Shown here one piece after another: positions 1-64,000 of a stretch of DNA of 64,000 nt. The stretch comes from Pseudomonadales bacterium (GTDB lineage: Bacteria > Pseudomonadota > Gammaproteobacteria > Pseudomonadales > JAHRWD01): positions 1 to 64,000 of the forward strand of contig JAESUM010000003.1 in assembly GCA_016763075.1 (NCBI GenBank). Direction: 5' to 3'. The notes beneath the pieces were generated by a model that saw only the letters and a program-made list of their open reading frames with translations, had not been told where the DNA came from and did not search any database. Positions within the stretch are counted from its first letter, which is position 1. Every line of letters starts with the position of its first letter. The position numbers were made by a program, and so were the translations under genes.

Positions 1-1001
1 ACTTCCAATACTACTTTTTTGGCTTCTATTTTAGAAAAGTCGAGGATATCGTTAATGATGTCTCTCAAGGTTTCAGAGGAACGTCCTATTTTAGAAACGT
101 AGTCACGTTGTTGCGGGCTTAATTTTGTTCCTAAAGCCAGCTGCGTTAGGCCAATCACACCATTAATCGGCGTTCGTATTTCATGGCTCATTCTTGCGAG
201 AAATTCGAGTTTTGCGTGGTCGCTGTCTTCTGCTGATTTTCGTGCTGATATCAGTTCAGATTCAGCTTTTTTACGTGCGGTAATATCTGTGCTGATCGCA
301 ATATAGTTGGTGGCACCACCTTTAGTATTAACAATCGGCACTACTGTTGTTTCGACCCAGAAACGTTCTGCAGTTTTGGAGCAATTTTGAATTTCATCAC
401 TCCAGACATCCCCCGCAGCAATCGTTGCGTACATTTCTTTCCAGTAGTCTTGAGGCTGTTCACCAGAATTTAAAACACGGTGATTCAGCCCAACCATCTC
501 TTTTGCGCTGTAACCACTGAGTTCGGCAAAGCGCTGGTTAGCGTAACTAATGGTTCCATCTAGGTTAGTGACCGAAACGAGTACATGTTGCTCAAGCAGC
601 ATGTTTCTCTGGGTTAAGTCGAGTGACAGCCGATCAAATTTAACTTTGATGTCATAGAGCGAACGTTTGAGCGCTCCAAATTCATCTGACGGCGCGATCT
701 CTGAGTGGCTCTCGAAATTACCACCGTATAATTCTTGCATGGTTTCGCCCAGCGATAACAACGGTTTGGTCAAGCGGCGCGAAAACAACGCAGCCAGCAA
801 CATTGAAACCGCCATTACACCCAAACCAATGCCTATGAACTCCACCGAAAGTAACTCGGCGACATCAAACGCAGGCGCAGCCCCATCGAGCCCTACCGGG
901 ATTAATGTGCCAATACTATTAGCCACAAATAAAGTGACGGCGCTGATAGATAGCACTGTAATTAGAAACGAAAATATAATGAGCTGATTTCTAATATTCA
1001 T
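1..1001 (-). CDS. HAMP-PAS-HisKA sensor histidine kinase, 3' end cut by window edge
   Basis: Reverse-strand frame is open from ATG at 1001 to the edge: MNIRNQLIIFSFLITVLSIS..., PAS region (LDGTISYANQRFAELSGYSAKEMVGLNHRVLNSGEQPQDYW), H-box (EFLARMSHEIRTPINGVIGLTQLAL). Missing from the ORF track because there is no stop inside the window. Confidence 0.9.
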   Translation of the reverse strand, partial: MNIRNQLIIFSFLITVLSISAVTLFVANSIGTLIPVGLDGAAPAFDVAELLSVEFIGIGLGVMAVSMLLAALFSRRLTKPLLSLGETMQELYGGNFESHSEIAPSDEFGALKRSLYDIKVKFDRLSLDLTQRNMLLEQHVLVSVTNLDGTISYANQRFAELSGYSAKEMVGLNHRVLNSGEQPQDYWKEMYATIAAGDVWSDEIQNCSKTAERFWVETTVVPIVNTKGGATNYIAISTDITARKKAESELISARKSAEDSDHAKLEFLARMSHEIRTPINGVIGLTQLALGTKLSPQQRDYVSKIGRSSETLRDIINDILDFSKIEAKKVVLE

Positions 1002-1555
1002 AGTGTGATCCTTTTCGGATCATCAACACGATGCAACACGGAACATTGAATGTGAGATATAACAGTAGGAGGGTGCACCCGTTGAGCCGAGTGTATTGAG
1101 ATAATTGCCGCGCTCGGGATCGCAAACTCAATATATGCAGCAGCGGCGAGATCAAATCCCTGATCATTTTTCAAATATGAATCCTCGGCAGGTCCAAAAG
1201 TCATCAATGATAATTAGCCGCCTCTGCATTGTTCACCCAACTCAAAGGCCGACGAATAACAACACTATAGTTCAAAACTAAAAATTTCGGATTCTTTGCT
1301 TCTAACGGTCGCCTCCGGTTGCGGGCTCTGCGCGGCTCACCGTAGCAACGTTCGCGTATTTTGCATTCATTACAAACCTTTTACGGGACACCATCGCTAT
1401 GGCTTATAACTGTATTTTGTTTTTCAAGCAAAGCTCAAAATAACAGCTATATTTTCAATTGAACCACAAGAAAAATAGGCAAACGTATCATTGCCGAACA
1501 GGTTGAACGCCCCAACCAAGGGCCCCGTGGCCAACTTCTAGTTTCAGGACTAAGC

Positions 1556-3235
1556 ATGGATATAGCGACCAACTCGCCAGCCATCAACGCAACGAACACG
1601 AGCCTTAAAATGCCGCCGTATTTTTTGTATACGGTACTCGCGATTTGCTTTATCCCTTACTTGCTAACCTTGATGGGGGTGAATTTAGCCTCATCAAGCA
1701 AACCCGTTGATCTACAACAACTAGCTGGGCTAGCTGAACACCAACAACTTGATCTGTACTTTGCGCGGTTATCGGGTGCCTTCACCCACACCATTTTAGA
1801 ATGGACGGCCTTTTGCATAGCCATAATGACGGTATTTCTAGCCGCTAGTCACTACTTCATCTCGAAGAACCTAACCACTCTTATTATCGGCGCAGCCTTG
1901 TTTTTGGCCGGCTGTATGGATGCTTTTCACACACTTGCTGCGGACAGGTTAATTGAAGCAGTTGCCGACAACCGAGACCTTGTACCTTTCACATGGGCCA
2001 TATGCCGGGTATTTAATGCCCTGATACTCATTGGTGGGGTCATGCTTTTATTGTCTCGCTCGGGTGATATCACCGGCAAAGCCGACTTTAAGGTACTGGG
2101 ACTGTCGTTTATTGGCACGGCGGTCGTGGCGTACGGAATCATTTCCTATTGCGCACTTAGCGACTCGCTGCCTCAAACTCAGTTTCCAGACAACATCATC
2201 ACACGACCTTACGATGTCGTACCCCTAGTGCTGTACCTGGTTTCCGGCCTATTTTTGTTCCCTTATTTTTACCGCCGTAACCCCAGTGTGTTTGCTCATG
2301 CGCTAGTCATTGCGATGATCCCCGAAGTCATGGTCGAAATGCATATGGCCTTTGGCTCCACCGCGTTATTTGACCAGCATTTCAACATTGCCCATTTTCT
2401 AAAAATATTTGCTTACGCAGTACCCTTCCTTGGCCTATTAATGGATTACATCCACACCTACCAACAAAAACAGTCTGAAGTCGAAGCCCGCGAACGTACC
2501 CAACAAGCTCTAAACAAATACACCGTAGAATTGGAGCGAAGCAACAAAGAACTGAACGATTTTGCCTATGTGGCCTCCCACGATTTAAAGGCACCGCTAA
2601 GAGGCATCATGCAGCTGGCTAGCTGGATTGAAGACGACATCAAAGACGACATCAAAGACCAAACCCGCGAATACATAGCTTTAATGCACAGCCGTACACG
2701 CAGGCTTGAACAACTGCTCAACGATTTACTGGCATTCTCAAGGGTAGGCCGCAAACACGGTGACTTCAAGACGATTGGTCTAGCAGCAACCGTCACCGAT
2801 CTCTATCAATTGCTCAATCCACCGCTAGGATTTTCGCTGCACTGCGACATCAAACTATCGGCTATCACAACGTTATTTGTTCCACTCGAACAAGTCCTTA
2901 GGAACCTAATCAACAACGCGATTAAGCATCACCCGAACGATACCGGAACCCTCCGCGTCACCGCCATAACCACCGATACCGGCTACGAGTTTGCGGTAAC
3001 TGACGACGGGGCCGGCATCTTGCCGGAGCATCACGAAAGGATTTTTGGCATATTCCAAACCCTAAAACCGCGGGATGAAGTTGAGGGTAGCGGTATGGGA
3101 TTAGCCATCATTAAAAAATTACTTGATACCTATCACTGCCGAATCACCGTTGAATCAGACGGCATTAAAGGCACCACCATGCGCTTTACCTGGCCTTCAG
3201 AACCCACTTTGAGGATGCTTACCGATGACCATTGA
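1556..3235 (+). CDS. Membrane-anchored sensor histidine kinase (multi-TM sensory domain + phytochrome-type HisKA/HATPase)
   Basis: N-terminal TM segments, H-box FAYVASHDLKAPLRGI, ATPase motifs NAIKHH, DDGAGI, GSGMGLAI. Confidence 0.9.
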   Translation: MDIATNSPAINATNTSLKMPPYFLYTVLAICFIPYLLTLMGVNLASSSKPVDLQQLAGLAEHQQLDLYFARLSGAFTHTILEWTAFCIAIMTVFLAASHYFISKNLTTLIIGAALFLAGCMDAFHTLAADRLIEAVADNRDLVPFTWAICRVFNALILIGGVMLLLSRSGDITGKADFKVLGLSFIGTAVVAYGIISYCALSDSLPQTQFPDNIITRPYDVVPLVLYLVSGLFLFPYFYRRNPSVFAHALVIAMIPEVMVEMHMAFGSTALFDQHFNIAHFLKIFAYAVPFLGLLMDYIHTYQQKQSEVEARERTQQALNKYTVELERSNKELNDFAYVASHDLKAPLRGIMQLASWIEDDIKDDIKDQTREYIALMHSRTRRLEQLLNDLLAFSRVGRKHGDFKTIGLAATVTDLYQLLNPPLGFSLHCDIKLSAITTLFVPLEQVLRNLINNAIKHHPNDTGTLRVTAITTDTGYEFAVTDDGAGILPEHHERIFGIFQTLKPRDEVEGSGMGLAIIKKLLDTYHCRITVESDGIKGTTMRFTWPSEPTLRMLTDDH

Positions 3236-3656
3236 CCAATACAAAACAGTTTCTATTTTACTGGTTGAGGACGATGACGTAGACGCCATGGGCGTAGAAC
3301 GAGCGCTCAACAAAATGAAGCTGGCCAACCCGTTTTTACGTGCCCGCGATGGCATTGAAGGGCTAGAAATGCTTCGTGCAAAACCCGCTGACCACCCCTA
3401 TTTAGTGCTGCTAGACCTCAACATGCCGCGTATGAGCGGTATTGAAATGTTAAAAATCATTCGTGAAGACCCGTTACTCACCCGAACCATCGTATTTGTA
3501 TTGACGACATCGGACGACGACATAGACAAAGTCGCCGCTTACAACGAACACATTGCAGGTTACGTGGTAAAAACCAAACTCGACACCGATTTTGGAGAAC
3601 TGATGCAATTGTTAGATCACTACTGGCGCTTAGTAGAGATGCCCACTGATGAGTAA
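3225..3656 (+). CDS. Single-domain response regulator (Rcp1-like)
   Basis: ILLVEDDDVDAMGVERAL, VLLDLNMPRMSG; overlaps the upstream kinase. Confidence 0.9.
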   Translation: MTIDQYKTVSILLVEDDDVDAMGVERALNKMKLANPFLRARDGIEGLEMLRAKPADHPYLVLLDLNMPRMSGIEMLKIIREDPLLTRTIVFVLTTSDDDIDKVAAYNEHIAGYVVKTKLDTDFGELMQLLDHYWRLVEMPTDE

Positions 3657-5412
3657 CGAATACCCCATAAAGGCAGAGCCTCCTACCATGAAGCTCCTGC
3701 TCATTGACGATGATATTGTTGACCGCATGAACGCGAAGCGTAATCTTCAGCAATCTGGTCAACATATAGCAGTCACTGAAGCCAGCACGGCAGAAGACGG
3801 CCTTGCCCTGGCGCTGCAAGGCCAGTTTGACCTTATTCTGCTCGACTACCAATTACCTACCATGAACGGGCTTGAGTTTTTAATCACCCTTCGAGCCGGC
3901 TCAAATTGTAATACGCCGGTAGTGATTCTTAGCCACAGTAACGATGACGCCCTCGCTATTAGATGCATAGAAAAAGGTGCGCAAGACTTTATTAACAAAA
4001 GCGAAGTCACTGCCTCACGGTTGATTCGTTCGATTATGCACGCCAGTGAACGTCATAAAATAGAACAAGAGTTACGTGAAAGCCGAGAGCAGCTACGTTA
4101 TTTGGCCGAGGTCGACGCGCTCACCGGCCTGGCCAACCGCTATATTTTTGAACAGGCTCTGCGCCATGCATTGCCATTGTCTGCACGCCAAAATACCGGC
4201 CTTGCTTTGGTCATACTGGACTTGGATAAATTCAAAGATGTTAACGATACACTCGGCCATGCAGTAGGCGATGAACTCTTAAAAGAAGTCGCTCAACGGA
4301 TAAAATCTCAAGTACGTGATGGCGACATTTTGTGTCGACTAGGCGGAGATGAATTTGCGATTTTGATCCACAGCCTCGAAGATATTGAACTAGTGCGCCG
4401 TTTTTCCCAACGAGTTATACAGGTGCTACAAAAGCCTATTTGTATTGAAGGCCATGTAATTTCCGTATCTGCCAGCATGGGTATTGCGAGCTTTCCAGAT
4501 TGCGCCAGCGACCCCATACAATTAATGAAATGTGCAGACGTTGCACTGTACCGAGCAAAAGACGAGGGCCGCAATCAAGCTCACCTTTATTCGAAAGCCC
4601 TGCACGAAAAAATTCAATGCCGCATAGAGCTCGAAAACGACCTGCGCGGTGCGCTTTCACGTGACGAATTTATACTGTATTACCAACCTCAAATTAGCAT
4701 GGACAACGACCAAGTTACCGGCGTAGAAGCGCTTATTCGGTGGATTCACCCGACCAGAGGTTTAATTGCCCCCGACAACTTCATTCCCATTGCAGAAGAC
4801 CTTGGGCTCATCAATAATATCGGCGCATGGGTATTAGAAACCTCTTGTAAACAGTTTCAACACTGGCGTAACACATTCAACGCAGTGGATCTTAACCTTT
4901 CGATATCGGTCAATTTGTCAGCCTTACAATTAAGCCAAGATGAGCTGGTCGATAATATTAAAAAAATCATGGAGAAATACGATATACCGAACCAGTGCCT
5001 CGAATTAGAATTAACAGAAAGCGCAGTCACAAAAAATATCGAGGTCAGCACCGCGCTTTTACAGGAGCTGGCGAAGAGCGGAATTACCCTTGCGATGGAT
5101 GACTTTGGCACAGGTTATTCATCATTGTTACAACTAAAAAACTACCCTTTTCAAGTGCTTAAAATAGACAAAACATTTATTCAGTCTATCTCAGACAGCG
5201 AAGACGGCGCGCTTTACCTAAAAGCCATTAATGCCTTTGCCAAAATACTCGGGTTAGAGGTAGTAGCGGAAGGCGTCGAAACCAAACAACAGTTAGACCT
5301 GTGTCGCAAATTACAATTCGACCGTATACAAGGTTACTATTTTTCTAGGCCTATTCCACCCAACGACTTCGAAAAGAAATACCTAGTTGCTCCAATAGTC
5401 CCTGCCCCCTAA
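3649..5412 (+). CDS. REC-GGDEF-EAL response regulator (c-di-GMP turnover)
   Basis: REC LLIDDD/ILLDYQLP; RLGGDEFAIL with upstream RDGD (I-site-like); EAL domain GVEALIRW, MDDFGTGYSS; overlaps upstream gene by 8 nt. Confidence 0.92.
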   Translation: MSNEYPIKAEPPTMKLLLIDDDIVDRMNAKRNLQQSGQHIAVTEASTAEDGLALALQGQFDLILLDYQLPTMNGLEFLITLRAGSNCNTPVVILSHSNDDALAIRCIEKGAQDFINKSEVTASRLIRSIMHASERHKIEQELRESREQLRYLAEVDALTGLANRYIFEQALRHALPLSARQNTGLALVILDLDKFKDVNDTLGHAVGDELLKEVAQRIKSQVRDGDILCRLGGDEFAILIHSLEDIELVRRFSQRVIQVLQKPICIEGHVISVSASMGIASFPDCASDPIQLMKCADVALYRAKDEGRNQAHLYSKALHEKIQCRIELENDLRGALSRDEFILYYQPQISMDNDQVTGVEALIRWIHPTRGLIAPDNFIPIAEDLGLINNIGAWVLETSCKQFQHWRNTFNAVDLNLSISVNLSALQLSQDELVDNIKKIMEKYDIPNQCLELELTESAVTKNIEVSTALLQELAKSGITLAMDDFGTGYSSLLQLKNYPFQVLKIDKTFIQSISDSEDGALYLKAINAFAKILGLEVVAEGVETKQQLDLCRKLQFDRIQGYYFSRPIPPNDFEKKYLVAPIVPAP

Positions 5413-5511
5413 ACTGATCAAAAAGAATGCTACATCGCCAACATGCGTTGACTGAAAGTCATCACTCAATAACAGCCATCGCACCCTGTAGTCATTCCTG
5501 GAGGGTATTCA

Positions 5512-8500
5512 ATGACACTGGTATTTCAAAAAAGGATCGGCACAAACTTTTACGCCGATAGTTACCTTGCTCACCGCGAGCAAGACCAAGACACACTGCT
5601 TCGCGTAAAAGTGATAAAAGCACCCTTTGATGATGCTGAAATGAAGCGTTATCTGCAGCAACAGATCGGTTACTTGGCAACGCTTAATATTGACGATTTA
5701 GCCATTCCAGAGCTCAGCGTACACGACGACAAACTAACGCTGATATACCCCTTCAATACATTCCCTACGCTTAGCGACCAACTAAACAACAGCCCGCCAC
5801 TAGAGCTTAAACAAGTGCTACAAATTGGCATTTCTTTATGTGAAAACCTTGAGCAAAGACACAAAAAAACCTGGATCCACCAGGGCATAAAACCCAGTAA
5901 CATCCACTATTGTTCAAGCTCACAACAAGTAACCCTAGTCGATGACTTAACCGTCATCTCACCCCAACAACTTAGCCGCCTTACTCCAGACAAGCGCTAC
6001 TGCAAATCATCATTAGCGTATCAGTCGCCAGAACAATGCGCGCTGGTCTGCGCCAACGTCGACTACCGAAGCGATCTCTACTCCGTTGGTTCTGTGCTGT
6101 ACCACTGTCTTGCCGGGCACCCGCCGTTTACCACCTCTAGCCCGCAACAAATGATCCATTCTCTTTTGGCTGAAATACCCGCCAAACTTGAGCACGCACA
6201 AACAAACTGCCCGGCTGCTTTGAGCCAAATTATTTCAGTACTACTTGAAAAACAAACCGAACAACGCTACCAAACCGCAGCCGGCTTAAAGCAAGACCTG
6301 AACACCTGCTTAACGCAGTTAGCGAATGGCAACCTAGCGCCATTCCCGTTAAAACGCGCAGACATCAGCAATGAAATCGTCATACCTTCCATCATGATGG
6401 GCCGCGAAAATGAAAAAACCGCACTGTTAGATTTATACCAAGATGTGTGCTCAGGCAAGCTTGGCGTAGCCTACGTCACGGGTTTATCCGGAATCGGTAA
6501 ATCACGTTTGGTACAGGAGTTAGAAGTTGCCATTTTAGTGCGCAGCGGCCTGTTCGCATCGGGAAAATATAATCAGTTTTCAAAGCACCAACCTTACGCT
6601 ACTTTCACGGAATCGATCGGCAAACTGATCCGAAATATTCTTACAGAACCCACACAGCAACTCGATGCATGGCGTAAATCCATTTCAGATGTCGTGGGTA
6701 TTAATGGTAGTTTACTAATAAACGTAATCCCAGAACTGCAATTACTGATTGGAACCCAACCCGAAGTAAACCCGCTTCCGCCGATGGAAGCTCGCAATCG
6801 TTTTAACGATCTGTTTTGTCGTTTTATGATGCGCCTGGCCACAAATAAACATCCTTTGGTACTGTTCATTGACGACCTTCAATGGTGCGACGACGCAACC
6901 TTAGATTTATTAGACCAAATCACCTCTAATCCCGACAGTCATCCGTATTTATTTCTGATTCTGGCCTACCGCGACAACGAGGTAGCAGCGCAGCATCGTA
7001 TTCGCCAGACCCAGCAATCTATAACCGAATCTTCAATCGCTACAGTTAACATTGTTCTTGCCGAGCTAACCAAACCAGTCATTAATGAAATGATGGCGTA
7101 TATTTTATCTAGCTCGACATTAGCCACCGCTAAAATAACCGAAATGTTATACCCAACGTCAGGCGGAAACCCGCTCTTGGTGAATGAAAGCCTACGGTGG
7201 TTACATCATAATGGTGGTATGTATTACGGTGACGATGCCTGCTGGCATTGGCGACAAGAGACTCTAAATAAACTGCAATTACCCATTGGTTACCTCGCTT
7301 TATTTAACGCAAAACTGGCTAGGCTTTCGGAGAACTCTCAACACATTTTAGCTTCTGCGGCATTACTAGGTAGTCGGTTTTTAACCGCTGATTTAGCTGC
7401 CCTACTTGATTTACCGTTAGTAGAACTCTTATTACAGTTATCTGAAGCCTTATCGAACCGGGTTTTAATACAAGACAGCCCTCAAATTTATTTTTCTCAT
7501 GACCAAATTCAACGCGCGGCATCTACTCTTCACAACGAAAACACAGCAAAACACCTACACCGAAAAATCGCCGACAGAGCCATACAACAATACCAACAAG
7601 AAAAACAACTTTCTTCGACTAAAGACCAAACTCAGCGACTCTATTTTATTGCCGAACACCTGTATAACTGCCGCGATAATCAAAACAGCGAAGAGCAACG
7701 ATTTGAAGAAGCCACCTATAATCAATTAGCCGGCGACGCTGCTTTAGTAGCCTTGGCTCACGCCTCAGCGGATTATTATTTTAGTGAAGCGGTCATACTA
7801 ACCGACCGCTCCGAGTGGGATAAAAACTACGACTTCATGCTAGCACTGCACCAAAATTATAGCCGTTCGGCATTATTGGTTGGCGACCAAATTCGGTCAA
7901 CCAAGACCATTGACACCGCCTTAAAACACGCAAAAAATGATCTCGACCGTGCGCAATGTTTATTGACTCAAACCGTTGCCATTAGTTCGTTGGGCGATAT
8001 TGAAGGCTCCATGGCATTGGCAACCAAATGCTGCGCGTTATTGCACAACCCATTACCCGAAACAGAAGAACAGATCACCGCAGAAATTACCGAACATCTT
8101 AAAATATTAACTGATCCAGACTGCCCCGCCCTATATGAAAAGTTACCGATAACCACAGAACAGTCGGTTATCGTAGAGCTTTCTCTTTACGCAGAATTGC
8201 TACCACCTTATTTTTTATCTGGCCGGGTAAACCTATATTTTTTAGCTAGTATGCGCAGCATCGTTCTTGCATTAAAACGAGGAAAAACAAGCAGTACTTG
8301 TTTTTCCTTAGGTGCCATTTCAATCTACTTTCATTTTGAAGGACAATATGAATTCAGCCAGAAATTCGAACGCGTAGTGCTTCAAGAGGCGGCGCAGCAT
8401 CCATACGAGTTTTCCTCAATACGAGCTGTCGCGCAGTGTTTATGGTTATCAGTACATCACCGTCAACCGATTGATGAACTACAGGCTTTATGCCGAAGCA

Positions 8501-11430
8501 ACATAAAAAATGGAATACGAGCTGGAGAGGTAAACTACACCGGCTTATCGTATATGCCATTAATCTGGTTACAGTTCACCCAAGCCGCCGACATACAACA
8601 ACTCAGACATCAAATTACGAAGGGCATTGAATACTGTGACCGATACGAAATTTCTTTACCGTTAGAAATTTGCCGTGCCATAGAATCCGCGCTGATGCCT
8701 CTGTGGGGAGTTCTACCTACTGGCCATAAAGAGCATGTCGAACAACAACTACAACAATGGCATGACCAACAGCACATAGCAGCGTTATTTAACTACTACT
8801 TTTTCTGCGCCCGACTCAAATACCATGCTGGAGAATACCAGCAGGCTAAACTTGATTTACTCGCAGCCGAGCCCTATTTAGTTGCGATCCAAGGTACCAT
8901 TGTTGATCGCCTTTGGGTTGTTTATAGATACCTAGTTGGACTAAAAACAAACAGTTACCCTCAAGAAAGCGCACACCTAGAACAAGTCAAAACATGGGCC
9001 AAATATGGGCCTGTACTTCGGCCGTACTTAACATTTATGGAAGCTGAAACCGTAGCTCAAAGAAGCCCAGACCTCGATGAAATCCGAAAGGCCTACTGGC
9101 GTGCGATAGACAGTGCTCACGAACACAGTTATCACTTTTTTGAAGCCCATGCTTATGAGCGTCTTGGCCATGCACTTCAACAACACTCACATTACAGTAG
9201 CCACTTTCACATCACTGAGGCAATACGGTTATATCAAAAGTGCCATGCTGATCTGTTCGTCGATATGCTAACGGATAAGTATCCATTACAGGTTTCACCA
9301 CACAGTGATTTCAACGAAATACAAAAAAGAAAGGAACAAGAGCATGAACGCTTGTACCTTATTGAAGCCACTGAAAGCTTCATGAATGAACGCAACTACA
9401 AAACATTATTAGAAAAAGTACTTACCAACATTATGACTAGCATTGGGGCAAAAAATGGTTACATTATTGGGGTAATGGAAGGGCAACTTGAAGTTAACCT
9501 TCACGGTATAAAGGATGCGGGCATACATATTAATCATCTGAATCAACAAGTCAGTAATACCGAATATATATGTGCAGACATAGTGCGCTTTGCAATTAGA
9601 AGCCGCTCAACAGTACTACTAAATAACGCCCTAGAAAGCGGTGATTTCACCCATTCTCCCGCCGTACAACGCTACCAACTACAATCTGTCCTTGCATTGC
9701 CATTATTAGTGCAGGGCAGCACACTCGGGGTAATTTATTTAGAAAACTCACTCATTCAAAACGTGTTTCAACACGAGCAGCTCCCCCTATTACAAACGGT
9801 AACCGCCCAGGCCGCCGTTGCACTTTCTAACAACTTGCTCATTACTGATTTGCAAGCCACGCAAGATACATTACTGCAGCGTGAAAAATCACTTAAAAAG
9901 GAAGAGCAATTACAAACACTTATACTCGATAACCTGGCCGACGCTGTCATTACTTACAACGACCAATACGAAATTATTCGTTGTAACCGTTCTGCATGCG
10001 ATATGTTTGGATACCTACACCAAGATATAATTGGACAAATTCTTACAAGCTGGGTCGATATTAAAGATCCAAAATTAGCTGCAAACGCATCGGATTATTT
10101 TCAGCCGGCGGCGAATTCAATCACCAATACGCTCGGTATAAATATTAATGCTCGGCGTAAATCCGGCGAAGCCTTTCCGATTTATATTTCGGTAGCTAGA
10201 CTTCCAGAAACGTCATCCGGCGAAGCAAGGTTTGTTGCATCAGCAAGAGATTTGACTCAACAAAACTTGCAACTTTCGATGTTGCAGCGAAGCCAAAAAA
10301 TGGATGCGCTGGGAAAACTTACTGGCGGTATCGCGCATGATTACAACAATATGTTGGGGGTGATTCTTGGCTACAGTGAAATCCTAACCCCGGTGTTATC
10401 TTCTAATGAAGTACATTTAGGATATCTGCAACAAATTCAGTATGCCGCAGAACGCGGCGCAAATTTAACTAAAAAACTCCTCGCGTATTCGCGTCAGAAA
10501 CCAACTGAATCCGAAACCGCTAATATTAACGAGCTGATTTCAGCGCAACAAGATCTTCTAGCTAAGACGTTAACTTCCCGCATACAACTAAAAATTGTAT
10601 TCAGCGCAGGCATTCAGCTCGTCGAAATTAATATTGGTGATTTTGAAGATGCGCTACTTAATATCTGCATCAATGCAATGCACGCGATGCCAAGGGGTGG
10701 AACACTTTCTATTAAGACGCGTGCGCAGCGCGTGGACGAAGCCTTAAGCAATAGCCTTCAATTAGAGCGCGGAGAATACGTAGTGGTTACGGTTTCAGAC
10801 ACCGGATCTGGGATGGATATTGAAACCCAGCAAAAAATATTTGACCCTTTTTATTCGACCAAAGGTGACGCTGGAACTGGCCTCGGGCTTTCTCAAGTAA
10901 GCAGTTTTATGGAACGAAGCAAAGGTTCCATTCACGTAGAGTCAAAACTTAAGATTGGTTCTGTATTTTCGCTCTATTTTCCAAAATCCGATTCAGAACA
11001 ACTAAACCCTTATGACCAGTCTTTAGTTTCTTCAGAACATTATCAGTCAAATTCAGAATCAATTTTGATCGTTGATGATGAACCTGCCCTGCTAGAAATT
11101 GTCGCTATTATTCTGAGAGAGCAGGGTTACCGCGTGTATCGTTCATCCAATGCTTTTGATGCGATGGGAATTTTATCGAATCAATCCATCGACTTGGTGT
11201 TAAGCGATATCGTAATGCCTGAAACCAACGGTTATGAATTTGCTGATCAAATTGAAAGTTACGATCCCAACATTATCGTGCAACTTATGAGTGGTTATGA
11301 TGATGAGTTTGAAATTAACGAAGGCTCTCAAGCTCTGCATGAAAACCAACTAATGAAACCGATAAAAAGAACCGAGTTACTATCGCGAGTTAAGGTTTTA
11401 CTCAGCCGCCGCACCCATAACCAACCCTAG
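5512..11430 (+). CDS. Giant hybrid: Ser/Thr kinase-like domain + AAA ATPase + TPR-like region + GAF + PAS + HisKA/HATPase + REC
   Basis: Kinase-like N-term (IHQGIKPSNI), Walker A VTGLSGIGKSRLV, Walker B LVLFIDDLQW, GAF region, PAS, LGKLTGGIAHDYNNMLG, GLGLSQV, REC LVLSDIVMPETNG. Confidence 0.9.
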   Translation: MTLVFQKRIGTNFYADSYLAHREQDQDTLLRVKVIKAPFDDAEMKRYLQQQIGYLATLNIDDLAIPELSVHDDKLTLIYPFNTFPTLSDQLNNSPPLELKQVLQIGISLCENLEQRHKKTWIHQGIKPSNIHYCSSSQQVTLVDDLTVISPQQLSRLTPDKRYCKSSLAYQSPEQCALVCANVDYRSDLYSVGSVLYHCLAGHPPFTTSSPQQMIHSLLAEIPAKLEHAQTNCPAALSQIISVLLEKQTEQRYQTAAGLKQDLNTCLTQLANGNLAPFPLKRADISNEIVIPSIMMGRENEKTALLDLYQDVCSGKLGVAYVTGLSGIGKSRLVQELEVAILVRSGLFASGKYNQFSKHQPYATFTESIGKLIRNILTEPTQQLDAWRKSISDVVGINGSLLINVIPELQLLIGTQPEVNPLPPMEARNRFNDLFCRFMMRLATNKHPLVLFIDDLQWCDDATLDLLDQITSNPDSHPYLFLILAYRDNEVAAQHRIRQTQQSITESSIATVNIVLAELTKPVINEMMAYILSSSTLATAKITEMLYPTSGGNPLLVNESLRWLHHNGGMYYGDDACWHWRQETLNKLQLPIGYLALFNAKLARLSENSQHILASAALLGSRFLTADLAALLDLPLVELLLQLSEALSNRVLIQDSPQIYFSHDQIQRAASTLHNENTAKHLHRKIADRAIQQYQQEKQLSSTKDQTQRLYFIAEHLYNCRDNQNSEEQRFEEATYNQLAGDAALVALAHASADYYFSEAVILTDRSEWDKNYDFMLALHQNYSRSALLVGDQIRSTKTIDTALKHAKNDLDRAQCLLTQTVAISSLGDIEGSMALATKCCALLHNPLPETEEQITAEITEHLKILTDPDCPALYEKLPITTEQSVIVELSLYAELLPPYFLSGRVNLYFLASMRSIVLALKRGKTSSTCFSLGAISIYFHFEGQYEFSQKFERVVLQEAAQHPYEFSSIRAVAQCLWLSVHHRQPIDELQALCRSNIKNGIRAGEVNYTGLSYMPLIWLQFTQAADIQQLRHQITKGIEYCDRYEISLPLEICRAIESALMPLWGVLPTGHKEHVEQQLQQWHDQQHIAALFNYYFFCARLKYHAGEYQQAKLDLLAAEPYLVAIQGTIVDRLWVVYRYLVGLKTNSYPQESAHLEQVKTWAKYGPVLRPYLTFMEAETVAQRSPDLDEIRKAYWRAIDSAHEHSYHFFEAHAYERLGHALQQHSHYSSHFHITEAIRLYQKCHADLFVDMLTDKYPLQVSPHSDFNEIQKRKEQEHERLYLIEATESFMNERNYKTLLEKVLTNIMTSIGAKNGYIIGVMEGQLEVNLHGIKDAGIHINHLNQQVSNTEYICADIVRFAIRSRSTVLLNNALESGDFTHSPAVQRYQLQSVLALPLLVQGSTLGVIYLENSLIQNVFQHEQLPLLQTVTAQAAVALSNNLLITDLQATQDTLLQREKSLKKEEQLQTLILDNLADAVITYNDQYEIIRCNRSACDMFGYLHQDIIGQILTSWVDIKDPKLAANASDYFQPAANSITNTLGININARRKSGEAFPIYISVARLPETSSGEARFVASARDLTQQNLQLSMLQRSQKMDALGKLTGGIAHDYNNMLGVILGYSEILTPVLSSNEVHLGYLQQIQYAAERGANLTKKLLAYSRQKPTESETANINELISAQQDLLAKTLTSRIQLKIVFSAGIQLVEINIGDFEDALLNICINAMHAMPRGGTLSIKTRAQRVDEALSNSLQLERGEYVVVTVSDTGSGMDIETQQKIFDPFYSTKGDAGTGLGLSQVSSFMERSKGSIHVESKLKIGSVFSLYFPKSDSEQLNPYDQSLVSSEHYQSNSESILIVDDEPALLEIVAIILREQGYRVYRSSNAFDAMGILSNQSIDLVLSDIVMPETNGYEFADQIESYDPNIIVQLMSGYDDEFEINEGSQALHENQLMKPIKRTELLSRVKVLLSRRTHNQP

Positions 11431-11450
11431 GTTTCGGTCTCGTATGCCTC

Positions 11451-12158
11451 TTATATCCGTTCGGCCACCACACGTTTTGCAATGTGTGCAACACTACTAC
11501 TACCTAACCAAGTTATCGCAATATCCGTATATTTAGCAGGGCCCTTGAAGATTATTTTATTGGTGTTTATAGCATCGCTCATATCAATCCAACCCATCCA
11601 CGCCTTGGTCAAATCTTCTATCGACGCTTCAATTTGTACATGAACGCTAAACCCGTGATCGATGTGGCAAAGATCAACGACATCGTCTTCAAATACTAAC
11701 CAATGGGTGCGTTTGTTTTCTGGCACGTTGTTAAGATAAAACTCTACAATAAATGGACTGGGCAGTTCTGGCATCGACACGGCGTTTCGGTGGATATCCC
11801 ACATTAAGAACCCAACGTCGACATTTTGTACTGCGGGCTCAACCTCTAACCATTCTTGCCCCCACTCGGCCATGCTGAATACCACCGGCCCAAGCGCCAA
11901 GCCTGCTGACGTTAGACTATAGTGCACTTGCCCGCCTACCCTTTTTTCGCGCCGGGTAACTACGCCTCTATCGGTCAGTTCTTTCAAACGGGTCGATAAC
12001 AACGTGCGCGACATCCGTGGCACACCTCGACTGATTTCGTTAAACCCCGTAGAGCCAAACAATAGTTCGCGTATTACTAGTAACGTCCAACGATTGCACA
12101 AAAACTCCGCCGACATTGCCAGCGGGCAATACTGCCCGTATTGCGCTTTCTTGCTCAT
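11451..12158 (-). CDS. HxlR-family transcriptional regulator with SCP2-like C-terminal domain
   Basis: MSKKAQYGQYCPLAMSAEFLCNRWTLLVIRELLFGSTGFNEISRGVPRMSRTLLSTRLKEL; ATG at 12158 preceded by GGGAGA; the track ORF extends to 12215. Confidence 0.85.
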   Translation of the reverse strand: MSKKAQYGQYCPLAMSAEFLCNRWTLLVIRELLFGSTGFNEISRGVPRMSRTLLSTRLKELTDRGVVTRREKRVGGQVHYSLTSAGLALGPVVFSMAEWGQEWLEVEPAVQNVDVGFLMWDIHRNAVSMPELPSPFIVEFYLNNVPENKRTHWLVFEDDVVDLCHIDHGFSVHVQIEASIEDLTKAWMGWIDMSDAINTNKIIFKGPAKYTDIAITWLGSSSVAHIAKRVVAERI

Positions 12159-12224
12159 AAGAATCTCCCAAAATGTATGTCCTGCTACTGTTAAATAACT
12201 GCACTCAATCAGCATATAACATCC

Positions 12225-12250
12225 AGTACAGTCATTGTACTAGTGAGTAC
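12225..12250. promoter_or_regulatory. Candidate HxlR operator
   Basis: AGTACA-GTCAT-TGTACT perfect 6-bp inverted repeat (12225-12241) plus a third AGTAC half-site at 12246-12250, between divergent hxlR-like and hemoglobin genes. Confidence 0.45.
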
Positions 12251-12363
12251 AAATATTGGCCTTACTGGATTTGACTAAACGCGGTACTCTCAGCGCAACC
12301 CGATATAGATCGATGGTCATGTACCGACTATCAATGACCACCTATCCACTACAGGACATTCCA

Positions 12364-12723
12364 ATGACACAATCTCTGTATGAAAGACTTGGCGGCCCAG
12401 ACAACGTGCAACGCATTGCAAATTCTTTAGTCGACAATCATATCAACAACCCGGTTATTGGCACCCGGTTCGCGCAAATGGACGCCGATGCAGCTAAAGT
12501 ATCCGTTGCGCAATTTCTGTCCACAGGTACCGGTGGCCCAACCGATTATACCGGCGAAGATATGGTCACCACTCATAAAGGTATGAACATATCTGCCATT
12601 GAATTTATTGCAGTATTGGATGATGCGCTAGATGCTTTATCTGAAAATGGCGTAGGTGAGCGAGAGCAGCAAGAGATGTTGTTTATTCTCTACAGCATGC
12701 GCTCAGAGATTATTGCGGTATAA
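12364..12723 (+). CDS. Group I truncated hemoglobin-like protein
   Basis: MTQSLYERLGGPDNVQRIANSLVDNHINNPVIGTRF...HKGMNISAIEFIAVLDDALDAL; upstream part of the track ORF looks non-coding. Confidence 0.8.
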   Translation: MTQSLYERLGGPDNVQRIANSLVDNHINNPVIGTRFAQMDADAAKVSVAQFLSTGTGGPTDYTGEDMVTTHKGMNISAIEFIAVLDDALDALSENGVGEREQQEMLFILYSMRSEIIAV

Positions 12724-12837
12724 AAATTAGCGCTTAGTTTGCGCGGGGGTTCTACACGACGAAATCACCGCGCTATATTCGCAACTATTAAATCGCCACC
12801 TACCGCACCCCAACCGCGCCGCGCTATTTATTACCTG

Positions 12838-14055
12838 TTAGAACAGGTCTTCATCTCGATCACGAAGCCCTATTAAATATAAAACGGCATCAAGGCCTAA
12901 GTTTGATATCGAATGATCGGCGCTTTGTTTTACCAATGGTTTTGCCCTAAAGGCTACTCCAAGCCCAGCGATGCTCAGCATCGGCAAATCATTTGCACCG
13001 TCACCAATGGCTATCACCTGATCCAGTGAAATCGCTTCTTTGGTTGCCAGTTGTTGCAGCAGTTCTGCTTTACGGTTTCCATCTACTATTTGGCCGGAGA
13101 CTTCGCCGGTTACCTTCCCGTCAATCACTTCAAGTTCATTTGCAAAAACATAATCAATCCCGAGCTTTTGTTGCAAATGTTTGCCAAAGTAATTGAACCC
13201 GCCAGATAGAATTGCAGTTTTATAACCTAGTTTTTTTAGGGTGTGTACCAACTGCTCGGCGCCTTCGGTGAGTGACATCCTTGCAGCGATCTTTTCAAGC
13301 GCTTTTTCGTCAAGGCCTTTTAATAGTCCAAGCCTTTGAGAAAAGCTTTCTGAGAAATCGATTTTTCCTTGCATCGCAAGCTCGGTAATTTTTGCTACTT
13401 GGTCACCAACACCCGCTTCAATGGCTAGCTCATCGATCACTTCCATATCTATTAGGGTTGAATCCATATCAAAGGCAACTAACCTTCTATTACGCCGATA
13501 AATATTGTCTTCTTGAAACGCCACATCAATATCAAAACGTTGAGAAATATCCATAAACTCTGCTCGTATTTCTTTTGAGCTTTCTAGTTCGCCGCGTATT
13601 ATAAACTCGACACAGGCTTTGGATTCGTCATAATTTTCATCCAATGCAACACGGCCCGACAACCGTTTTATATCTTCAATGTTAAGGTCGTACGAACTTA
13701 TAATTTTACTTACGGCTTCCATTTTCGCAGCGGTAATCCGGCGTGACAACAAGGTAACAATAAAGCGTTTTTTACCTTGTAAGTCGACCCAAGCCTCATA
13801 ATCTGCGGTATCAATTGGTGTAAATCGAATCACCAAATCTAGCTCATGAGCACAAAACAATATGTCTTTTAGTACCGGTGCAGAACCTGCTCCTTTGGGC
13901 ACTTCAATTAGTATCCCAAGTGACAACGTATCATGGATAACCGCCTGACCTATGTCCAAAATATTAACGTCGTAATCCGCTAATATTTTCATTAGCGTTG
14001 CAGAAAGACCGGGCTTATCTTGCCCGGACATATTGATCAATATTATTTCGTTCAA
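12838..14055 (-). CDS. serB: Phosphoserine phosphatase with N-terminal ACT region
   Basis: VAFDMDSTLIDMEVIDELA, AILSGGFNYF, AIGDGANDLPML. Confidence 0.95.
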   Translation of the reverse strand: MNEIILINMSGQDKPGLSATLMKILADYDVNILDIGQAVIHDTLSLGILIEVPKGAGSAPVLKDILFCAHELDLVIRFTPIDTADYEAWVDLQGKKRFIVTLLSRRITAAKMEAVSKIISSYDLNIEDIKRLSGRVALDENYDESKACVEFIIRGELESSKEIRAEFMDISQRFDIDVAFQEDNIYRRNRRLVAFDMDSTLIDMEVIDELAIEAGVGDQVAKITELAMQGKIDFSESFSQRLGLLKGLDEKALEKIAARMSLTEGAEQLVHTLKKLGYKTAILSGGFNYFGKHLQQKLGIDYVFANELEVIDGKVTGEVSGQIVDGNRKAELLQQLATKEAISLDQVIAIGDGANDLPMLSIAGLGVAFRAKPLVKQSADHSISNLGLDAVLYLIGLRDRDEDLF

Positions 14056-14114
14056 ACGAGTGGCCCTAAAAATATTGGGTTTAAAATTCGTTGCGCCTAG
14101 CTATTTTATACTAA

Positions 14115-16391
14115 CTAGTTGAGCGCCAATCCGGTTTGTTTGCCTGGAGAAATTTCTACTCTATCGACTTTCTGGAAACCACGCGGCAATTTGCTACCAC
14201 GCCTTCCTCGCTCACCACTGTAATGCTCTACGTCAGATGGTTTTAACGTAAGGTGGCGTTTTCCGGAATAAACAACCACTGAATCGCCCGGGTTAAAAAG
14301 ATGTAGCGCGACCAAAAACTCTTCGGGATTCGGCGTTTTACTGGGCGGTATACCAATAATTTTATTGCCTTTTCCGCGCCCTAGTTCAGGCAAGAATTTT
14401 AGTGGGAAGGCCAGCATGCGGCCTTGGTTGCTAATCGCAACCAGGTGCTGGGTTTCTACATTGGTAATTTCTATGGGCTGCATCATGCGAGAGTTTTTTG
14501 GCAAAGTAAGCATCGCTTTACCACTTCTGTTTTTACTTACCAGCTGATCAAATTTTATTATAAACCCGTATGCGGCATCCGATGCTAGTAGGTAGTATTG
14601 ACTGGGTTCTGCCAGTATTACCGACTCTACACCCACACCCGATGGCATTTTTAGCCGGCCACTAAGCGGCTCGCCTAGGCTACGAGCAGAGGGGAAACTA
14701 TGGGCTGGTAACGTATACGCACGGCCACCCGTATCGAAGAACACCGCATGTTGGTTGCTTTTTCCTTTGCCAACCATTTTAAAAGCATCGCCAGAACGGT
14801 AGTTTAATTTTCTGGCATCTACCTCGTGGCCTTTTCCCGCTCGCACCCATGCATTTTCGGAAAGAATAATGGTGATTGGCTCAGCGCCCACCAAGTCTGT
14901 TTCGGCTAGTGCTTTTGCTTCGGTGCGCTGCACAATGGGCGAGCGTCGGTCATCCCCATATTTAGCGGCGTCTTCAATCAGCTCGCTTTTAATAAGTTTC
15001 TTTAACTTTGCCGGTGATTTAAGTAACCCTTCGAGTGTTTTTCGTTCCGCGGCTAGCTCTTCTTGCTCAGCGCGAATTCTAATTTCTTCTAATTTTGCCA
15101 AATGACGTAGCTTTAATTCGAGTATTGCTTCGGCCTGCAAATCACTCAAGTTAAAACGTTTGATCAGTTCTATTTTCGGTTTATCAAAATTGCGAATGAT
15201 CTCGATCACTTCGTCAATATTTAGAAACGCAATTAACAGGCCATCGAGCAAATGCAGTCGGTCTAACAGTTTATCTAAGCGGTGCTGCAAACGCCTTGTT
15301 ACGGTTTGGGTTCTAAAGGTCAACCATTCGAGCAACAACGGAACCAAGCCCTTTACCTTGGGTAGGCCGTCGATCCCAATCATATTCATATTAACCCGGT
15401 AGCTACGTTCAAGGTCGGTGGTGGCAAATAAATGCGCCATCAACTGATCCACGTTTACCCGGTTTGAGCGCGGAACCACGATTAACCGAGTTGGGTTTTC
15501 GTGGTCAGATTCATCACGTAGATCACTCACCAATGGCAGTTTTTTAGCCTGCATTTGCGCGGCAATTTGTTCAAGAATTTTGGCACCAGAAACTTGGTGC
15601 GGCAAAGCAGTAATGACGATATCGCCTTCTTCTATTTCAAAAAGTGCGCGCATTTTAAAGCTACCGCGACCTGTTTGGTAAATAGCTGAAAGGTCTTTTG
15701 CCGGCGTGATGATCTCGGCTTCTGTGGGGAAATCTGGCCCGGGTACAAACTCAGCGATTGTTTGCAGGTCTGCCTTTGGGTTATCCAACAAGTGTATTGC
15801 CGCGTTAGTCACTTCGCGCAGGTTATGAGGTGGTATATCGGTTGCCATACCCACGGCTATACCGGTAATGCCATTGAGCAAAACATTCGGCAAACGCGCT
15901 GGCAACATTTGTGGCTCCAGTAATGTGCCATCAAAGTTGGGCTGCCAATCTACCGTGCCTTGGCCTAGCTCGCCGAGTAACACCTCAGCGTAAGGTGTTA
16001 AGCGCGATTCGGTATAACGCATCGCCGCAAAAGATTTGGGGTCATCCGGCGAACCCCAGTTGCCCTGGCCATCGACAAATGGATACCGATACGAAAACGG
16101 CTGGGCCATCAACACCATCGCTTCATAACAGGCGCTATCGCCATGCGGGTGAAACTTACCAATAACATCGCCAATGGTTCTTGCGGATTTTTTGTACTTG
16201 GCGCTGGCCTTTAACCCCAGCTCCGACATGGCGTAGATGATCCGGCGTTGCACCGGTTTTAAGCCATCACCAATGTGCGGCAACGCCCGATCAAGAATGA
16301 CGTACATCGAATATTTAAGGTAGGCGCTTTCAGCGTAATCCTTGAGGGCTATCTGCTCTTGGTCTGGCGTGAATTCGGTTAGATCGCTCAT
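14115..16391 (-). CDS. parC: DNA topoisomerase IV subunit A
   Basis: [56 protein letters not shown]. Confidence 0.97.
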
Positions 16392-16714
16392 AGATGCTCG
16401 GTAGGTTTACTGGCTTTGCACGGTGTTTGAGCCCGGCTTAAAAAGGCCGCAATTCTATCATGGATGGCCGTGATAGCTCACATCAGGTGCCGCGCATACC
16501 GCGTCACGCGGCGGGCTTTTTTACGCCTCAATCGTAGTGGCGAGCCAATAATTCGATCTATTTGGCGACCAAGATAACCAAAGACCTGTTCGCAGATGAA
16601 AAATCAGTATTTGCGACTATCCTTAACTACACACATTTGCGCATCACTGCACCTTGCTTCATGCAGTTATGGGCGCTGCATTCATTCCCTACACGCATTC
16701 GGTATTACTTACAC

Positions 16715-18013
16715 GTGACTGACAAATACAAACAAAAATACACCCAATTACTCAATGAACTCGACGATCAAGAGAAACAGCATGAAAAACGGCTGCAGCT
16801 TCTTCACACTCAGATCATTCGTATTTGTAGCTCCTTTAAGGGTCAGCAAGATGAGCTCGACCAGGCTATCTCTCTACTGCCAAAGTATATCGACCCTGAA
16901 AATTTGCCGACCGATAAACTACGGCTCATCAGCGAACTGCTCCTGAATACACCTACCGACAGCGGTAGTGCTACCGAAGAGGTTCGCGCAAATTTGGCTT
17001 ACTTGATCGAAAACCTCCCCGCAGAAGGCAACGCAAAATTTGACCGCGCTGCACTCATGGGGGCGTTAGAACAAGCCACAGAGCCTGATCAATTTATAGA
17101 TATGATCGACCAGCTAGAAGCGCAACTTGCTGCAACGCTTAAGGCCCAGGGTAAAGAAATTACCGATCTTTCAGCCTTTTTAGGCGAGATCGCAACGCGA
17201 CTCGATAACTTTAAAGTTCATCTCAGCGAAGATGACACCAACCGAGCTGAACAATCCGAAAGCCAAACCATGCTTACAAACCGCGTGACTCAGCACGTGT
17301 TTGAGATGCGCAAGACAGTTACCGACAGCAGCGACCTTACAAGCCTAAAGAGCGCGGTGCAGTTTCGCCTTGACGAAATAGACAACAGTGTCGAAACCTT
17401 TAAAAAAACCGAAACCAAACGTGCAGAGCGCGCAGAAAAGGCAAACGTCGCACTCCGGCAGCGCGCAGATAAACTAGAAACCGCCGCAAAACAGCTGCAG
17501 AAATCATTAACTGAAACCCGAAAACAAGCCATCGAAGACCCGCTTACCGGTGTACCCAACCGAAGAGCTTACGACGAGCGGCTAGCGCTTGAGTTTACGC
17601 GCTGGAAACGCACATCAGAACCTTTAACCTTAGCCATAATGGATATAGACAAATTCAAATTTATTAACGATGAATTTGGCCACCCAGTTGGCGATAAGGT
17701 ACTTAAATCTGTCGCTGGGTTCATCAAATCTAAAGTGCGAGAAGCTGATTTTTTTGGCCGTATTGGCGGCGAAGAGTTTGCTGTTATATTGATAGGCAGT
17801 ACGCTAGAACAAGCGCAACAAAGACTAGAAACCCTGCGCGAAGGAATTGATGCCTACCGGTTTGGCTACCAAGGAAAACCCGTCCCAGTCACCATGTCGA
17901 TTGGCTACTCTACTTTCAAAGATGGCGATGCGCCGGAAAATGTATACGAGCGCGCCGACAAAGCACTGTTGCTCTGCAAACAAACCGGCCGGAACAAATG
18001 TTTAGCGCAATAG
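16715..18013 (+). CDS. Diguanylate cyclase (GGDEF) with N-terminal coiled-coil region
   Basis: FFGRIGGEEFAVIL with upstream READ; likely GTG start at 16715 (VTDKYKQKYTQLLNELDDQEKQ), because residues upstream in the track ORF (from a TTG at 16562) do not look conserved. Confidence 0.8.
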   Translation: MTDKYKQKYTQLLNELDDQEKQHEKRLQLLHTQIIRICSSFKGQQDELDQAISLLPKYIDPENLPTDKLRLISELLLNTPTDSGSATEEVRANLAYLIENLPAEGNAKFDRAALMGALEQATEPDQFIDMIDQLEAQLAATLKAQGKEITDLSAFLGEIATRLDNFKVHLSEDDTNRAEQSESQTMLTNRVTQHVFEMRKTVTDSSDLTSLKSAVQFRLDEIDNSVETFKKTETKRAERAEKANVALRQRADKLETAAKQLQKSLTETRKQAIEDPLTGVPNRRAYDERLALEFTRWKRTSEPLTLAIMDIDKFKFINDEFGHPVGDKVLKSVAGFIKSKVREADFFGRIGGEEFAVILIGSTLEQAQQRLETLREGIDAYRFGYQGKPVPVTMSIGYSTFKDGDAPENVYERADKALLLCKQTGRNKCLAQ

Positions 18014-18042
18014 TGAATTATTTTCTTCTTTAACTACGCCTG

Positions 18043-19167
18043 CTAACCGCAACGCCGCACTAGTACACTACCAATAGAATACCCCGCGCCAAAAGAACAG
18101 ATCACCCCGGTGTCACCTTCATTTAAATCTTCACGATGAAGATGGAAGGCAATAATAGACCCCGCGGAGCTGGTGTTTGCGTATTCATCCAATACTATGG
18201 GTGCTTCATTTGGCTCAGGTTCGCGGCCTAATACCTTCTTGCTTATTAGCTGGTTCATATTGATATTGGCCTGGTGCAACCACAACCGCTTAATCTGATC
18301 CACTGGTACATCGTTACGTTGTAGTTGATCACTAATTTGCGTCACAACCGCTGGGCAAACTTCTTTAAAAACCTTACGTCCATTTTGTTTAAATAGCTTG
18401 TCGGCGTTTCGTGAATTCACCTCGTCTGCGCGATTCAAAAATCCAAAGTTATTTCGAATGTTATTTGAAAATTGAGTGAATAATTTGGTTTCAATTATTT
18501 CAAATAAACCACTTACATTAGCGCTACTTTCTTCTTCAATTAAAATGGCAGTAGCGACATCGCCAAAAATAAAATGGCTATCACGGTCGGTAAAATTTAG
18601 ATGGCCAGTGGTGATTTCAGGGCTTATCACCAATACTGCTTTGGCATTTTGGTTACGGATAGTATCTACAGCCATTTGAATACCAAAGGTCGCAGATGAG
18701 CACGCAACATTTATATCAAATGCAAAACCATCAATGCCCAAGGCATCCTGAACTTCTATAGAAATAGCTGGGTAAGCACGCTGTAAATTGGAGCAACCAA
18801 CAATAACCGCATCAACATCAGCAGCCCTTTTGTTTGCATTTTCTAATGCCATCTTTGCAGCCTGAACTGCCATTTCAGCTTGAATCGAAATTTCAGCGTT
18901 TGGTCGCTCTGGTATTTGAGGACACATTAAGTTGGAATCTAATATTCCAGCACGATCCATCACATAACGGCTATTAATACCCGAAGCCTTTGCAATGAAT
19001 TCAGCACTTGAAGCTGTAAGCGCTTCAACTTCTCCAGAGGAAATTTCTACTTCGTGGCTACGGTTAAACTCTTCTACATATTTATTAAATGTAGCCACCA
19101 ATTCAGAATTTGAAATTTTTTGTTCCGGTGTGTATAAACCGGTACCGCTAATGACAATTTTAGACAT
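18043..19167 (-). CDS. Beta-ketoacyl-ACP synthase III family protein
   Basis: ISGTGLYTPEQKISN, FDINVACSSATFGIQMA (active-site Cys), LWLHQANINMNQLI, ANTSSAGSI. Confidence 0.88.
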   Translation of the reverse strand: MSKIVISGTGLYTPEQKISNSELVATFNKYVEEFNRSHEVEISSGEVEALTASSAEFIAKASGINSRYVMDRAGILDSNLMCPQIPERPNAEISIQAEMAVQAAKMALENANKRAADVDAVIVGCSNLQRAYPAISIEVQDALGIDGFAFDINVACSSATFGIQMAVDTIRNQNAKAVLVISPEITTGHLNFTDRDSHFIFGDVATAILIEEESSANVSGLFEIIETKLFTQFSNNIRNNFGFLNRADEVNSRNADKLFKQNGRKVFKEVCPAVVTQISDQLQRNDVPVDQIKRLWLHQANINMNQLISKKVLGREPEPNEAPIVLDEYANTSSAGSIIAFHLHREDLNEGDTGVICSFGAGYSIGSVLVRRCG

Positions 19168-19195
19168 GATAGCGTAACCTCTTCTTACAATATTA

Positions 19196-19630
19196 TTAAC
19201 CTAAACCAAAGCCTTTTGCCATGGCGGTTGCCACGAATGGAATACAGAGCAATAAAAATAGTTCGGCTCTAATAATCCCTATTAGGTATCCCGGAACCTC
19301 AATCATTGGGCCTTCTTGGTTTTTGTTTTTTATAAAAAATACAGTGGGTATTATTGATAATATTGCGACTATTCCAAATAGCGTTAACTTGATATGAAAT
19401 ACCCAGTTGGCACTGTAGTACTCTGATGTATTTCCAACAGAAAACCATAATAGAAAACCTACCACGAGCATTAGCATTGCGCTAACCCCGTACACTCTAT
19501 CAATGATAGATACTTTCCTAAATTGCGCTTTGGTCATTTCTTTGCTCACCAACATATGCTGTGCAAACAATGTTGAAAACATCGCCATAATAAATACAAA
19601 ATGAAATGCTCTGACTATAACTTCTGACAT
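19196..19630 (-). CDS. DUF2214-like integral membrane protein
   Basis: Four hydrophobic segments; MSEVIVRAFHFVFIMAMFSTLFAQHMLVSKEM. Confidence 0.65.
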   Translation of the reverse strand: MSEVIVRAFHFVFIMAMFSTLFAQHMLVSKEMTKAQFRKVSIIDRVYGVSAMLMLVVGFLLWFSVGNTSEYYSANWVFHIKLTLFGIVAILSIIPTVFFIKNKNQEGPMIEVPGYLIGIIRAELFLLLCIPFVATAMAKGFGLG

Positions 19631-19693
19631 AACTAGAACTCCTTTAGATATATAAATTTATTAGTATTTTTTTTCAATCTAATATGGCGAGTA

Positions 19694-21604
19694 TTATATC
19701 TCGACCATATTTCCTTTTTCTTCCAGCCAGCTCTTTCGGTCTGGCGCTCGTTTTTTTGCAAGCAGCATATCTAACATTTTATCGGTATCATCATCTGGCT
19801 CAATAGTAAGCTGAACCAGCCTACGAGTATCTTCAGCCATTGTTGTTTCACGCAACTGCAAAGGGTTCATTTCGCCTAAGCCTTTAAAGCGCTGCACATT
19901 CACGGTGCCTTTAATTTTTTCTGCTTTTATACGCTCAAGCACACCTTGTTTTTCGTCGTCATCTAACGCGTAAAAAATACGTTTCCCAATATCAATTCTG
20001 TACAGCGGTGGCATAGCAATATAGACATGCCCTGCCTGCACTAATGCAGGAAAGTGCTTCACAAAAAGCGCGCATAATAATGTAGCAATGTGTAAGCCAT
20101 CTGAATCTGCATCCGCAAGAATACAAACTTTTCCATAACGTAAGCCTTCTAGGTTTTCCATACCGGGGTCTATGCCCAAGGCTGTGGCAATATCATGTAC
20201 TTCTTGTGAGGCTAATATTTGTGTTGACGAAATTTCCCAGGTATTTAGGATTTTACCTTTAAGGGGCATGATCGCTTGAAAGCGACGATCTCGCGCTTGT
20301 TTTGCAGAGCCGCCAGCCGAGTCCCCTTCAACCAAAAATAGCTCGCCACTCATGGCATCTGGCGTGGAGCAATCGGCTAACTTACCGGGCAATGCGGGCC
20401 CCGCGGTTATTTTTTTGCGCTGAATTATTTTACTTGCTTGCAACCGTTTTTGCGCATTTTGAATAGCTAGCTCAGCAATTTGTTGGCCTTCTTCTGTATG
20501 CTGATTCAACCACAAACTGAAAGAATCTTTGGCTACACCCGAAACAAATGCCGCGCATTCGCGAGACGATAAACGTTCTTTTGTTTGCCCCGAAAACTGC
20601 GGTTCGCGTAATTTTGCAGACAATACATAACTGCACCGTTCCCATAAATCATCGGCGGTTAATTTTATGCCCCGCGGTAGTAAACTGTGAAATTCGCAAA
20701 ACTCGCGCATGGCTTCAATTAGGCCGCTACGCAAACCGTTTACATGGGTTCCACCTTGCTGCGTTGGGATCAAATTTACGTAACTTTCAGTGGTTAGATC
20801 TGCCGAGTTATCGAGCCACTGCACGGCCCAGTCGACGGCTTCGGTTTCGCCTTTAAAGGATGCTCTAAAGGGCGCAGAAGGAATAGGCTCGTAAGATTCG
20901 GTTTGGCTACTTAGGTAGTCGGTAAGGCCGTCCTCGTAATACCATTCTTGATGGCTTTGGTCGTCATCCCCATCTTTTTTTGCGGTTCTTTGATCACGAA
21001 ATATTACTTTTAACCCTGGGCACAAAACAGCCTTGGCTCGTAACATATGCACTAACCGGGTGAGCGACACGCGGGGCGAATCAAAATACCCGGGGTCTGG
21101 AATAAAGCGTATTTTGGTGCCGGTATTACGTTTACCGACGGTATCGATGACTTCGAGTTCAGAGGCTTTGTTGCCGTTTTCATACTTCATGTGGTGAAGT
21201 TCGCTGTCGCGCTTAATCCACACTTCAAGGCTTAGTGACAGCGCATTGACTACCGAGACCCCAACACCGTGCAAGCCACCGGAATATTGGTAATCATCCC
21301 CAGAAAACTTACCGCCTGCGTGCAGCCGAGTCATAATGAGTTCTACACCAGATACGCCCTCTTCGGGGTGAATATCCACCGGCATACCACGGCCATTATC
21401 GGTGATTTCGATTGAGCCATCTTTACCCAGTACAAGCTCAATTTGATCTGCGTGACCAGCCAAAGCTTCGTCTACGCTGTTGTCGATGACTTCGTGAACC
21501 AGGTGATTCGGGCGGGAGGTATCGGTATACATTCCAGGTCGTTTTCGGACCGGGTCTAGGCCGGATAAAACCTCTATCGATTTAGCCGTATATTCTGCGC
21601 TCAT
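19694..21604 (-). CDS. parE: DNA topoisomerase IV subunit B
   Basis: SGLDPVRKRPGMYTDTSRPNHLVHEVIDNSVDEALAG, LVEGDSAGGSAKQARDR, ADADSDGLHI. Confidence 0.97.
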   Translation of the reverse strand: MSAEYTAKSIEVLSGLDPVRKRPGMYTDTSRPNHLVHEVIDNSVDEALAGHADQIELVLGKDGSIEITDNGRGMPVDIHPEEGVSGVELIMTRLHAGGKFSGDDYQYSGGLHGVGVSVVNALSLSLEVWIKRDSELHHMKYENGNKASELEVIDTVGKRNTGTKIRFIPDPGYFDSPRVSLTRLVHMLRAKAVLCPGLKVIFRDQRTAKKDGDDDQSHQEWYYEDGLTDYLSSQTESYEPIPSAPFRASFKGETEAVDWAVQWLDNSADLTTESYVNLIPTQQGGTHVNGLRSGLIEAMREFCEFHSLLPRGIKLTADDLWERCSYVLSAKLREPQFSGQTKERLSSRECAAFVSGVAKDSFSLWLNQHTEEGQQIAELAIQNAQKRLQASKIIQRKKITAGPALPGKLADCSTPDAMSGELFLVEGDSAGGSAKQARDRRFQAIMPLKGKILNTWEISSTQILASQEVHDIATALGIDPGMENLEGLRYGKVCILADADSDGLHIATLLCALFVKHFPALVQAGHVYIAMPPLYRIDIGKRIFYALDDDEKQGVLERIKAEKIKGTVNVQRFKGLGEMNPLQLRETTMAEDTRRLVQLTIEPDDDTDKMLDMLLAKKRAPDRKSWLEEKGNMVEI

Positions 21605-21658
21605 GAACTGTTAACTATTTGATTTTAATGAAATTAAAGGGGTACTTCAGAGGTGTAT

Positions 21659-22492
21659 CTAATACCCAAGACTGAGGTAGTCTATCTCAAACGGAGTGCT
21701 CTTGATACGCGATACGCCGGTATCAATTTGGCCGTTTGGGTACAGGTCTATCCAACGGTAACCAGGCAGTTGCTGCCCAACCATAAATTGCTGCTGCTGC
21801 GGCTCGAACTGGTGACAAGTAGAAGGCGTTGAAAGTAAACGTACTCGCTGACGAACGGTATCGAAGAGTTGATGAATATGCCCCCACAACACCAATTGGG
21901 TTCGGGGGTATTGGTCAATCAGCTTAAAAAATGCCGCGTCGTTGTCCAGGTGTTGCGAGTCCATCCAACCACAACCCACCAATACCGGCGGGTGATGCAA
22001 ACAGATCATGCTAGATTTGCCATTGGCATTTTGCAGCGCATCTTCAAGTAGCGCTAATTCGGCCTTGGGTAGCCTACCGCCGGGAGAGTTTTCTATTTTG
22101 GAGTTCAGCAAAATTATTTGCCAACCCGGGAAGTCCACCACTTTTTGCTGCTGCAACAACGCATTGGAGATATTTGCCATAACCGCAGGGTTATCATGGT
22201 TACCTGGTAGCCAGCTCACTGGTTGCCCAAACGCCTCAACCAATTCTAGGTAGTCAAAATAAGATTGCTCAGAGCCATCGCAGGAGATATCGCCGGTGGC
22301 GATGATGCGATCAAAATTTTGGCCTTGCTCCTGTTTAACGAGCTCAACCACGAGCTCAAGACTTTGGAATACATTAATACCTAAAAGCGTTTGGTCTCGA
22401 CTAGCGCCGAGATGTGAATCAGTAATCTGAATAATTCGATAAGGCTTTTCAGAGCCTTCAAGGGGGTTTACTTCGCGAACCACTGTGGACAT
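21659..22492 (-). CDS. cpdA: 3',5'-cyclic AMP phosphodiesterase
   Basis: IQITDSHLG, TGDISCDG, LPGNHDNP, LWGHIHQ; position downstream of parE. Confidence 0.9.
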   Translation of the reverse strand: MSTVVREVNPLEGSEKPYRIIQITDSHLGASRDQTLLGINVFQSLELVVELVKQEQGQNFDRIIATGDISCDGSEQSYFDYLELVEAFGQPVSWLPGNHDNPAVMANISNALLQQQKVVDFPGWQIILLNSKIENSPGGRLPKAELALLEDALQNANGKSSMICLHHPPVLVGCGWMDSQHLDNDAAFFKLIDQYPRTQLVLWGHIHQLFDTVRQRVRLLSTPSTCHQFEPQQQQFMVGQQLPGYRWIDLYPNGQIDTGVSRIKSTPFEIDYLSLGY

Positions 22493-22493
22493 T

Positions 22494-22997
22494 CTAAAGC
22501 TCGGTAACCGCCAGTTTTATTGGCTCAAGTGCCACACCAAACTCTAAGCAGCGGTTTAGCCAATCACCCAAAAAATAATTCACCTGCTGCTTTTCATCCG
22601 GCAGCAGCATTTTTAGGTTGGGATAGTCGTAACTTGATTCGAAACGCCGAACATCCATAAAGTCGACGATTTCGGCCATTTGGGCATCATGATAAATACG
22701 TACGGTCATACGCACAGGCTGGCTCCAGCTAATGCTATGTGGTTGCTCGCAGGCTACGGTGCGTTTATCGGGGGTGTTTTGATTTATGCGCACCAAGGTA
22801 GTGTAGGGCCCACGTTCAATGACTTCGGTTTTCACCACGGTGTCACAGCCAATTGAACCAGGGATATGTACCAAAAAGTTGTAGTCGTTTTGATCACGCA
22901 TCGCAGGAATTAGCTTTAATAAGCGAAGATAGTTGCCCGATGCCGCAGCCTGCTGCTTACGCAGATCAACCTTATGTTTGGGTAAAACTCGCTCCAT
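22494..22997 (-). CDS. yqiB: DUF1249 family protein (YqiB-like)
   Basis: Position between cpdA and nudF; YHDAQMAEIVDFMDVRRFESSYDYPN. Confidence 0.8.
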   Translation of the reverse strand: MERVLPKHKVDLRKQQAAASGNYLRLLKLIPAMRDQNDYNFLVHIPGSIGCDTVVKTEVIERGPYTTLVRINQNTPDKRTVACEQPHSISWSQPVRMTVRIYHDAQMAEIVDFMDVRRFESSYDYPNLKMLLPDEKQQVNYFLGDWLNRCLEFGVALEPIKLAVTEL

Positions 22998-23004
22998 AAT
23001 TAAA

Positions 23005-23640
23005 CTACGACCATTGTTGCCTAACGGAACTACGATTCAGCTTTAGCCACTGCAGTGCTATCAGCGTGGCGGCGTTACGAATTTGACCCTGTGCTAGCAT
23101 CTCAAAGGCGTCAGAAACATCAACCCGCTGCACCCTAATATCTTCATTTTCATTGGCTAAGCCGTGCACCCCGCCCACCTCAGCTGCATCGATGCGGCCG
23201 CAGTAAATTTGAATTTCTTCGTTACAAGCGCCGGCACTCGAAAAATACCGCGCAATCGGCAACAGCTCTGTTACTTGCAAGCTTGCTTCCTCCTGCGCTT
23301 CACGCAAAGCGGTTTGTTCAAAGCTTTCGCCCTGATCCACCGTTCCGGCAACCAGCTCAATCATCCAGGGGCTTTCCCGGTCATCAAGCGCGCCAATCCG
23401 AAACTCTTCGGATAACACTAGCTGATCTAACACCGGATCGTAGGGTAATAGCACCGCAGCTTGTTTTTTGACGACCAGTTCACGAGATAATGTTCTACTC
23501 CAACCCCCACCAAACAAGCGATGCCGCAGTTTTATTTGATCCACTTGCACGAAACCATCATAGGCGGTTTCGCGCGACTCAATCTCGATATCGTTGCGGT
23601 CAAAAAACCGTTTGCTTGGCGTGGCGTTAGAGTCAGTCAT
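23005..23640 (-). CDS. nudF: ADP-ribose pyrophosphatase (Nudix)
   Basis: Nudix box GESFEQTALREAQEEASL. Confidence 0.92.
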   Translation of the reverse strand: MTDSNATPSKRFFDRNDIEIESRETAYDGFVQVDQIKLRHRLFGGGWSRTLSRELVVKKQAAVLLPYDPVLDQLVLSEEFRIGALDDRESPWMIELVAGTVDQGESFEQTALREAQEEASLQVTELLPIARYFSSAGACNEEIQIYCGRIDAAEVGGVHGLANENEDIRVQRVDVSDAFEMLAQGQIRNAATLIALQWLKLNRSSVRQQWS

Positions 23641-23643
23641 CGA

Positions 23644-25548
<1,905 letters not shown>

Positions 25549-25758
25549 TTAGGAGTTTGCTGGCGAGACTGCACAGTGACGATAACAGTGACTATAAACG
25601 AGGCCGCCAGTTTAACCCAGAACCACCTTTGGCTTCACCGCATATACGCGTGAATATTCAGACCATTCCAAACAACTCTCCGAAGTCAAACAAATTTGAT
25701 ATACTGGCGCGCTACTTTTGACTTTTAGAAATGCTCTTTTTTTAGGAATCTAAACAAA

Positions 25759-27129
25759 ATGGACTCGAAAAACATTAAAGCGTTATTGGCTTGCGGGCTG
25801 TTATCGTTGGCCGGGATTAGCCAAGCACAAACACTTGGTGAAATTTATAATTCGGCGGTCGACAACGACCCTCAGATCCGCGCTGCAGGTGCTGCTCTTA
25901 AAAGTCAAAAATCACTTACTCAGCAAGCCCAGGGAGCCCTACTCCCTAAGTTAGATTTTACGTACAGCAAATCCCACACTAATTTTGAAAACAAAGCCTC
26001 GGCCGGCAGCCCCGTTACTATTATCGCGTCGAGTTACGGACTGAGCTTATCCCAACCCCTTTTTAACGCCTCTACTTGGTTTAACTACAAACAAGTAAAA
26101 GCCATTGACCATAAAGCAGAGTTAGATTTTTCTGCTTCTCAGCAAGACCTGATTATTCGAGTCGCCGTCAACTATTTTAATATCTTACGCGCGAACGATG
26201 CACTCATTGCCGCAAAAACTGAAGAAGCCGCTATTAAGCGCCAATTAGAGCAAACTCAACAACGCTTTGACGTGGGTTTAATTGCCATCACCGATGTACA
26301 CGAAGCGCAAGCCGCCTTCGATCTCGTACAGGTAGGCAGAATCGTAGCTAAAAACCAGCTCGATATTGCTTATGAAGCACTGCAAGCCATTACCGGCCAG
26401 CAGTACACCAGCATCTCTACGCTAAAAGAAGACTACCCCATCACCAACCCCATGCCAGCCGACCCACAAGCATGGGCTGACGACGCACTCGCAGGAAATT
26501 TCGCCCTAAAAAGCATTGAGACGCTGGTTGTATCCGCACGGCAAGGGGTAAAAGCCAAACGCGCTAAACATCTACCAACCGTGTCTTTATTTGGTCAATA
26601 TCAAGTGGATGACAATGACGATGCTTCTACGATTGTATTCAACAACCAGGCTGTTCCACTGAGCCCCACAGACCAAGTCAGCAAAACCATTGGTATTAAA
26701 ATTAAATTGCCGCTCTATTCTGGCGGCATGACCATGGCAGCGTCACGGCAAGCTTCTTACGATCTGATTCAAACACAAGAAAACTTGACCATGGCGCAAC
26801 GTAGCCTGGTGCAACAAACTCGCAGCTTATACAGCGCCGTTGTCGCCGATGTACAGCGTATAAAAGCACGGCAACAAGCAATTGTTTCGACACAGAGCGC
26901 GCTAGAAGCCACCGAGGTGGGCTATGACGTGGGCACACGAAATATTGTTGATGTGTTGCAGGCTCAACGTGGTTTGTATCGTTCGAAACGCGACTACGCA
27001 GCGGCGCGGTATGATTACGTTATCCACAAGTTGCAACTCAAACAAGCCACTGGGCAGCTAAGCCCGGCAGACATGAGCGCAATCAATGGCTGGATTGACT
27101 CTTCATCCAACACTCAACGTCGCAACTAA
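25759..27129 (+). CDS. tolC: TolC-family outer membrane channel
   Basis: Signal peptide; TLGEIYNSAVDNDPQIRAAGAAL; VDVLQAQRGLYRSKRDYAAARYDYV. Confidence 0.95.
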   Translation: MDSKNIKALLACGLLSLAGISQAQTLGEIYNSAVDNDPQIRAAGAALKSQKSLTQQAQGALLPKLDFTYSKSHTNFENKASAGSPVTIIASSYGLSLSQPLFNASTWFNYKQVKAIDHKAELDFSASQQDLIIRVAVNYFNILRANDALIAAKTEEAAIKRQLEQTQQRFDVGLIAITDVHEAQAAFDLVQVGRIVAKNQLDIAYEALQAITGQQYTSISTLKEDYPITNPMPADPQAWADDALAGNFALKSIETLVVSARQGVKAKRAKHLPTVSLFGQYQVDDNDDASTIVFNNQAVPLSPTDQVSKTIGIKIKLPLYSGGMTMAASRQASYDLIQTQENLTMAQRSLVQQTRSLYSAVVADVQRIKARQQAIVSTQSALEATEVGYDVGTRNIVDVLQAQRGLYRSKRDYAAARYDYVIHKLQLKQATGQLSPADMSAINGWIDSSSNTQRRN

Positions 27130-27214
27130 ATCTGCTGCTGCTAAGCCCGTTGTAAGTTAAAAGATAATCTAGAAAGTAGTGTAGAAGTTAAGTACGCTTG
27201 TAAGTACTTCTAAG

Positions 27215-27240
27215 CCCGTAAGTTAGCGATAACTTACGGG
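27215..27240. terminator. Strong hairpin, possible terminator for tolC and/or waaA
   Basis: CCCGTAAGTTA-GCGA-TAACTTACGGG: perfect 11-bp stem, tetraloop, followed by GTTTCG; sits between convergent genes. Confidence 0.55.
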
Positions 27241-27257
27241 GTTTCGCTGCTTAAGCA

Positions 27258-27315
27258 GTACTATCCTAGGCGTACCATCTTAGACTGTGCCATCTTAGGC
27301 ATTACCGTCCTGATC
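27258..27315. repeat. Imperfect tandem repeat, unit 14-15 bp, about 4 copies
   Basis: GTACTATCCTAGGC / GTACCATCTTAGACT / GTGCCATCTTAGGC / ATTACCGTCCTGATC. Confidence 0.5.
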
Positions 27316-27324
27316 GTTTAAATT

Positions 27325-28605
27325 TCAATACTCAATAAAATGAGTCAGCCGACTATATAGCCGCTCCATCGAACCGCGGTTCTGCTGCACCACCTCAAAA
27401 GCCGCTTTGCCCATTGCATCACCAAGCTTCGGGTCATTGAGCAACTCACCTACTTTTTGCGCTAATTCAGCAGCATCGTTTACCTTAATGAGCGCATTCG
27501 CGGCACTCATTAGCTGGTCAACTTCAGCAAAATTAAACAAGTGCTGGCCGCTCAATGTGGGCAACTGCCAAACCGCTGGCTCCAATAAATTATGCCCGCC
27601 GGTTTCAACAAGGCTGCCGCCAACAAAAGCGATATCTGCCACGCCGTAAAATGCCATCAGCTCGCCCATGGTGTCGCCAATCATTACTTGGGTATCGTCG
27701 GTGCAGGGCACATGATTGCTGCGCCTTTTGGTGTTCAGGCCATATTCAAGGCAAAGCTGTTCGACTTGGCCAAAGCGCTCTGGGTGGCGTGGTACTAGCA
27801 GTAATAACAGGCTTGGGTGCGCCAATAGCATTTGTTGAAATGCCGCCAGTATTTGCTGTTCTTCGCCTTCGTGGGTGCTGGCGGCAATCAATACCTTGCG
27901 ATGGCTGGCTTCGCTTAAACCCCATGCTGCTCGAATGCTATTGGATTGCTCTTTGATTTCAGTGGTCAGCGAAATATCAAATTTAATATTGCCCCCCACC
28001 GTCACTTTGGCGGCATCCATTCCCAGTGCAATGAGCCGCTGTTGGTCTTTGTCAGACTGAGCAACCACTAACGACAATTGCTTCATCATTGGCCGGACTA
28101 ATGCATCCAGTCGCCCATAGCCTTTTGCAGAGCGCGCCGAAAGCCGGGCGTTAGCAATCAATACGGGAATCTCACGGCGTTGGCATTGGTCTACTAAATT
28201 GGGCCACAGCTCGGTTTCCATTACCAACAATAATTGCGGTTTAATGGAGCTGAGCAAACGCCTTACTGCAGTCGGTACATCGTATGGAATGTAGGTATGA
28301 AACACCGTATCTGAAAAGTTTTTGCGCACTTGTTCTGACCCGGTTGGGGTCATGGTGGTGATGGCAATGGGCAAGTCTGGATAATCACGCTGAAGACGCT
28401 TCACCAACGGCACTGCCGCTAGGGTTTCGCCTACGGAGACGGCGTGAATCCAAATGCCACCAGGCTTCGGAGCATTTGTAACATAACCCAAACGCTGGGC
28501 CAGCCGGCGACGATAGGCCGGTGCATGACGGGAGCGCAGCAGTAACCGCGTAAAAATAAGCGGCAAGCAAAGGTAGAAAAACAGACTGTATAAACGGCGG
28601 GCCAT
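27325..28605 (-). CDS. waaA: 3-deoxy-D-manno-octulosonic acid transferase
   Basis: GGIWIHAVSVGETLAAVPLV, METELWPNL, GGSLVETGGHNLLEPA. Confidence 0.95.
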   Translation of the reverse strand: MARRLYSLFFYLCLPLIFTRLLLRSRHAPAYRRRLAQRLGYVTNAPKPGGIWIHAVSVGETLAAVPLVKRLQRDYPDLPIAITTMTPTGSEQVRKNFSDTVFHTYIPYDVPTAVRRLLSSIKPQLLLVMETELWPNLVDQCQRREIPVLIANARLSARSAKGYGRLDALVRPMMKQLSLVVAQSDKDQQRLIALGMDAAKVTVGGNIKFDISLTTEIKEQSNSIRAAWGLSEASHRKVLIAASTHEGEEQQILAAFQQMLLAHPSLLLLLVPRHPERFGQVEQLCLEYGLNTKRRSNHVPCTDDTQVMIGDTMGELMAFYGVADIAFVGGSLVETGGHNLLEPAVWQLPTLSGQHLFNFAEVDQLMSAANALIKVNDAAELAQKVGELLNDPKLGDAMGKAAFEVVQQNRGSMERLYSRLTHFIEY

Positions 28606-28620
28606 GGGTTTGTTGTCTAT

Positions 28621-29913
28621 TTAACCCTGTGCAATTTTGGGTAATTTACCGTTCACCCGCATCGCATAAGCAGCGATAGGGTTCTTCAGCCAAGTGGCTT
28701 GATCAAGCAGATCAAGGCCGCGATTCCTAGCCCAGCGCACGGGTAACGAAGGTTGCTCAAACAGTTTTTTAAAGCCCATCATCGAAGAGAACATCATTTG
28801 GTTATCACCACGACGGCGACGCCGATAGCGCTTTAAAATATCCAAATTGCCGGGTGATACTTGCGCCGCTGCGCCGCGTTGTAGCTCTTCCGCCAAAACC
28901 GCAGCATCCAAAAACCCTAAATTCACCCCCTGGCCTGCCAGCGGATGAATGGTGTGGGCGGCGTCGCCAATCAGTGCCAAACCCGGCAAAACATACTGGG
29001 ATGCGTGACGCTCAAACAGCGGGTAGTGAAACCGCGGCTCAATCTCTACAACTTCGCCTAAGCGGTATTCCAATGCTGCGCCCAGAGCGCCGGCAAAGGC
29101 TTCGTCATTTAGTGCCATCAGCTGTTGAGTTTTTTCTGCAGTCACGGACCAAACGATGGAGCTGTAATGATGGTCAAGTTCAGCCAAACCTGGTTGGCCC
29201 GAACTTGAATATCGCCTTGAAAGCGGCAAAAACGCCAAAGGCCCTGTTTCATCGAATCGCTGCCACGCGGTGAAGCCATGTTCTTTTTGTGTTTTCACCG
29301 TCGTTACGATTGCGTTGTGATGGTAGGGTTTTTCTTTTAGTTCTATATCTGCAAGATTTCTGATGGTAGATAACGCACCATCTGCGGCAATAATCAGCTT
29401 GGCTAATATGCTAACGCCACTATCTAGCGTGATGGTTCGCTGGTTGTTTTTAAAGCCAGAAAGGTTTGCAACCTTGGAGCCGTATAGCAGTTCAATTTGC
29501 GAATGCTGTTGCGCCTGTTTGGTTAGCGCGCTGACAATTAGGTTGTTTTCAACAATATGCCCCAGCACTGGCTGCTGAAGATCCGCCGCGCAAAATTCAA
29601 TTTTGCCTACGCCGTCGGCATCCCATACGTGCATATTTTGATAGGGTGATACGCGGGTTTGCTGAATTTCGGCCCATGCGCCAACACCATTTAAAATACT
29701 ACGCGAGGCCTCGGTTAATGCACTGACGCGTTTATCAAATTGCTGTGCTTGCCAAGTTGGCGGCTGTGGTTGGGATTCGATCACGGCAATGTTTAATGAC
29801 TCACCACCCGTGCCTTCAACACAGGCTAGCGCGCAGGTGAGGCCCACCATGCCTGCTCCCACGATAATAATATCGTAGATTCTTTGGTCTAATTCATCGG
29901 TTGTATGCGTCAC
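28621..29913 (-). CDS. ubiI: UbiI/VisC-like FAD-dependent monooxygenase
   Basis: YDIIIVGAGMVGLTCALAC, ALIGDAAHTIHPLAGQGVNLGFLD; probable GTG start at 29913, the track ORF extends to 29955 inside ubiH. Confidence 0.85.
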   Translation of the reverse strand: MTHTTDELDQRIYDIIIVGAGMVGLTCALACVEGTGGESLNIAVIESQPQPPTWQAQQFDKRVSALTEASRSILNGVGAWAEIQQTRVSPYQNMHVWDADGVGKIEFCAADLQQPVLGHIVENNLIVSALTKQAQQHSQIELLYGSKVANLSGFKNNQRTITLDSGVSILAKLIIAADGALSTIRNLADIELKEKPYHHNAIVTTVKTQKEHGFTAWQRFDETGPLAFLPLSRRYSSSGQPGLAELDHHYSSIVWSVTAEKTQQLMALNDEAFAGALGAALEYRLGEVVEIEPRFHYPLFERHASQYVLPGLALIGDAAHTIHPLAGQGVNLGFLDAAVLAEELQRGAAAQVSPGNLDILKRYRRRRRGDNQMMFSSMMGFKKLFEQPSLPVRWARNRGLDLLDQATWLKNPIAAYAMRVNGKLPKIAQG

Positions 29914-29926
29914 GATCCAATACCTG

Positions 29927-31185
29927 TTAAAACCTGGGTAAGCGGCCAGCCACACCGCTGGCCTGGCGGTTAAACCAACCCTTGGCCGGCGGTAAACTTT
30001 CCATAGCGGCTAAACCAAGGCCCCGTACTGCACTCACCACGGGATTTGCGTGGGAAAATAGCTCCACTAATACTTGGCTAGTGACGATGGTTTTATCTTG
30101 GTCCCAGCGTTGTTGCGCTGCATAGTGATTAAGCACTGCTATTGAGCCAATGGCTTGCTTGGCTACGTGCGCGTTTGAGAGTACCTCTATTAACCCGCCA
30201 ATATCGCGCACCGACAAATTAAACCCTTGGCCCGCAACCGGGTGTAATGTATGAGCGGCATTGCCCAGCAGCACCACATTTGAGCGCACTTGCTCACGCG
30301 CTTGTACACGAATGAACGGGTAGCTGTGACGGGCACCAATCTTGGTGAAATTCCCTGCGCGGTAGCCAAAGCTACTTTGTAGCTCGGCTAAAAACGCCGC
30401 ATCATCCAACGCTAGTATTCGTTCCGCCTGGTCTTGTTCTAACGTCCAAATAAGTGCACTGCGCTGGCCATCAAGTGGTAGCAGTGCCATGGGGCCGCGC
30501 TGGGTGAAACGCTCGTAGGCTTTGTTTTGGTGGGGTTGGTCGCTGCTTATATTGGCGATAATCCCCAGTTGTTCGTAATCATGGGTGTCTCGGGCAATGC
30601 CCAATTGAGAAATCAAATCAGAGCGGCCGCCATCGGCAATGACGACCAAATTAGCGCTAATTTTAATCGCTTCATCAGACTGATCACAGTGAAGTAACGC
30701 GCCGTTTTTAACCATCTCAAGGCGTTCAACTTTGGCTGGACAGCGCCAATCTACCTTGGGGTAATCGGCCATTTGCGCCAGCAGCGCATTGCCTAAATGC
30801 CGGTTTTCTATCATGTATCCCAGCGCATCGACCCGTTGGTCGCGGTAGTTCAACCGTACGGTGCCAAAATGCCCACGATCCGACACGTGAATATCATGAA
30901 TGGGCGTTATTTGCGGTTCAAGTTTTGACCACATACCAATGTGCTGGTAGTAATTTTACTGCTCATCGATAGCGCTGTGGAGCGTGCGTCATAACTAGGT
31001 TGAGCTGTTGCTGCTGTGGTTGCACCTGCCGGAATCGCAAAGGCTTCAAGCACAGTAATACTAAGGCCCGGCATGCTTTGAGCTAAACCCAATGCTAGGC
31101 TCGCACCCACCATTCCACCGCCAATAATGGCGATATCATAATGTGCCTGTGCGGCAGTAGCGCTATTTGGCGAATCGATACTCAA
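29927..31185 (-). pseudogene. ubiH: UbiH (2-octaprenyl-6-methoxyphenol hydroxylase), split by an apparent one-base deletion
   Basis: ORFs 30907..31185 (FAD fold YDIAIIGGGMVGASLALGL...YDARSTALS) and 29927..30934 (WSKLEPQITPIHDIHVSDRGHFGTVRL...) are in different frames; adding one base at about 30952-30956 restores ...SSKIYYQHIGMWSKLEPQ... Confidence 0.85.
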
Positions 31186-31189
31186 TGGA

Positions 31190-32515
31190 TCAGCCAGCCA
31201 TCAGTTGTTCAATTTGTTGAATGGTTTTCGGCACGCCGTCACTCATTACGTCGCAGCCAGTGCGCGTTACGATCACATCGTCTTCGATACGAATACCAAT
31301 ACCGCGCCACTTTTCATCGACATCGGTATTATGCGGGCTGACGTAAATGCCCGGTTCAACCGTCAGCACCATGCCGGGTTCAAGCACGCGCCATTCACCG
31401 CCAATTTTGTAGTCGCCAACGTCGTGTACATCCATGCCGAGCCAGTGCCCCGCTTTATGCATGTAGAAATCTCGGTAGCCTTCTTGTTCTATCAGTTGTT
31501 CCAAATCGCCTTCAAGTAATCCCAGTTTCAGCAGTCCTTCGGTAATTACCCGAACGGTGGCTTCGTGGGGTTGGTTCCAATGGCTGCCGGGAACAATGAC
31601 GTCAAACGCTGCTTGCTGGGCATCTAATACAATCTCATACAGCGCGGCTTGCGCTTCGCTGAAGCGGCCGTTTATTGGGAAAGTCCGGGTGATATCGGCG
31701 GCGTAACCATCAAGTTCACAGCCAGCATCAATCAAGACCAAATCGCCGTTTAACAGCTCTGCGTTGTTTTCGATGTAGTGTAAAATACAGCCGTTTGCAC
31801 CACCGCCAACGATCGATGAATAAGCCGGTGCCCGTGCGCCGTTTCTCACAAACTCATGCAAAAGCTCTGCTTCAAGTTCGTATTCCATCATGCCGGGCTT
31901 ACAAATTTGCATGGCACGAACATGCGCCTGGGCAGAAATTTTCCCGGCTTGTTTCATGGTGCTTTGTTCTTCTTTGCTTTTGAGCAGGCGCAATTCATGT
32001 AAAACATGATCAACCGTCACGAATTCGTGCGGGGGGTATATGCCACTGCGGGCTTTGCTGCGGATCTGTTTGATCCATTCCATCAGTTGGAGGTCGAAGT
32101 TTTGATTGCAGCCCATGGCGTAAAAGACTTTGGCGCGCCCTTCAAGTAGGCCTGGCAAAATGTCGTCGACATCATCAATTGGAAAGGCATCATCGGCGCC
32201 GTATGTTTTGCACGCGCCTTCGGGGCCAGCTCGATACCCCGTCCACAATTCCATGCTTGGGTCACGGTCCTGGCAAAACAAAACCATTTCGCCGTGTTCA
32301 CGGCCAGGCATTAACACCAGCACTGAATGGGGTTCGAGAAACCCTGTTAGGTACAGCAGATCGCTGTTTTGCCGGTAGGCATATTCGGTGCCGCCATTAC
32401 GCATAGCGGGCTCTGCCGCGGGTAAAATAGCGATGCTGTTTTCACCCATCAACTCCATTAATTTACGGCGTCGCTGAGCATAATCGGTAGAGATGGCTGG
32501 CACGGCTGAAGTCAT
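31190..32515 (-). CDS. pepP: Xaa-Pro aminopeptidase P
   Basis: RNGGTEYAYRQNSDLLYLTGF, LIDAGCELDGYAADITRTFP, HWLGMDVHDVG. Confidence 0.95.
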   Translation of the reverse strand: MTSAVPAISTDYAQRRRKLMELMGENSIAILPAAEPAMRNGGTEYAYRQNSDLLYLTGFLEPHSVLVLMPGREHGEMVLFCQDRDPSMELWTGYRAGPEGACKTYGADDAFPIDDVDDILPGLLEGRAKVFYAMGCNQNFDLQLMEWIKQIRSKARSGIYPPHEFVTVDHVLHELRLLKSKEEQSTMKQAGKISAQAHVRAMQICKPGMMEYELEAELLHEFVRNGARAPAYSSIVGGGANGCILHYIENNAELLNGDLVLIDAGCELDGYAADITRTFPINGRFSEAQAALYEIVLDAQQAAFDVIVPGSHWNQPHEATVRVITEGLLKLGLLEGDLEQLIEQEGYRDFYMHKAGHWLGMDVHDVGDYKIGGEWRVLEPGMVLTVEPGIYVSPHNTDVDEKWRGIGIRIEDDVIVTRTGCDVMSDGVPKTIQQIEQLMAG

Positions 32516-32520
32516 TTTAG

Positions 32521-33063
32521 TTATTCCATTGCTTCTAAGAAAAGATGGATCACGGTGATTTTAAGAAACTCAACAAGGTCTAAGTAGTCCGCTTCGAGGT
32601 CTTCTATATCTTCGTCATCATATTGCGAGGAGATTTGGCTGAACTCGAAAAAGTTGCTCAGAATTTCTTCGGTTTCAGTGTTCAATGGCTCACTGTCTGA
32701 TGTTGTACCTAGGCCATATCCGCTGAGAAACCCTTGGCACCAACCACCAATACATTCGGTACGCCACGAAAAAGCTTCGTCATCGCAGGGCAATAGCGGG
32801 TAAAAAATGAAATCTGGGTCTGCCAACGCGGCGCGCGCGTTGCTAAACAGTTGCCGCAAAATGCCATCGACTTCATGAAGCTCGATAGGGTCGAGATCGA
32901 GCTGCAGCCAGAGGTCGTTCAGCAATATTTCGCTGTCTAACTCGGGGCGACAGCACAGCATTCCGCTTACCAAACCATGCAGTTCTGAGGGGCTTTGCAG
33001 CACTTCGGTATGCATAAGTCTGCTTTGAAGGTCGTCAAATTCTAATATTTCAGCAATATCCAT
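32521..33063 (-). CDS. ygfB: UPF0149 (YgfB/YecA-like) protein
   Basis: SELHGLVSGMLCC, WCQGFLSGYGL; synteny with pepP. Confidence 0.85.
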   Translation of the reverse strand: MDIAEILEFDDLQSRLMHTEVLQSPSELHGLVSGMLCCRPELDSEILLNDLWLQLDLDPIELHEVDGILRQLFSNARAALADPDFIFYPLLPCDDEAFSWRTECIGGWCQGFLSGYGLGTTSDSEPLNTETEEILSNFFEFSQISSQYDDEDIEDLEADYLDLVEFLKITVIHLFLEAME

Positions 33064-33205
33064 TGGGGTATCGTTTTAGCCTAATGTGTAGACGCGGTTT
33101 AATGTTTAAAAACCTTGTCTATATTCGAAAAACAGCATTTTAACCGCATTGACCCTTTGCAACCAGAGATCTATAGTGAGTGCCTTAATTTTGGGCGGTA
33201 AGTCG

Positions 33206-33415
33206 ATGGAAAATCTTGATATTAGTGAGCTGACAACCAAGGTCGATGCACTGATTAAACTCTGCGGCCGACTTTCGGCAGAGAACCAAGAATTTGAAGC
33301 CCGGCAAGAAAATTGGCCTATCGAGCGTGCACGCCTGATTGAGCAAAATAACCAGGCTAAACAAAAGATCGTTCAGATCATCTCAAGGTTAAAGTCTTTG
33401 GAGCAAGCAGGATGA
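33206..33415 (+). CDS. ZapB/TIGR02449-like coiled-coil cell-division protein
   Basis: MENLDISELTTKVDALIKLCGRLSAENQ; directly upstream of zapA, 4-nt overlap. Confidence 0.7.
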   Translation: MENLDISELTTKVDALIKLCGRLSAENQEFEARQENWPIERARLIEQNNQAKQKIVQIISRLKSLEQAG

Positions 33416-33705
33416 GTAACTCGCCGATCACCCTAACGGTTAATATTCTTGACCGTGATTATCAGGTTAGCTGCCCTCCATCCGAGCAACAAGCACTGAT
33501 TCAGTCGGCCCGCTACTTAGATGAAAAAATGCGCGAAATCCGCTCTAAAGGCAGCGTGGTTGGCACCGACCGTATTGCGGTGATGGCGGCACTCAATACC
33601 AGTTATGAATTATTGGATTCAAGCGAGCGGCTCAAAGAAATTGACCAGGGCGCTGAATCGCTGCTCGATAAATTAGATAAGGCTTTGCTGAAATATCAAA
33701 ACTAG
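33412..33705 (+). CDS. zapA: Cell division protein ZapA
   Basis: VNILDRDYQVSCPPSEQQALIQSARYLDEKMREIR. Confidence 0.9.
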   Translation: MSNSPITLTVNILDRDYQVSCPPSEQQALIQSARYLDEKMREIRSKGSVVGTDRIAVMAALNTSYELLDSSERLKEIDQGAESLLDKLDKALLKYQN

Positions 33706-33857
33706 TACAAAGCGTGTGCCAAATTTGTTCGCTAAGCCCCATTATACCTGCGCTTATTCCTATGCAATCTGAAACAAAAACCCAATAGATAAAAACAATC
33801 TTTCGTTTACGAAAAAACGTCTTTACGTCAACCCAAATATCGATGCTATACTGAAAT

Positions 33858-34030
33858 TGTCCTGGGGTGTTGGCGAGACGGTAAAGTCCTCGAGCCGATT
33901 TCAACACCTAGGAGGTCACTAGCTGAAGACAGTGTGCACACCCGTTCTGCGGGGAGCCTAAATCTACACAGAGACCCCCACCTTGAACCTTTGGGTTCAA
34001 GGACACTACCAGCAGCCGCGCCTTGGGATA
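33858..34030 (+). ncRNA. ssrS: 6S RNA (ends approximate)
   Basis: Between zapA and fau, as in E. coli. Contains GTCCTCGAGCCGATTTCAACACC, TTCTGCGGGGAGCCTAAA, CACCTTGAACCTTTGGGTTCAAGG. Closing stem UCCUGGGG (33860-33867) pairs with CCUUGGGA (34021-34028). TATACT -10 at 33847. Confidence 0.9.
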
Positions 34031-34132
34031 CTTTTTACTCTTCTTGTTTAGCCACCCTACGTCTCTTATTTTACCTGCCCTCATTTTGCCCGCCCTCAAC
34101 AATTTTATCTGCATTCATAAAACAGCCGCCAT

Positions 34133-34738
34133 TTGAATACCTCGTTACGCAATAATATCCGCCAGCAGCGTCGTGATATTCCACGCTCACAAAGCGATAT
34201 CGCTGAACAACAACTCGCGCGCATCGTACTTGAAGACCCTTGGGTTACTGAAAGTCAGCATGTTGCTTGTTTTATCAGCAATGATGGCGAGATCAATACC
34301 CGCAGTTTAATCACCCAACTTCATCAAGCCGATAAGTGCGTTTATCTTCCGGTGCTTGACCCCCGTCGCAAAAACCATCTGCTGTTCCTTTTGCACAAAC
34401 CTGATGGCTTATTAGTCACCAACCGCTTCGGCATTCCTGAACCGGATATCAATACCGGTCAGGTCATCCAAAACCAAGAACTCGACTTGGTTTTAATGCC
34501 GCTGGTAGCTTTTGATGCTTTTGGTAATCGCCTTGGAATGGGCGGTGGTTATTACGACCGCAGCTTTGCCTTTACCCGCGATAACCACCGCACAAATAAA
34601 ACCAAACCGCGCTTAGCAGGTATTGCCTATGACTTCCAGCAAGTGGAGCCGTTGCAAACTGACAAGTGGGATATACCACTACAGAAGGTTTTTACTCAAG
34701 AATTGGCTTTTGTACCGGTTGCTGAGCCTAGTTCCTAA
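34133..34738 (+). CDS. fau: 5-formyltetrahydrofolate cyclo-ligase
   Basis: LPVLDPRRKNHLLF, MPLVAFDAFGNRLGMGGGYYDRSFAF; 3' of 6S RNA. Confidence 0.93.
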   Translation: MNTSLRNNIRQQRRDIPRSQSDIAEQQLARIVLEDPWVTESQHVACFISNDGEINTRSLITQLHQADKCVYLPVLDPRRKNHLLFLLHKPDGLLVTNRFGIPEPDINTGQVIQNQELDLVLMPLVAFDAFGNRLGMGGGYYDRSFAFTRDNHRTNKTKPRLAGIAYDFQQVEPLQTDKWDIPLQKVFTQELAFVPVAEPSS

Positions 34739-34964
34739 ACCTGTCTTCTAAACTTGGTCTTTTAACTTGCTCCTCCGACACAGCCGCTAAACCTATCGCT
34801 GATAACCTATAACTCCATACCTGAACCACTAAAGAGTTAAGCGCCTATTCATAGCTAGCCGCGGGTTTGTTTGCGCGTTCCAATTGAGCAAACTTAGTGG
34901 CACCATAAGCCTTTATTGACTCACTTCATCCATATCAACTAAGTCTTAGGTATCTCTTTTTCTC

Positions 34965-36278
34965 ATGAATTGGCAGCAAATTTCGGGGTATGGCTCCGAC
35001 CTCATTAAACTGGATGCATCCCAGCTCACCCCCGCAAAAGGTTGGTTAGTCAAAACCATTCAGTGCGCCTACGCCGTGGCTCGTGACCTGCTCAGTGGCC
35101 AAATTCAGCTACATGCCATGAGCTTGGTGTACACCGCTTTACTGTCTATTGTGCCGCTGTTAGCGCTCAGCGTATCGGTACTCAAATCCTTTGGGGTGCA
35201 CAATCAACTTGAGCCGGTTCTGCTAAATTTCCTTAAACCCATGGGGCCTAAAGGCCTTGAGTTAAGCTCTCAAATTATCAGCTTTGTTGAAAACATGAAT
35301 GTCGCGGTGCTCGGCAGTGTTGGCATTGCGCTGCTGTTTTATACCGCCATCTCTTTAATTCAAAAAGTCGAAGGCTCCTTTAACTACATTTGGCGCGTCA
35401 AACACCGCCGTACGCTGGCCCAGCAACTCAGCCACTATCTCAGCGTTTTGATGGTGGGCCCAGTACTGCTGGCAAGTTTGGTTGGGGTTGTCGCATCGAC
35501 GATGAACACCCAATGGGTTCAATACCTACTGTCCTTCGATACCGCAGGCATACTGAGCGAGTTCAGCACCCGCGTGCTGCCTTTATTGGCAGTAACGGCA
35601 TTGATTACCTCGGTTTACATGTTCATACCTAACACCAAAGTGCGGCTGTACGCGGCATTACCCGGTGCGCTTTTTGCTGCGGTTAGCTGGAAAGCCGGGG
35701 GAGCGGTTTTTTCATCTTTTGTGGTGAGCTCAACTCAATACGACGCCATTTATTCTGGCTTCGCGATCGCGATGATGCTGATGATCTGGCTGTTTTTGAG
35801 CTGGTTAATTTTACTGGTGGGGGCCAACCTGAGTTTTTATTGGCAGAACCCAACATCCATTCACATTGCCCGAGACAACAAAACACCCGCAGCCGGTTCG
35901 CGGCGGCAACTGGGTTTGAACATTATGGTTAATGTGGCTCAGCATTTTCATGACGCCAGCACTGACTGCACGCTAGAAACATTAGCCCATCAAATGGTGG
36001 TACCTGCCAGCGATGTGGCTTCATTAATTGAGATTTTCGAACAGCACAAACTGTTGATTAGCGCCAATACTGGGCAACAACATTATGTACCGGGGCGAGA
36101 TATCGATGCGATTTCTATTGCCGCAATCATTCAGGCTGTGGAGGGTGACGCCGCCGCTCAAGCAGAGCCATCAAGCGTTGATGTGCTTCTCGCAACATTA
36201 GAGCAGCAGCGCAACGACACCCTAAACGGCCAAAGCCTGCGAACGCTTATCAAAGCGTCTGAACCAGCGCCCCTTTAA
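34965..36278 (+). CDS. YihY/BrkB family inner-membrane protein
   Basis: LSGQIQLHAMSLVYTALLSIVPLLALSVSVLKSFG; multi-TM; YDAIYSGFAIAMMLMIWLFLSWLILLVGANLSFY. Confidence 0.9.
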   Translation: MNWQQISGYGSDLIKLDASQLTPAKGWLVKTIQCAYAVARDLLSGQIQLHAMSLVYTALLSIVPLLALSVSVLKSFGVHNQLEPVLLNFLKPMGPKGLELSSQIISFVENMNVAVLGSVGIALLFYTAISLIQKVEGSFNYIWRVKHRRTLAQQLSHYLSVLMVGPVLLASLVGVVASTMNTQWVQYLLSFDTAGILSEFSTRVLPLLAVTALITSVYMFIPNTKVRLYAALPGALFAAVSWKAGGAVFSSFVVSSTQYDAIYSGFAIAMMLMIWLFLSWLILLVGANLSFYWQNPTSIHIARDNKTPAAGSRRQLGLNIMVNVAQHFHDASTDCTLETLAHQMVVPASDVASLIEIFEQHKLLISANTGQQHYVPGRDIDAISIAAIIQAVEGDAAAQAEPSSVDVLLATLEQQRNDTLNGQSLRTLIKASEPAPL

Positions 36279-36335
36279 CGCAGGCCTTACTGGCTGGGCC
36301 ACACAAACCCTCGCATGGTTTTAACGGTGTAGCAT

Positions 36336-37124
36336 CTAAACGATATCGACAGAGCCGCCGTCAATGCGTACATTTTGGCCATTAATAAACCCAGCCCGAT
36401 CACTGGCTAAAAATAACACCAAGTCTGCCACGTCTTCGCGGGTGGCAATTCTGGCCGATGGATTTGGGAACGACTCTTTCACAATGGCCGCCTCAATAGA
36501 GGCCCAATCATCGCCCCAACCTTTTGCTTTAGCTTTTTTCCTGAAACTGGCTTCTATTTCTGGCGTGCGAATCAAACCCGGCGACACCGTATTCACAGTA
36601 ATACCGGTTCCGGCCAGCTCCTTTGCAAGGCTTGCGGTCATATTGGCCAGCGCGCCTTTTGAAGCGTAATAGTGCGGCATTTTAGAGTTTGGGCGAATAG
36701 ACCCTATGGTTCCAAGCTGAATGACCCGGCCACAACCCAAGGTCTTCATTTGCGGAACAACATGCTGAATCATGCGCGCGGCAGAGAGCACATTGATTTG
36801 ATAAATATCGACCCATTGATCGCTTGATGTTGTCCACCACAACCCAGCATCCGCTTGACCAAAATTATTGATCAAAATATCAATCACACCAAAGGCATTA
36901 ATCGCTTGTTGGTATACCTGCTTCGCGCCTTCATCTGTGGCTAAATCGCCCCACACTCTTTGGGCTTCAAAATGCTCATCGCCAGCTTGTTCAAATGAGT
37001 CTTGATCCGGGCCTTGAATAATGACTCGAGCCCCCTCTGCTGCAAATTGTTTGGCCATCACAGCGCCGGTGCCACGGTGACTACCGGTAATAAGCACGAC
37101 TTTATTTTGTAGTTTTAAGTCCAT
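36336..37124 (-). CDS. Short-chain dehydrogenase/reductase
   Basis: VVLITGSHRGTGAVMAKQFAAEGA, NNFG, YYASKGALANMTASLAKEL. Confidence 0.9.
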   Translation of the reverse strand: MDLKLQNKVVLITGSHRGTGAVMAKQFAAEGARVIIQGPDQDSFEQAGDEHFEAQRVWGDLATDEGAKQVYQQAINAFGVIDILINNFGQADAGLWWTTSSDQWVDIYQINVLSAARMIQHVVPQMKTLGCGRVIQLGTIGSIRPNSKMPHYYASKGALANMTASLAKELAGTGITVNTVSPGLIRTPEIEASFRKKAKAKGWGDDWASIEAAIVKESFPNPSARIATREDVADLVLFLASDRAGFINGQNVRIDGGSVDIV

Positions 37125-37304
37125 ATTAGTCTCGCCAGTTGAGTGTCTGATATAAGCACAGACCCCTAGTTAAATTTTCGCACGGTATTGAGCAGCGCAA
37201 TATACCTCTGTCGCCAGCAAATATACGCGTTTGGCCTATACTCTATAAACACTTATCACGCAGCTAAGTGTACAAGCAATACTACACCGAGGAACCCGCA
37301 AGTA

Positions 37305-38330
37305 ATGCCCATCTCTTTTCCACACGATATTAATAAAGCAGCCGACTATTTACGCAAGGCTGTACCTATGATGGTTCAGTATAAAATACCCCCTACACCT
37401 GAAAATTACGCCCTGTGGTACAACTATGTAGCGGCTGGCAACCAAGAACTAAACCAAGAGTTAATGGCCACTGTTGAAGATCACGGTACTTGCCCGCGTT
37501 CTGACAGCCAAAAGCTGATCCGGCAATTTGTACTTGAAGACGCACTAACCACTAACCCAGAAATGTATTCTCACGTTAACTCAGTGGTTAACCAGTTTGA
37601 AGGGGTCATGCAAGACACCCAATCCGGTACTCAAGAATACAGCCAGTCACTCGAAGCCAGCATTAAAGCCTTTACCGAAGTCACCGTTGAACCCGATGAT
37701 CTTCAGCATGTAGCAGAAACCATGGCCGATAACGCAGAAGCTATCTTTGCCTTAACCCAGTCTTTTCAAGCTCACATGCGTTCGTCACAAAAAGAGATTG
37801 ATAGCCTAAAAACCGAACTCGAAAAACAATACCAGCGCGTCATGACCGACCCAATGACGAAGATTTTTAATCGACTGGCCTTTAACGAAAAAATTGACGA
37901 GCTCGTCGCCAGCCAAAGCGCATCATTTTGCTTAATCCTGTTTGATTTGGATCACTTCAAAAAATTCAACGATACCTTTGGACACACCTTAGGCGACTCG
38001 ATTTTACAAGGTGTGGCGCAAACCACTCAGCGTACAATTAGCCCGATCAAAAACGCTCATTTTTCCCGTTATGGCGGCGAAGAATTCGCACTGCTGTTAC
38101 CCGACTGCAAGGTCCAGCACGCCACCACCGCCGCCGAAACCATTCGCGGCAAGCTCGAAAAACTCGGTATTAGGAACAAATCCGGTACTGAAACGATCGA
38201 TAACATCACTGCGTCTTTTGGGGTTGCTCAGCACAAAGCCGGCGAGCTCACGTCAGACCTGGTTGATCGAGCCGACGATGCACTGTATTTGGCTAAAGCC
38301 AATGGCCGAAACCAAGTTCATACCGCCTAA
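37305..38330 (+). CDS. Diguanylate cyclase (GGDEF)
   Basis: FSRYGGEEFALLLPD; likely ATG at 37305 (MPISFPHDINKAADYLRKAVPMM); no RxxD at the usual I-site position. Confidence 0.88.
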   Translation: MPISFPHDINKAADYLRKAVPMMVQYKIPPTPENYALWYNYVAAGNQELNQELMATVEDHGTCPRSDSQKLIRQFVLEDALTTNPEMYSHVNSVVNQFEGVMQDTQSGTQEYSQSLEASIKAFTEVTVEPDDLQHVAETMADNAEAIFALTQSFQAHMRSSQKEIDSLKTELEKQYQRVMTDPMTKIFNRLAFNEKIDELVASQSASFCLILFDLDHFKKFNDTFGHTLGDSILQGVAQTTQRTISPIKNAHFSRYGGEEFALLLPDCKVQHATTAAETIRGKLEKLGIRNKSGTETIDNITASFGVAQHKAGELTSDLVDRADDALYLAKANGRNQVHTA

Positions 38331-38580
38331 CGCGCTTTTGCACTGCTCCACTGATATCTCGTAACGCCCGCAATACATCCCCCGCTGGTTTTATCACTCA
38401 CGGCTTACGCTAACGACTAAAGCAAAGCCATAGGCATACTATGGCTTTTGCAGGGTGAGCGACGTAAGATAACCGGCCCTGAATGGCACACACTGCGCGC
38501 CAATAGTGCAGTAACAAGCCATTACACCAGCCAACACTGACTGAGATGTATCGAGTGAGCAGAGACATACGTGAAATCTT

Positions 38581-39972
38581 ATGAGTAGCATGGAAGCGAT
38601 CGACTTTGAAAGTGTCCAAGATGACGAGCAAGCAGATGCCTTGCCCCAAGCTCATCAACCTCTTCGTATTGCGTTACTAGGCTACCGAAGCAAACCATTT
38701 TGCGGCGGTCAGGGAATCTATATACAGTTCCTCAGCACCGCGCTCTGCGATTACGGCCATCAGGTCGATGTAATATCGGGCCCGCCATACCCCAATCTTG
38801 ACCCGCGGGTTCGGCTGATAAAAATCCCCAGCCTTGAACTGTTTGAACAATTTAATTGGATTCCTCGCACATCCCCCAAAAATTTGCTCGACTCAACCAA
38901 TCGCTTTGAATACGTAAGCAAACTTACCGGCGGCTTTCCAGAACCCGAAACCTTTGGCCGGCGCGTTGTTCAATACTTCAGAGACAACGGCTGCCAATAC
39001 GACATTGTGCACGACAACCAAAGTCTCTGTTACGGACTACTTGAACTACAAAATATGGGCGTGCCATTGGTCACCACCATTCATCACCCCATTACCCGCG
39101 ACCGTAGAATCGAGCTAAAAAGCGCCACAGGCCCTTGGGCTCGGTTACTCGTAAGGCGCTGGCATAACTTCTTAAGCATGCAGCAAAAAGTGGTCAATAA
39201 GCTAAACCACGTGGTGACAGTATCGGAGCATTCCAGAAAAGATATCTCAGATGATTTCAACCGCTCTGAACAACGTATCGATTTGGTGTATAACGGCATC
39301 GATACCAAGCAGTTCAAACCCATCAAAGGTATTGAACGCAAACCCTTTCGGCTTATGGCCATGGCCAGCGCCGATGTCCCGTTAAAAGGGCTCGAATTCC
39401 TGCTAGGTGCCTTGGCAATATTGCAAAAAGATTACCCAGAGCTAGACCTGTTGCTGGTTGGCCAGCCCAAACCCGGCGGGCCCACTGAAAAGCTGATCAA
39501 CAAACTCGGCATTGCCGACAAAATCCAATTCGTCAGTGGCATTAGCACCGAGCAATTAGTGCAGTATTACGTCGAAGCCACCATTGCCGTTACCGCCTCA
39601 CTTTACGAAGGTTTTGGGCTGCCCATTGGCGAAGCCATGGCCTGCGGCGTTCCGGTAGTTTCCTCCGATGGTGGCGCACTGCCAGAAGTCGTTGGTGATG
39701 CTGGCCTGGTTGTACCTTGCGGCGATGCCCAAGCATTAGCAACCGCCATTGGCCGGCTGCTAGATAACCCGTTGCTAAGAATTAAACTTGGCGAAAAAGG
39801 CCGTCAACGGATTCTCGAAACTTTTAGTTGGACAGTAGCTGCGGGCGAAATGACCCACCTATACCAACGCGTTTTGAACCCCAGCAAGCTTGAAGCAGCC
39901 AACACCAAAATCGCCCCCATCGCCGAGCAAGCCATAGAATCCGACGAAGTAGCCCTCGCATGCAAACCTTAG
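38581..39972 (+). CDS. Family 4 glycosyltransferase
   Basis: LRIALLGYRSKPFCGGQGIYIQFLSTAL, HDNQSLCYGLLELQNMGVPLVTTIHHPITRDRRIELKSA, SLYEGFGLPIGEAMACGVPVVSSDGGALPEVVGDAG. Confidence 0.93.
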   Translation: MSSMEAIDFESVQDDEQADALPQAHQPLRIALLGYRSKPFCGGQGIYIQFLSTALCDYGHQVDVISGPPYPNLDPRVRLIKIPSLELFEQFNWIPRTSPKNLLDSTNRFEYVSKLTGGFPEPETFGRRVVQYFRDNGCQYDIVHDNQSLCYGLLELQNMGVPLVTTIHHPITRDRRIELKSATGPWARLLVRRWHNFLSMQQKVVNKLNHVVTVSEHSRKDISDDFNRSEQRIDLVYNGIDTKQFKPIKGIERKPFRLMAMASADVPLKGLEFLLGALAILQKDYPELDLLLVGQPKPGGPTEKLINKLGIADKIQFVSGISTEQLVQYYVEATIAVTASLYEGFGLPIGEAMACGVPVVSSDGGALPEVVGDAGLVVPCGDAQALATAIGRLLDNPLLRIKLGEKGRQRILETFSWTVAAGEMTHLYQRVLNPSKLEAANTKIAPIAEQAIESDEVALACKP

Positions 39973-40673
39973 ACCTCGACCGAATCTGTTTTGAAGACAC
40001 CGAACGAGTGCTCGACGTAGGCTGCGGTGAAGGGCGACTGAGTTTACACACCTATTCCCACGCCAACGTACAGGCAGTTGGGGTAGATATGTGCTTAGAA
40101 GATCTACAAACCGCCCAGTCCCGATTTGCTGAATTCGACGAAAAAAGCACCGAAAAACAGTTTAGCCTTAGCCAAACTGATGCCTACCGACTACCTTTCC
40201 CTGACCACTGCTTTGATAAAGTATTCTGCTCTGAAGTGCTCGAACACTTACACGAATACCCCAAAGCGCTGGCAGAAATTGAGCGCGTGTTAAAGCCCGG
40301 CGGCGTGTTTGTTGCTAGTGTGCCACGCTGGTGGCCAGAAAAAATCTGCTGGTGGCTCAGCGCTGCTTACCACGAAGTAGAAGGTGGCCACGTACGCATT
40401 TTCAAAGAACAAGAGCTGCAATCAGCCATCGAAGAGTTTGGCTTCACCCGCTTCGATAAACACTGGGCGCACTCGCTGCACTCACCCTATTGGTGGCTAC
40501 GGTGTATGTTTTGGAAAAACCAAGAAGAAAACTGGGCGGTTAAGTTGTACCACCGTTTTTTAGTCTGGGATTTGATGGCACAGCCGGCGCTAACAAAAAT
40601 CCTTGATACCCTGCTCAACCCAATCATGGGTAAAAGTGTGGTGCTGTATTTCCGAAAAGGGCTAAAACCTTGA
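39960..40673 (+). CDS. Class I SAM-dependent methyltransferase
   Basis: RVLDVGCGEGRLSLHTYSH, FDKVFCSEVLEHLHEYPKALAEIERVLKPGG; overlaps the GT gene by 13 nt. Confidence 0.92.
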   Translation: MQTLDLDRICFEDTERVLDVGCGEGRLSLHTYSHANVQAVGVDMCLEDLQTAQSRFAEFDEKSTEKQFSLSQTDAYRLPFPDHCFDKVFCSEVLEHLHEYPKALAEIERVLKPGGVFVASVPRWWPEKICWWLSAAYHEVEGGHVRIFKEQELQSAIEEFGFTRFDKHWAHSLHSPYWWLRCMFWKNQEENWAVKLYHRFLVWDLMAQPALTKILDTLLNPIMGKSVVLYFRKGLKP

Positions 40674-41704
40674 GCAAGATCCGTCTTGCGAAGGGTGATA
40701 ATCCCCTCGACTATTTTCAACCCTCCGTAGACTTCATCCTCAAAACCCAATGTTCCGACGGCTCCATTCCCTGGTTTACCGGCGGTCATTTAGACCCCTG
40801 GGATCACGCCGAAGCCGCAATGGGTTTGAGCATTGCAGGGCGTTACGAAGAAGCTATCGCAGCCTATAAATGGTCTGCCGACAATCAACTAAAAACCGGC
40901 GCATGGTGGGCTAAATATGTAGATGGCCAGCCGGTAATGGACGACGAAGCCCGCTACGAAACCAATTTTATCGCCTACATTGCCACCGGTGTCTGGCACC
41001 ATTATTTGATCACCGCAGACCGCGCATTCCTCGAACAAATGTGGCCCTGCGTAGAACCTGCAATTAATTACGTACTGTCACTTCAAGCAGCCAATGGCAC
41101 CATTACCTGGGCCATCGACCACAAAGGCATTGCCAAACCCGATGCACTCGTCACCGGTTGTAGCTCTGTCTACAAAAGTATCGAATGCGCCGTCAATATC
41201 GCCTTCGCGCTCGGGCAAGCTAAACCTGACTGGGCCACCGGAAGAGCTGCATTAGGCGATGCAATGCTTCATCACCCAGAACGTTTCGACCAAAGCAAAG
41301 CCCGATACTCAATGGACTGGTTCTATCCAATTCTCACCGGTGTCTATCAAGGGCAACGAGCTAGCGAACATATCACCAAACACTGGGATACCTTCATCAA
41401 ACAAGATATGGGCTGCCTGTGTGTGTCCGATGAACCCTGGGTAACCGTTGCTGAATCCTGCGAGCTAACCATGGCGTTAATCGCCACAGGAAAACGCGAT
41501 GCAGCAGTAGAACTGTTCAGCTGGCTGCATCAGTTTAGAAGTGAAGACGGTGTTCACTGGACTGGCTATCAATATGATCTAGACCTTTTGTGGCCCAACG
41601 AACAACCCACCTGGACAGCCGGAGCCGTACTGCTCGCAGCAGATGCGCTTTGCGATGCCACACCTGCTTCAAAGATATTTACTGAAGTGAATTTGCTGGG
41701 TTAG
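40670..41704 (+). CDS. Prenyltransferase/terpene-cyclase-like alpha/alpha-barrel protein, function unknown
   Basis: QCSDGSIPWFTGGHLDPWDHAEAAMGLSIAGRYEEA, ETNFIAYIATGVWHHYL, MDWFYPILTGVYQG; TTG start overlapping the upstream TGA by 4 nt. Confidence 0.75.
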   Translation: MSKIRLAKGDNPLDYFQPSVDFILKTQCSDGSIPWFTGGHLDPWDHAEAAMGLSIAGRYEEAIAAYKWSADNQLKTGAWWAKYVDGQPVMDDEARYETNFIAYIATGVWHHYLITADRAFLEQMWPCVEPAINYVLSLQAANGTITWAIDHKGIAKPDALVTGCSSVYKSIECAVNIAFALGQAKPDWATGRAALGDAMLHHPERFDQSKARYSMDWFYPILTGVYQGQRASEHITKHWDTFIKQDMGCLCVSDEPWVTVAESCELTMALIATGKRDAAVELFSWLHQFRSEDGVHWTGYQYDLDLLWPNEQPTWTAGAVLLAADALCDATPASKIFTEVNLLG

Positions 41705-41733
41705 CTCTATTGGCATGATTTGAGAACGACCTG

Positions 41734-41937
41734 TTACTGCCATTGCAGGTCGCGGTGAGATTGTGCACAGTCACAAAGATATAAACTGATAAGGCTCTGA
41801 TACGGAATTCCTTTCTCCTCAGCCATCACTTTAACGTACGCGATAGTATCCTCATCTAAACGAATCGTAATTTTCTTCTTCAGCTTCTGAGCGTACGGGT
41901 TAGGAGTAGACTTCGAAAAATCGTAATTTTTACGCAT
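41734..41937 (-). CDS. CopG/BrnA-like ribbon-helix-helix antitoxin
   Basis: MRKNYDFSKSTPNPYAQKLKKKITIRLDEDTIAYVKVMAEEKGIPYQSLISLYLCDCA; ATG at 41937. Confidence 0.75.
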   Translation of the reverse strand: MRKNYDFSKSTPNPYAQKLKKKITIRLDEDTIAYVKVMAEEKGIPYQSLISLYLCDCAQSHRDLQWQ

Positions 41938-42010
41938 AACGGAATTCCTCATAAGTAATACGTTCCTGCTTGTCGACTTTTCGCGGATGCTCTCTGTGAT
42001 ACCAATATAA
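41930..42010 (-). pseudogene. Possible C-terminal remnant of a BrnT-like toxin
   Basis: Frame LYWYHREHPRKVDKQERITYEEFRYA* ends in TATGCGTAA, overlapping the antitoxin ATG as in brnTA operons; stop upstream, no intact toxin. Confidence 0.4.
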
Positions 42011-42176
42011 TTATGCCCTGCCTGTAGCCTGTTCAATATTCAGAATCGAGAACTATTGCACCACTTTGAAAGGTCGATAGCCTGTCAGAGAAAGAAAAAA
42101 ACTTGGTAAGTTAACCGCTTATTGAAAGTTCGCTTTCAATCTCTAACCACTGTGAATACTACTAGAGAACATCCCC

Positions 42177-42371
42177 ATGCCATTAAACGCGAAAGAAGAT
42201 GCCACGCGCCAGATCGACCATTTGCCCGATCAGGCCACATTGAATGACATTATGTACGAACTTTATGTAAAGCAAAAAATTGAAGGGGGAATTAAGGCGA
42301 TAGAGGAAGGCCGCACCGTTCCCCATGATCAAATCAAGGCACGTATCATGGCGCGACATAAATCACCATGA
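42177..42371 (+). CDS. Addiction-module antitoxin-like small protein
   Basis: TRQIDHLPDQATLNDIMYELYVKQKIEGGIKAIEEGRTVPHDQIKARIMARHKSP; followed by a RelE/ParE-like frame with ATGA overlap. Confidence 0.75.
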   Translation: MPLNAKEDATRQIDHLPDQATLNDIMYELYVKQKIEGGIKAIEEGRTVPHDQIKARIMARHKSP

Positions 42372-42676
42372 TCATCGAATGAGCAGAACCTTCTGAACTG
42401 GATTTGGGTGATATTTATGCCTATATCGCCCGCGATGTACCTTTCTATGCCGAACAATCTATTGATCAGATTATCGAGTCAACCAACCTCCTTACCGATC
42501 AGCCATTGATGGGGCGTGAAGTACCAGAAGCTGAACGCAAGGATATACGAGAGTTACTTTTTCAGAATTACCGCATTATCTATCTGATAAAAACTGACTA
42601 TCTTTACATTGTCGCAGTGATTCGCGGTAGTCGGGATTTAACCAGAATGGAACATAAACCCTGGGAGATTATTTAA
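42368..42676 (+). pseudogene. RelE/ParE-superfamily toxin interrupted by in-frame TGA at codon 5
   Basis: ATG ATC ATC GAA TGA GCA GAA CCT: MIIE*AEPSELDLGDIYAYIARDVPFYAEQSIDQII...RIIYLIKTDYLYIVAVIRGSRDL; the TGA sits where Trp is typical. Confidence 0.8.
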
Positions 42677-42826
42677 CCAGCTGTTGATATTCGCTTTCGC
42701 TGAATCGAACCAGGTGCAAGGCAAAACCAGGCGGTCAACGCGGTTGGATCAAGAAACTCAGGACATCAATCGATGCGTGCCCCTTTTGCTGTTGTCGCGG
42801 TTCAAACTTGATACTAAGTTCGTTAA

Positions 42827-42916
42827 CTATTGTGTCCCCATAATGACTTCCTCAGCGATTTCTTCAAAGTAACCAATAGTATCTTCATCTGATTTAACCC
42901 AATATGGGGGCAAAAT
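42827..42916 (-). pseudogene. Truncated second CopG/BrnA-like antitoxin fragment
   Basis: FYARAILPPYWVKSDEDTIGYFEEIAEEVIMGTQ* aligns without gaps to YAQKLKKKITIRLDEDTIAYVKVMAEE of the 41.7-kb antitoxin. Confidence 0.5.
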
Positions 42917-42952
42917 GGCTCTCGCATAAAAACCCCTTAATAAGGCACCGCT

Positions 42953-43870
42953 ATGGCATCCCAACCTGACAAAACCACTTCAGCTGCTCGGACCGCAACC
43001 CGTCAGATACGACCGACGGCGGCAAAAAACGGCGGTACTTTTCGGGTTCACACCAAAGGCCTAAGCAGTTCGTTAATAAATGATTTTTATTACCGAGTAA
43101 TGCTCGCCACCTGGCCACAGTTTTTTATCTCCGCAATTCTGGTTTACCTGTGTATTAACGCAGGCTTTGCGCTGGTCTATTTTCTGGGCGGCGACATGAT
43201 CATCAACGCCCGCCCCAACTCGTTTATCGACGCGTATATCTTCAGCTTTCAAACCAGCACCACCATCGGTTACGGCTCTTTACTGCCCCAAAACGGCATC
43301 GCCCACGCCGTTGTGATGGTCGATGTGTTCTCCGGTTTACTATTTGTCGCGGTGCTAACCGGGCTGGTATTTGCACGTCTTGCAAAACCGCGAGCCAGCG
43401 TACTGTTTGGCAATCAGGTTGTGATAGCCCAGCACTGCGGCCAACCCGCACTGCTGATGCGCCTGGCCAATGGCCGCAAACGATCCTCCATCGTTAACTG
43501 CAAAGTAAGTGCCGTATTGTTGATGGAAGACCGCGACCCAGAGAGTATTTTCGAGCGCCGCTTTATCGATATTAAACTGGAGCGCGACAACATCCCCATC
43601 TTCTCCCTGACCTGGACATTGGTACACACTATTGACGAACATAGCCCGCTCTACGGCCTTGATAAAGCAGCCATCGAAAGCTACGCCACTATGCTAATTA
43701 TCACCCTCGATGGTATTGAAGATATTTTTGCCCAGACCGTACACACCAACCACTTTTACGAAGCCAAAGATTTTATCTTCAATAAGTGCTTTGCCAGTAT
43801 TTTCAGCCAACATAAAGATGGTAGTCGCATGATTGATTACACACGATTTCACGATCTGGAAGATCTGTGA
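42953..43870 (+). CDS. Inward-rectifier potassium channel (KirBac-like)
   Basis: Selectivity filter FQTSTTIGYGSLLP, second TM helix FSGLLFVAVLTGLVFARLAKPRA, Ig-like domain IVNCKVSAVLLM...RRFIDIKLERDNIPIFSLTWTLVHTID. Confidence 0.92.
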   Translation: MASQPDKTTSAARTATRQIRPTAAKNGGTFRVHTKGLSSSLINDFYYRVMLATWPQFFISAILVYLCINAGFALVYFLGGDMIINARPNSFIDAYIFSFQTSTTIGYGSLLPQNGIAHAVVMVDVFSGLLFVAVLTGLVFARLAKPRASVLFGNQVVIAQHCGQPALLMRLANGRKRSSIVNCKVSAVLLMEDRDPESIFERRFIDIKLERDNIPIFSLTWTLVHTIDEHSPLYGLDKAAIESYATMLIITLDGIEDIFAQTVHTNHFYEAKDFIFNKCFASIFSQHKDGSRMIDYTRFHDLEDL

Positions 43871-43909
43871 TCCAACATCTATCGCGAAATTTTTTACTGA
43901 AGCAAGTAA

Positions 43910-43934
43910 GTTGGGCAGAAGCATGAAGCCCAAC
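43910..43934. repeat. REP-like hairpin
   Basis: GTTGGGC-agaagcatgaa-GCCCAAC. Confidence 0.6.
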
Positions 43935-43958
43935 GGGGCAAGATCGATTAAACATTTT

Positions 43959-43986
43959 TGGGCTTCGCAGGCTCAGTCCAAGCTAC
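43959..43986. repeat. Degenerate REP-like element (inverted orientation)
   Basis: Reverse complement GTAGCTTGGACTGAGCCTGCGAAGCCCA resembles GTAGGTCGGGCAGAGCTTGCGAAGCCCAACCTAC at 44838. Confidence 0.5.
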
Positions 43987-44080
43987 GAGCTGGTTGCTAT
44001 TTGGTAGGAGGCAAGCGCTTCTTCGTTAAACTTAAACTTATTTTGAATTTTTATAGGCTTTACTAAAAAATAAGCATTCG

Positions 44081-44748
44081 CTAATGCAAAGCCTCTTGCT
44101 GCTCAGCGGGTGTAAGCTCACTGTATTTCTTAGCACCCATCTCTTCTACAAAGAATTCTCTGAGTAGTTTTATATCGTTTGTCATAGCATCTCCGTGGAT
44201 CTTATCTTTGATTAATTTATTCATATAATCGAGAACTGTTTCCGGAGTTCCATTTTTTCCTGTGTTGCTTATCTCATTGAGATTAATCATAACGCTTAGG
44301 TCTTCTGGCGGTAAATCTTCTATAAACAACTGCTCAAAAAGAGATTTACTTGCACGCCTATCGAAGGCATATTTCATATAGTTTTTTTCAACACCATACT
44401 TATCTTTACAGGTCATTTTATGACGGTTGCGATTGAGGAATTGCAGCATTTGGGTGCCGCTGGGGTTGTTGATTCCGTGGTGTTTTAACATATGCTTTCC
44501 TATCCACTTTTTTGTATTTTTAGCAACATCGAGTCCAGAGAAAGTGAAAATAAAACAAATTTTTCTAGCAAGAGATCTCATACTTGAACTATTGTCGTGG
44601 GTGTAACGTTTCTCTATAGAAGAAGACTGTGCTCCAACTGTATTGGCCGCCAAGGTTATGCAGGCTGGGCAATTGTTGCTGTCTTGGAGCCGGCATAAAG
44701 TGCGCTTCTGTTGACTAAAACAAACAATACCCATAAAAACTTTCTCAT
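44081..44748 (-). pseudogene. Uncharacterised exported protein, apparently split by a one-base deletion after the signal peptide
   Basis: AAGGAC-ATG at 44748 encodes MRKFLWVLFVLVNRSALYAGSK, then TAA after 30 codons. The long ORF (44081..44734) continues DSNNCPACITLAANTVGAQ... in the neighbouring frame. Confidence 0.5.
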
Positions 44749-44790
44749 TATTTTGTCCTTTGTTTATTTCCGGTTTTTATTTTTTAAACA

Positions 44791-45414
44791 TTACGTGTTG
44801 TAATTTACCGCGTATTTTATAGGGCGGCGTGTAGCGTGTAGGTCGGGCAGAGCTTGCGAAGCCCAACCTACCGGTTCGCCAAATATTTCGAGTTCGGATT
44901 CTTGATAGAAATTACCCCAGTTTTCATCCAACCAACCGTGTTCTATATATTGGTGAATGGTTGAATATTGCCCATCAACCGCGTTTTTTACATGCCCGTG
45001 TTTAACCCGGTTGTAATGAATGTAATCAATATGTTTTGCAGAATCGTTTTCATCACGAATCAAATGTTCCCAATATCGTCTTTACCAAATACCGCGTTCT
45101 CGTTTTGTTTTTCGGCTATCGCTTATAGGTTCCAGCTTAGGTAGTTGGCGAGAAAACCCAGATTTAATCAACATCCAACGGTTTACAAAATCATGATCGT
45201 TTTGTGGCAAGGTGAAAAGCGCGTGTATATGCTCGGGTAGTATTACCATTGCATCGAGCTTGAAAGGGTCGCGTTTTTTTACTTTGTTGATGCTTACAGG
45301 CAGCCGATTTATTTCATCAACCAATAACATGCTGCTTCTATCCGCAAGATTAATGGTAAAAAAATAGCTTGCTCCTTTTATATAAGTGCGTAAATCGGCA
45401 CGCCGGTATTTCAT
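44791..45414 (-). pseudogene. REP-associated tyrosine transposase (RAYT / IS200-like Y1), interrupted by in-frame TAA
   Basis: ORFs 45082..45414 and 44791..45063 are in the same frame, joined as ...KRERGIW-[TAA]-RRYWEHLIRDENDSAKHIDYIHYNRVKHGHV; HIH motif ILPEHIHALF. Confidence 0.85.
44838..44871. repeat. REP-like hairpin at the transposase 3' end
   Basis: GTAGGTCGGGC-agagcttgcgaa-GCCCAACCTAC. Confidence 0.7.
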
Positions 45415-45432
45415 CGGTTTTGGTAAAACCCT

Positions 45433-46050
45433 TTAACCAACCCTCTCAAGAACCGCCAGGGTATTTACCATCGCCAGCTCACGAAATAACCCGGAAGCTA
45501 ACGCCAGTTTATAAATATCATAAGGTGCCTGGCCGCCTTTGGTTGGGTCGGGGAAGATATCGTGAATGGCCAAAATCCCACCGGGTAAAATATGCCCTGC
45601 CCAGCTTCTGTAGTCTGTCATGGCGGCTTCGATGCTGTGACCGCCATCAATAAAGACCATCGCTAATGGAATGCTCCAAAATTTGGCGGCAATACCAGAG
45701 CTGGTTACTAACGGCACCACTACATCTTCAAGGCCTGCTGCTTTCATGTTTTTGCGGAACTCGCGGAAGCTATCGAGGCATTCGGCCCCAGCATCGTAAA
45801 GATCAGCATCGTGGTATTCCTCGCCTAGCTGGTGCTCTTCTGAACCACGATGGTGGTCTAGTGCATACAGTAACGAGTCATTTTCCTGGCAGCCGGCACC
45901 AAAATAGAGGGTAGATTTTCCGCAGTAGCTGCCTACTTCAAGGCATGGCCCGAGGGTGGAAACTTTTTTGGCATATTCGTAAAGGGCTGCGCCTTCATCG
46001 TTGGCTAGAAAGCCTTTTACTGAATTTGGGTCAACTTTTAAAGATGGCAT
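45433..46050 (-). CDS. Class I SAM-dependent methyltransferase
   Basis: GPCLEVGSYCGKSTLYFGAG, MVFIDGGHSIEAAMTDYRSWAGHILPGGILAIHDIF. Confidence 0.85.
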   Translation of the reverse strand: MPSLKVDPNSVKGFLANDEGAALYEYAKKVSTLGPCLEVGSYCGKSTLYFGAGCQENDSLLYALDHHRGSEEHQLGEEYHDADLYDAGAECLDSFREFRKNMKAAGLEDVVVPLVTSSGIAAKFWSIPLAMVFIDGGHSIEAAMTDYRSWAGHILPGGILAIHDIFPDPTKGGQAPYDIYKLALASGLFRELAMVNTLAVLERVG

Positions 46051-46164
46051 AATCTACTTCCTGTTTGATTTTAATACGGCGAGCGGTTTGGTTTATTTGA
46101 GCGGCAGTTGCCGTTGCTTGGCTACTGCTGTTCAACTGCTTTTTTAACTATTTTTTAACTACAG

Positions 46165-46848
46165 CTACAGCTCTTCAATATTGATATATTTTGCTATTTC
46201 TACTTTGTTGGGGTCTGTTAAGTGCGGTACAACGCCAATGCAGGGTTCTGGAATTTGGCGTTTTAGGGTCTCTAAATTCTCCTCAAAACACGACATTTGC
46301 GCATCTACCCGGTTGGCGACCCAACCAAACACTTTTAGCCCGTCGTTACGGATGGCTTCTAAACTTAACATGGCGTGGTTAATACAGCCTAGGCGCATAC
46401 TTACCACCAATATCACCGGTAAGTTTAACATTTTAGCCACATCTGCAAAGGTTTCGGTACGGTTAATGGGTACTCGCCAGCCCCCTGCTCCTTCCACTAA
46501 TGTGATGTCTGACTCCAGGTTTATGATTTTTTCGCAGTGCTGCGTAAGCTGCGGCGCGCTAACTTCAAGGCCCACTTGTTCTGCTGCTATATGGGGTGCA
46601 ATGGCAGGTTCAAGCGCAAACGGGTTTACCTGCGAATAGGGCAAAGAGATGGTCATTGCGTCTATCAATTCAAGGGCATCTTCATTTTTGAAGCCATCTG
46701 GAGTTAGCTCACAGCCTGCGGCCATGGGTTTGACTGCAGCGCTGCTGAGGCCGTGCTGGCGGGCGTATTCGAGGATACCGCAGGCGATGCGGGTTTTGCC
46801 AACGTCGGTATCGGTACCGCTTACGAAAAACTTAATGGGGGCATTCAA
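46165..46848 (-). CDS. bioD: Dethiobiotin synthetase
   Basis: FFVSGTDTDVGKTRIACGILEYA, LVEGAGGWRVPIN. Confidence 0.95.
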   Translation of the reverse strand: MNAPIKFFVSGTDTDVGKTRIACGILEYARQHGLSSAAVKPMAAGCELTPDGFKNEDALELIDAMTISLPYSQVNPFALEPAIAPHIAAEQVGLEVSAPQLTQHCEKIINLESDITLVEGAGGWRVPINRTETFADVAKMLNLPVILVVSMRLGCINHAMLSLEAIRNDGLKVFGWVANRVDAQMSCFEENLETLKRQIPEPCIGVVPHLTDPNKVEIAKYINIEEL

Positions 46849-47062
46849 TTTGTAGCTCCAAAATAGTTACTTAACTATATTATTACGGCTGTGAAGTGCT
46901 TCTAAAAACAGTGATTTTCTTGTGAGAGCAAGGAAGCACCGCACGCAGAACCGCAATGTGTAAACCATACATGAGGATTCGAGTACGGAGCTGCCAATAG
47001 TAGGCGCCTTGAAGCGACGCAGCTATCGCGGGCGTAGTGCCCTTTGGGTAAAAAGTGCATTT

Positions 47063-47899
47063 TTAGGAGTGCTTCACTGCAATACCGTAATACACTTCGT
47101 AGGTAGCGGGCAAAACACCGTCGCTCCGGCGAAATTGTTCATAATTTTCAATCAGTTGTTTAACCCGGTTTTTGCCGGTCAGCCCGCTGGATTGCTGCTG
47201 GTTCATATTGTGAGCGCCGAGTTTTTTTAGCTCTTTGGTGAGCTGGTTTAAACGCTGATATTCAAGCACGATGTCGTGGCTGGTGAGGTTTGTTGACTCA
47301 AACGACTGCATTGCAAGTAATTGCTGTACCGCTGCAAAGGGCATAAATTCATTTACATGAACGTGCTGGTCTATTGGTTTCCAGGCTTGTTTTAGCTCAT
47401 ACAAAGTACGTGGGCCTAGTGTTGAAAAGGCCAGTATGCCGCCGGGTTTAAGTACGCGTTTGGCCTCGGCAAAAAAAGCTTCGAGATCTGCACACCACTG
47501 CACCACCAAACTTGAATAGACCAAATCAAAACTGTTATCTGCAAATGGGATGTTTTCTACGTCTGTTTGGGCCCAGTAGGTGCGACTTTTATCTGACTTG
47601 GCGGTTTTATTTGCAGCAAATTTGAGCATACCCTCGGCCAAGTCTACGGCGTACATTTGTGCAGGATTGTAGTGGCGGGTAAGCTGGCGAGTGAAGTAGC
47701 CGGTGCCGCAGCCTGCATCTAAAATGGTGTTGGCGGTAAAGCCTTTGGGTATTGTTACTTGCAAATGGTTGCCCACTTGTTGCTGCAGTTGCGCAACGGA
47801 GTCGTAACTCGCGGCGCAGCGGCTAAACGACGCTGCAATGCGCGATTTATCTACCGCTGCGGGAATGTATGGGTCTGCCATTTGGCCTAAGCTGCTCAT
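47063..47899 (-). CDS. bioC: Malonyl-ACP O-methyltransferase
   Basis: ILDAGCGTGYFTRQL, FDLVYSSLVVQWC, EAKRVLKPGGILAFSTLGP. Confidence 0.95.
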   Translation of the reverse strand: MSSLGQMADPYIPAAVDKSRIAASFSRCAASYDSVAQLQQQVGNHLQVTIPKGFTANTILDAGCGTGYFTRQLTRHYNPAQMYAVDLAEGMLKFAANKTAKSDKSRTYWAQTDVENIPFADNSFDLVYSSLVVQWCADLEAFFAEAKRVLKPGGILAFSTLGPRTLYELKQAWKPIDQHVHVNEFMPFAAVQQLLAMQSFESTNLTSHDIVLEYQRLNQLTKELKKLGAHNMNQQQSSGLTGKNRVKQLIENYEQFRRSDGVLPATYEVYYGIAVKHS

Positions 47900-47910
47900 A
47901 AAATTGGGTT

Positions 47911-49092
47911 TTAACTTGTTGTTTTGCAGGCTTGTTGAAGCGCTTCTAACAGCGCATTGATCTGTTGCTGGCTATGCCCGGCGGTTAGGGTAATGCGTAA
48001 TCTTGATGTACCGGCGGGCACGGTTGGCGGCCGAATCGCGCTGATCAAAAAACCTTGTTGGCGCAGTTGTTCGCTAATTTTCATGGCGGCGCTTGCTTCG
48101 CCAATATACAGCGGCTGAATGGGGGTATTTGAAGGCATAAGGTTCAGCCCTAGCTGCTCGGCCCCTTTACGGAAACTACTAATTAACTGAGCCAAATGCT
48201 GTTGACGCCATGATTCGGTTTTTAACAGCTGCAAACTGGTGCGGGTAGCCTGGGCTACCGCAGGCGGTAACGCAGTGGTGTAAATGTAGGTTCGGGCGTT
48301 TTGAATAAGGGTTTCTATTAGCTCTTCTGAGCCAGCAATAAAGGCACCAAACGTTCCTAAGGCTTTGCCAAGGGTTCCCATAAGAATGGGTACATCCTGC
48401 TGGCTTTGGCCAAACTGCTGTAGTGTGCCGCCGCCATCTTTGCCTAAAAAGCCTATTCCGTGGGCATCGTCCACCATGAGCCATGCTTGGTGCTTAGCAC
48501 AGGCGGAAGCTAGCTCGGGCATGGGCGCTATATCACCATCCATGCTGAATACGCCGTCTGTGACGACTAGGTTTCGCTGGCCGGTTGAGTTTTCAAGTAA
48601 GGTTTCAAGATGTGCTGCATCGTTGTGCCGATAGCGCTTTAACTTGGCGCGGCTAAGCTGCGCAGCATCTATGAGTGATGCATGATTGAGGCGGTCTTCG
48701 AATACCACATCGTGGCGGCCGCAAAGGGCAGAGATCACCCCCAGGTTGGCCATATAACCGGTCGAGAACAATAACGCGCGGTCACGGCCGGTGAATTCTG
48801 CCAGTTCAAGCTCTAGGTTTTGATGCGCCGATGAATGGCCATTAATGAGGTGGGATGCGCCGCTACCCACACCATAGGTATTGGCTGCTGCTTGGAACGA
48901 GCGCACCAGCTCTGGGTGGTTTGCCAACCCAAGGTAGTCATTGCTGCAGAAATTGTGATAGCTACGGCCATCAATTTGAATTTCAGCGCCCTGGGGAGAT
49001 TCCACTTCAAGGCGCTTTCTGTACAGGTGTTGGCGCTTTTTATCCGCCAGACCTTCGGCCAGATTAAAGCTACGGTTAGACGGCTGCTCCAT
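47911..49092 (-). CDS. bioF: 8-amino-7-oxononanoate synthase
   Basis: [45 protein letters not shown]. Confidence 0.96.
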
Positions 49093-49134
49093 GGTTGATC
49101 AGGTAAATCGCTCTAAAATGGCTACTAGGCTGAT

Positions 49135-50148
49135 CTAGCCGACAGCGGCGTCATAAAAAAGAGCGGTCTCTCTTCTACGAGGCTTATCTGCCGCTGCGTC
49201 GTATTCTTCACACTCAATGCCGAGTCGCTCGAACAACCGCATATCGTCGCTTTGTGAGGGTAATGGGCAAGTGAGTAGCTTTTCGCCGCAGAAGATGGAG
49301 TTTGCACCGGCAAAGAAACACATGGCTTGCAGTTGGTCGTTCATATCGTCACGACCTGCGGAAATACGAACCTGGCTGTGGGGCATTAAAATACGCGCTA
49401 CCGCGATGGTGCGGACAAAATCGAAGGGGTCGAGATCTTCAACTTGATCCAGCGGTGTACCTTCTACTTTGATGAGGTTGTTGATGGGCACGCTTTCTGG
49501 GTGCACCGGTAAATTTGCCAGTTGCATCAATAAACCCGAGCGATCCTGAGCGCCTTCACCCATGCCCACAATACCGCCACTACACACTTTCATGCCGGCA
49601 TCACGTACACGGCTTAGCGTGTCGAGCCTATCTTGGTAGGTTCGAGTGGTGATGATGGATTCGTAAAACTCAGGCGAGGTGTCTAAGTTGTGGTTGTAAT
49701 AATCCAACCCGGCATCCGCTAATTCTTCGGTCTGCTCGTCACTCAACATACCCAGGGTCATGCAGGTTTCCATACCCATTTCTTTAACTTGTCTGACCAT
49801 ATCGAGCACGTAGGGCATGTCTGCAACCGGTGGCGAACGCCAGGCTGCACCCATGCAAAAGCGGGTGGCGCCGGCCTCTTTGGCGCGGCGCGCTTCTACA
49901 ATCACCTTCTCGACTTCCATCAACTTCTGTTTTTCAAGGCCGGTGTTATAGTGGGCGCTTTGCGGGCAATATTTGCAATCTTCAGGGCACGCACCGGTCT
50001 TAATAGACAGCAGTGTGCTGACCTGAACTTCATTCGGATTATGGTATTTACGATGGACCGTTTGGGCCTGAAACAACAGGTCGTTCATGGGCTGTTCAAA
50101 TAATTGGTTTACTTCCTGGAGGCTCCAGTTGTTTCGTATCTCATTCAT
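49135..50148 (-). CDS. bioB: Biotin synthase
   Basis: [29 protein letters not shown]; likely ATG at 50148 ([17 protein letters not shown]). Confidence 0.97.
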
Positions 50149-50259
50149 ATTTGTCAGCCTGTGAGCGGTGCAGCCCATGTGGATCGTTGGTTTAAATTGT
50201 CAAAATTAGAGACGCAATGATAATGATGCCTGACCTGCTGTCAACCAAGAGAGGCCCTC

Positions 50260-50967
50260 TTGGTTAACGGCCGGTTAAATAAAATACAAACATGGCTGTT
50301 TCCACCTTGTTGCGTGCTGTGTAATGCGCCGGGACAAGCAGACTTAGACCTGTGCCTTGCCTGCCAACGCGATTTACCTTGGCTAGATTCCACCTGCCAA
50401 CGCTGCGGCTGGCCGGTGGAATCTGCTGAAAAGCATTCACAATGTGGTTACTGCAGCAATAAAACGTTTTCGTATGAGCGGGCGGTTTCGCTGCTGGAGT
50501 ACCGGTGGCCGGTAGATCAAATGGTGCGGGAGCTAAAGTTTGAAAAGAACCGTGCCCATGCGCGGGTGCTTGCAACATTGATGGCGCAACTGCTGCCTTT
50601 TCACTACGAGCAACAACCCCTGCCTGAATTAATTACCAGTGTGCCTATGCACCCCCGGCGAATGCGCCAGCGTGGTTTTAATCAGGCAGATCTTGTGGCT
50701 AAGCGCGTGGGGCGGTTACTGAACATACCCTACGCCCCCCATGTGGCGCGCAGAACCCGCTATTCGGAGCCGCAATCGGGGCTAAACGCACAGCAGCGAG
50801 CGGCTAATATTGCGGGTTGTTTTGAGTGTGATTTACCGCGCCATCGCAGCATTGCCATCGTTGACGACGTATTCACCACAGGCAGTACCGCTCAAGAGTT
50901 AAGTAAGCAGTTTAAGCAGGCCGGTGTTGAGCAGGTTCATATTTGGACGCTTGCCCGTACGCTTTGA
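50260..50967 (+). CDS. comF: ComF-family amidophosphoribosyltransferase-like protein
   Basis: Cys-rich N-term CCVLCNAPG...CQRCGWP...CGYC, QRGFNQADLVAKRVG, IVDDVFTTGSTAQEL; start codon uncertain (TTG). Confidence 0.9.
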   Translation: MVNGRLNKIQTWLFPPCCVLCNAPGQADLDLCLACQRDLPWLDSTCQRCGWPVESAEKHSQCGYCSNKTFSYERAVSLLEYRWPVDQMVRELKFEKNRAHARVLATLMAQLLPFHYEQQPLPELITSVPMHPRRMRQRGFNQADLVAKRVGRLLNIPYAPHVARRTRYSEPQSGLNAQQRAANIAGCFECDLPRHRSIAIVDDVFTTGSTAQELSKQFKQAGVEQVHIWTLARTL

Positions 50968-51084
50968 TTGCTGCGCGGCGGACAGGTGCGCGGGGATAGG
51001 TGCGCTTGAAGTAGATACATTGCGGGCTGATCAGCTGGTTGGCTGCTTCAATCAGCCAACCTCGCCAACGCTAACTATCTGATT

Positions 51085-51909
51085 TTATCCGTCTAATTTA
51101 GCTAGCTCTACTGAGCGCAGGCGTGCATCTTCCATTGCCTGTGCAAACAGTTTTTTCAGCCCACCCTTTTCAAAGGTTTGTAATGCGCGTTCAGTGGTGC
51201 CCCCCGGCGAGGTTACATTCACACGTAATTGCGCCGGGTCTTGGCTGCCTTCAGAGGCTAGCGCTGCTGCTCCTAAAGCGGTTTTTTGAGTTAAGCGCCG
51301 CGCGGTATCCGGGGTTAAGCCCATTTCTATGGCTGCAGCTTCCATTGCTTCCATGACTAAAAAGTAATACGCCGGGCCGCTGCCTGAAACCGCTGTGACC
51401 GCATCAATTTCTGATTCCGTATCCAGCCATAAACTAATGCCAACGGCATCCATTACTGACTGAGCCTGCTGTTTTTGTGCATCGCTTACTTCATCATTTG
51501 CGAACATACCAGTTGCGCCGTGCTGAACCAGCGCCGGTGTATTGGGCATACAGCGAACGATAGCTGCTGGCTGCTGCAACCAGTCCAACATGGCGGCAAC
51601 GGTGATGCCCGCTGCAATTGAGATCAGAAGTGGTTTACGCTGCGCTACTGCTGCTCGTACATCTTCTAAAACCGGCCGGAAAATTTGTGGTTTGATCGCA
51701 AATACGACCAAATCAGCTTCACTCACCGCCGCGCTGTTGTCGGTGGTAACTCTCACGCCAAGTTGCTGTTGCAGCGTATCCAACTGCCCTTGTTCTGGGC
51801 CAGCAACGATAATGTTATTGGCCGGAAAACCTTGCTTCACAATGCCGCCAATCAGCGCGGAAGCCATGTTGCCGGAGCCAATAAAGGTGATTATAGAGTC
51901 TTGTTGCAT
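51085..51909 (-). CDS. proC: Pyrroline-5-carboxylate reductase
   Basis: ITFIGSGNMASALIGGIVKQG, RCMPNTPALVQHGATGM, AVSGSGPAYYF. Confidence 0.96.
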   Translation of the reverse strand: MQQDSIITFIGSGNMASALIGGIVKQGFPANNIIVAGPEQGQLDTLQQQLGVRVTTDNSAAVSEADLVVFAIKPQIFRPVLEDVRAAVAQRKPLLISIAAGITVAAMLDWLQQPAAIVRCMPNTPALVQHGATGMFANDEVSDAQKQQAQSVMDAVGISLWLDTESEIDAVTAVSGSGPAYYFLVMEAMEAAAIEMGLTPDTARRLTQKTALGAAALASEGSQDPAQLRVNVTSPGGTTERALQTFEKGGLKKLFAQAMEDARLRSVELAKLDG

Positions 51910-51929
51910 GATGGGTTCTCGAATTTAAA

Positions 51930-52634
51930 TTAATTGGTTTTGGGCTTGCGAGAGCCAAATATTCCGGTGCCTATTCGCACAAAGGTTGCACCTTCGGCGA
52001 TGGCGGCTTCCATGTCTTGTGACATGCCCATCGATAACGTGTCTATTTGCGGCATCTGTTGCTGCAATTGTTTGAACTGCTGCGCCAGCAACTTGAACAG
52101 TACTCGTTGGGCGGGCAATGTTTGCTCAGCCCGCGGGAGTGTCATTAAGCCTCTAAGTTCAAGCCCTGGTAGCGCTTGAATCTGTTGCGCTAGCGGTACA
52201 ATTTGCTCAACAGTAACGCCAGATTTATCCGGATCATCGCTTATATTCACCTGAATACAGACCTGCAGTGGTGCTTTATCAATACCCCGATGGCTGCTTA
52301 GTTTTTGCGCCACTTTGAGCCTATCAACACTGTGCACCCAGTCAAAATGCTCGGCAATATCACGGGCTTTTCGTGACTGAATGGGGCCAATGTAGTGCCA
52401 GGTAATATCTTGCACAGATGCCTGCGCTAACAACGGCTGTTTCTCGAGTGCTTCTTGCAGGTAGTTTTCACCAAAGTGGCGAACCCCGGCTTGATACGCC
52501 TGAATGATCGCCTCTACACTTTGTGTCTTACTTGCGCCAAGTAAAGCTACAGAACCGTGACCACGTTCATAAAGTCGCTCATATCCTTCGATATCCTTCA
52601 CGACGTTTTGAATATTTTCAGCTATGCTTTTCAT
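51930..52634 (-). CDS. yggS: YggS-family PLP homeostasis protein
   Basis: LLGASKTQSVEAIIQAYQAGVRHFGENYLQEA, LSMGMSQDMEAAIAEGATFVRIGTGIFG. Confidence 0.95.
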   Translation of the reverse strand: MKSIAENIQNVVKDIEGYERLYERGHGSVALLGASKTQSVEAIIQAYQAGVRHFGENYLQEALEKQPLLAQASVQDITWHYIGPIQSRKARDIAEHFDWVHSVDRLKVAQKLSSHRGIDKAPLQVCIQVNISDDPDKSGVTVEQIVPLAQQIQALPGLELRGLMTLPRAEQTLPAQRVLFKLLAQQFKQLQQQMPQIDTLSMGMSQDMEAAIAEGATFVRIGTGIFGSRKPKTN

Positions 52635-52765
52635 GTTACGTATTCAACTTTTGACGACTAATTTTTGACTACGGCCTAGAGAATTTAAACCCTACCGAGC
52701 CACCGACGAATCACTGAGTCTGGCGCGGTCGGAAACCACATTATAAACCGATCCCGAGTGCAAAT

Positions 52766-53800
52766 ATGGATATCACTGAAATGTTGGCATTCTGCGTAAA
52801 GCAGAACGCATCAGATTTACATTTATCAGCAGGCCTTCCACCCATGATTCGTGTCGACGGCGATGTTCGCCGAATCAATCTACCCGCACTCACCCAAACC
52901 GAAGTTCATACGCTTATTTACGAGATTATGAACGATAAGCAGCGTAAAGATTACGAGGATTTACTAGAAACCGATTTCTCGTTTGAAGTACCTGGTATTG
53001 CTCGATTCAGGGTAAACGCATTTAACCAAAACCGTGGCTCAGCGGCTGTATTTCGGACCATTCCGACCAAAGTATTAACCATGGAAGAGCTCGGCCAAGG
53101 CGCTATATTTAAAGAAATTGCCGCCATTCCACGTGGTTTAGTGTTGGTCACTGGCCCCACTGGCTCAGGCAAAAGTACAACACTTGCGGCGATGATCGAT
53201 TACATCAACGATACCCGTTACGAGCATATTTTAACCATCGAAGACCCTATCGAATTTGTCCACGAAAGCAAAAAATGCTTGGTGAACCAACGCGAAGTTC
53301 ACAAAGACACCCACGGCTTTAATGAAGCATTACGTTCGGCATTACGGGAAGATCCCGATGTCATTTTAGTCGGCGAATTACGCGATTTAGAAACCATTCG
53401 GCTTGCGCTTACCGCAGCTGAAACAGGCCACATTGTATTTGGCACATTGCACACCTCATCAGCTGCCAAAACCATCGACCGAATTATCGATGTATTTCCT
53501 TCCGAGGAAAAAACCATGGTGCGCTCCATGCTGTCCGAATCTCTTCGGGCCGTAATCTCTCAAACCCTGTTAAAGAAAAATGGCGGTGGGCGAATTGCGG
53601 CACATGAAATTATGATCGCGACGCCTGCAATCCGAAACCTCATCCGAGAAGATAAAATCGCCCAGATGTATTCCGCCATACAAACCGGCGGCTCGCTGGG
53701 TATGCAAACCCTCGATCAATGTTTATCCAATTTATTGAGCGCAGGTTTGATCACACGAGATGCAGCGCGTGAAAAAGCCAAAACGCCGGACTCGTTCTAA
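52766..53800 (+). CDS. pilT: Type IV pilus retraction ATPase PilT
   Basis: MDITEMLAFCVKQNASDLHLSAGLPPMIRVDGDVRRI, VTGPTGSGKSTTLAAMID, ALREDPDVILVGELRDLETI. Confidence 0.97.
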   Translation: MDITEMLAFCVKQNASDLHLSAGLPPMIRVDGDVRRINLPALTQTEVHTLIYEIMNDKQRKDYEDLLETDFSFEVPGIARFRVNAFNQNRGSAAVFRTIPTKVLTMEELGQGAIFKEIAAIPRGLVLVTGPTGSGKSTTLAAMIDYINDTRYEHILTIEDPIEFVHESKKCLVNQREVHKDTHGFNEALRSALREDPDVILVGELRDLETIRLALTAAETGHIVFGTLHTSSAAKTIDRIIDVFPSEEKTMVRSMLSESLRAVISQTLLKKNGGGRIAAHEIMIATPAIRNLIREDKIAQMYSAIQTGGSLGMQTLDQCLSNLLSAGLITRDAAREKAKTPDSF

Positions 53801-53843
53801 GCCGGTTAATCTCATTCCATTGAGCAAATGATCAAGAGTAGTT

Positions 53844-54980
53844 ATGAAATTCGAAGAATTATTAAAAATGATGGTGGAAAAAGAAGCCTCCGATCTGTTC
53901 ATCAGTGCAGGCGTGCCACCCACCATGAAACTATTGGGCAAGACCATCCCAATAACCAAGCAAATTTTGACACCCGAGCAGGCTCACAAAACCGTTCTAT
54001 CGGTAATGACAGAGGCCCAGCGCAAAGAATTTTTGACCACCCACGAGTGTAATTTTGCCATTAGCGCCGCTGGTATTGGCCGGTTTCGCGTCAGTGCTTT
54101 TTTTCAGCGTAATTTTTCTGGCATGGTGCTTCGTCGCATTCAAACGGATATTCCAAAACTTGATGACATCGGCCTTCCCGACACCATCAAAGAATTGTCG
54201 ATGATCAAACGGGGCTTGGTATTTATTGTTGGCGCTACCGGCAGTGGTAAATCTACCTCACTAGCGGCGATGATTGGTCACCGCAATCAGAACAGTAACG
54301 GCCATATCATCAGTATTGAAGACCCAATCGAATTTATACATCAACATCAAAACTGCATCATTACCCAACGCGAAGTCGGGATCGACACGGAGTCTTTTGA
54401 AGTTGGATTAAAGAATACCCTGCGTCAAGCGCCTGATGTCATCATGATCGGCGAAATTCGCACCCGAGAAGCAATGGGCCACGCGATTGCATTTGCCGAA
54501 ACGGGCCACCTCTGCCTGGCAACATTACATGCTAACAACGCCAACCAAGCGATTGATCGCATCATCAACTTTTTCCCATCAGAGAGCCACAATCAAATTT
54601 TGATGGACCTTTCGTTGAATCTCAAAGCGATCGTTGCGCAGCAATTGATTCCTACGGTGGATGGCAAAAACCGCCAGCCAGTCATCGAAATACTGCTCAA
54701 TTCACCACTCATGGCAGATCAAATACGCACCGGTGAATTCCACGAAATTAAAGCGTTAATGACCAAATCTCGTGAAAGCGGCATGCAAACCTTTGATCAA
54801 GCGCTTTTCGACCTTTATAAAGCCAATCAAATTAGTTACCAAGATGCATTAGCGTATGCGGATTCCGCTAACGACCTTAGACTGATGATCAAAATGGATA
54901 AAAACCTAGACGTCGACATGCTCAGCCATGGCGGCAAAAATTTAAAACTAGAATCTTACGATGCTGGAAGCTCGATCTGA
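53844..54980 (+). CDS. pilU: Type IV pilus ATPase PilU
   Basis: MKFEELLKMMVEKEASDLFISAGVPPTMKL, VGATGSGKSTSLAAMIGHRN. Confidence 0.96.
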   Translation: MKFEELLKMMVEKEASDLFISAGVPPTMKLLGKTIPITKQILTPEQAHKTVLSVMTEAQRKEFLTTHECNFAISAAGIGRFRVSAFFQRNFSGMVLRRIQTDIPKLDDIGLPDTIKELSMIKRGLVFIVGATGSGKSTSLAAMIGHRNQNSNGHIISIEDPIEFIHQHQNCIITQREVGIDTESFEVGLKNTLRQAPDVIMIGEIRTREAMGHAIAFAETGHLCLATLHANNANQAIDRIINFFPSESHNQILMDLSLNLKAIVAQQLIPTVDGKNRQPVIEILLNSPLMADQIRTGEFHEIKALMTKSRESGMQTFDQALFDLYKANQISYQDALAYADSANDLRLMIKMDKNLDVDMLSHGGKNLKLESYDAGSSI

Positions 54981-55007
54981 GCTAACCGCAGGCATAGAAG
55001 ACAGCCG

Positions 55008-56300
55008 CTAGAAGCTACCGGAGCCAAAAACGTGTTTGCCACCCACAAAGGTGGCGTCCACGCTTCCGGTAAGCATTTGCTCGATAAAAGGGTTATTTCG
55101 ACCGCCGGAACACCAGTTTTCCAAACCAATGGTTTGGGCTGCATCGGGGTCAAAAATCACGATATCTGCTCGATTGCCTACCGCTAATCCGTGTTCTTTG
55201 TTTCCCATAATTTCAGCAGGGCCAACCGTTAGCCTTTTTGCAATTTCGACCGCCGGCATCGAATGTGCCCGCAGTATCTGAACCGCTAATGGCAGCAAAG
55301 TTTGTAAACCAGATATGCCTGAAGCGGTTGCCGCAAAAGGTGCCATTTTTGCCGATGCGCTGACGGGCTGGTGGTCTGAACAGATCGCTCCAATGGTGCC
55401 ATCCATCACACCCTCTATCAGCGCTTGCCGGTCAGCTTCTGTGCGCAGTGGCGGCTGAAGGTGAAAGGCGCTGTTAAAACCATCGATTGCCTGCTCAGTA
55501 AGCAGTAACTGATGAACGGCAACTCCAGCGGTGACGGGCAAGCCGCGTTGCTGGGCTTGTCGAATTAACTCTACCGAACGGCCCGACGATACTTGCGCGT
55601 AATGCAGTGCTACTCCGGTTTGCTCAACCAAAAGCAGGCTGGTGGCAATCGCGGTGGTTTCGGCAATTTCGGGGATGCCCGCCAAACCAAGACGTACGCT
55701 TACGGTGCCTTCGTGGCAGCAGCCATCATCTGCCAGTGAATGTTCTAACGGCGAGAAAAACACTTTGGTATTGTGGGTCTCTGCGTATTCAAAACAATGC
55801 AGCAGCACCCGGTTGCTGCTAAAGGGCCGTCGTAGGTTGCTCAGCGCGACACAACCGGCTTGTTTTAGCGCGTGCATCTCGCTGGGGTAAGTACCCTCTA
55901 AACCTTGTGTTAGGGCCCCAATACATTCCACTCTAGCCAGTCCAGCCATGCTGGCCTTTTCGCTAATTAGCTTGACCACTGCGGCGCTATCAATCACCGG
56001 CTGGGTGTTGGGCGTGCAGCATACCGTGGTCACGCCACCGGCCACCGCTGCGGCTAATTCTGAATGAATAGAGCCGCTTGATTCGTTGCCTGGTTCGGGC
56101 AAACGTACCGCAAGGTCTACCACGCCAGGCATAACCCAGTGACCACCTGCGTCTATTTCTTGACCGGCTACAAAACCTGCTGGCTCATTGCCAATACCGA
56201 CAATTCGTTCGCCTTGAACAAACAAATCCGCATGCTGTTGTGTGCCATTTTTTGGGTCTAGCAAGCAGCCGTTGGTAATTTTAAAACCTGTTTGAGCCAT
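55008..56300 (-). CDS. pyrX: Dihydroorotase-like protein, probably non-catalytic PyrC'/PyrX
   Basis: Dihydroorotase fold immediately downstream of pyrB; the metal-binding HxH region reads MPGVVDLAVRLPEPG (histidines absent); ATG at 56300. Confidence 0.88.
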   Translation of the reverse strand: MAQTGFKITNGCLLDPKNGTQQHADLFVQGERIVGIGNEPAGFVAGQEIDAGGHWVMPGVVDLAVRLPEPGNESSGSIHSELAAAVAGGVTTVCCTPNTQPVIDSAAVVKLISEKASMAGLARVECIGALTQGLEGTYPSEMHALKQAGCVALSNLRRPFSSNRVLLHCFEYAETHNTKVFFSPLEHSLADDGCCHEGTVSVRLGLAGIPEIAETTAIATSLLLVEQTGVALHYAQVSSGRSVELIRQAQQRGLPVTAGVAVHQLLLTEQAIDGFNSAFHLQPPLRTEADRQALIEGVMDGTIGAICSDHQPVSASAKMAPFAATASGISGLQTLLPLAVQILRAHSMPAVEIAKRLTVGPAEIMGNKEHGLAVGNRADIVIFDPDAAQTIGLENWCSGGRNNPFIEQMLTGSVDATFVGGKHVFGSGSF

Positions 56301-56304
56301 ACGC

Positions 56305-57291
56305 TTACCCCTGTGACCCAGTCGATTGGGTTTGCCCGCTTGCGCACATCGACAATATTGCCATTCGTACCGCAATACCGTAGCTCACTTGATTCAATAT
56401 CAATGACTGAGGCCCATCAGCAACCGAAGAGGCAATTTCAACGCCTCGGTTAATGGGCCCTGGGTGCATCACAATGGCATTGGGTTTGGCATAAGAAAGC
56501 GTTTGCGGCGTCAAACCATAGGTTTGATAAAATTCTCGTTCGCTTGGAATTAAGGCGCCTTTCATGCGCTCGCGTTGGAGTCGCAGCATAATCACCACGT
56601 CGACGTCTTTTAGACCTTCGGACATTTGGTTGTATATTTTTACGTCAAAGGCATCCAGGTTGCTTGGCAGTAATGTGCCAGGAGCAATAACCCGAACTTC
56701 ATCTGCACCCAATATGTTAAGTGCAGTTATTTGCGACCGGGCAACCCGCGAGTGAAGAATGTCGCCAACAATCGCTACCTTCAAGTTTTCAAACGCTCCG
56801 GCATGACGGCGGATCGTGAGCATATCTAGCATCGCTTGGGTGGGGTGAGAGTGCCGTCCGTCGCCAGCATTTACTACTGCGACGTTTGGTGTCACTTGCT
56901 CGGCAATAAAATGCGCGGCTCCGCTGTCGGCATGGCGCACCACAAATAACTCGCTGCCCATGGCTTCGAGGTTTCGTAGCGTATCCAACAGGCTTTCGCC
57001 CTTGGAGGTTGCCGATGTGCTGATATCCAAACTCAGCACATCGGCAGAAAGGCGTTTTGCGGCCAACTCAAAGGTAGTGCGGGTGCGGGTGCTGGGCTCA
57101 AAAAACAGGTTGGTTACCGTGCGGCCGCGTAATAACGGCACGCTTTTAACGGATCGTTCGCCGACTTTTATGAAGGAATCTGCGGTATCGAGGATTTCCG
57201 TAAGAATTTTTCGATCTAACCCATTGAGGGAAAGAAAATGGCAGAGCTGCCCACGGGAGTTTAACTGTATGTTTTTCTGTTCATGTTCCAT
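56305..57291 (-). CDS. pyrB: Aspartate carbamoyltransferase catalytic subunit
   Basis: [38 protein letters not shown]. Confidence 0.97.
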
Positions 57292-57340
57292 TGGCGGCTA
57301 GTTTAACCGGATGTGTGGCTGACGAACAGGGATAGGATCA

Positions 57341-57847
57341 TCAAGTCGCTTGCTTGCTCACTAATTTTAGTGGCTGTGGGCCATCGAGTTTGATGCGTGT
57401 GCCTTCTTCTAGCTCTAGAGCCAGTCCGTATAGGTCAGGCTGCACAGGGAGTTCGCGGCCATCAAGGGAGATAAGTACCACTAAGGTTACCGATGCTGGT
57501 CGGCCATAGTCGAATAGCTCGTTTAGCGCAGCACGAATGGTGCGGCCGCTCATGATGACATCGTCTACCAGTACTATGTGCTGCCCTTCGACTTCGAAGG
57601 GCAATTCAGAAGGTGTAACACGTGGATGAAGGCCGACTTGGGTAAAATCGTCGCGGTAAAATGAGATATTTAACGCGCCCATCGGCAAGCTGCTTTGAAG
57701 CTTTTGGTGCAGCCGCTGCGCCACCCAAACACCCCCAGTTTGAATGCCAATAATACCGGGGTTTGTAATACCTTTAGTACTGAGCAATGACTCAAGGTCT
57801 GTGCTGAGTTCGTCGATTAACTTATCTACTGAGATATCCATGTTCAA
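57341..57847 (-). CDS. pyrR: Bifunctional PyrR / uracil phosphoribosyltransferase
   Basis: GIIGIQTGGVWVAQRLH, IVLVDDVIMSGRTIRAALNELFDYGRP. Confidence 0.95.
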   Translation of the reverse strand: MNMDISVDKLIDELSTDLESLLSTKGITNPGIIGIQTGGVWVAQRLHQKLQSSLPMGALNISFYRDDFTQVGLHPRVTPSELPFEVEGQHIVLVDDVIMSGRTIRAALNELFDYGRPASVTLVVLISLDGRELPVQPDLYGLALELEEGTRIKLDGPQPLKLVSKQAT

Positions 57848-57886
57848 ACAATATTTCCTTTATTCATCTTCAGCAAGCCTAAGCGT

Positions 57887-58366
57887 TCAGACCGGCAATT
57901 GATCTTCCGCTTGATACCAACTTTGCAGAATCAATTGCGCTGCGATGGCATCAACCGGGCTGTTGTTACGGCCTTTTTTTGCCGCTTTTCCTGGCCGGCC
58001 TCTTACTTCATCCGCTGCGTGTAGGTGATCTCGGGCTTCAAAACTGGTGAGGCGTTCATCCATTAAAAAGCACGGCACTCGATAACGCTCTTTGAGTTGT
58101 CTTGAGAATTTTTGTGCCTTTTTCGAAAGAAGTGATTCGCTACCATCCATATTATCCGGCAGTCCAATCACCATGCCGTCGGGTTTCCATTCATTCACAA
58201 TTTCTGTGATTTGATCCCAATTTGGCACGCCGTCTCGGGCTTTTATGATCATCAGCGGAGAGCTGGTTTTAAGTGGCATGTTGCCAACTGCGCAGCCGAT
58301 TTTTTGGGTGCCGTAGTCGAAGGCCAGCACTGTGTTCATGGTTAATTTAGTTGCTTGGTCGCTCAA
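57887..58366 (-). CDS. ruvX: Holliday junction resolvase-like protein (YqgF)
   Basis: VLAFDYGTQKIGCAVGN, DGMVIGLPDNMDGSE, LMDERLTSFEARDHLH. Confidence 0.94.
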   Translation of the reverse strand: MSDQATKLTMNTVLAFDYGTQKIGCAVGNMPLKTSSPLMIIKARDGVPNWDQITEIVNEWKPDGMVIGLPDNMDGSESLLSKKAQKFSRQLKERYRVPCFLMDERLTSFEARDHLHAADEVRGRPGKAAKKGRNNSPVDAIAAQLILQSWYQAEDQLPV

Positions 58367-58442
58367 TAGAAATCACCTCAATTCAGTTAATTTTCGGTAA
58401 AACCTAGCAGGCGTGGCCATACGCCAACTGGTCGAAGCCAAA

Positions 58443-59015
58443 TTACGCGTGCCCGATATCTGGGGAGAGCAAGTTGATATCAATGCCTATCGTCTGAGCC
58501 GCAGCGCTAACCCGTGCAGCCAAGGGAAGGTGAAACAGCACTTCGTCAGAAACATCACTGGATAACCACGAATTGGCTGCCATCTCTTGTTCGAGTTGCC
58601 CGGCTCCCCAGCTGGCACAGCCCAATGTCACTAGAAATTCTTCGGGCCCTTCGCCATTAGCGATAGCATCCAACACATCCAGCGAGGTAGTTAAATAGAT
58701 CTCTTCTGAAATAGCGCTGGAGTGTTTCCAGTCGCCTTTTTCTTTATGCAGAATAAAACCTTGGTCAATATGCACAGGCCCACCCGCAAGCACTGGCTGA
58801 TCGACAAATTCTGGCCCGGGGGTAATATTGAGCTGAACAAAGATCTGCGACAGGTTTACCCCTAACGCCTTATTGATAACCAAGCCAAAGGCTCCGTCAT
58901 CGTCGTGCTCGCACATGTAAGTCACGGATTGCGAAAACGTCTTATCTTGCAGCTGGGGCATGGCCACAAGAAACTGGTTATCTAAGTGAGTAATTTCGGG
59001 AATTTGATTTGTCAT
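58443..59015 (-). CDS. yqgE: YqgE/AlgH family protein
   Basis: FLVAMPQLQDKTFSQSVTYMCEHDDDGAFGLVINKALG, VTLGCASWGAGQLEQE. Confidence 0.94.
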   Translation of the reverse strand: MTNQIPEITHLDNQFLVAMPQLQDKTFSQSVTYMCEHDDDGAFGLVINKALGVNLSQIFVQLNITPGPEFVDQPVLAGGPVHIDQGFILHKEKGDWKHSSAISEEIYLTTSLDVLDAIANGEGPEEFLVTLGCASWGAGQLEQEMAANSWLSSDVSDEVLFHLPLAARVSAAAQTIGIDINLLSPDIGHA

Positions 59016-59095
59016 ATCTTGAGTATTGGGCCAATTCGCTTTCTTTTCAACACGGATAGCCTCGCTTTGGTGCTATTGGCTGGCCCGTTTGGCTG

Positions 59096-59986
59096 CTAAT
59101 ACTCTAAAGAATATTGGTTTTGCTGGAATTTCCAGGTTCGGATAATCTGCAATATACCCACTTCTTTACGCAGTTCATCTGGGAATGCCGCAAAAGGTGC
59201 TGCCAATTTCACAATACGAATAGCAGCGTTATCCAGCGCCCGTTTGCCGGAGGATTTCAGAATGCGTATTTCCTTTATTGAGCCATCAGGCTTTATCGCC
59301 ACCATCATTCGCAAGCTTCCGAACAGATTAAGCCTTGCGGCCTCTTTGGGATAATTGGAGTTGCCAACCATTTCGACCTTTCGGCGCCATCCATCAAGGT
59401 AATAGGCATCGATAGAGAATTTGGTGGAGGCCGCGCTGATGGTTCTTATTTTAGGTTTATTGGCTTCGAGCTGTATTCGGTTGGCGAGTTGTGCTTCAAG
59501 GCTCGCGATTTCTAAGCTGTTTTCGAGCAGGCTAATTTGCCGCTCGATGGGAGCATCTGAGCGTGGATTTTTCCGGATTGACGCCACCGACCGTTGGGAC
59601 TGAATCGCGGTCAGGACTGCCTGGCTGCCGCTATGTTGCGAGGGTGCTTGCGCTTGTGCGCTGGCCTGCAATGGTGCCACCTCATTGCGAGGACGCTGCG
59701 CTTCCACAGATGTAGTCTGCATCAGCTTACGATCAGCATTGCCGCTGCCTTGCTGGTTCGCTTGCGCCAAGAAATCAGCTTCATCGGGGGCTTTTTCGGA
59801 ACGGTATTGCGCCAGCGTCACCTCAAGCGAAGCCGAGGGTTGGTGGCGATCAGCCAACTCAAAGCCAACACCCAAGATAATCACCACATGCACCAGCAAC
59901 GCCATAAACAGGGTGAACCCCATTCGATCAGGTACGTCCTGCACCTGATAAGGCTGCGGTATAAATACTTCTGCTTGGCTCGACAT
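59096..59986 (-). CDS. TonB-family C-terminal domain protein (TonB3-like)
   Basis: Single N-terminal TM; C-term YPKEAARLNLFGSLRMMVAIKPDGSIKEIRILKSSGKRALDNAAIRIVKLAAPF; located between yqgE and gshB. Confidence 0.88.
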   Translation of the reverse strand: MSSQAEVFIPQPYQVQDVPDRMGFTLFMALLVHVVIILGVGFELADRHQPSASLEVTLAQYRSEKAPDEADFLAQANQQGSGNADRKLMQTTSVEAQRPRNEVAPLQASAQAQAPSQHSGSQAVLTAIQSQRSVASIRKNPRSDAPIERQISLLENSLEIASLEAQLANRIQLEANKPKIRTISAASTKFSIDAYYLDGWRRKVEMVGNSNYPKEAARLNLFGSLRMMVAIKPDGSIKEIRILKSSGKRALDNAAIRIVKLAAPFAAFPDELRKEVGILQIIRTWKFQQNQYSLEY

Positions 59987-60092
59987 TGTGGGTATTAACC
60001 ATCTCCAGAGGTTCTACTAAACTACAGCAGAGCCTTAACACGGTCGCTAACGTGAATAATTTGTTTCGATTGGCTCAATAGTAGCAGGGCTG

Positions 60093-61043
60093 TTAGGGCT
60101 GTAACCTGCGTTCTATCGCATCCATGAGCAACTCCGCAATACCGGTAGAAAATTCCCGGTCGAGCTCACGAATACAAGTAGGGCTGGTGATGTTGATTTC
60201 GGTCAAATAATCACCGATCACATCAATGCCAACAAACAATAAACCACGCTCTTTCAGTGTGGGTGCTACCTGTTCGCAGATCCAACGGTCGCGCGCGGTA
60301 AGCGCTCGGCCTTCGCCTCGGCCACCGGCAGCCAAATTACCCCGGGTTTCACCTTTTGCCGGAATTCGAGCTAAGGCATACGGAATAGGCTCGCCATCCA
60401 CCAACAATATGCGCTTGTCGCCATCAACGATTTCGGGGATGAATTTCTGCGCCATGGTCTGCGTGGTGCCATGAGCGGTTAGAGTCTCAATAATCACACT
60501 CAGGTTCGGGTCATTTGCTTGGATCCGAAAGATCGAACTACCACCCATGCCATCAAGCGGCTTAAAAATAACATCGCGGTGTTTAGCGGCGAATTCACGT
60601 AATAAATTTGGCCTCCGCGTAACCAATAGTGGCGGGCAACACTCGGGGAATTCAGCGGCAAATAATTTTTCGTTGTTGTCGCGCAAGGCGCGAGGCCGGT
60701 TCACCACCATCGCGCCTTGTCGCTCTGCCAGCTCCAATATATAAGTGCTGTACAAAAATTCGTTATCAAACGGCGGGTCTTTACGCATAAGAATCACGTC
60801 AAGATCAGACAACGCCAGCGTGCTTTGGTTACTTAACTCATGCCAATGGTCTGCGTCATCAAAAACCTCTAAATCCGACACCACGGCCTTAGCGATACCA
60901 TCTTCAACGTAAAGGTCTTGTTGTTCCATATAAATCAGCGACCAACCGCGTGCCTTAGCGGCTAATAACATGCCAAGGGTGCTGTCTTTTTTGTAATTGA
61001 TGTCTTGAATAGGGTCCATCACAACCCCTAGGCGAATACTCAT
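60093..61043 (-). CDS. gshB: Glutathione synthetase
   Basis: VVMDPIQDINYKKDSTLGMLLAAKARGW, MRKDPPFDNEFLYSTYILE, KPLDGMGGSSIFRI. Confidence 0.97.
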   Translation of the reverse strand: MSIRLGVVMDPIQDINYKKDSTLGMLLAAKARGWSLIYMEQQDLYVEDGIAKAVVSDLEVFDDADHWHELSNQSTLALSDLDVILMRKDPPFDNEFLYSTYILELAERQGAMVVNRPRALRDNNEKLFAAEFPECCPPLLVTRRPNLLREFAAKHRDVIFKPLDGMGGSSIFRIQANDPNLSVIIETLTAHGTTQTMAQKFIPEIVDGDKRILLVDGEPIPYALARIPAKGETRGNLAAGGRGEGRALTARDRWICEQVAPTLKERGLLFVGIDVIGDYLTEINITSPTCIRELDREFSTGIAELLMDAIERRLQP

Positions 61044-61235
61044 TTTAATAAAACCATAAGATAAAAACGAAAGTCTAAATTAACAATCAGCCGGGAATAT
61101 TAGAATTGGGTCACAACACCTTCGCCCAAAAATTCTGGCAGTTATGTGAAATGCTACTAAAATTTAGTGCAACGTACTCACACCGGCTAAAAGCCCATTG
61201 TATAGTAAGAGTTCATCATTATGGGTTTTCAAACT

Positions 61236-61616
61236 ATGGAACAAAATTACCAAGATCTAAAAGTCATGATCATCGATGACAGCAAGACCATCCGTCGCAC
61301 TGCAGAAACTCTGCTTTCGAATATCGGTTGTGATGTTGTCACTGCAACCGACGGCTTCGAAGCGCTGGCTAAGATTGTCGACAGCCACCCTGACATCATC
61401 TTTGTAGATATTATGATGCCACGACTTGATGGCTATCAAACCTGCGCATTAGTAAAAAACAACGAAGAGTTTAAATCCACTCCGGTTGTAATGCTGTCCA
61501 GTAAAGATGGATTGTTTGATAAAGCAAAAGGTCGAATTGTAGGTTCTGATGATTATCTAACCAAACCGTTCAGCAAGGACGAGCTGCTCGAAGTGATTGA
61601 ACGATTCGCCCACTAA
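61236..61616 (+). CDS. pilG: Twitching motility response regulator PilG
   Basis: MEQNYQDLKVMIIDDSKTIRRTAETLL; ATG at 61236; divergent from gshB. Confidence 0.93.
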   Translation: MEQNYQDLKVMIIDDSKTIRRTAETLLSNIGCDVVTATDGFEALAKIVDSHPDIIFVDIMMPRLDGYQTCALVKNNEEFKSTPVVMLSSKDGLFDKAKGRIVGSDDYLTKPFSKDELLEVIERFAH

Positions 61617-61725
61617 AACGACCTTTGCTTGGTCGCCAATGCATTAACTGAATTTACTTTCAGGTTGCGCTCATTCGATATCGTATTTACGTTCACATTT
61701 GATTCAGGAATACCGAAACACCAAA

Positions 61726-62091
61726 ATGGCTAGAGTACTCATTATCGATGACTCCCCAACCGAAACTCGTCGAACCAGTGACTTCCTGATACAGGCTGGC
61801 CATCAAGTAGACTGCGCGCAAAACGGCAAAGATGGCATCCATATGGCTCAGTCGATCAGTCCCGACTTGATCTTAATGGATGTCGTCATGCCTGACTTAA
61901 ACGGTTTTCAGGCTACTCGGCAACTTCAGCGAGACCCTAAAACGCAGCATATTCCTGTCATCATAATCAGTACGAAAAACCAGCAAACAGATAAAATCTG
62001 GGGACTTCGTCAAGGCGCTATCGACTATTTGATCAAACCCGTGCAAGAATCAGCACTTATCCAATCAATTACAACCGCCTTAAATGACTGA
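61726..62091 (+). CDS. pilH: Twitching motility response regulator PilH
   Basis: MARVLIIDDSPTETRRTSDFL, DLILMDVVMPDLNGFQATRQL. Confidence 0.93.
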   Translation: MARVLIIDDSPTETRRTSDFLIQAGHQVDCAQNGKDGIHMAQSISPDLILMDVVMPDLNGFQATRQLQRDPKTQHIPVIIISTKNQQTDKIWGLRQGAIDYLIKPVQESALIQSITTALND

Positions 62092-62635
62092 CTCCAATCA
62101 AAGTACTGCTCATCCGTTTGATATACTTTACGAATACCAAACGCGATGCCTGAAAAATGCTAAAAACCACCCCATTGTAAATGAGCCCCGAGCTGAATGG
62201 AGCGGCCTAGGCTATGAGCTTGGCAATCACAATATTATTACGCCGCTCAATGAAGTCTCTGAATACCTGAACATACCAAATTTCACTCGTATCCCACGAG
62301 TCAAAAACTGGCTCACCGGTGTTACCAATGTCAGAGGCCGATTGATTCCTATTTTGGACCTCAATGGGTTTCTAGGTTTTGAACATAAAACGGCCCAGTC
62401 AAAAAAGCGCCTTTTGGTGGTCGAAAATTCTGAATTGGTTTGCGGGTTTGCGGTAGATTCGGTTTTTGGTTTACAAACTTTTTTTGCAGACTCTCTTCAT
62501 AAAGGCGCGCCGACCGATCATGAAAAACTCCGGCCTTTTATCTCTGGTTATTTTGAAAAAAGCGGCCAAATTTGGTTTGTATTGAACTTAAAGAAAGTAC
62601 TAGAACACGACGACTTCTTTGACATTGCAGTGTAA
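62084..62635 (+). CDS. pilI: CheW-like adaptor PilI
   Basis: GLGYELGNHNIITPLNEVSEYLNIPNFTRIPRVKNWLTGVTNVRGRLIPILDLNGFLG; position after pilH. Confidence 0.93.
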   Translation: MTDSNQSTAHPFDILYEYQTRCLKNAKNHPIVNEPRAEWSGLGYELGNHNIITPLNEVSEYLNIPNFTRIPRVKNWLTGVTNVRGRLIPILDLNGFLGFEHKTAQSKKRLLVVENSELVCGFAVDSVFGLQTFFADSLHKGAPTDHEKLRPFISGYFEKSGQIWFVLNLKKVLEHDDFFDIAV

Positions 62636-62699
62636 CGATCGCCGCAAATTCAGAGACCGCTGGTCCACCCTCCATTTTTACTAACTTTGGCCATTTTAA

Positions 62700-64000
62700 A
62701 TGAGCATCCGTCAAATTACGCAGCGCACCTCAGGCAACCGAACCATCTTGCTACCTATAGTGGTATTGGTAATATCGCTTGTTTTGTTGGCAACCAATAC
62801 GCTCGTTGTTAAACAGCAGGACAGCAGCTACCAAGCTACTTTTCGATCCGCATCTTCGCTTGAAGGGTTGTCGAGAAAGCTAGCGCACAGCACCAACCAG
62901 GCCGCCGCCGGTATCTCGAGTGAATTCAATTTAATTCGCCAACAACAAGACAGTATTGATGAAAACGTTGCGTATCTAGCCGACAGCGGAAACTTCCCAA
63001 CATTTGTTAGCGAGCCTTCGGAGTTAGATGGCCTGACTGAAAAATGGCAAGCCATTCGCACTCATACCGAAGCTATTCTTTCTAACCAGACCGCCATAGT
63101 TTCATACGGTGAATCCGCTGCTCAGATTCAAGCTCTAGCCAATCAGATTTACTCACTATCGACCGATACCTCACAGCTACTGCTAAAAGCTGGAGCAAAT
63201 TCACGCCAGGTAATGATTGCCAACCAACAAATTTTGCTCGTTGAACGTTTGCTTTACATGAGTTCGAACACTACAAAAAATTCTCATCGTAGCGCCAAAG
63301 GCCTTGAATCATCTGTTAAACAATTTTCAATCAACCAAAAGGCACTACTTTCAGGCAACGTTGACTTGGCGATTAAAGCCATTAAAAACCCTGCCATTAT
63401 CGAAAAACTAAAGACGATATCTAAAATTCATCAAAAAATCGTGCAGATACTACCACCGCTCAAACAATCAACACCGATCATGAACACGATAACCGAGGCA
63501 GCCAATCACATTAATGAAGGCTCTGAACAGCTACTGTCCGATGCCTCCTCTTTGGTTACTTATATTGACGAAAGCCAACGCGAAAGCTTTGTCCTATCCA
63601 TCACCGGCTTTCTATTTACATTCCTTAGTTTGATTTCAATCATTTGGATTGGGCTTGTTATCTACCGCGAAACCAACCGACAACTTGCAGTGACAGAAGA
63701 AGAGAATAAGCACAACCAAAAAGCAATTCTGACCCTACTTGATGAGCTTGGAAACCTTGCCGATGGCGACCTCACCACCTACGTCACGGTTACCGAAGAT
63801 TTCACCGGCGCCATCGCTGATTCAATCAACTACACCATCGATCAGCTTAGAATTTTGGTGTCATCCATCAACGAAACCTCAGTTCGTGTTTCTAGCTCCG
63901 CGGAAAACACCCAAGGTACCGCCAGCAGTTTGGCTAAAGCATCTTTGCAGCAAGCCAAAGAAATTTCTGGCGCCACAAACGCCGTAAACGAAATGGTAAG
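62700..64000 (+). CDS. pilJ: Methyl-accepting chemotaxis protein PilJ, 3' end cut by window edge
   Basis: Open frame from ATG 62700: MSIRQITQRTSGNRTILLPIVVLVISLVLLATNTLVVKQQDSSYQATFRSAS...; absent from the ORF track because there is no stop inside the window. Confidence 0.92.
   Translation, partial: MSIRQITQRTSGNRTILLPIVVLVISLVLLATNTLVVKQQDSSYQATFRSASSLEGLSRKLAHSTNQAAAGISSEFNLIRQQQDSIDENVAYLADSGNFPTFVSEPSELDGLTEKWQAIRTHTEAILSNQTAIVSYGESAAQIQALANQIYSLSTDTSQLLLKAGANSRQVMIANQQILLVERLLYMSSNTTKNSHRSAKGLESSVKQFSINQKALLSGNVDLAIKAIKNPAIIEKLKTISKIHQKIVQILPPLKQSTPIMNTITEAANHINEGSEQLLSDASSLVTYIDESQRESFVLSITGFLFTFLSLISIIWIGLVIYRETNRQLAVTEEENKHNQKAILTLLDELGNLADGDLTTYVTVTEDFTGAIADSINYTIDQLRILVSSINETSVRVSSSAENTQGTASSLAKASLQQAKEISGATNAVNEMV

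What the first reader, a model, noticed from the sequence alone, without database searches (positions are those of the whole stretch)
38581..41704. Overlapping GT4 / methyltransferase / alpha-barrel cassette: candidate undescribed glycoconjugate pathway
Seen: three co-directional genes with 13-nt and 4-nt overlaps, so almost certainly one translationally coupled unit. The third protein has Trp/His/Asp-rich repeats (IPWFTGGHLDPWDHAEAAM, ATGVWHHYL, MDWFYPILTGVY), which suggests an alpha/alpha barrel binding a polyisoprenoid or sugar rather than a true prenyltransferase. From memory, all three resemble a conserved gene set in actinobacteria annotated 'glycosyltransferase family 4 / class I SAM / prenyltransferase' with no assigned function. 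Its presence here beside core genes would imply horizontal spread of an intact module. Inference: it makes a methylated glycolipid or small glycoconjugate.
Basis: partly seen in the sequence, partly recalled or inferred. Interest (0 to 1): 0.75.

Follow-up and report, generated by a model that had tools for sequence, protein, structure and literature searches.

The report
Methylmannose polysaccharide pathway in Gammaproteobacteria
These genes are the Gram-negative version of a sugar-polymer pathway worked out in mycobacteria: a mannose-adding enzyme, two methyl-adding enzymes and a polymer-cutting enzyme that recycles old chains into primers for new ones; they occur in about a third of sampled genomes of this order of Gammaproteobacteria, although the polymer itself has, as far as I could find, only been reported from Actinobacteria.

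Summary
In detail: three overlapping genes lie exactly at the stated coordinates. The pathway, however, is already characterised. Gene 1 is an orthologue of ManT, the alpha-(1->4)-mannosyltransferase (PDB 7QSG, E 1e-109). Gene 3 is an orthologue of MmpH, the methylmannose-polysaccharide (MMP) endomannosidase (7QSJ, E 3e-93; model TM 0.92, 1.5 A). Gene 2 sits where the putative 3-O-methyltransferase (pMeT3) sits in the mycobacterial MMP cluster. It is normally convergent with mmpH and is displaced here by about 3.7 kb of toxin-antitoxin and other inserts. All tested catalytic residues are conserved. The order manT>meT3>mmpH><meT1 is conserved in most of 80 related loci and in an actinobacterium. 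Across 295 genomes of the order, MmpH and MeT1 co-occur almost perfectly (97, 97, both 96). The genome can make GDP-mannose and lacks the FAS-I domain searched. Best reading: an intact cytosolic MMP-type pathway with the "cut, prime, re-extend" mechanism, long resident in this order rather than recently acquired. New member of a known kind in an apparently unreported phylum. The product has not been demonstrated.

The parts
38581..39972 (+). manT: GT4 retaining alpha-(1->4)-mannosyltransferase orthologue (GDP-mannose donor inferred)
   Evidence: phmmer 7QSG E 1.1e-109, 47% identity to M. hassiacum ManT over 402 columns; K269/E343/E351 (= Mh K240/E313/E321) invariant in 78 sequences
39960..40673 (+). 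meT3: class I SAM methyltransferase in the place of mycobacterial pMeT3 (putative mannose 3-O-methyltransferase)
   Evidence: PF08241 E 1.5e-23; 42% identical over its length to the methyltransferase between manT and mmpH in Nonomuraea; model pLDDT 90, nearest folds AtmM/RebM sugar O-methyltransferases
40670..41704 (+). mmpH: (alpha/alpha)6-barrel MMP endo-alpha-(1->4)-mannosidase orthologue
   Evidence: phmmer 7QSJ E 3.3e-93; D42, D45, E262, W315 etc. conserved; AlphaFold model TM 0.92, rmsd 1.5 A to 7QSJ
   Evidence: phmmer 6G7D/6G80/6H40 E 8.1e-53; 50% identical to the convergent MeT1-like gene of Nonomuraea; co-occurs with mmpH in 96 genomes
41705..45432 (.). inserted stretch between the normally convergent mmpH and meT1 (not part of the pathway): CopG/BrnA antitoxin, ParE toxin, Kir-type channel, ORFs without a known family
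   Evidence: in most relatives the mmpH-meT1 gap is -60 to +122 nt

Best explanation
The locus encodes a complete MMP-type pathway. ManT adds mannose from GDP-mannose, in alpha-(1->4) linkage, to short methylated oligomannoside primers. MeT3 methylates the 3-OH of the added residues. MeT1 caps the reducing end with a 1-O-methyl group. MmpH cuts finished chains internally into shorter oligomannosides that prime new chains ('partially conservative replication'). The product is a cytosolic methylmannan that probably buffers long-chain acyl thioesters or helps in the cold. SHOWN here: orthology of ManT, MmpH and MeT1 to structurally solved enzymes, conserved catalytic residues of ManT and MmpH, conserved gene order, genome-wide co-occurrence of MmpH and MeT1, a GDP-mannose synthesis gene, and absence of the searched FAS-I domain. 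INFERRED: substrate specificity and linkage, the 3-O position for MeT3, the product itself, and its physiological role.
For: ManT, MmpH and MeT1 hit the three solved MMP enzymes as best PDB hits at E 1e-109, 3e-93 and 8e-53, with a wide gap to the next family. MmpH catalytic and cleft residues D47, W49, D50, N101, F102, T163, M215, Y219, E262, E265 and W315 are all present in the window protein and near-invariant in 104 homologues; ManT K240/E313/E321 are invariant in 78. The MmpH model fits 7QSJ at TM 0.92, 1.5 A. Gene order manT-meT3-mmpH><meT1 is the same in Gammaproteobacteria, two genomes of another class, and Nonomuraea. MmpH and MeT1 co-occur in 96 genomes of 295 where each is in 97; the exceptions are a genome 70% complete and a MeT1 match at a contig edge; this holds even where MeT1 is unlinked by about 37-63 kb (genus g293). 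A ManT orthologue is present in all 11 relatives (of 17) with MmpH and in none of the 6 without. GMP_PMI (GDP-mannose synthesis) is in the genome, 704 bits. The mechanism itself is from PMC9883506.
Against: No product has been measured in any proteobacterium that I could find. Identity to the mycobacterial enzymes is only about 46%. The 3-O activity of pMeT3 was unproven even in mycobacteria in the 2023 paper. I had no mycobacterial pMeT3 sequence, so gene 2 is tied to it through Nonomuraea and gene position. The module often lies beside LPS genes (waaA, lpxL, hldE, rml), which leaves room for an envelope role.
Confidence: 0.84

Rival explanations
1. The four enzymes build or trim a methylated mannan that is attached to the envelope (an LPS or capsule component), not a free cytosolic polymer.
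For: The module sits next to waaA, hldE, rmlABCD or lpxL in many loci, including 0.9-1.3 Mb genomes. PMC9883506 cites a 3-O-methylmannose homopolymer as O-antigen in Oligotropha carboxidovorans.
Against: No further gene travels with the four across the loci, so no transporter, ligase or flippase does. A 1-O-methyltransferase that blocks the reducing end is incompatible with lipid anchoring through that end, and MeT1 co-occurs with MmpH in all but 2 of 98 genomes that have either. None of the proteins begins with an evident signal peptide (read from the sequence). In the window the trio itself is not flanked by envelope-glycan genes.
Confidence: 0.1
2. Same enzymology but a different polymer: another sugar, linkage, methyl position or chain length than mycobacterial MMP (Streptomyces makes an acetylated variant).
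For: About 46% identity only. ManT positions next to the catalytic E313 differ (Mh S316/A319/V320 versus G/I/G in the window). The methyl position of MeT3 is untested.
Against: MmpH cleft residues and ManT catalytic residues are conserved, and ManT, MmpH and MeT1 were all specific for MMP or its pieces in mycobacteria (PMC9883506).
Confidence: 0.15
3. An undescribed pathway for a methylated glycolipid with a polyisoprenoid-binding barrel (a strong form of the first reader's idea).
For: The barrel has a weak fold resemblance to terpene cyclases (drimenyl diphosphate synthase, TM 0.53-0.55).
Against: The best fold match by far is MmpH (TM 0.92, E 1e-34), with glycoside hydrolases and phosphorylases next; catalytic Asp/Glu conserved; the pathway is characterised.
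Confidence: 0.02
4. A decayed or non-functional copy here, broken up by inserts between mmpH and meT1.
For: About 3.7 kb of toxin-antitoxin and other ORFs separates mmpH from meT1.
Against: All four frames are open and full length, catalytic residues are intact, meT1 is 94% identical at protein level to its genus-mate, and lineages with meT1 far away still keep it.
Confidence: 0.03

Closest known systems
Mycobacterial MMP gene cluster (meT1-mmpH-pmeT3-manT; M. hassiacum MHAS_04405-04402)
   Same: All four enzymes present; same relative order manT-meT3-mmpH; same catalytic residues; same fold for MmpH
   Different: Host is a gammaproteobacterium lacking the searched FAS-I domain; meT1 is convergent and here displaced by inserts; about 46% identity; product not demonstrated
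Nonomuraea gerenzanensis locus L099 (Actinomycetota)
   Same: manT>meT3>mmpH then convergent meT1, as in Gammaproteobacteria
   Different: A DUF1702 gene lies between mmpH and meT1; a GDP-mannose 4,6-dehydratase-like gene lies upstream of manT
6-O-methylglucose lipopolysaccharide (MGLP) pathway of mycobacteria
   Same: Cytosolic polymethylated polysaccharide concept (PMC9883506, PMC2674218)
   Different: Glucose polymer made by other enzymes; its genes were not looked for here
GH15/GH125-type (alpha/alpha)6 barrel hydrolases
   Same: Barrel fold and inverting catalysis as discussed for MmpH
   Different: Low identity; MmpH is endo-acting and lacks their -1 subsite Arg/Asp pair (PMC9883506)

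Membership tests
MMP biosynthetic module | ManT orthologue, GT4, with K240/E313/E321 | tested here: met
   E 1e-109 to 7QSG; residues invariant
MMP biosynthetic module | MmpH orthologue with D47, D50, E262 and conserved cleft | tested here: met
   E 3e-93 to 7QSJ; D42/D45/E262/W315 in the window; TM 0.92
MMP biosynthetic module | MeT1 orthologue (1-O-methyltransferase) | tested here: met
   window 45433-46050(-), E 8e-53 to 6G7D; genome-wide co-occurrence
MMP biosynthetic module | pMeT3 orthologue | tested here: inconclusive
   42% identical to the Nonomuraea methyltransferase in the same position; no mycobacterial pMeT3 sequence was available for direct comparison
MMP biosynthetic module | Gene clustering and order | tested here: met
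   manT-meT3-mmpH in 76 of 80 loci (the other 4 cut by contig ends); meT1 on the opposite strand to mmpH within the fetched stretch in 65 of 80
MMP biosynthetic module | GDP-mannose supply | tested here: met
   GMP_PMI TIGR01479, 704 bits, G000:C49
MMP biosynthetic module | MMP (alpha-1,4, 3-O-methyl, 1-O-methyl-capped mannan) produced | not testable with these tools
   needs extraction, MS and NMR
MMP biosynthetic module | Host with FAS-I (setting of the original FAS-I regulation hypothesis; from my own knowledge; a correlate of known hosts, not a definition of the pathway) | tested here: not met
   PF08354 absent in G000; the control genome C. glutamicum rings
Prenyltransferase / squalene cyclase-like (alternatives for gene 3) | Sequence or fold closer to a terpene cyclase or prenyltransferase than to glycosidases | tested here: not met
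   no Pfam hit; terpene-cyclase-like matches TM 0.53-0.55 against 0.92 for MmpH

The most novel reading that the evidence does not exclude
A functional methylmannan system, thought to be actinobacterial, is an old and widespread trait of Gammaproteobacteria (kept even in genomes of 0.9-1.3 Mb). It would work there without FAS-I, so the polymer's true role would be something other than regulating FAS-I, for example cold adaptation or acyl-chain/membrane handling, and the actinobacterial system would be only one branch of a proteobacterial-actinobacterial family.
Probability: 0.5. Interest if true: 0.68.

Novelty: new member of a known kind. Interest (0 to 1): 0.52.

Why it matters
Polymethylated polysaccharides have been tied to mycobacterial physiology (fatty-acid metabolism, acyl-CoA sequestration, cold growth), and their function is unsettled. 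Finding the full enzyme set in Gram-negative bacteria without the searched FAS-I domain would separate the role of the polymer from mycobacterial lipid biology and give new hosts in which to delete the genes. It would also offer a set of diverse ManT and MmpH sequences for alpha-(1->4)-mannan enzymology, a linkage described as extremely rare. It would further give a function to a protein family that has no Pfam entry.

Tried and rejected
Novel glycolipid pathway: rejected, because three of the four genes match solved MMP enzymes. Mobile or viral carriage: no match in phages or viral contigs; the only plasmid-collection hit is an 11.85 Mb Nonomuraea replicon that looks like a chromosome. Recent transfer from Actinobacteria: the tree puts the window with its order, and actinobacterial sequences next to two genomes of another proteobacterial class with unstarred support (82/81 and 91/86), so the direction of any ancient transfer is unresolved. 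An attempt to sample actinobacterial genomes through a named locus was not possible, and the 2019 MeT1 paper is not held. Literature searches for proteobacterial MMP found nothing in the held library, which is not proof of absence. Promoter and terminator scans around the trio were at or below chance. The Fisher p of 3e-76 for co-occurrence ignores relatedness and is not used as a probability.

Full report
Observation. Pfam calls gene 1 a GT4 and gene 2 a class I methyltransferase; gene 3 has no Pfam family.

Identity. Against all PDB sequences, gene 3 has one strong hit: 7QSJ, MmpH of Mycolicibacterium hassiacum, E 3e-93. Gene 1 hits 7QSG, E 1e-109, with the next family at 6e-28. The PDB title of 7QSG is 'D-inositol 3-phosphate glycosyltransferase'; that this entry is ManT rests on its place beside 7QSJ and on the match of residue numbering to the paper (one offset fits K240, E313 and E321). 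PMC9883506 describes both enzymes: ManT is an alpha-(1->4)-mannosyltransferase using GDP-mannose and MmpH an endo-alpha-(1->4)-mannosidase; together with MeT1 and a putative 3-O-methyltransferase (pMeT3) they make the 3-O-methylmannose polysaccharide. In M. hassiacum the locus tags run manT 04402, pmeT3 04403, mmpH 04404, meT1 04405. The trio here has the same order, manT-MT-mmpH.

The fourth gene. The Nonomuraea locus L099 shows manT>MT>mmpH followed by a convergent methyltransferase. Its homologue in the window is 45433-46050(-), annotated only as Methyltransf_24 by Pfam. It hits 6G7D/6G80/6H40 with E 8e-53 and is 50% identical to the Nonomuraea protein. The PDB title of 6G7D is only 'Methyltransferase domain protein'; that these entries are MeT1 is from my own knowledge of the 2019 MeT1 work, which is not held in the library. 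In most gammaproteobacterial relatives meT1 lies within about 120 nt of mmpH; in this window 3.7 kb of inserts intervene, and 2.6 kb of different inserts in the genus-mate.

Residues and fold. MmpH D47, D50, E262, W315 and eight of the nine other tested active-site positions correspond to identical residues in the window protein (T46 is Leu) and these are near-invariant in 104 homologues; ManT K240, E313 and E321 are invariant in 78. The AlphaFold model of gene 3 (pLDDT 91) superposes on 7QSJ with TM 0.92 and 1.5 A. The model of gene 2 (pLDDT 90) is closest to the sugar O-methyltransferases AtmM and RebM; this is general and does not fix the methyl position.

Distribution. Patterns from gene 3 brought 251 relatives in genome contigs; the 80 kept are nearly all named as Gammaproteobacteria, many Halieaceae and Spongiibacteraceae. 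In 76 of 80 the trio is complete and the other 4 are cut by contig ends; 65 of 80 have meT1 on the opposite strand in the fetched stretch. Among 295 genomes of the same order MmpH is in 97 and MeT1 (E below 1e-15) in 97, both in 96 (my count over the lists). Genus g293 has meT1 roughly 37-63 kb away wherever both are on one contig, but keeps it, so the association is not only linkage. ManT orthologues follow MmpH presence and absence in all 17 relatives examined. Outside the order the module is sparse: 10 of 369 genomes of the class and 6 of 399 of the phylum (both counts include the window's own genome and one weak match). It includes two genomes of another class (G925, G926) with all four genes. 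Gammaproteobacterial genomes of 0.9, 1.2 and 1.3 Mb keep all four genes beside a phosphomannomutase/phosphoglucomutase gene, a class IV aminotransferase and waaA.

Supply and setting. The genome has a mannose-1-phosphate guanylyltransferase/mannose-6-phosphate isomerase. The FAS-I model PF08354 finds nothing in it, while the control C. glutamicum rings. One domain model is a limited test of FAS-I.

Descent. Trees of the four concatenated proteins put the window with its genus-mate and within its order. Actinobacterial sequences fall beside the two other-class genomes, but support is not starred and the tree is unrooted, so the direction of any ancient transfer is open. In many Halieaceae, waaA and tolC follow meT1; in the window waaA and tolC lie about 10 kb upstream of the trio, which fits long residence and later rearrangement better than a recent arrival, though this is only suggestive.

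Mechanism. By orthology, MmpH cuts finished chains, ManT extends the pieces with GDP-mannose, MeT3 methylates O-3 and MeT1 caps O-1. Shown: homologues, residues, order, co-occurrence. Inferred: all activities in this organism, the identity of the polymer, its role. The 1-O cap argues for a free polymer rather than a lipid-linked one. LPS genes nearby keep the envelope rival alive at about 0.1.

Novelty. The pathway kind is known. Its presence in Gammaproteobacteria was not found in the held literature, but that library lacks most subscription papers, and the homologues are easy to find by a sequence search, so others may have noticed. I file it as a new member of a known kind.

Noticed in passing
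window 41734-42036 (-), 42177-42371 (+), 42404-42676 (+): CopG/BrnA-type antitoxin and a ParE toxin with a small ORF upstream, inserted in the mmpH-meT1 gap.
   Followed up: partly
L009 6845-7150 and 7908-8213: The genus-mate carries a roughly 307-bp, 89% identical direct duplication of the 3' end of mmpH and downstream DNA, flanking a BrnT toxin gene, in the same gap; the same spot holds different toxin-antitoxin genes in the two genomes.
   Followed up: partly
window 42953-43870 (+): Prokaryotic inward-rectifier (Kir-type) potassium channel homologue between mmpH and meT1 (PF17655, PF07885).
   Followed up: no
window 44081-44734 (-) and 45082-45414 (-): ORFs without a Pfam family; the second looks by eye like a fragment of a REP-associated transposase.
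   Followed up: no
window 45433-46848 (-): meT1 lies 114 nt downstream of a bioD-like gene (PF13500) on the same strand, with a bioC-like methyltransferase next (47063-47899), so it may be co-transcribed with biotin genes in this genus.
   Followed up: partly
L136, L137, L138: Gammaproteobacterial genomes of 0.9-1.3 Mb retain all four genes beside PGM/PMM, aminotransferase class IV, lpxL-like and waaA genes.
   Followed up: partly
L135 628-2787: A mannose-1-phosphate guanylyltransferase domain fused to an N-acylglucosamine 2-epimerase-type domain, about 4 kb from the module in a genome of another class.
   Followed up: no
L099 (NZ_LT559118.1): An 11.85 Mb record is filed as 'plasmid I' of Nonomuraea gerenzanensis in PLSDB; by size it is presumably the chromosome.
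   Followed up: no
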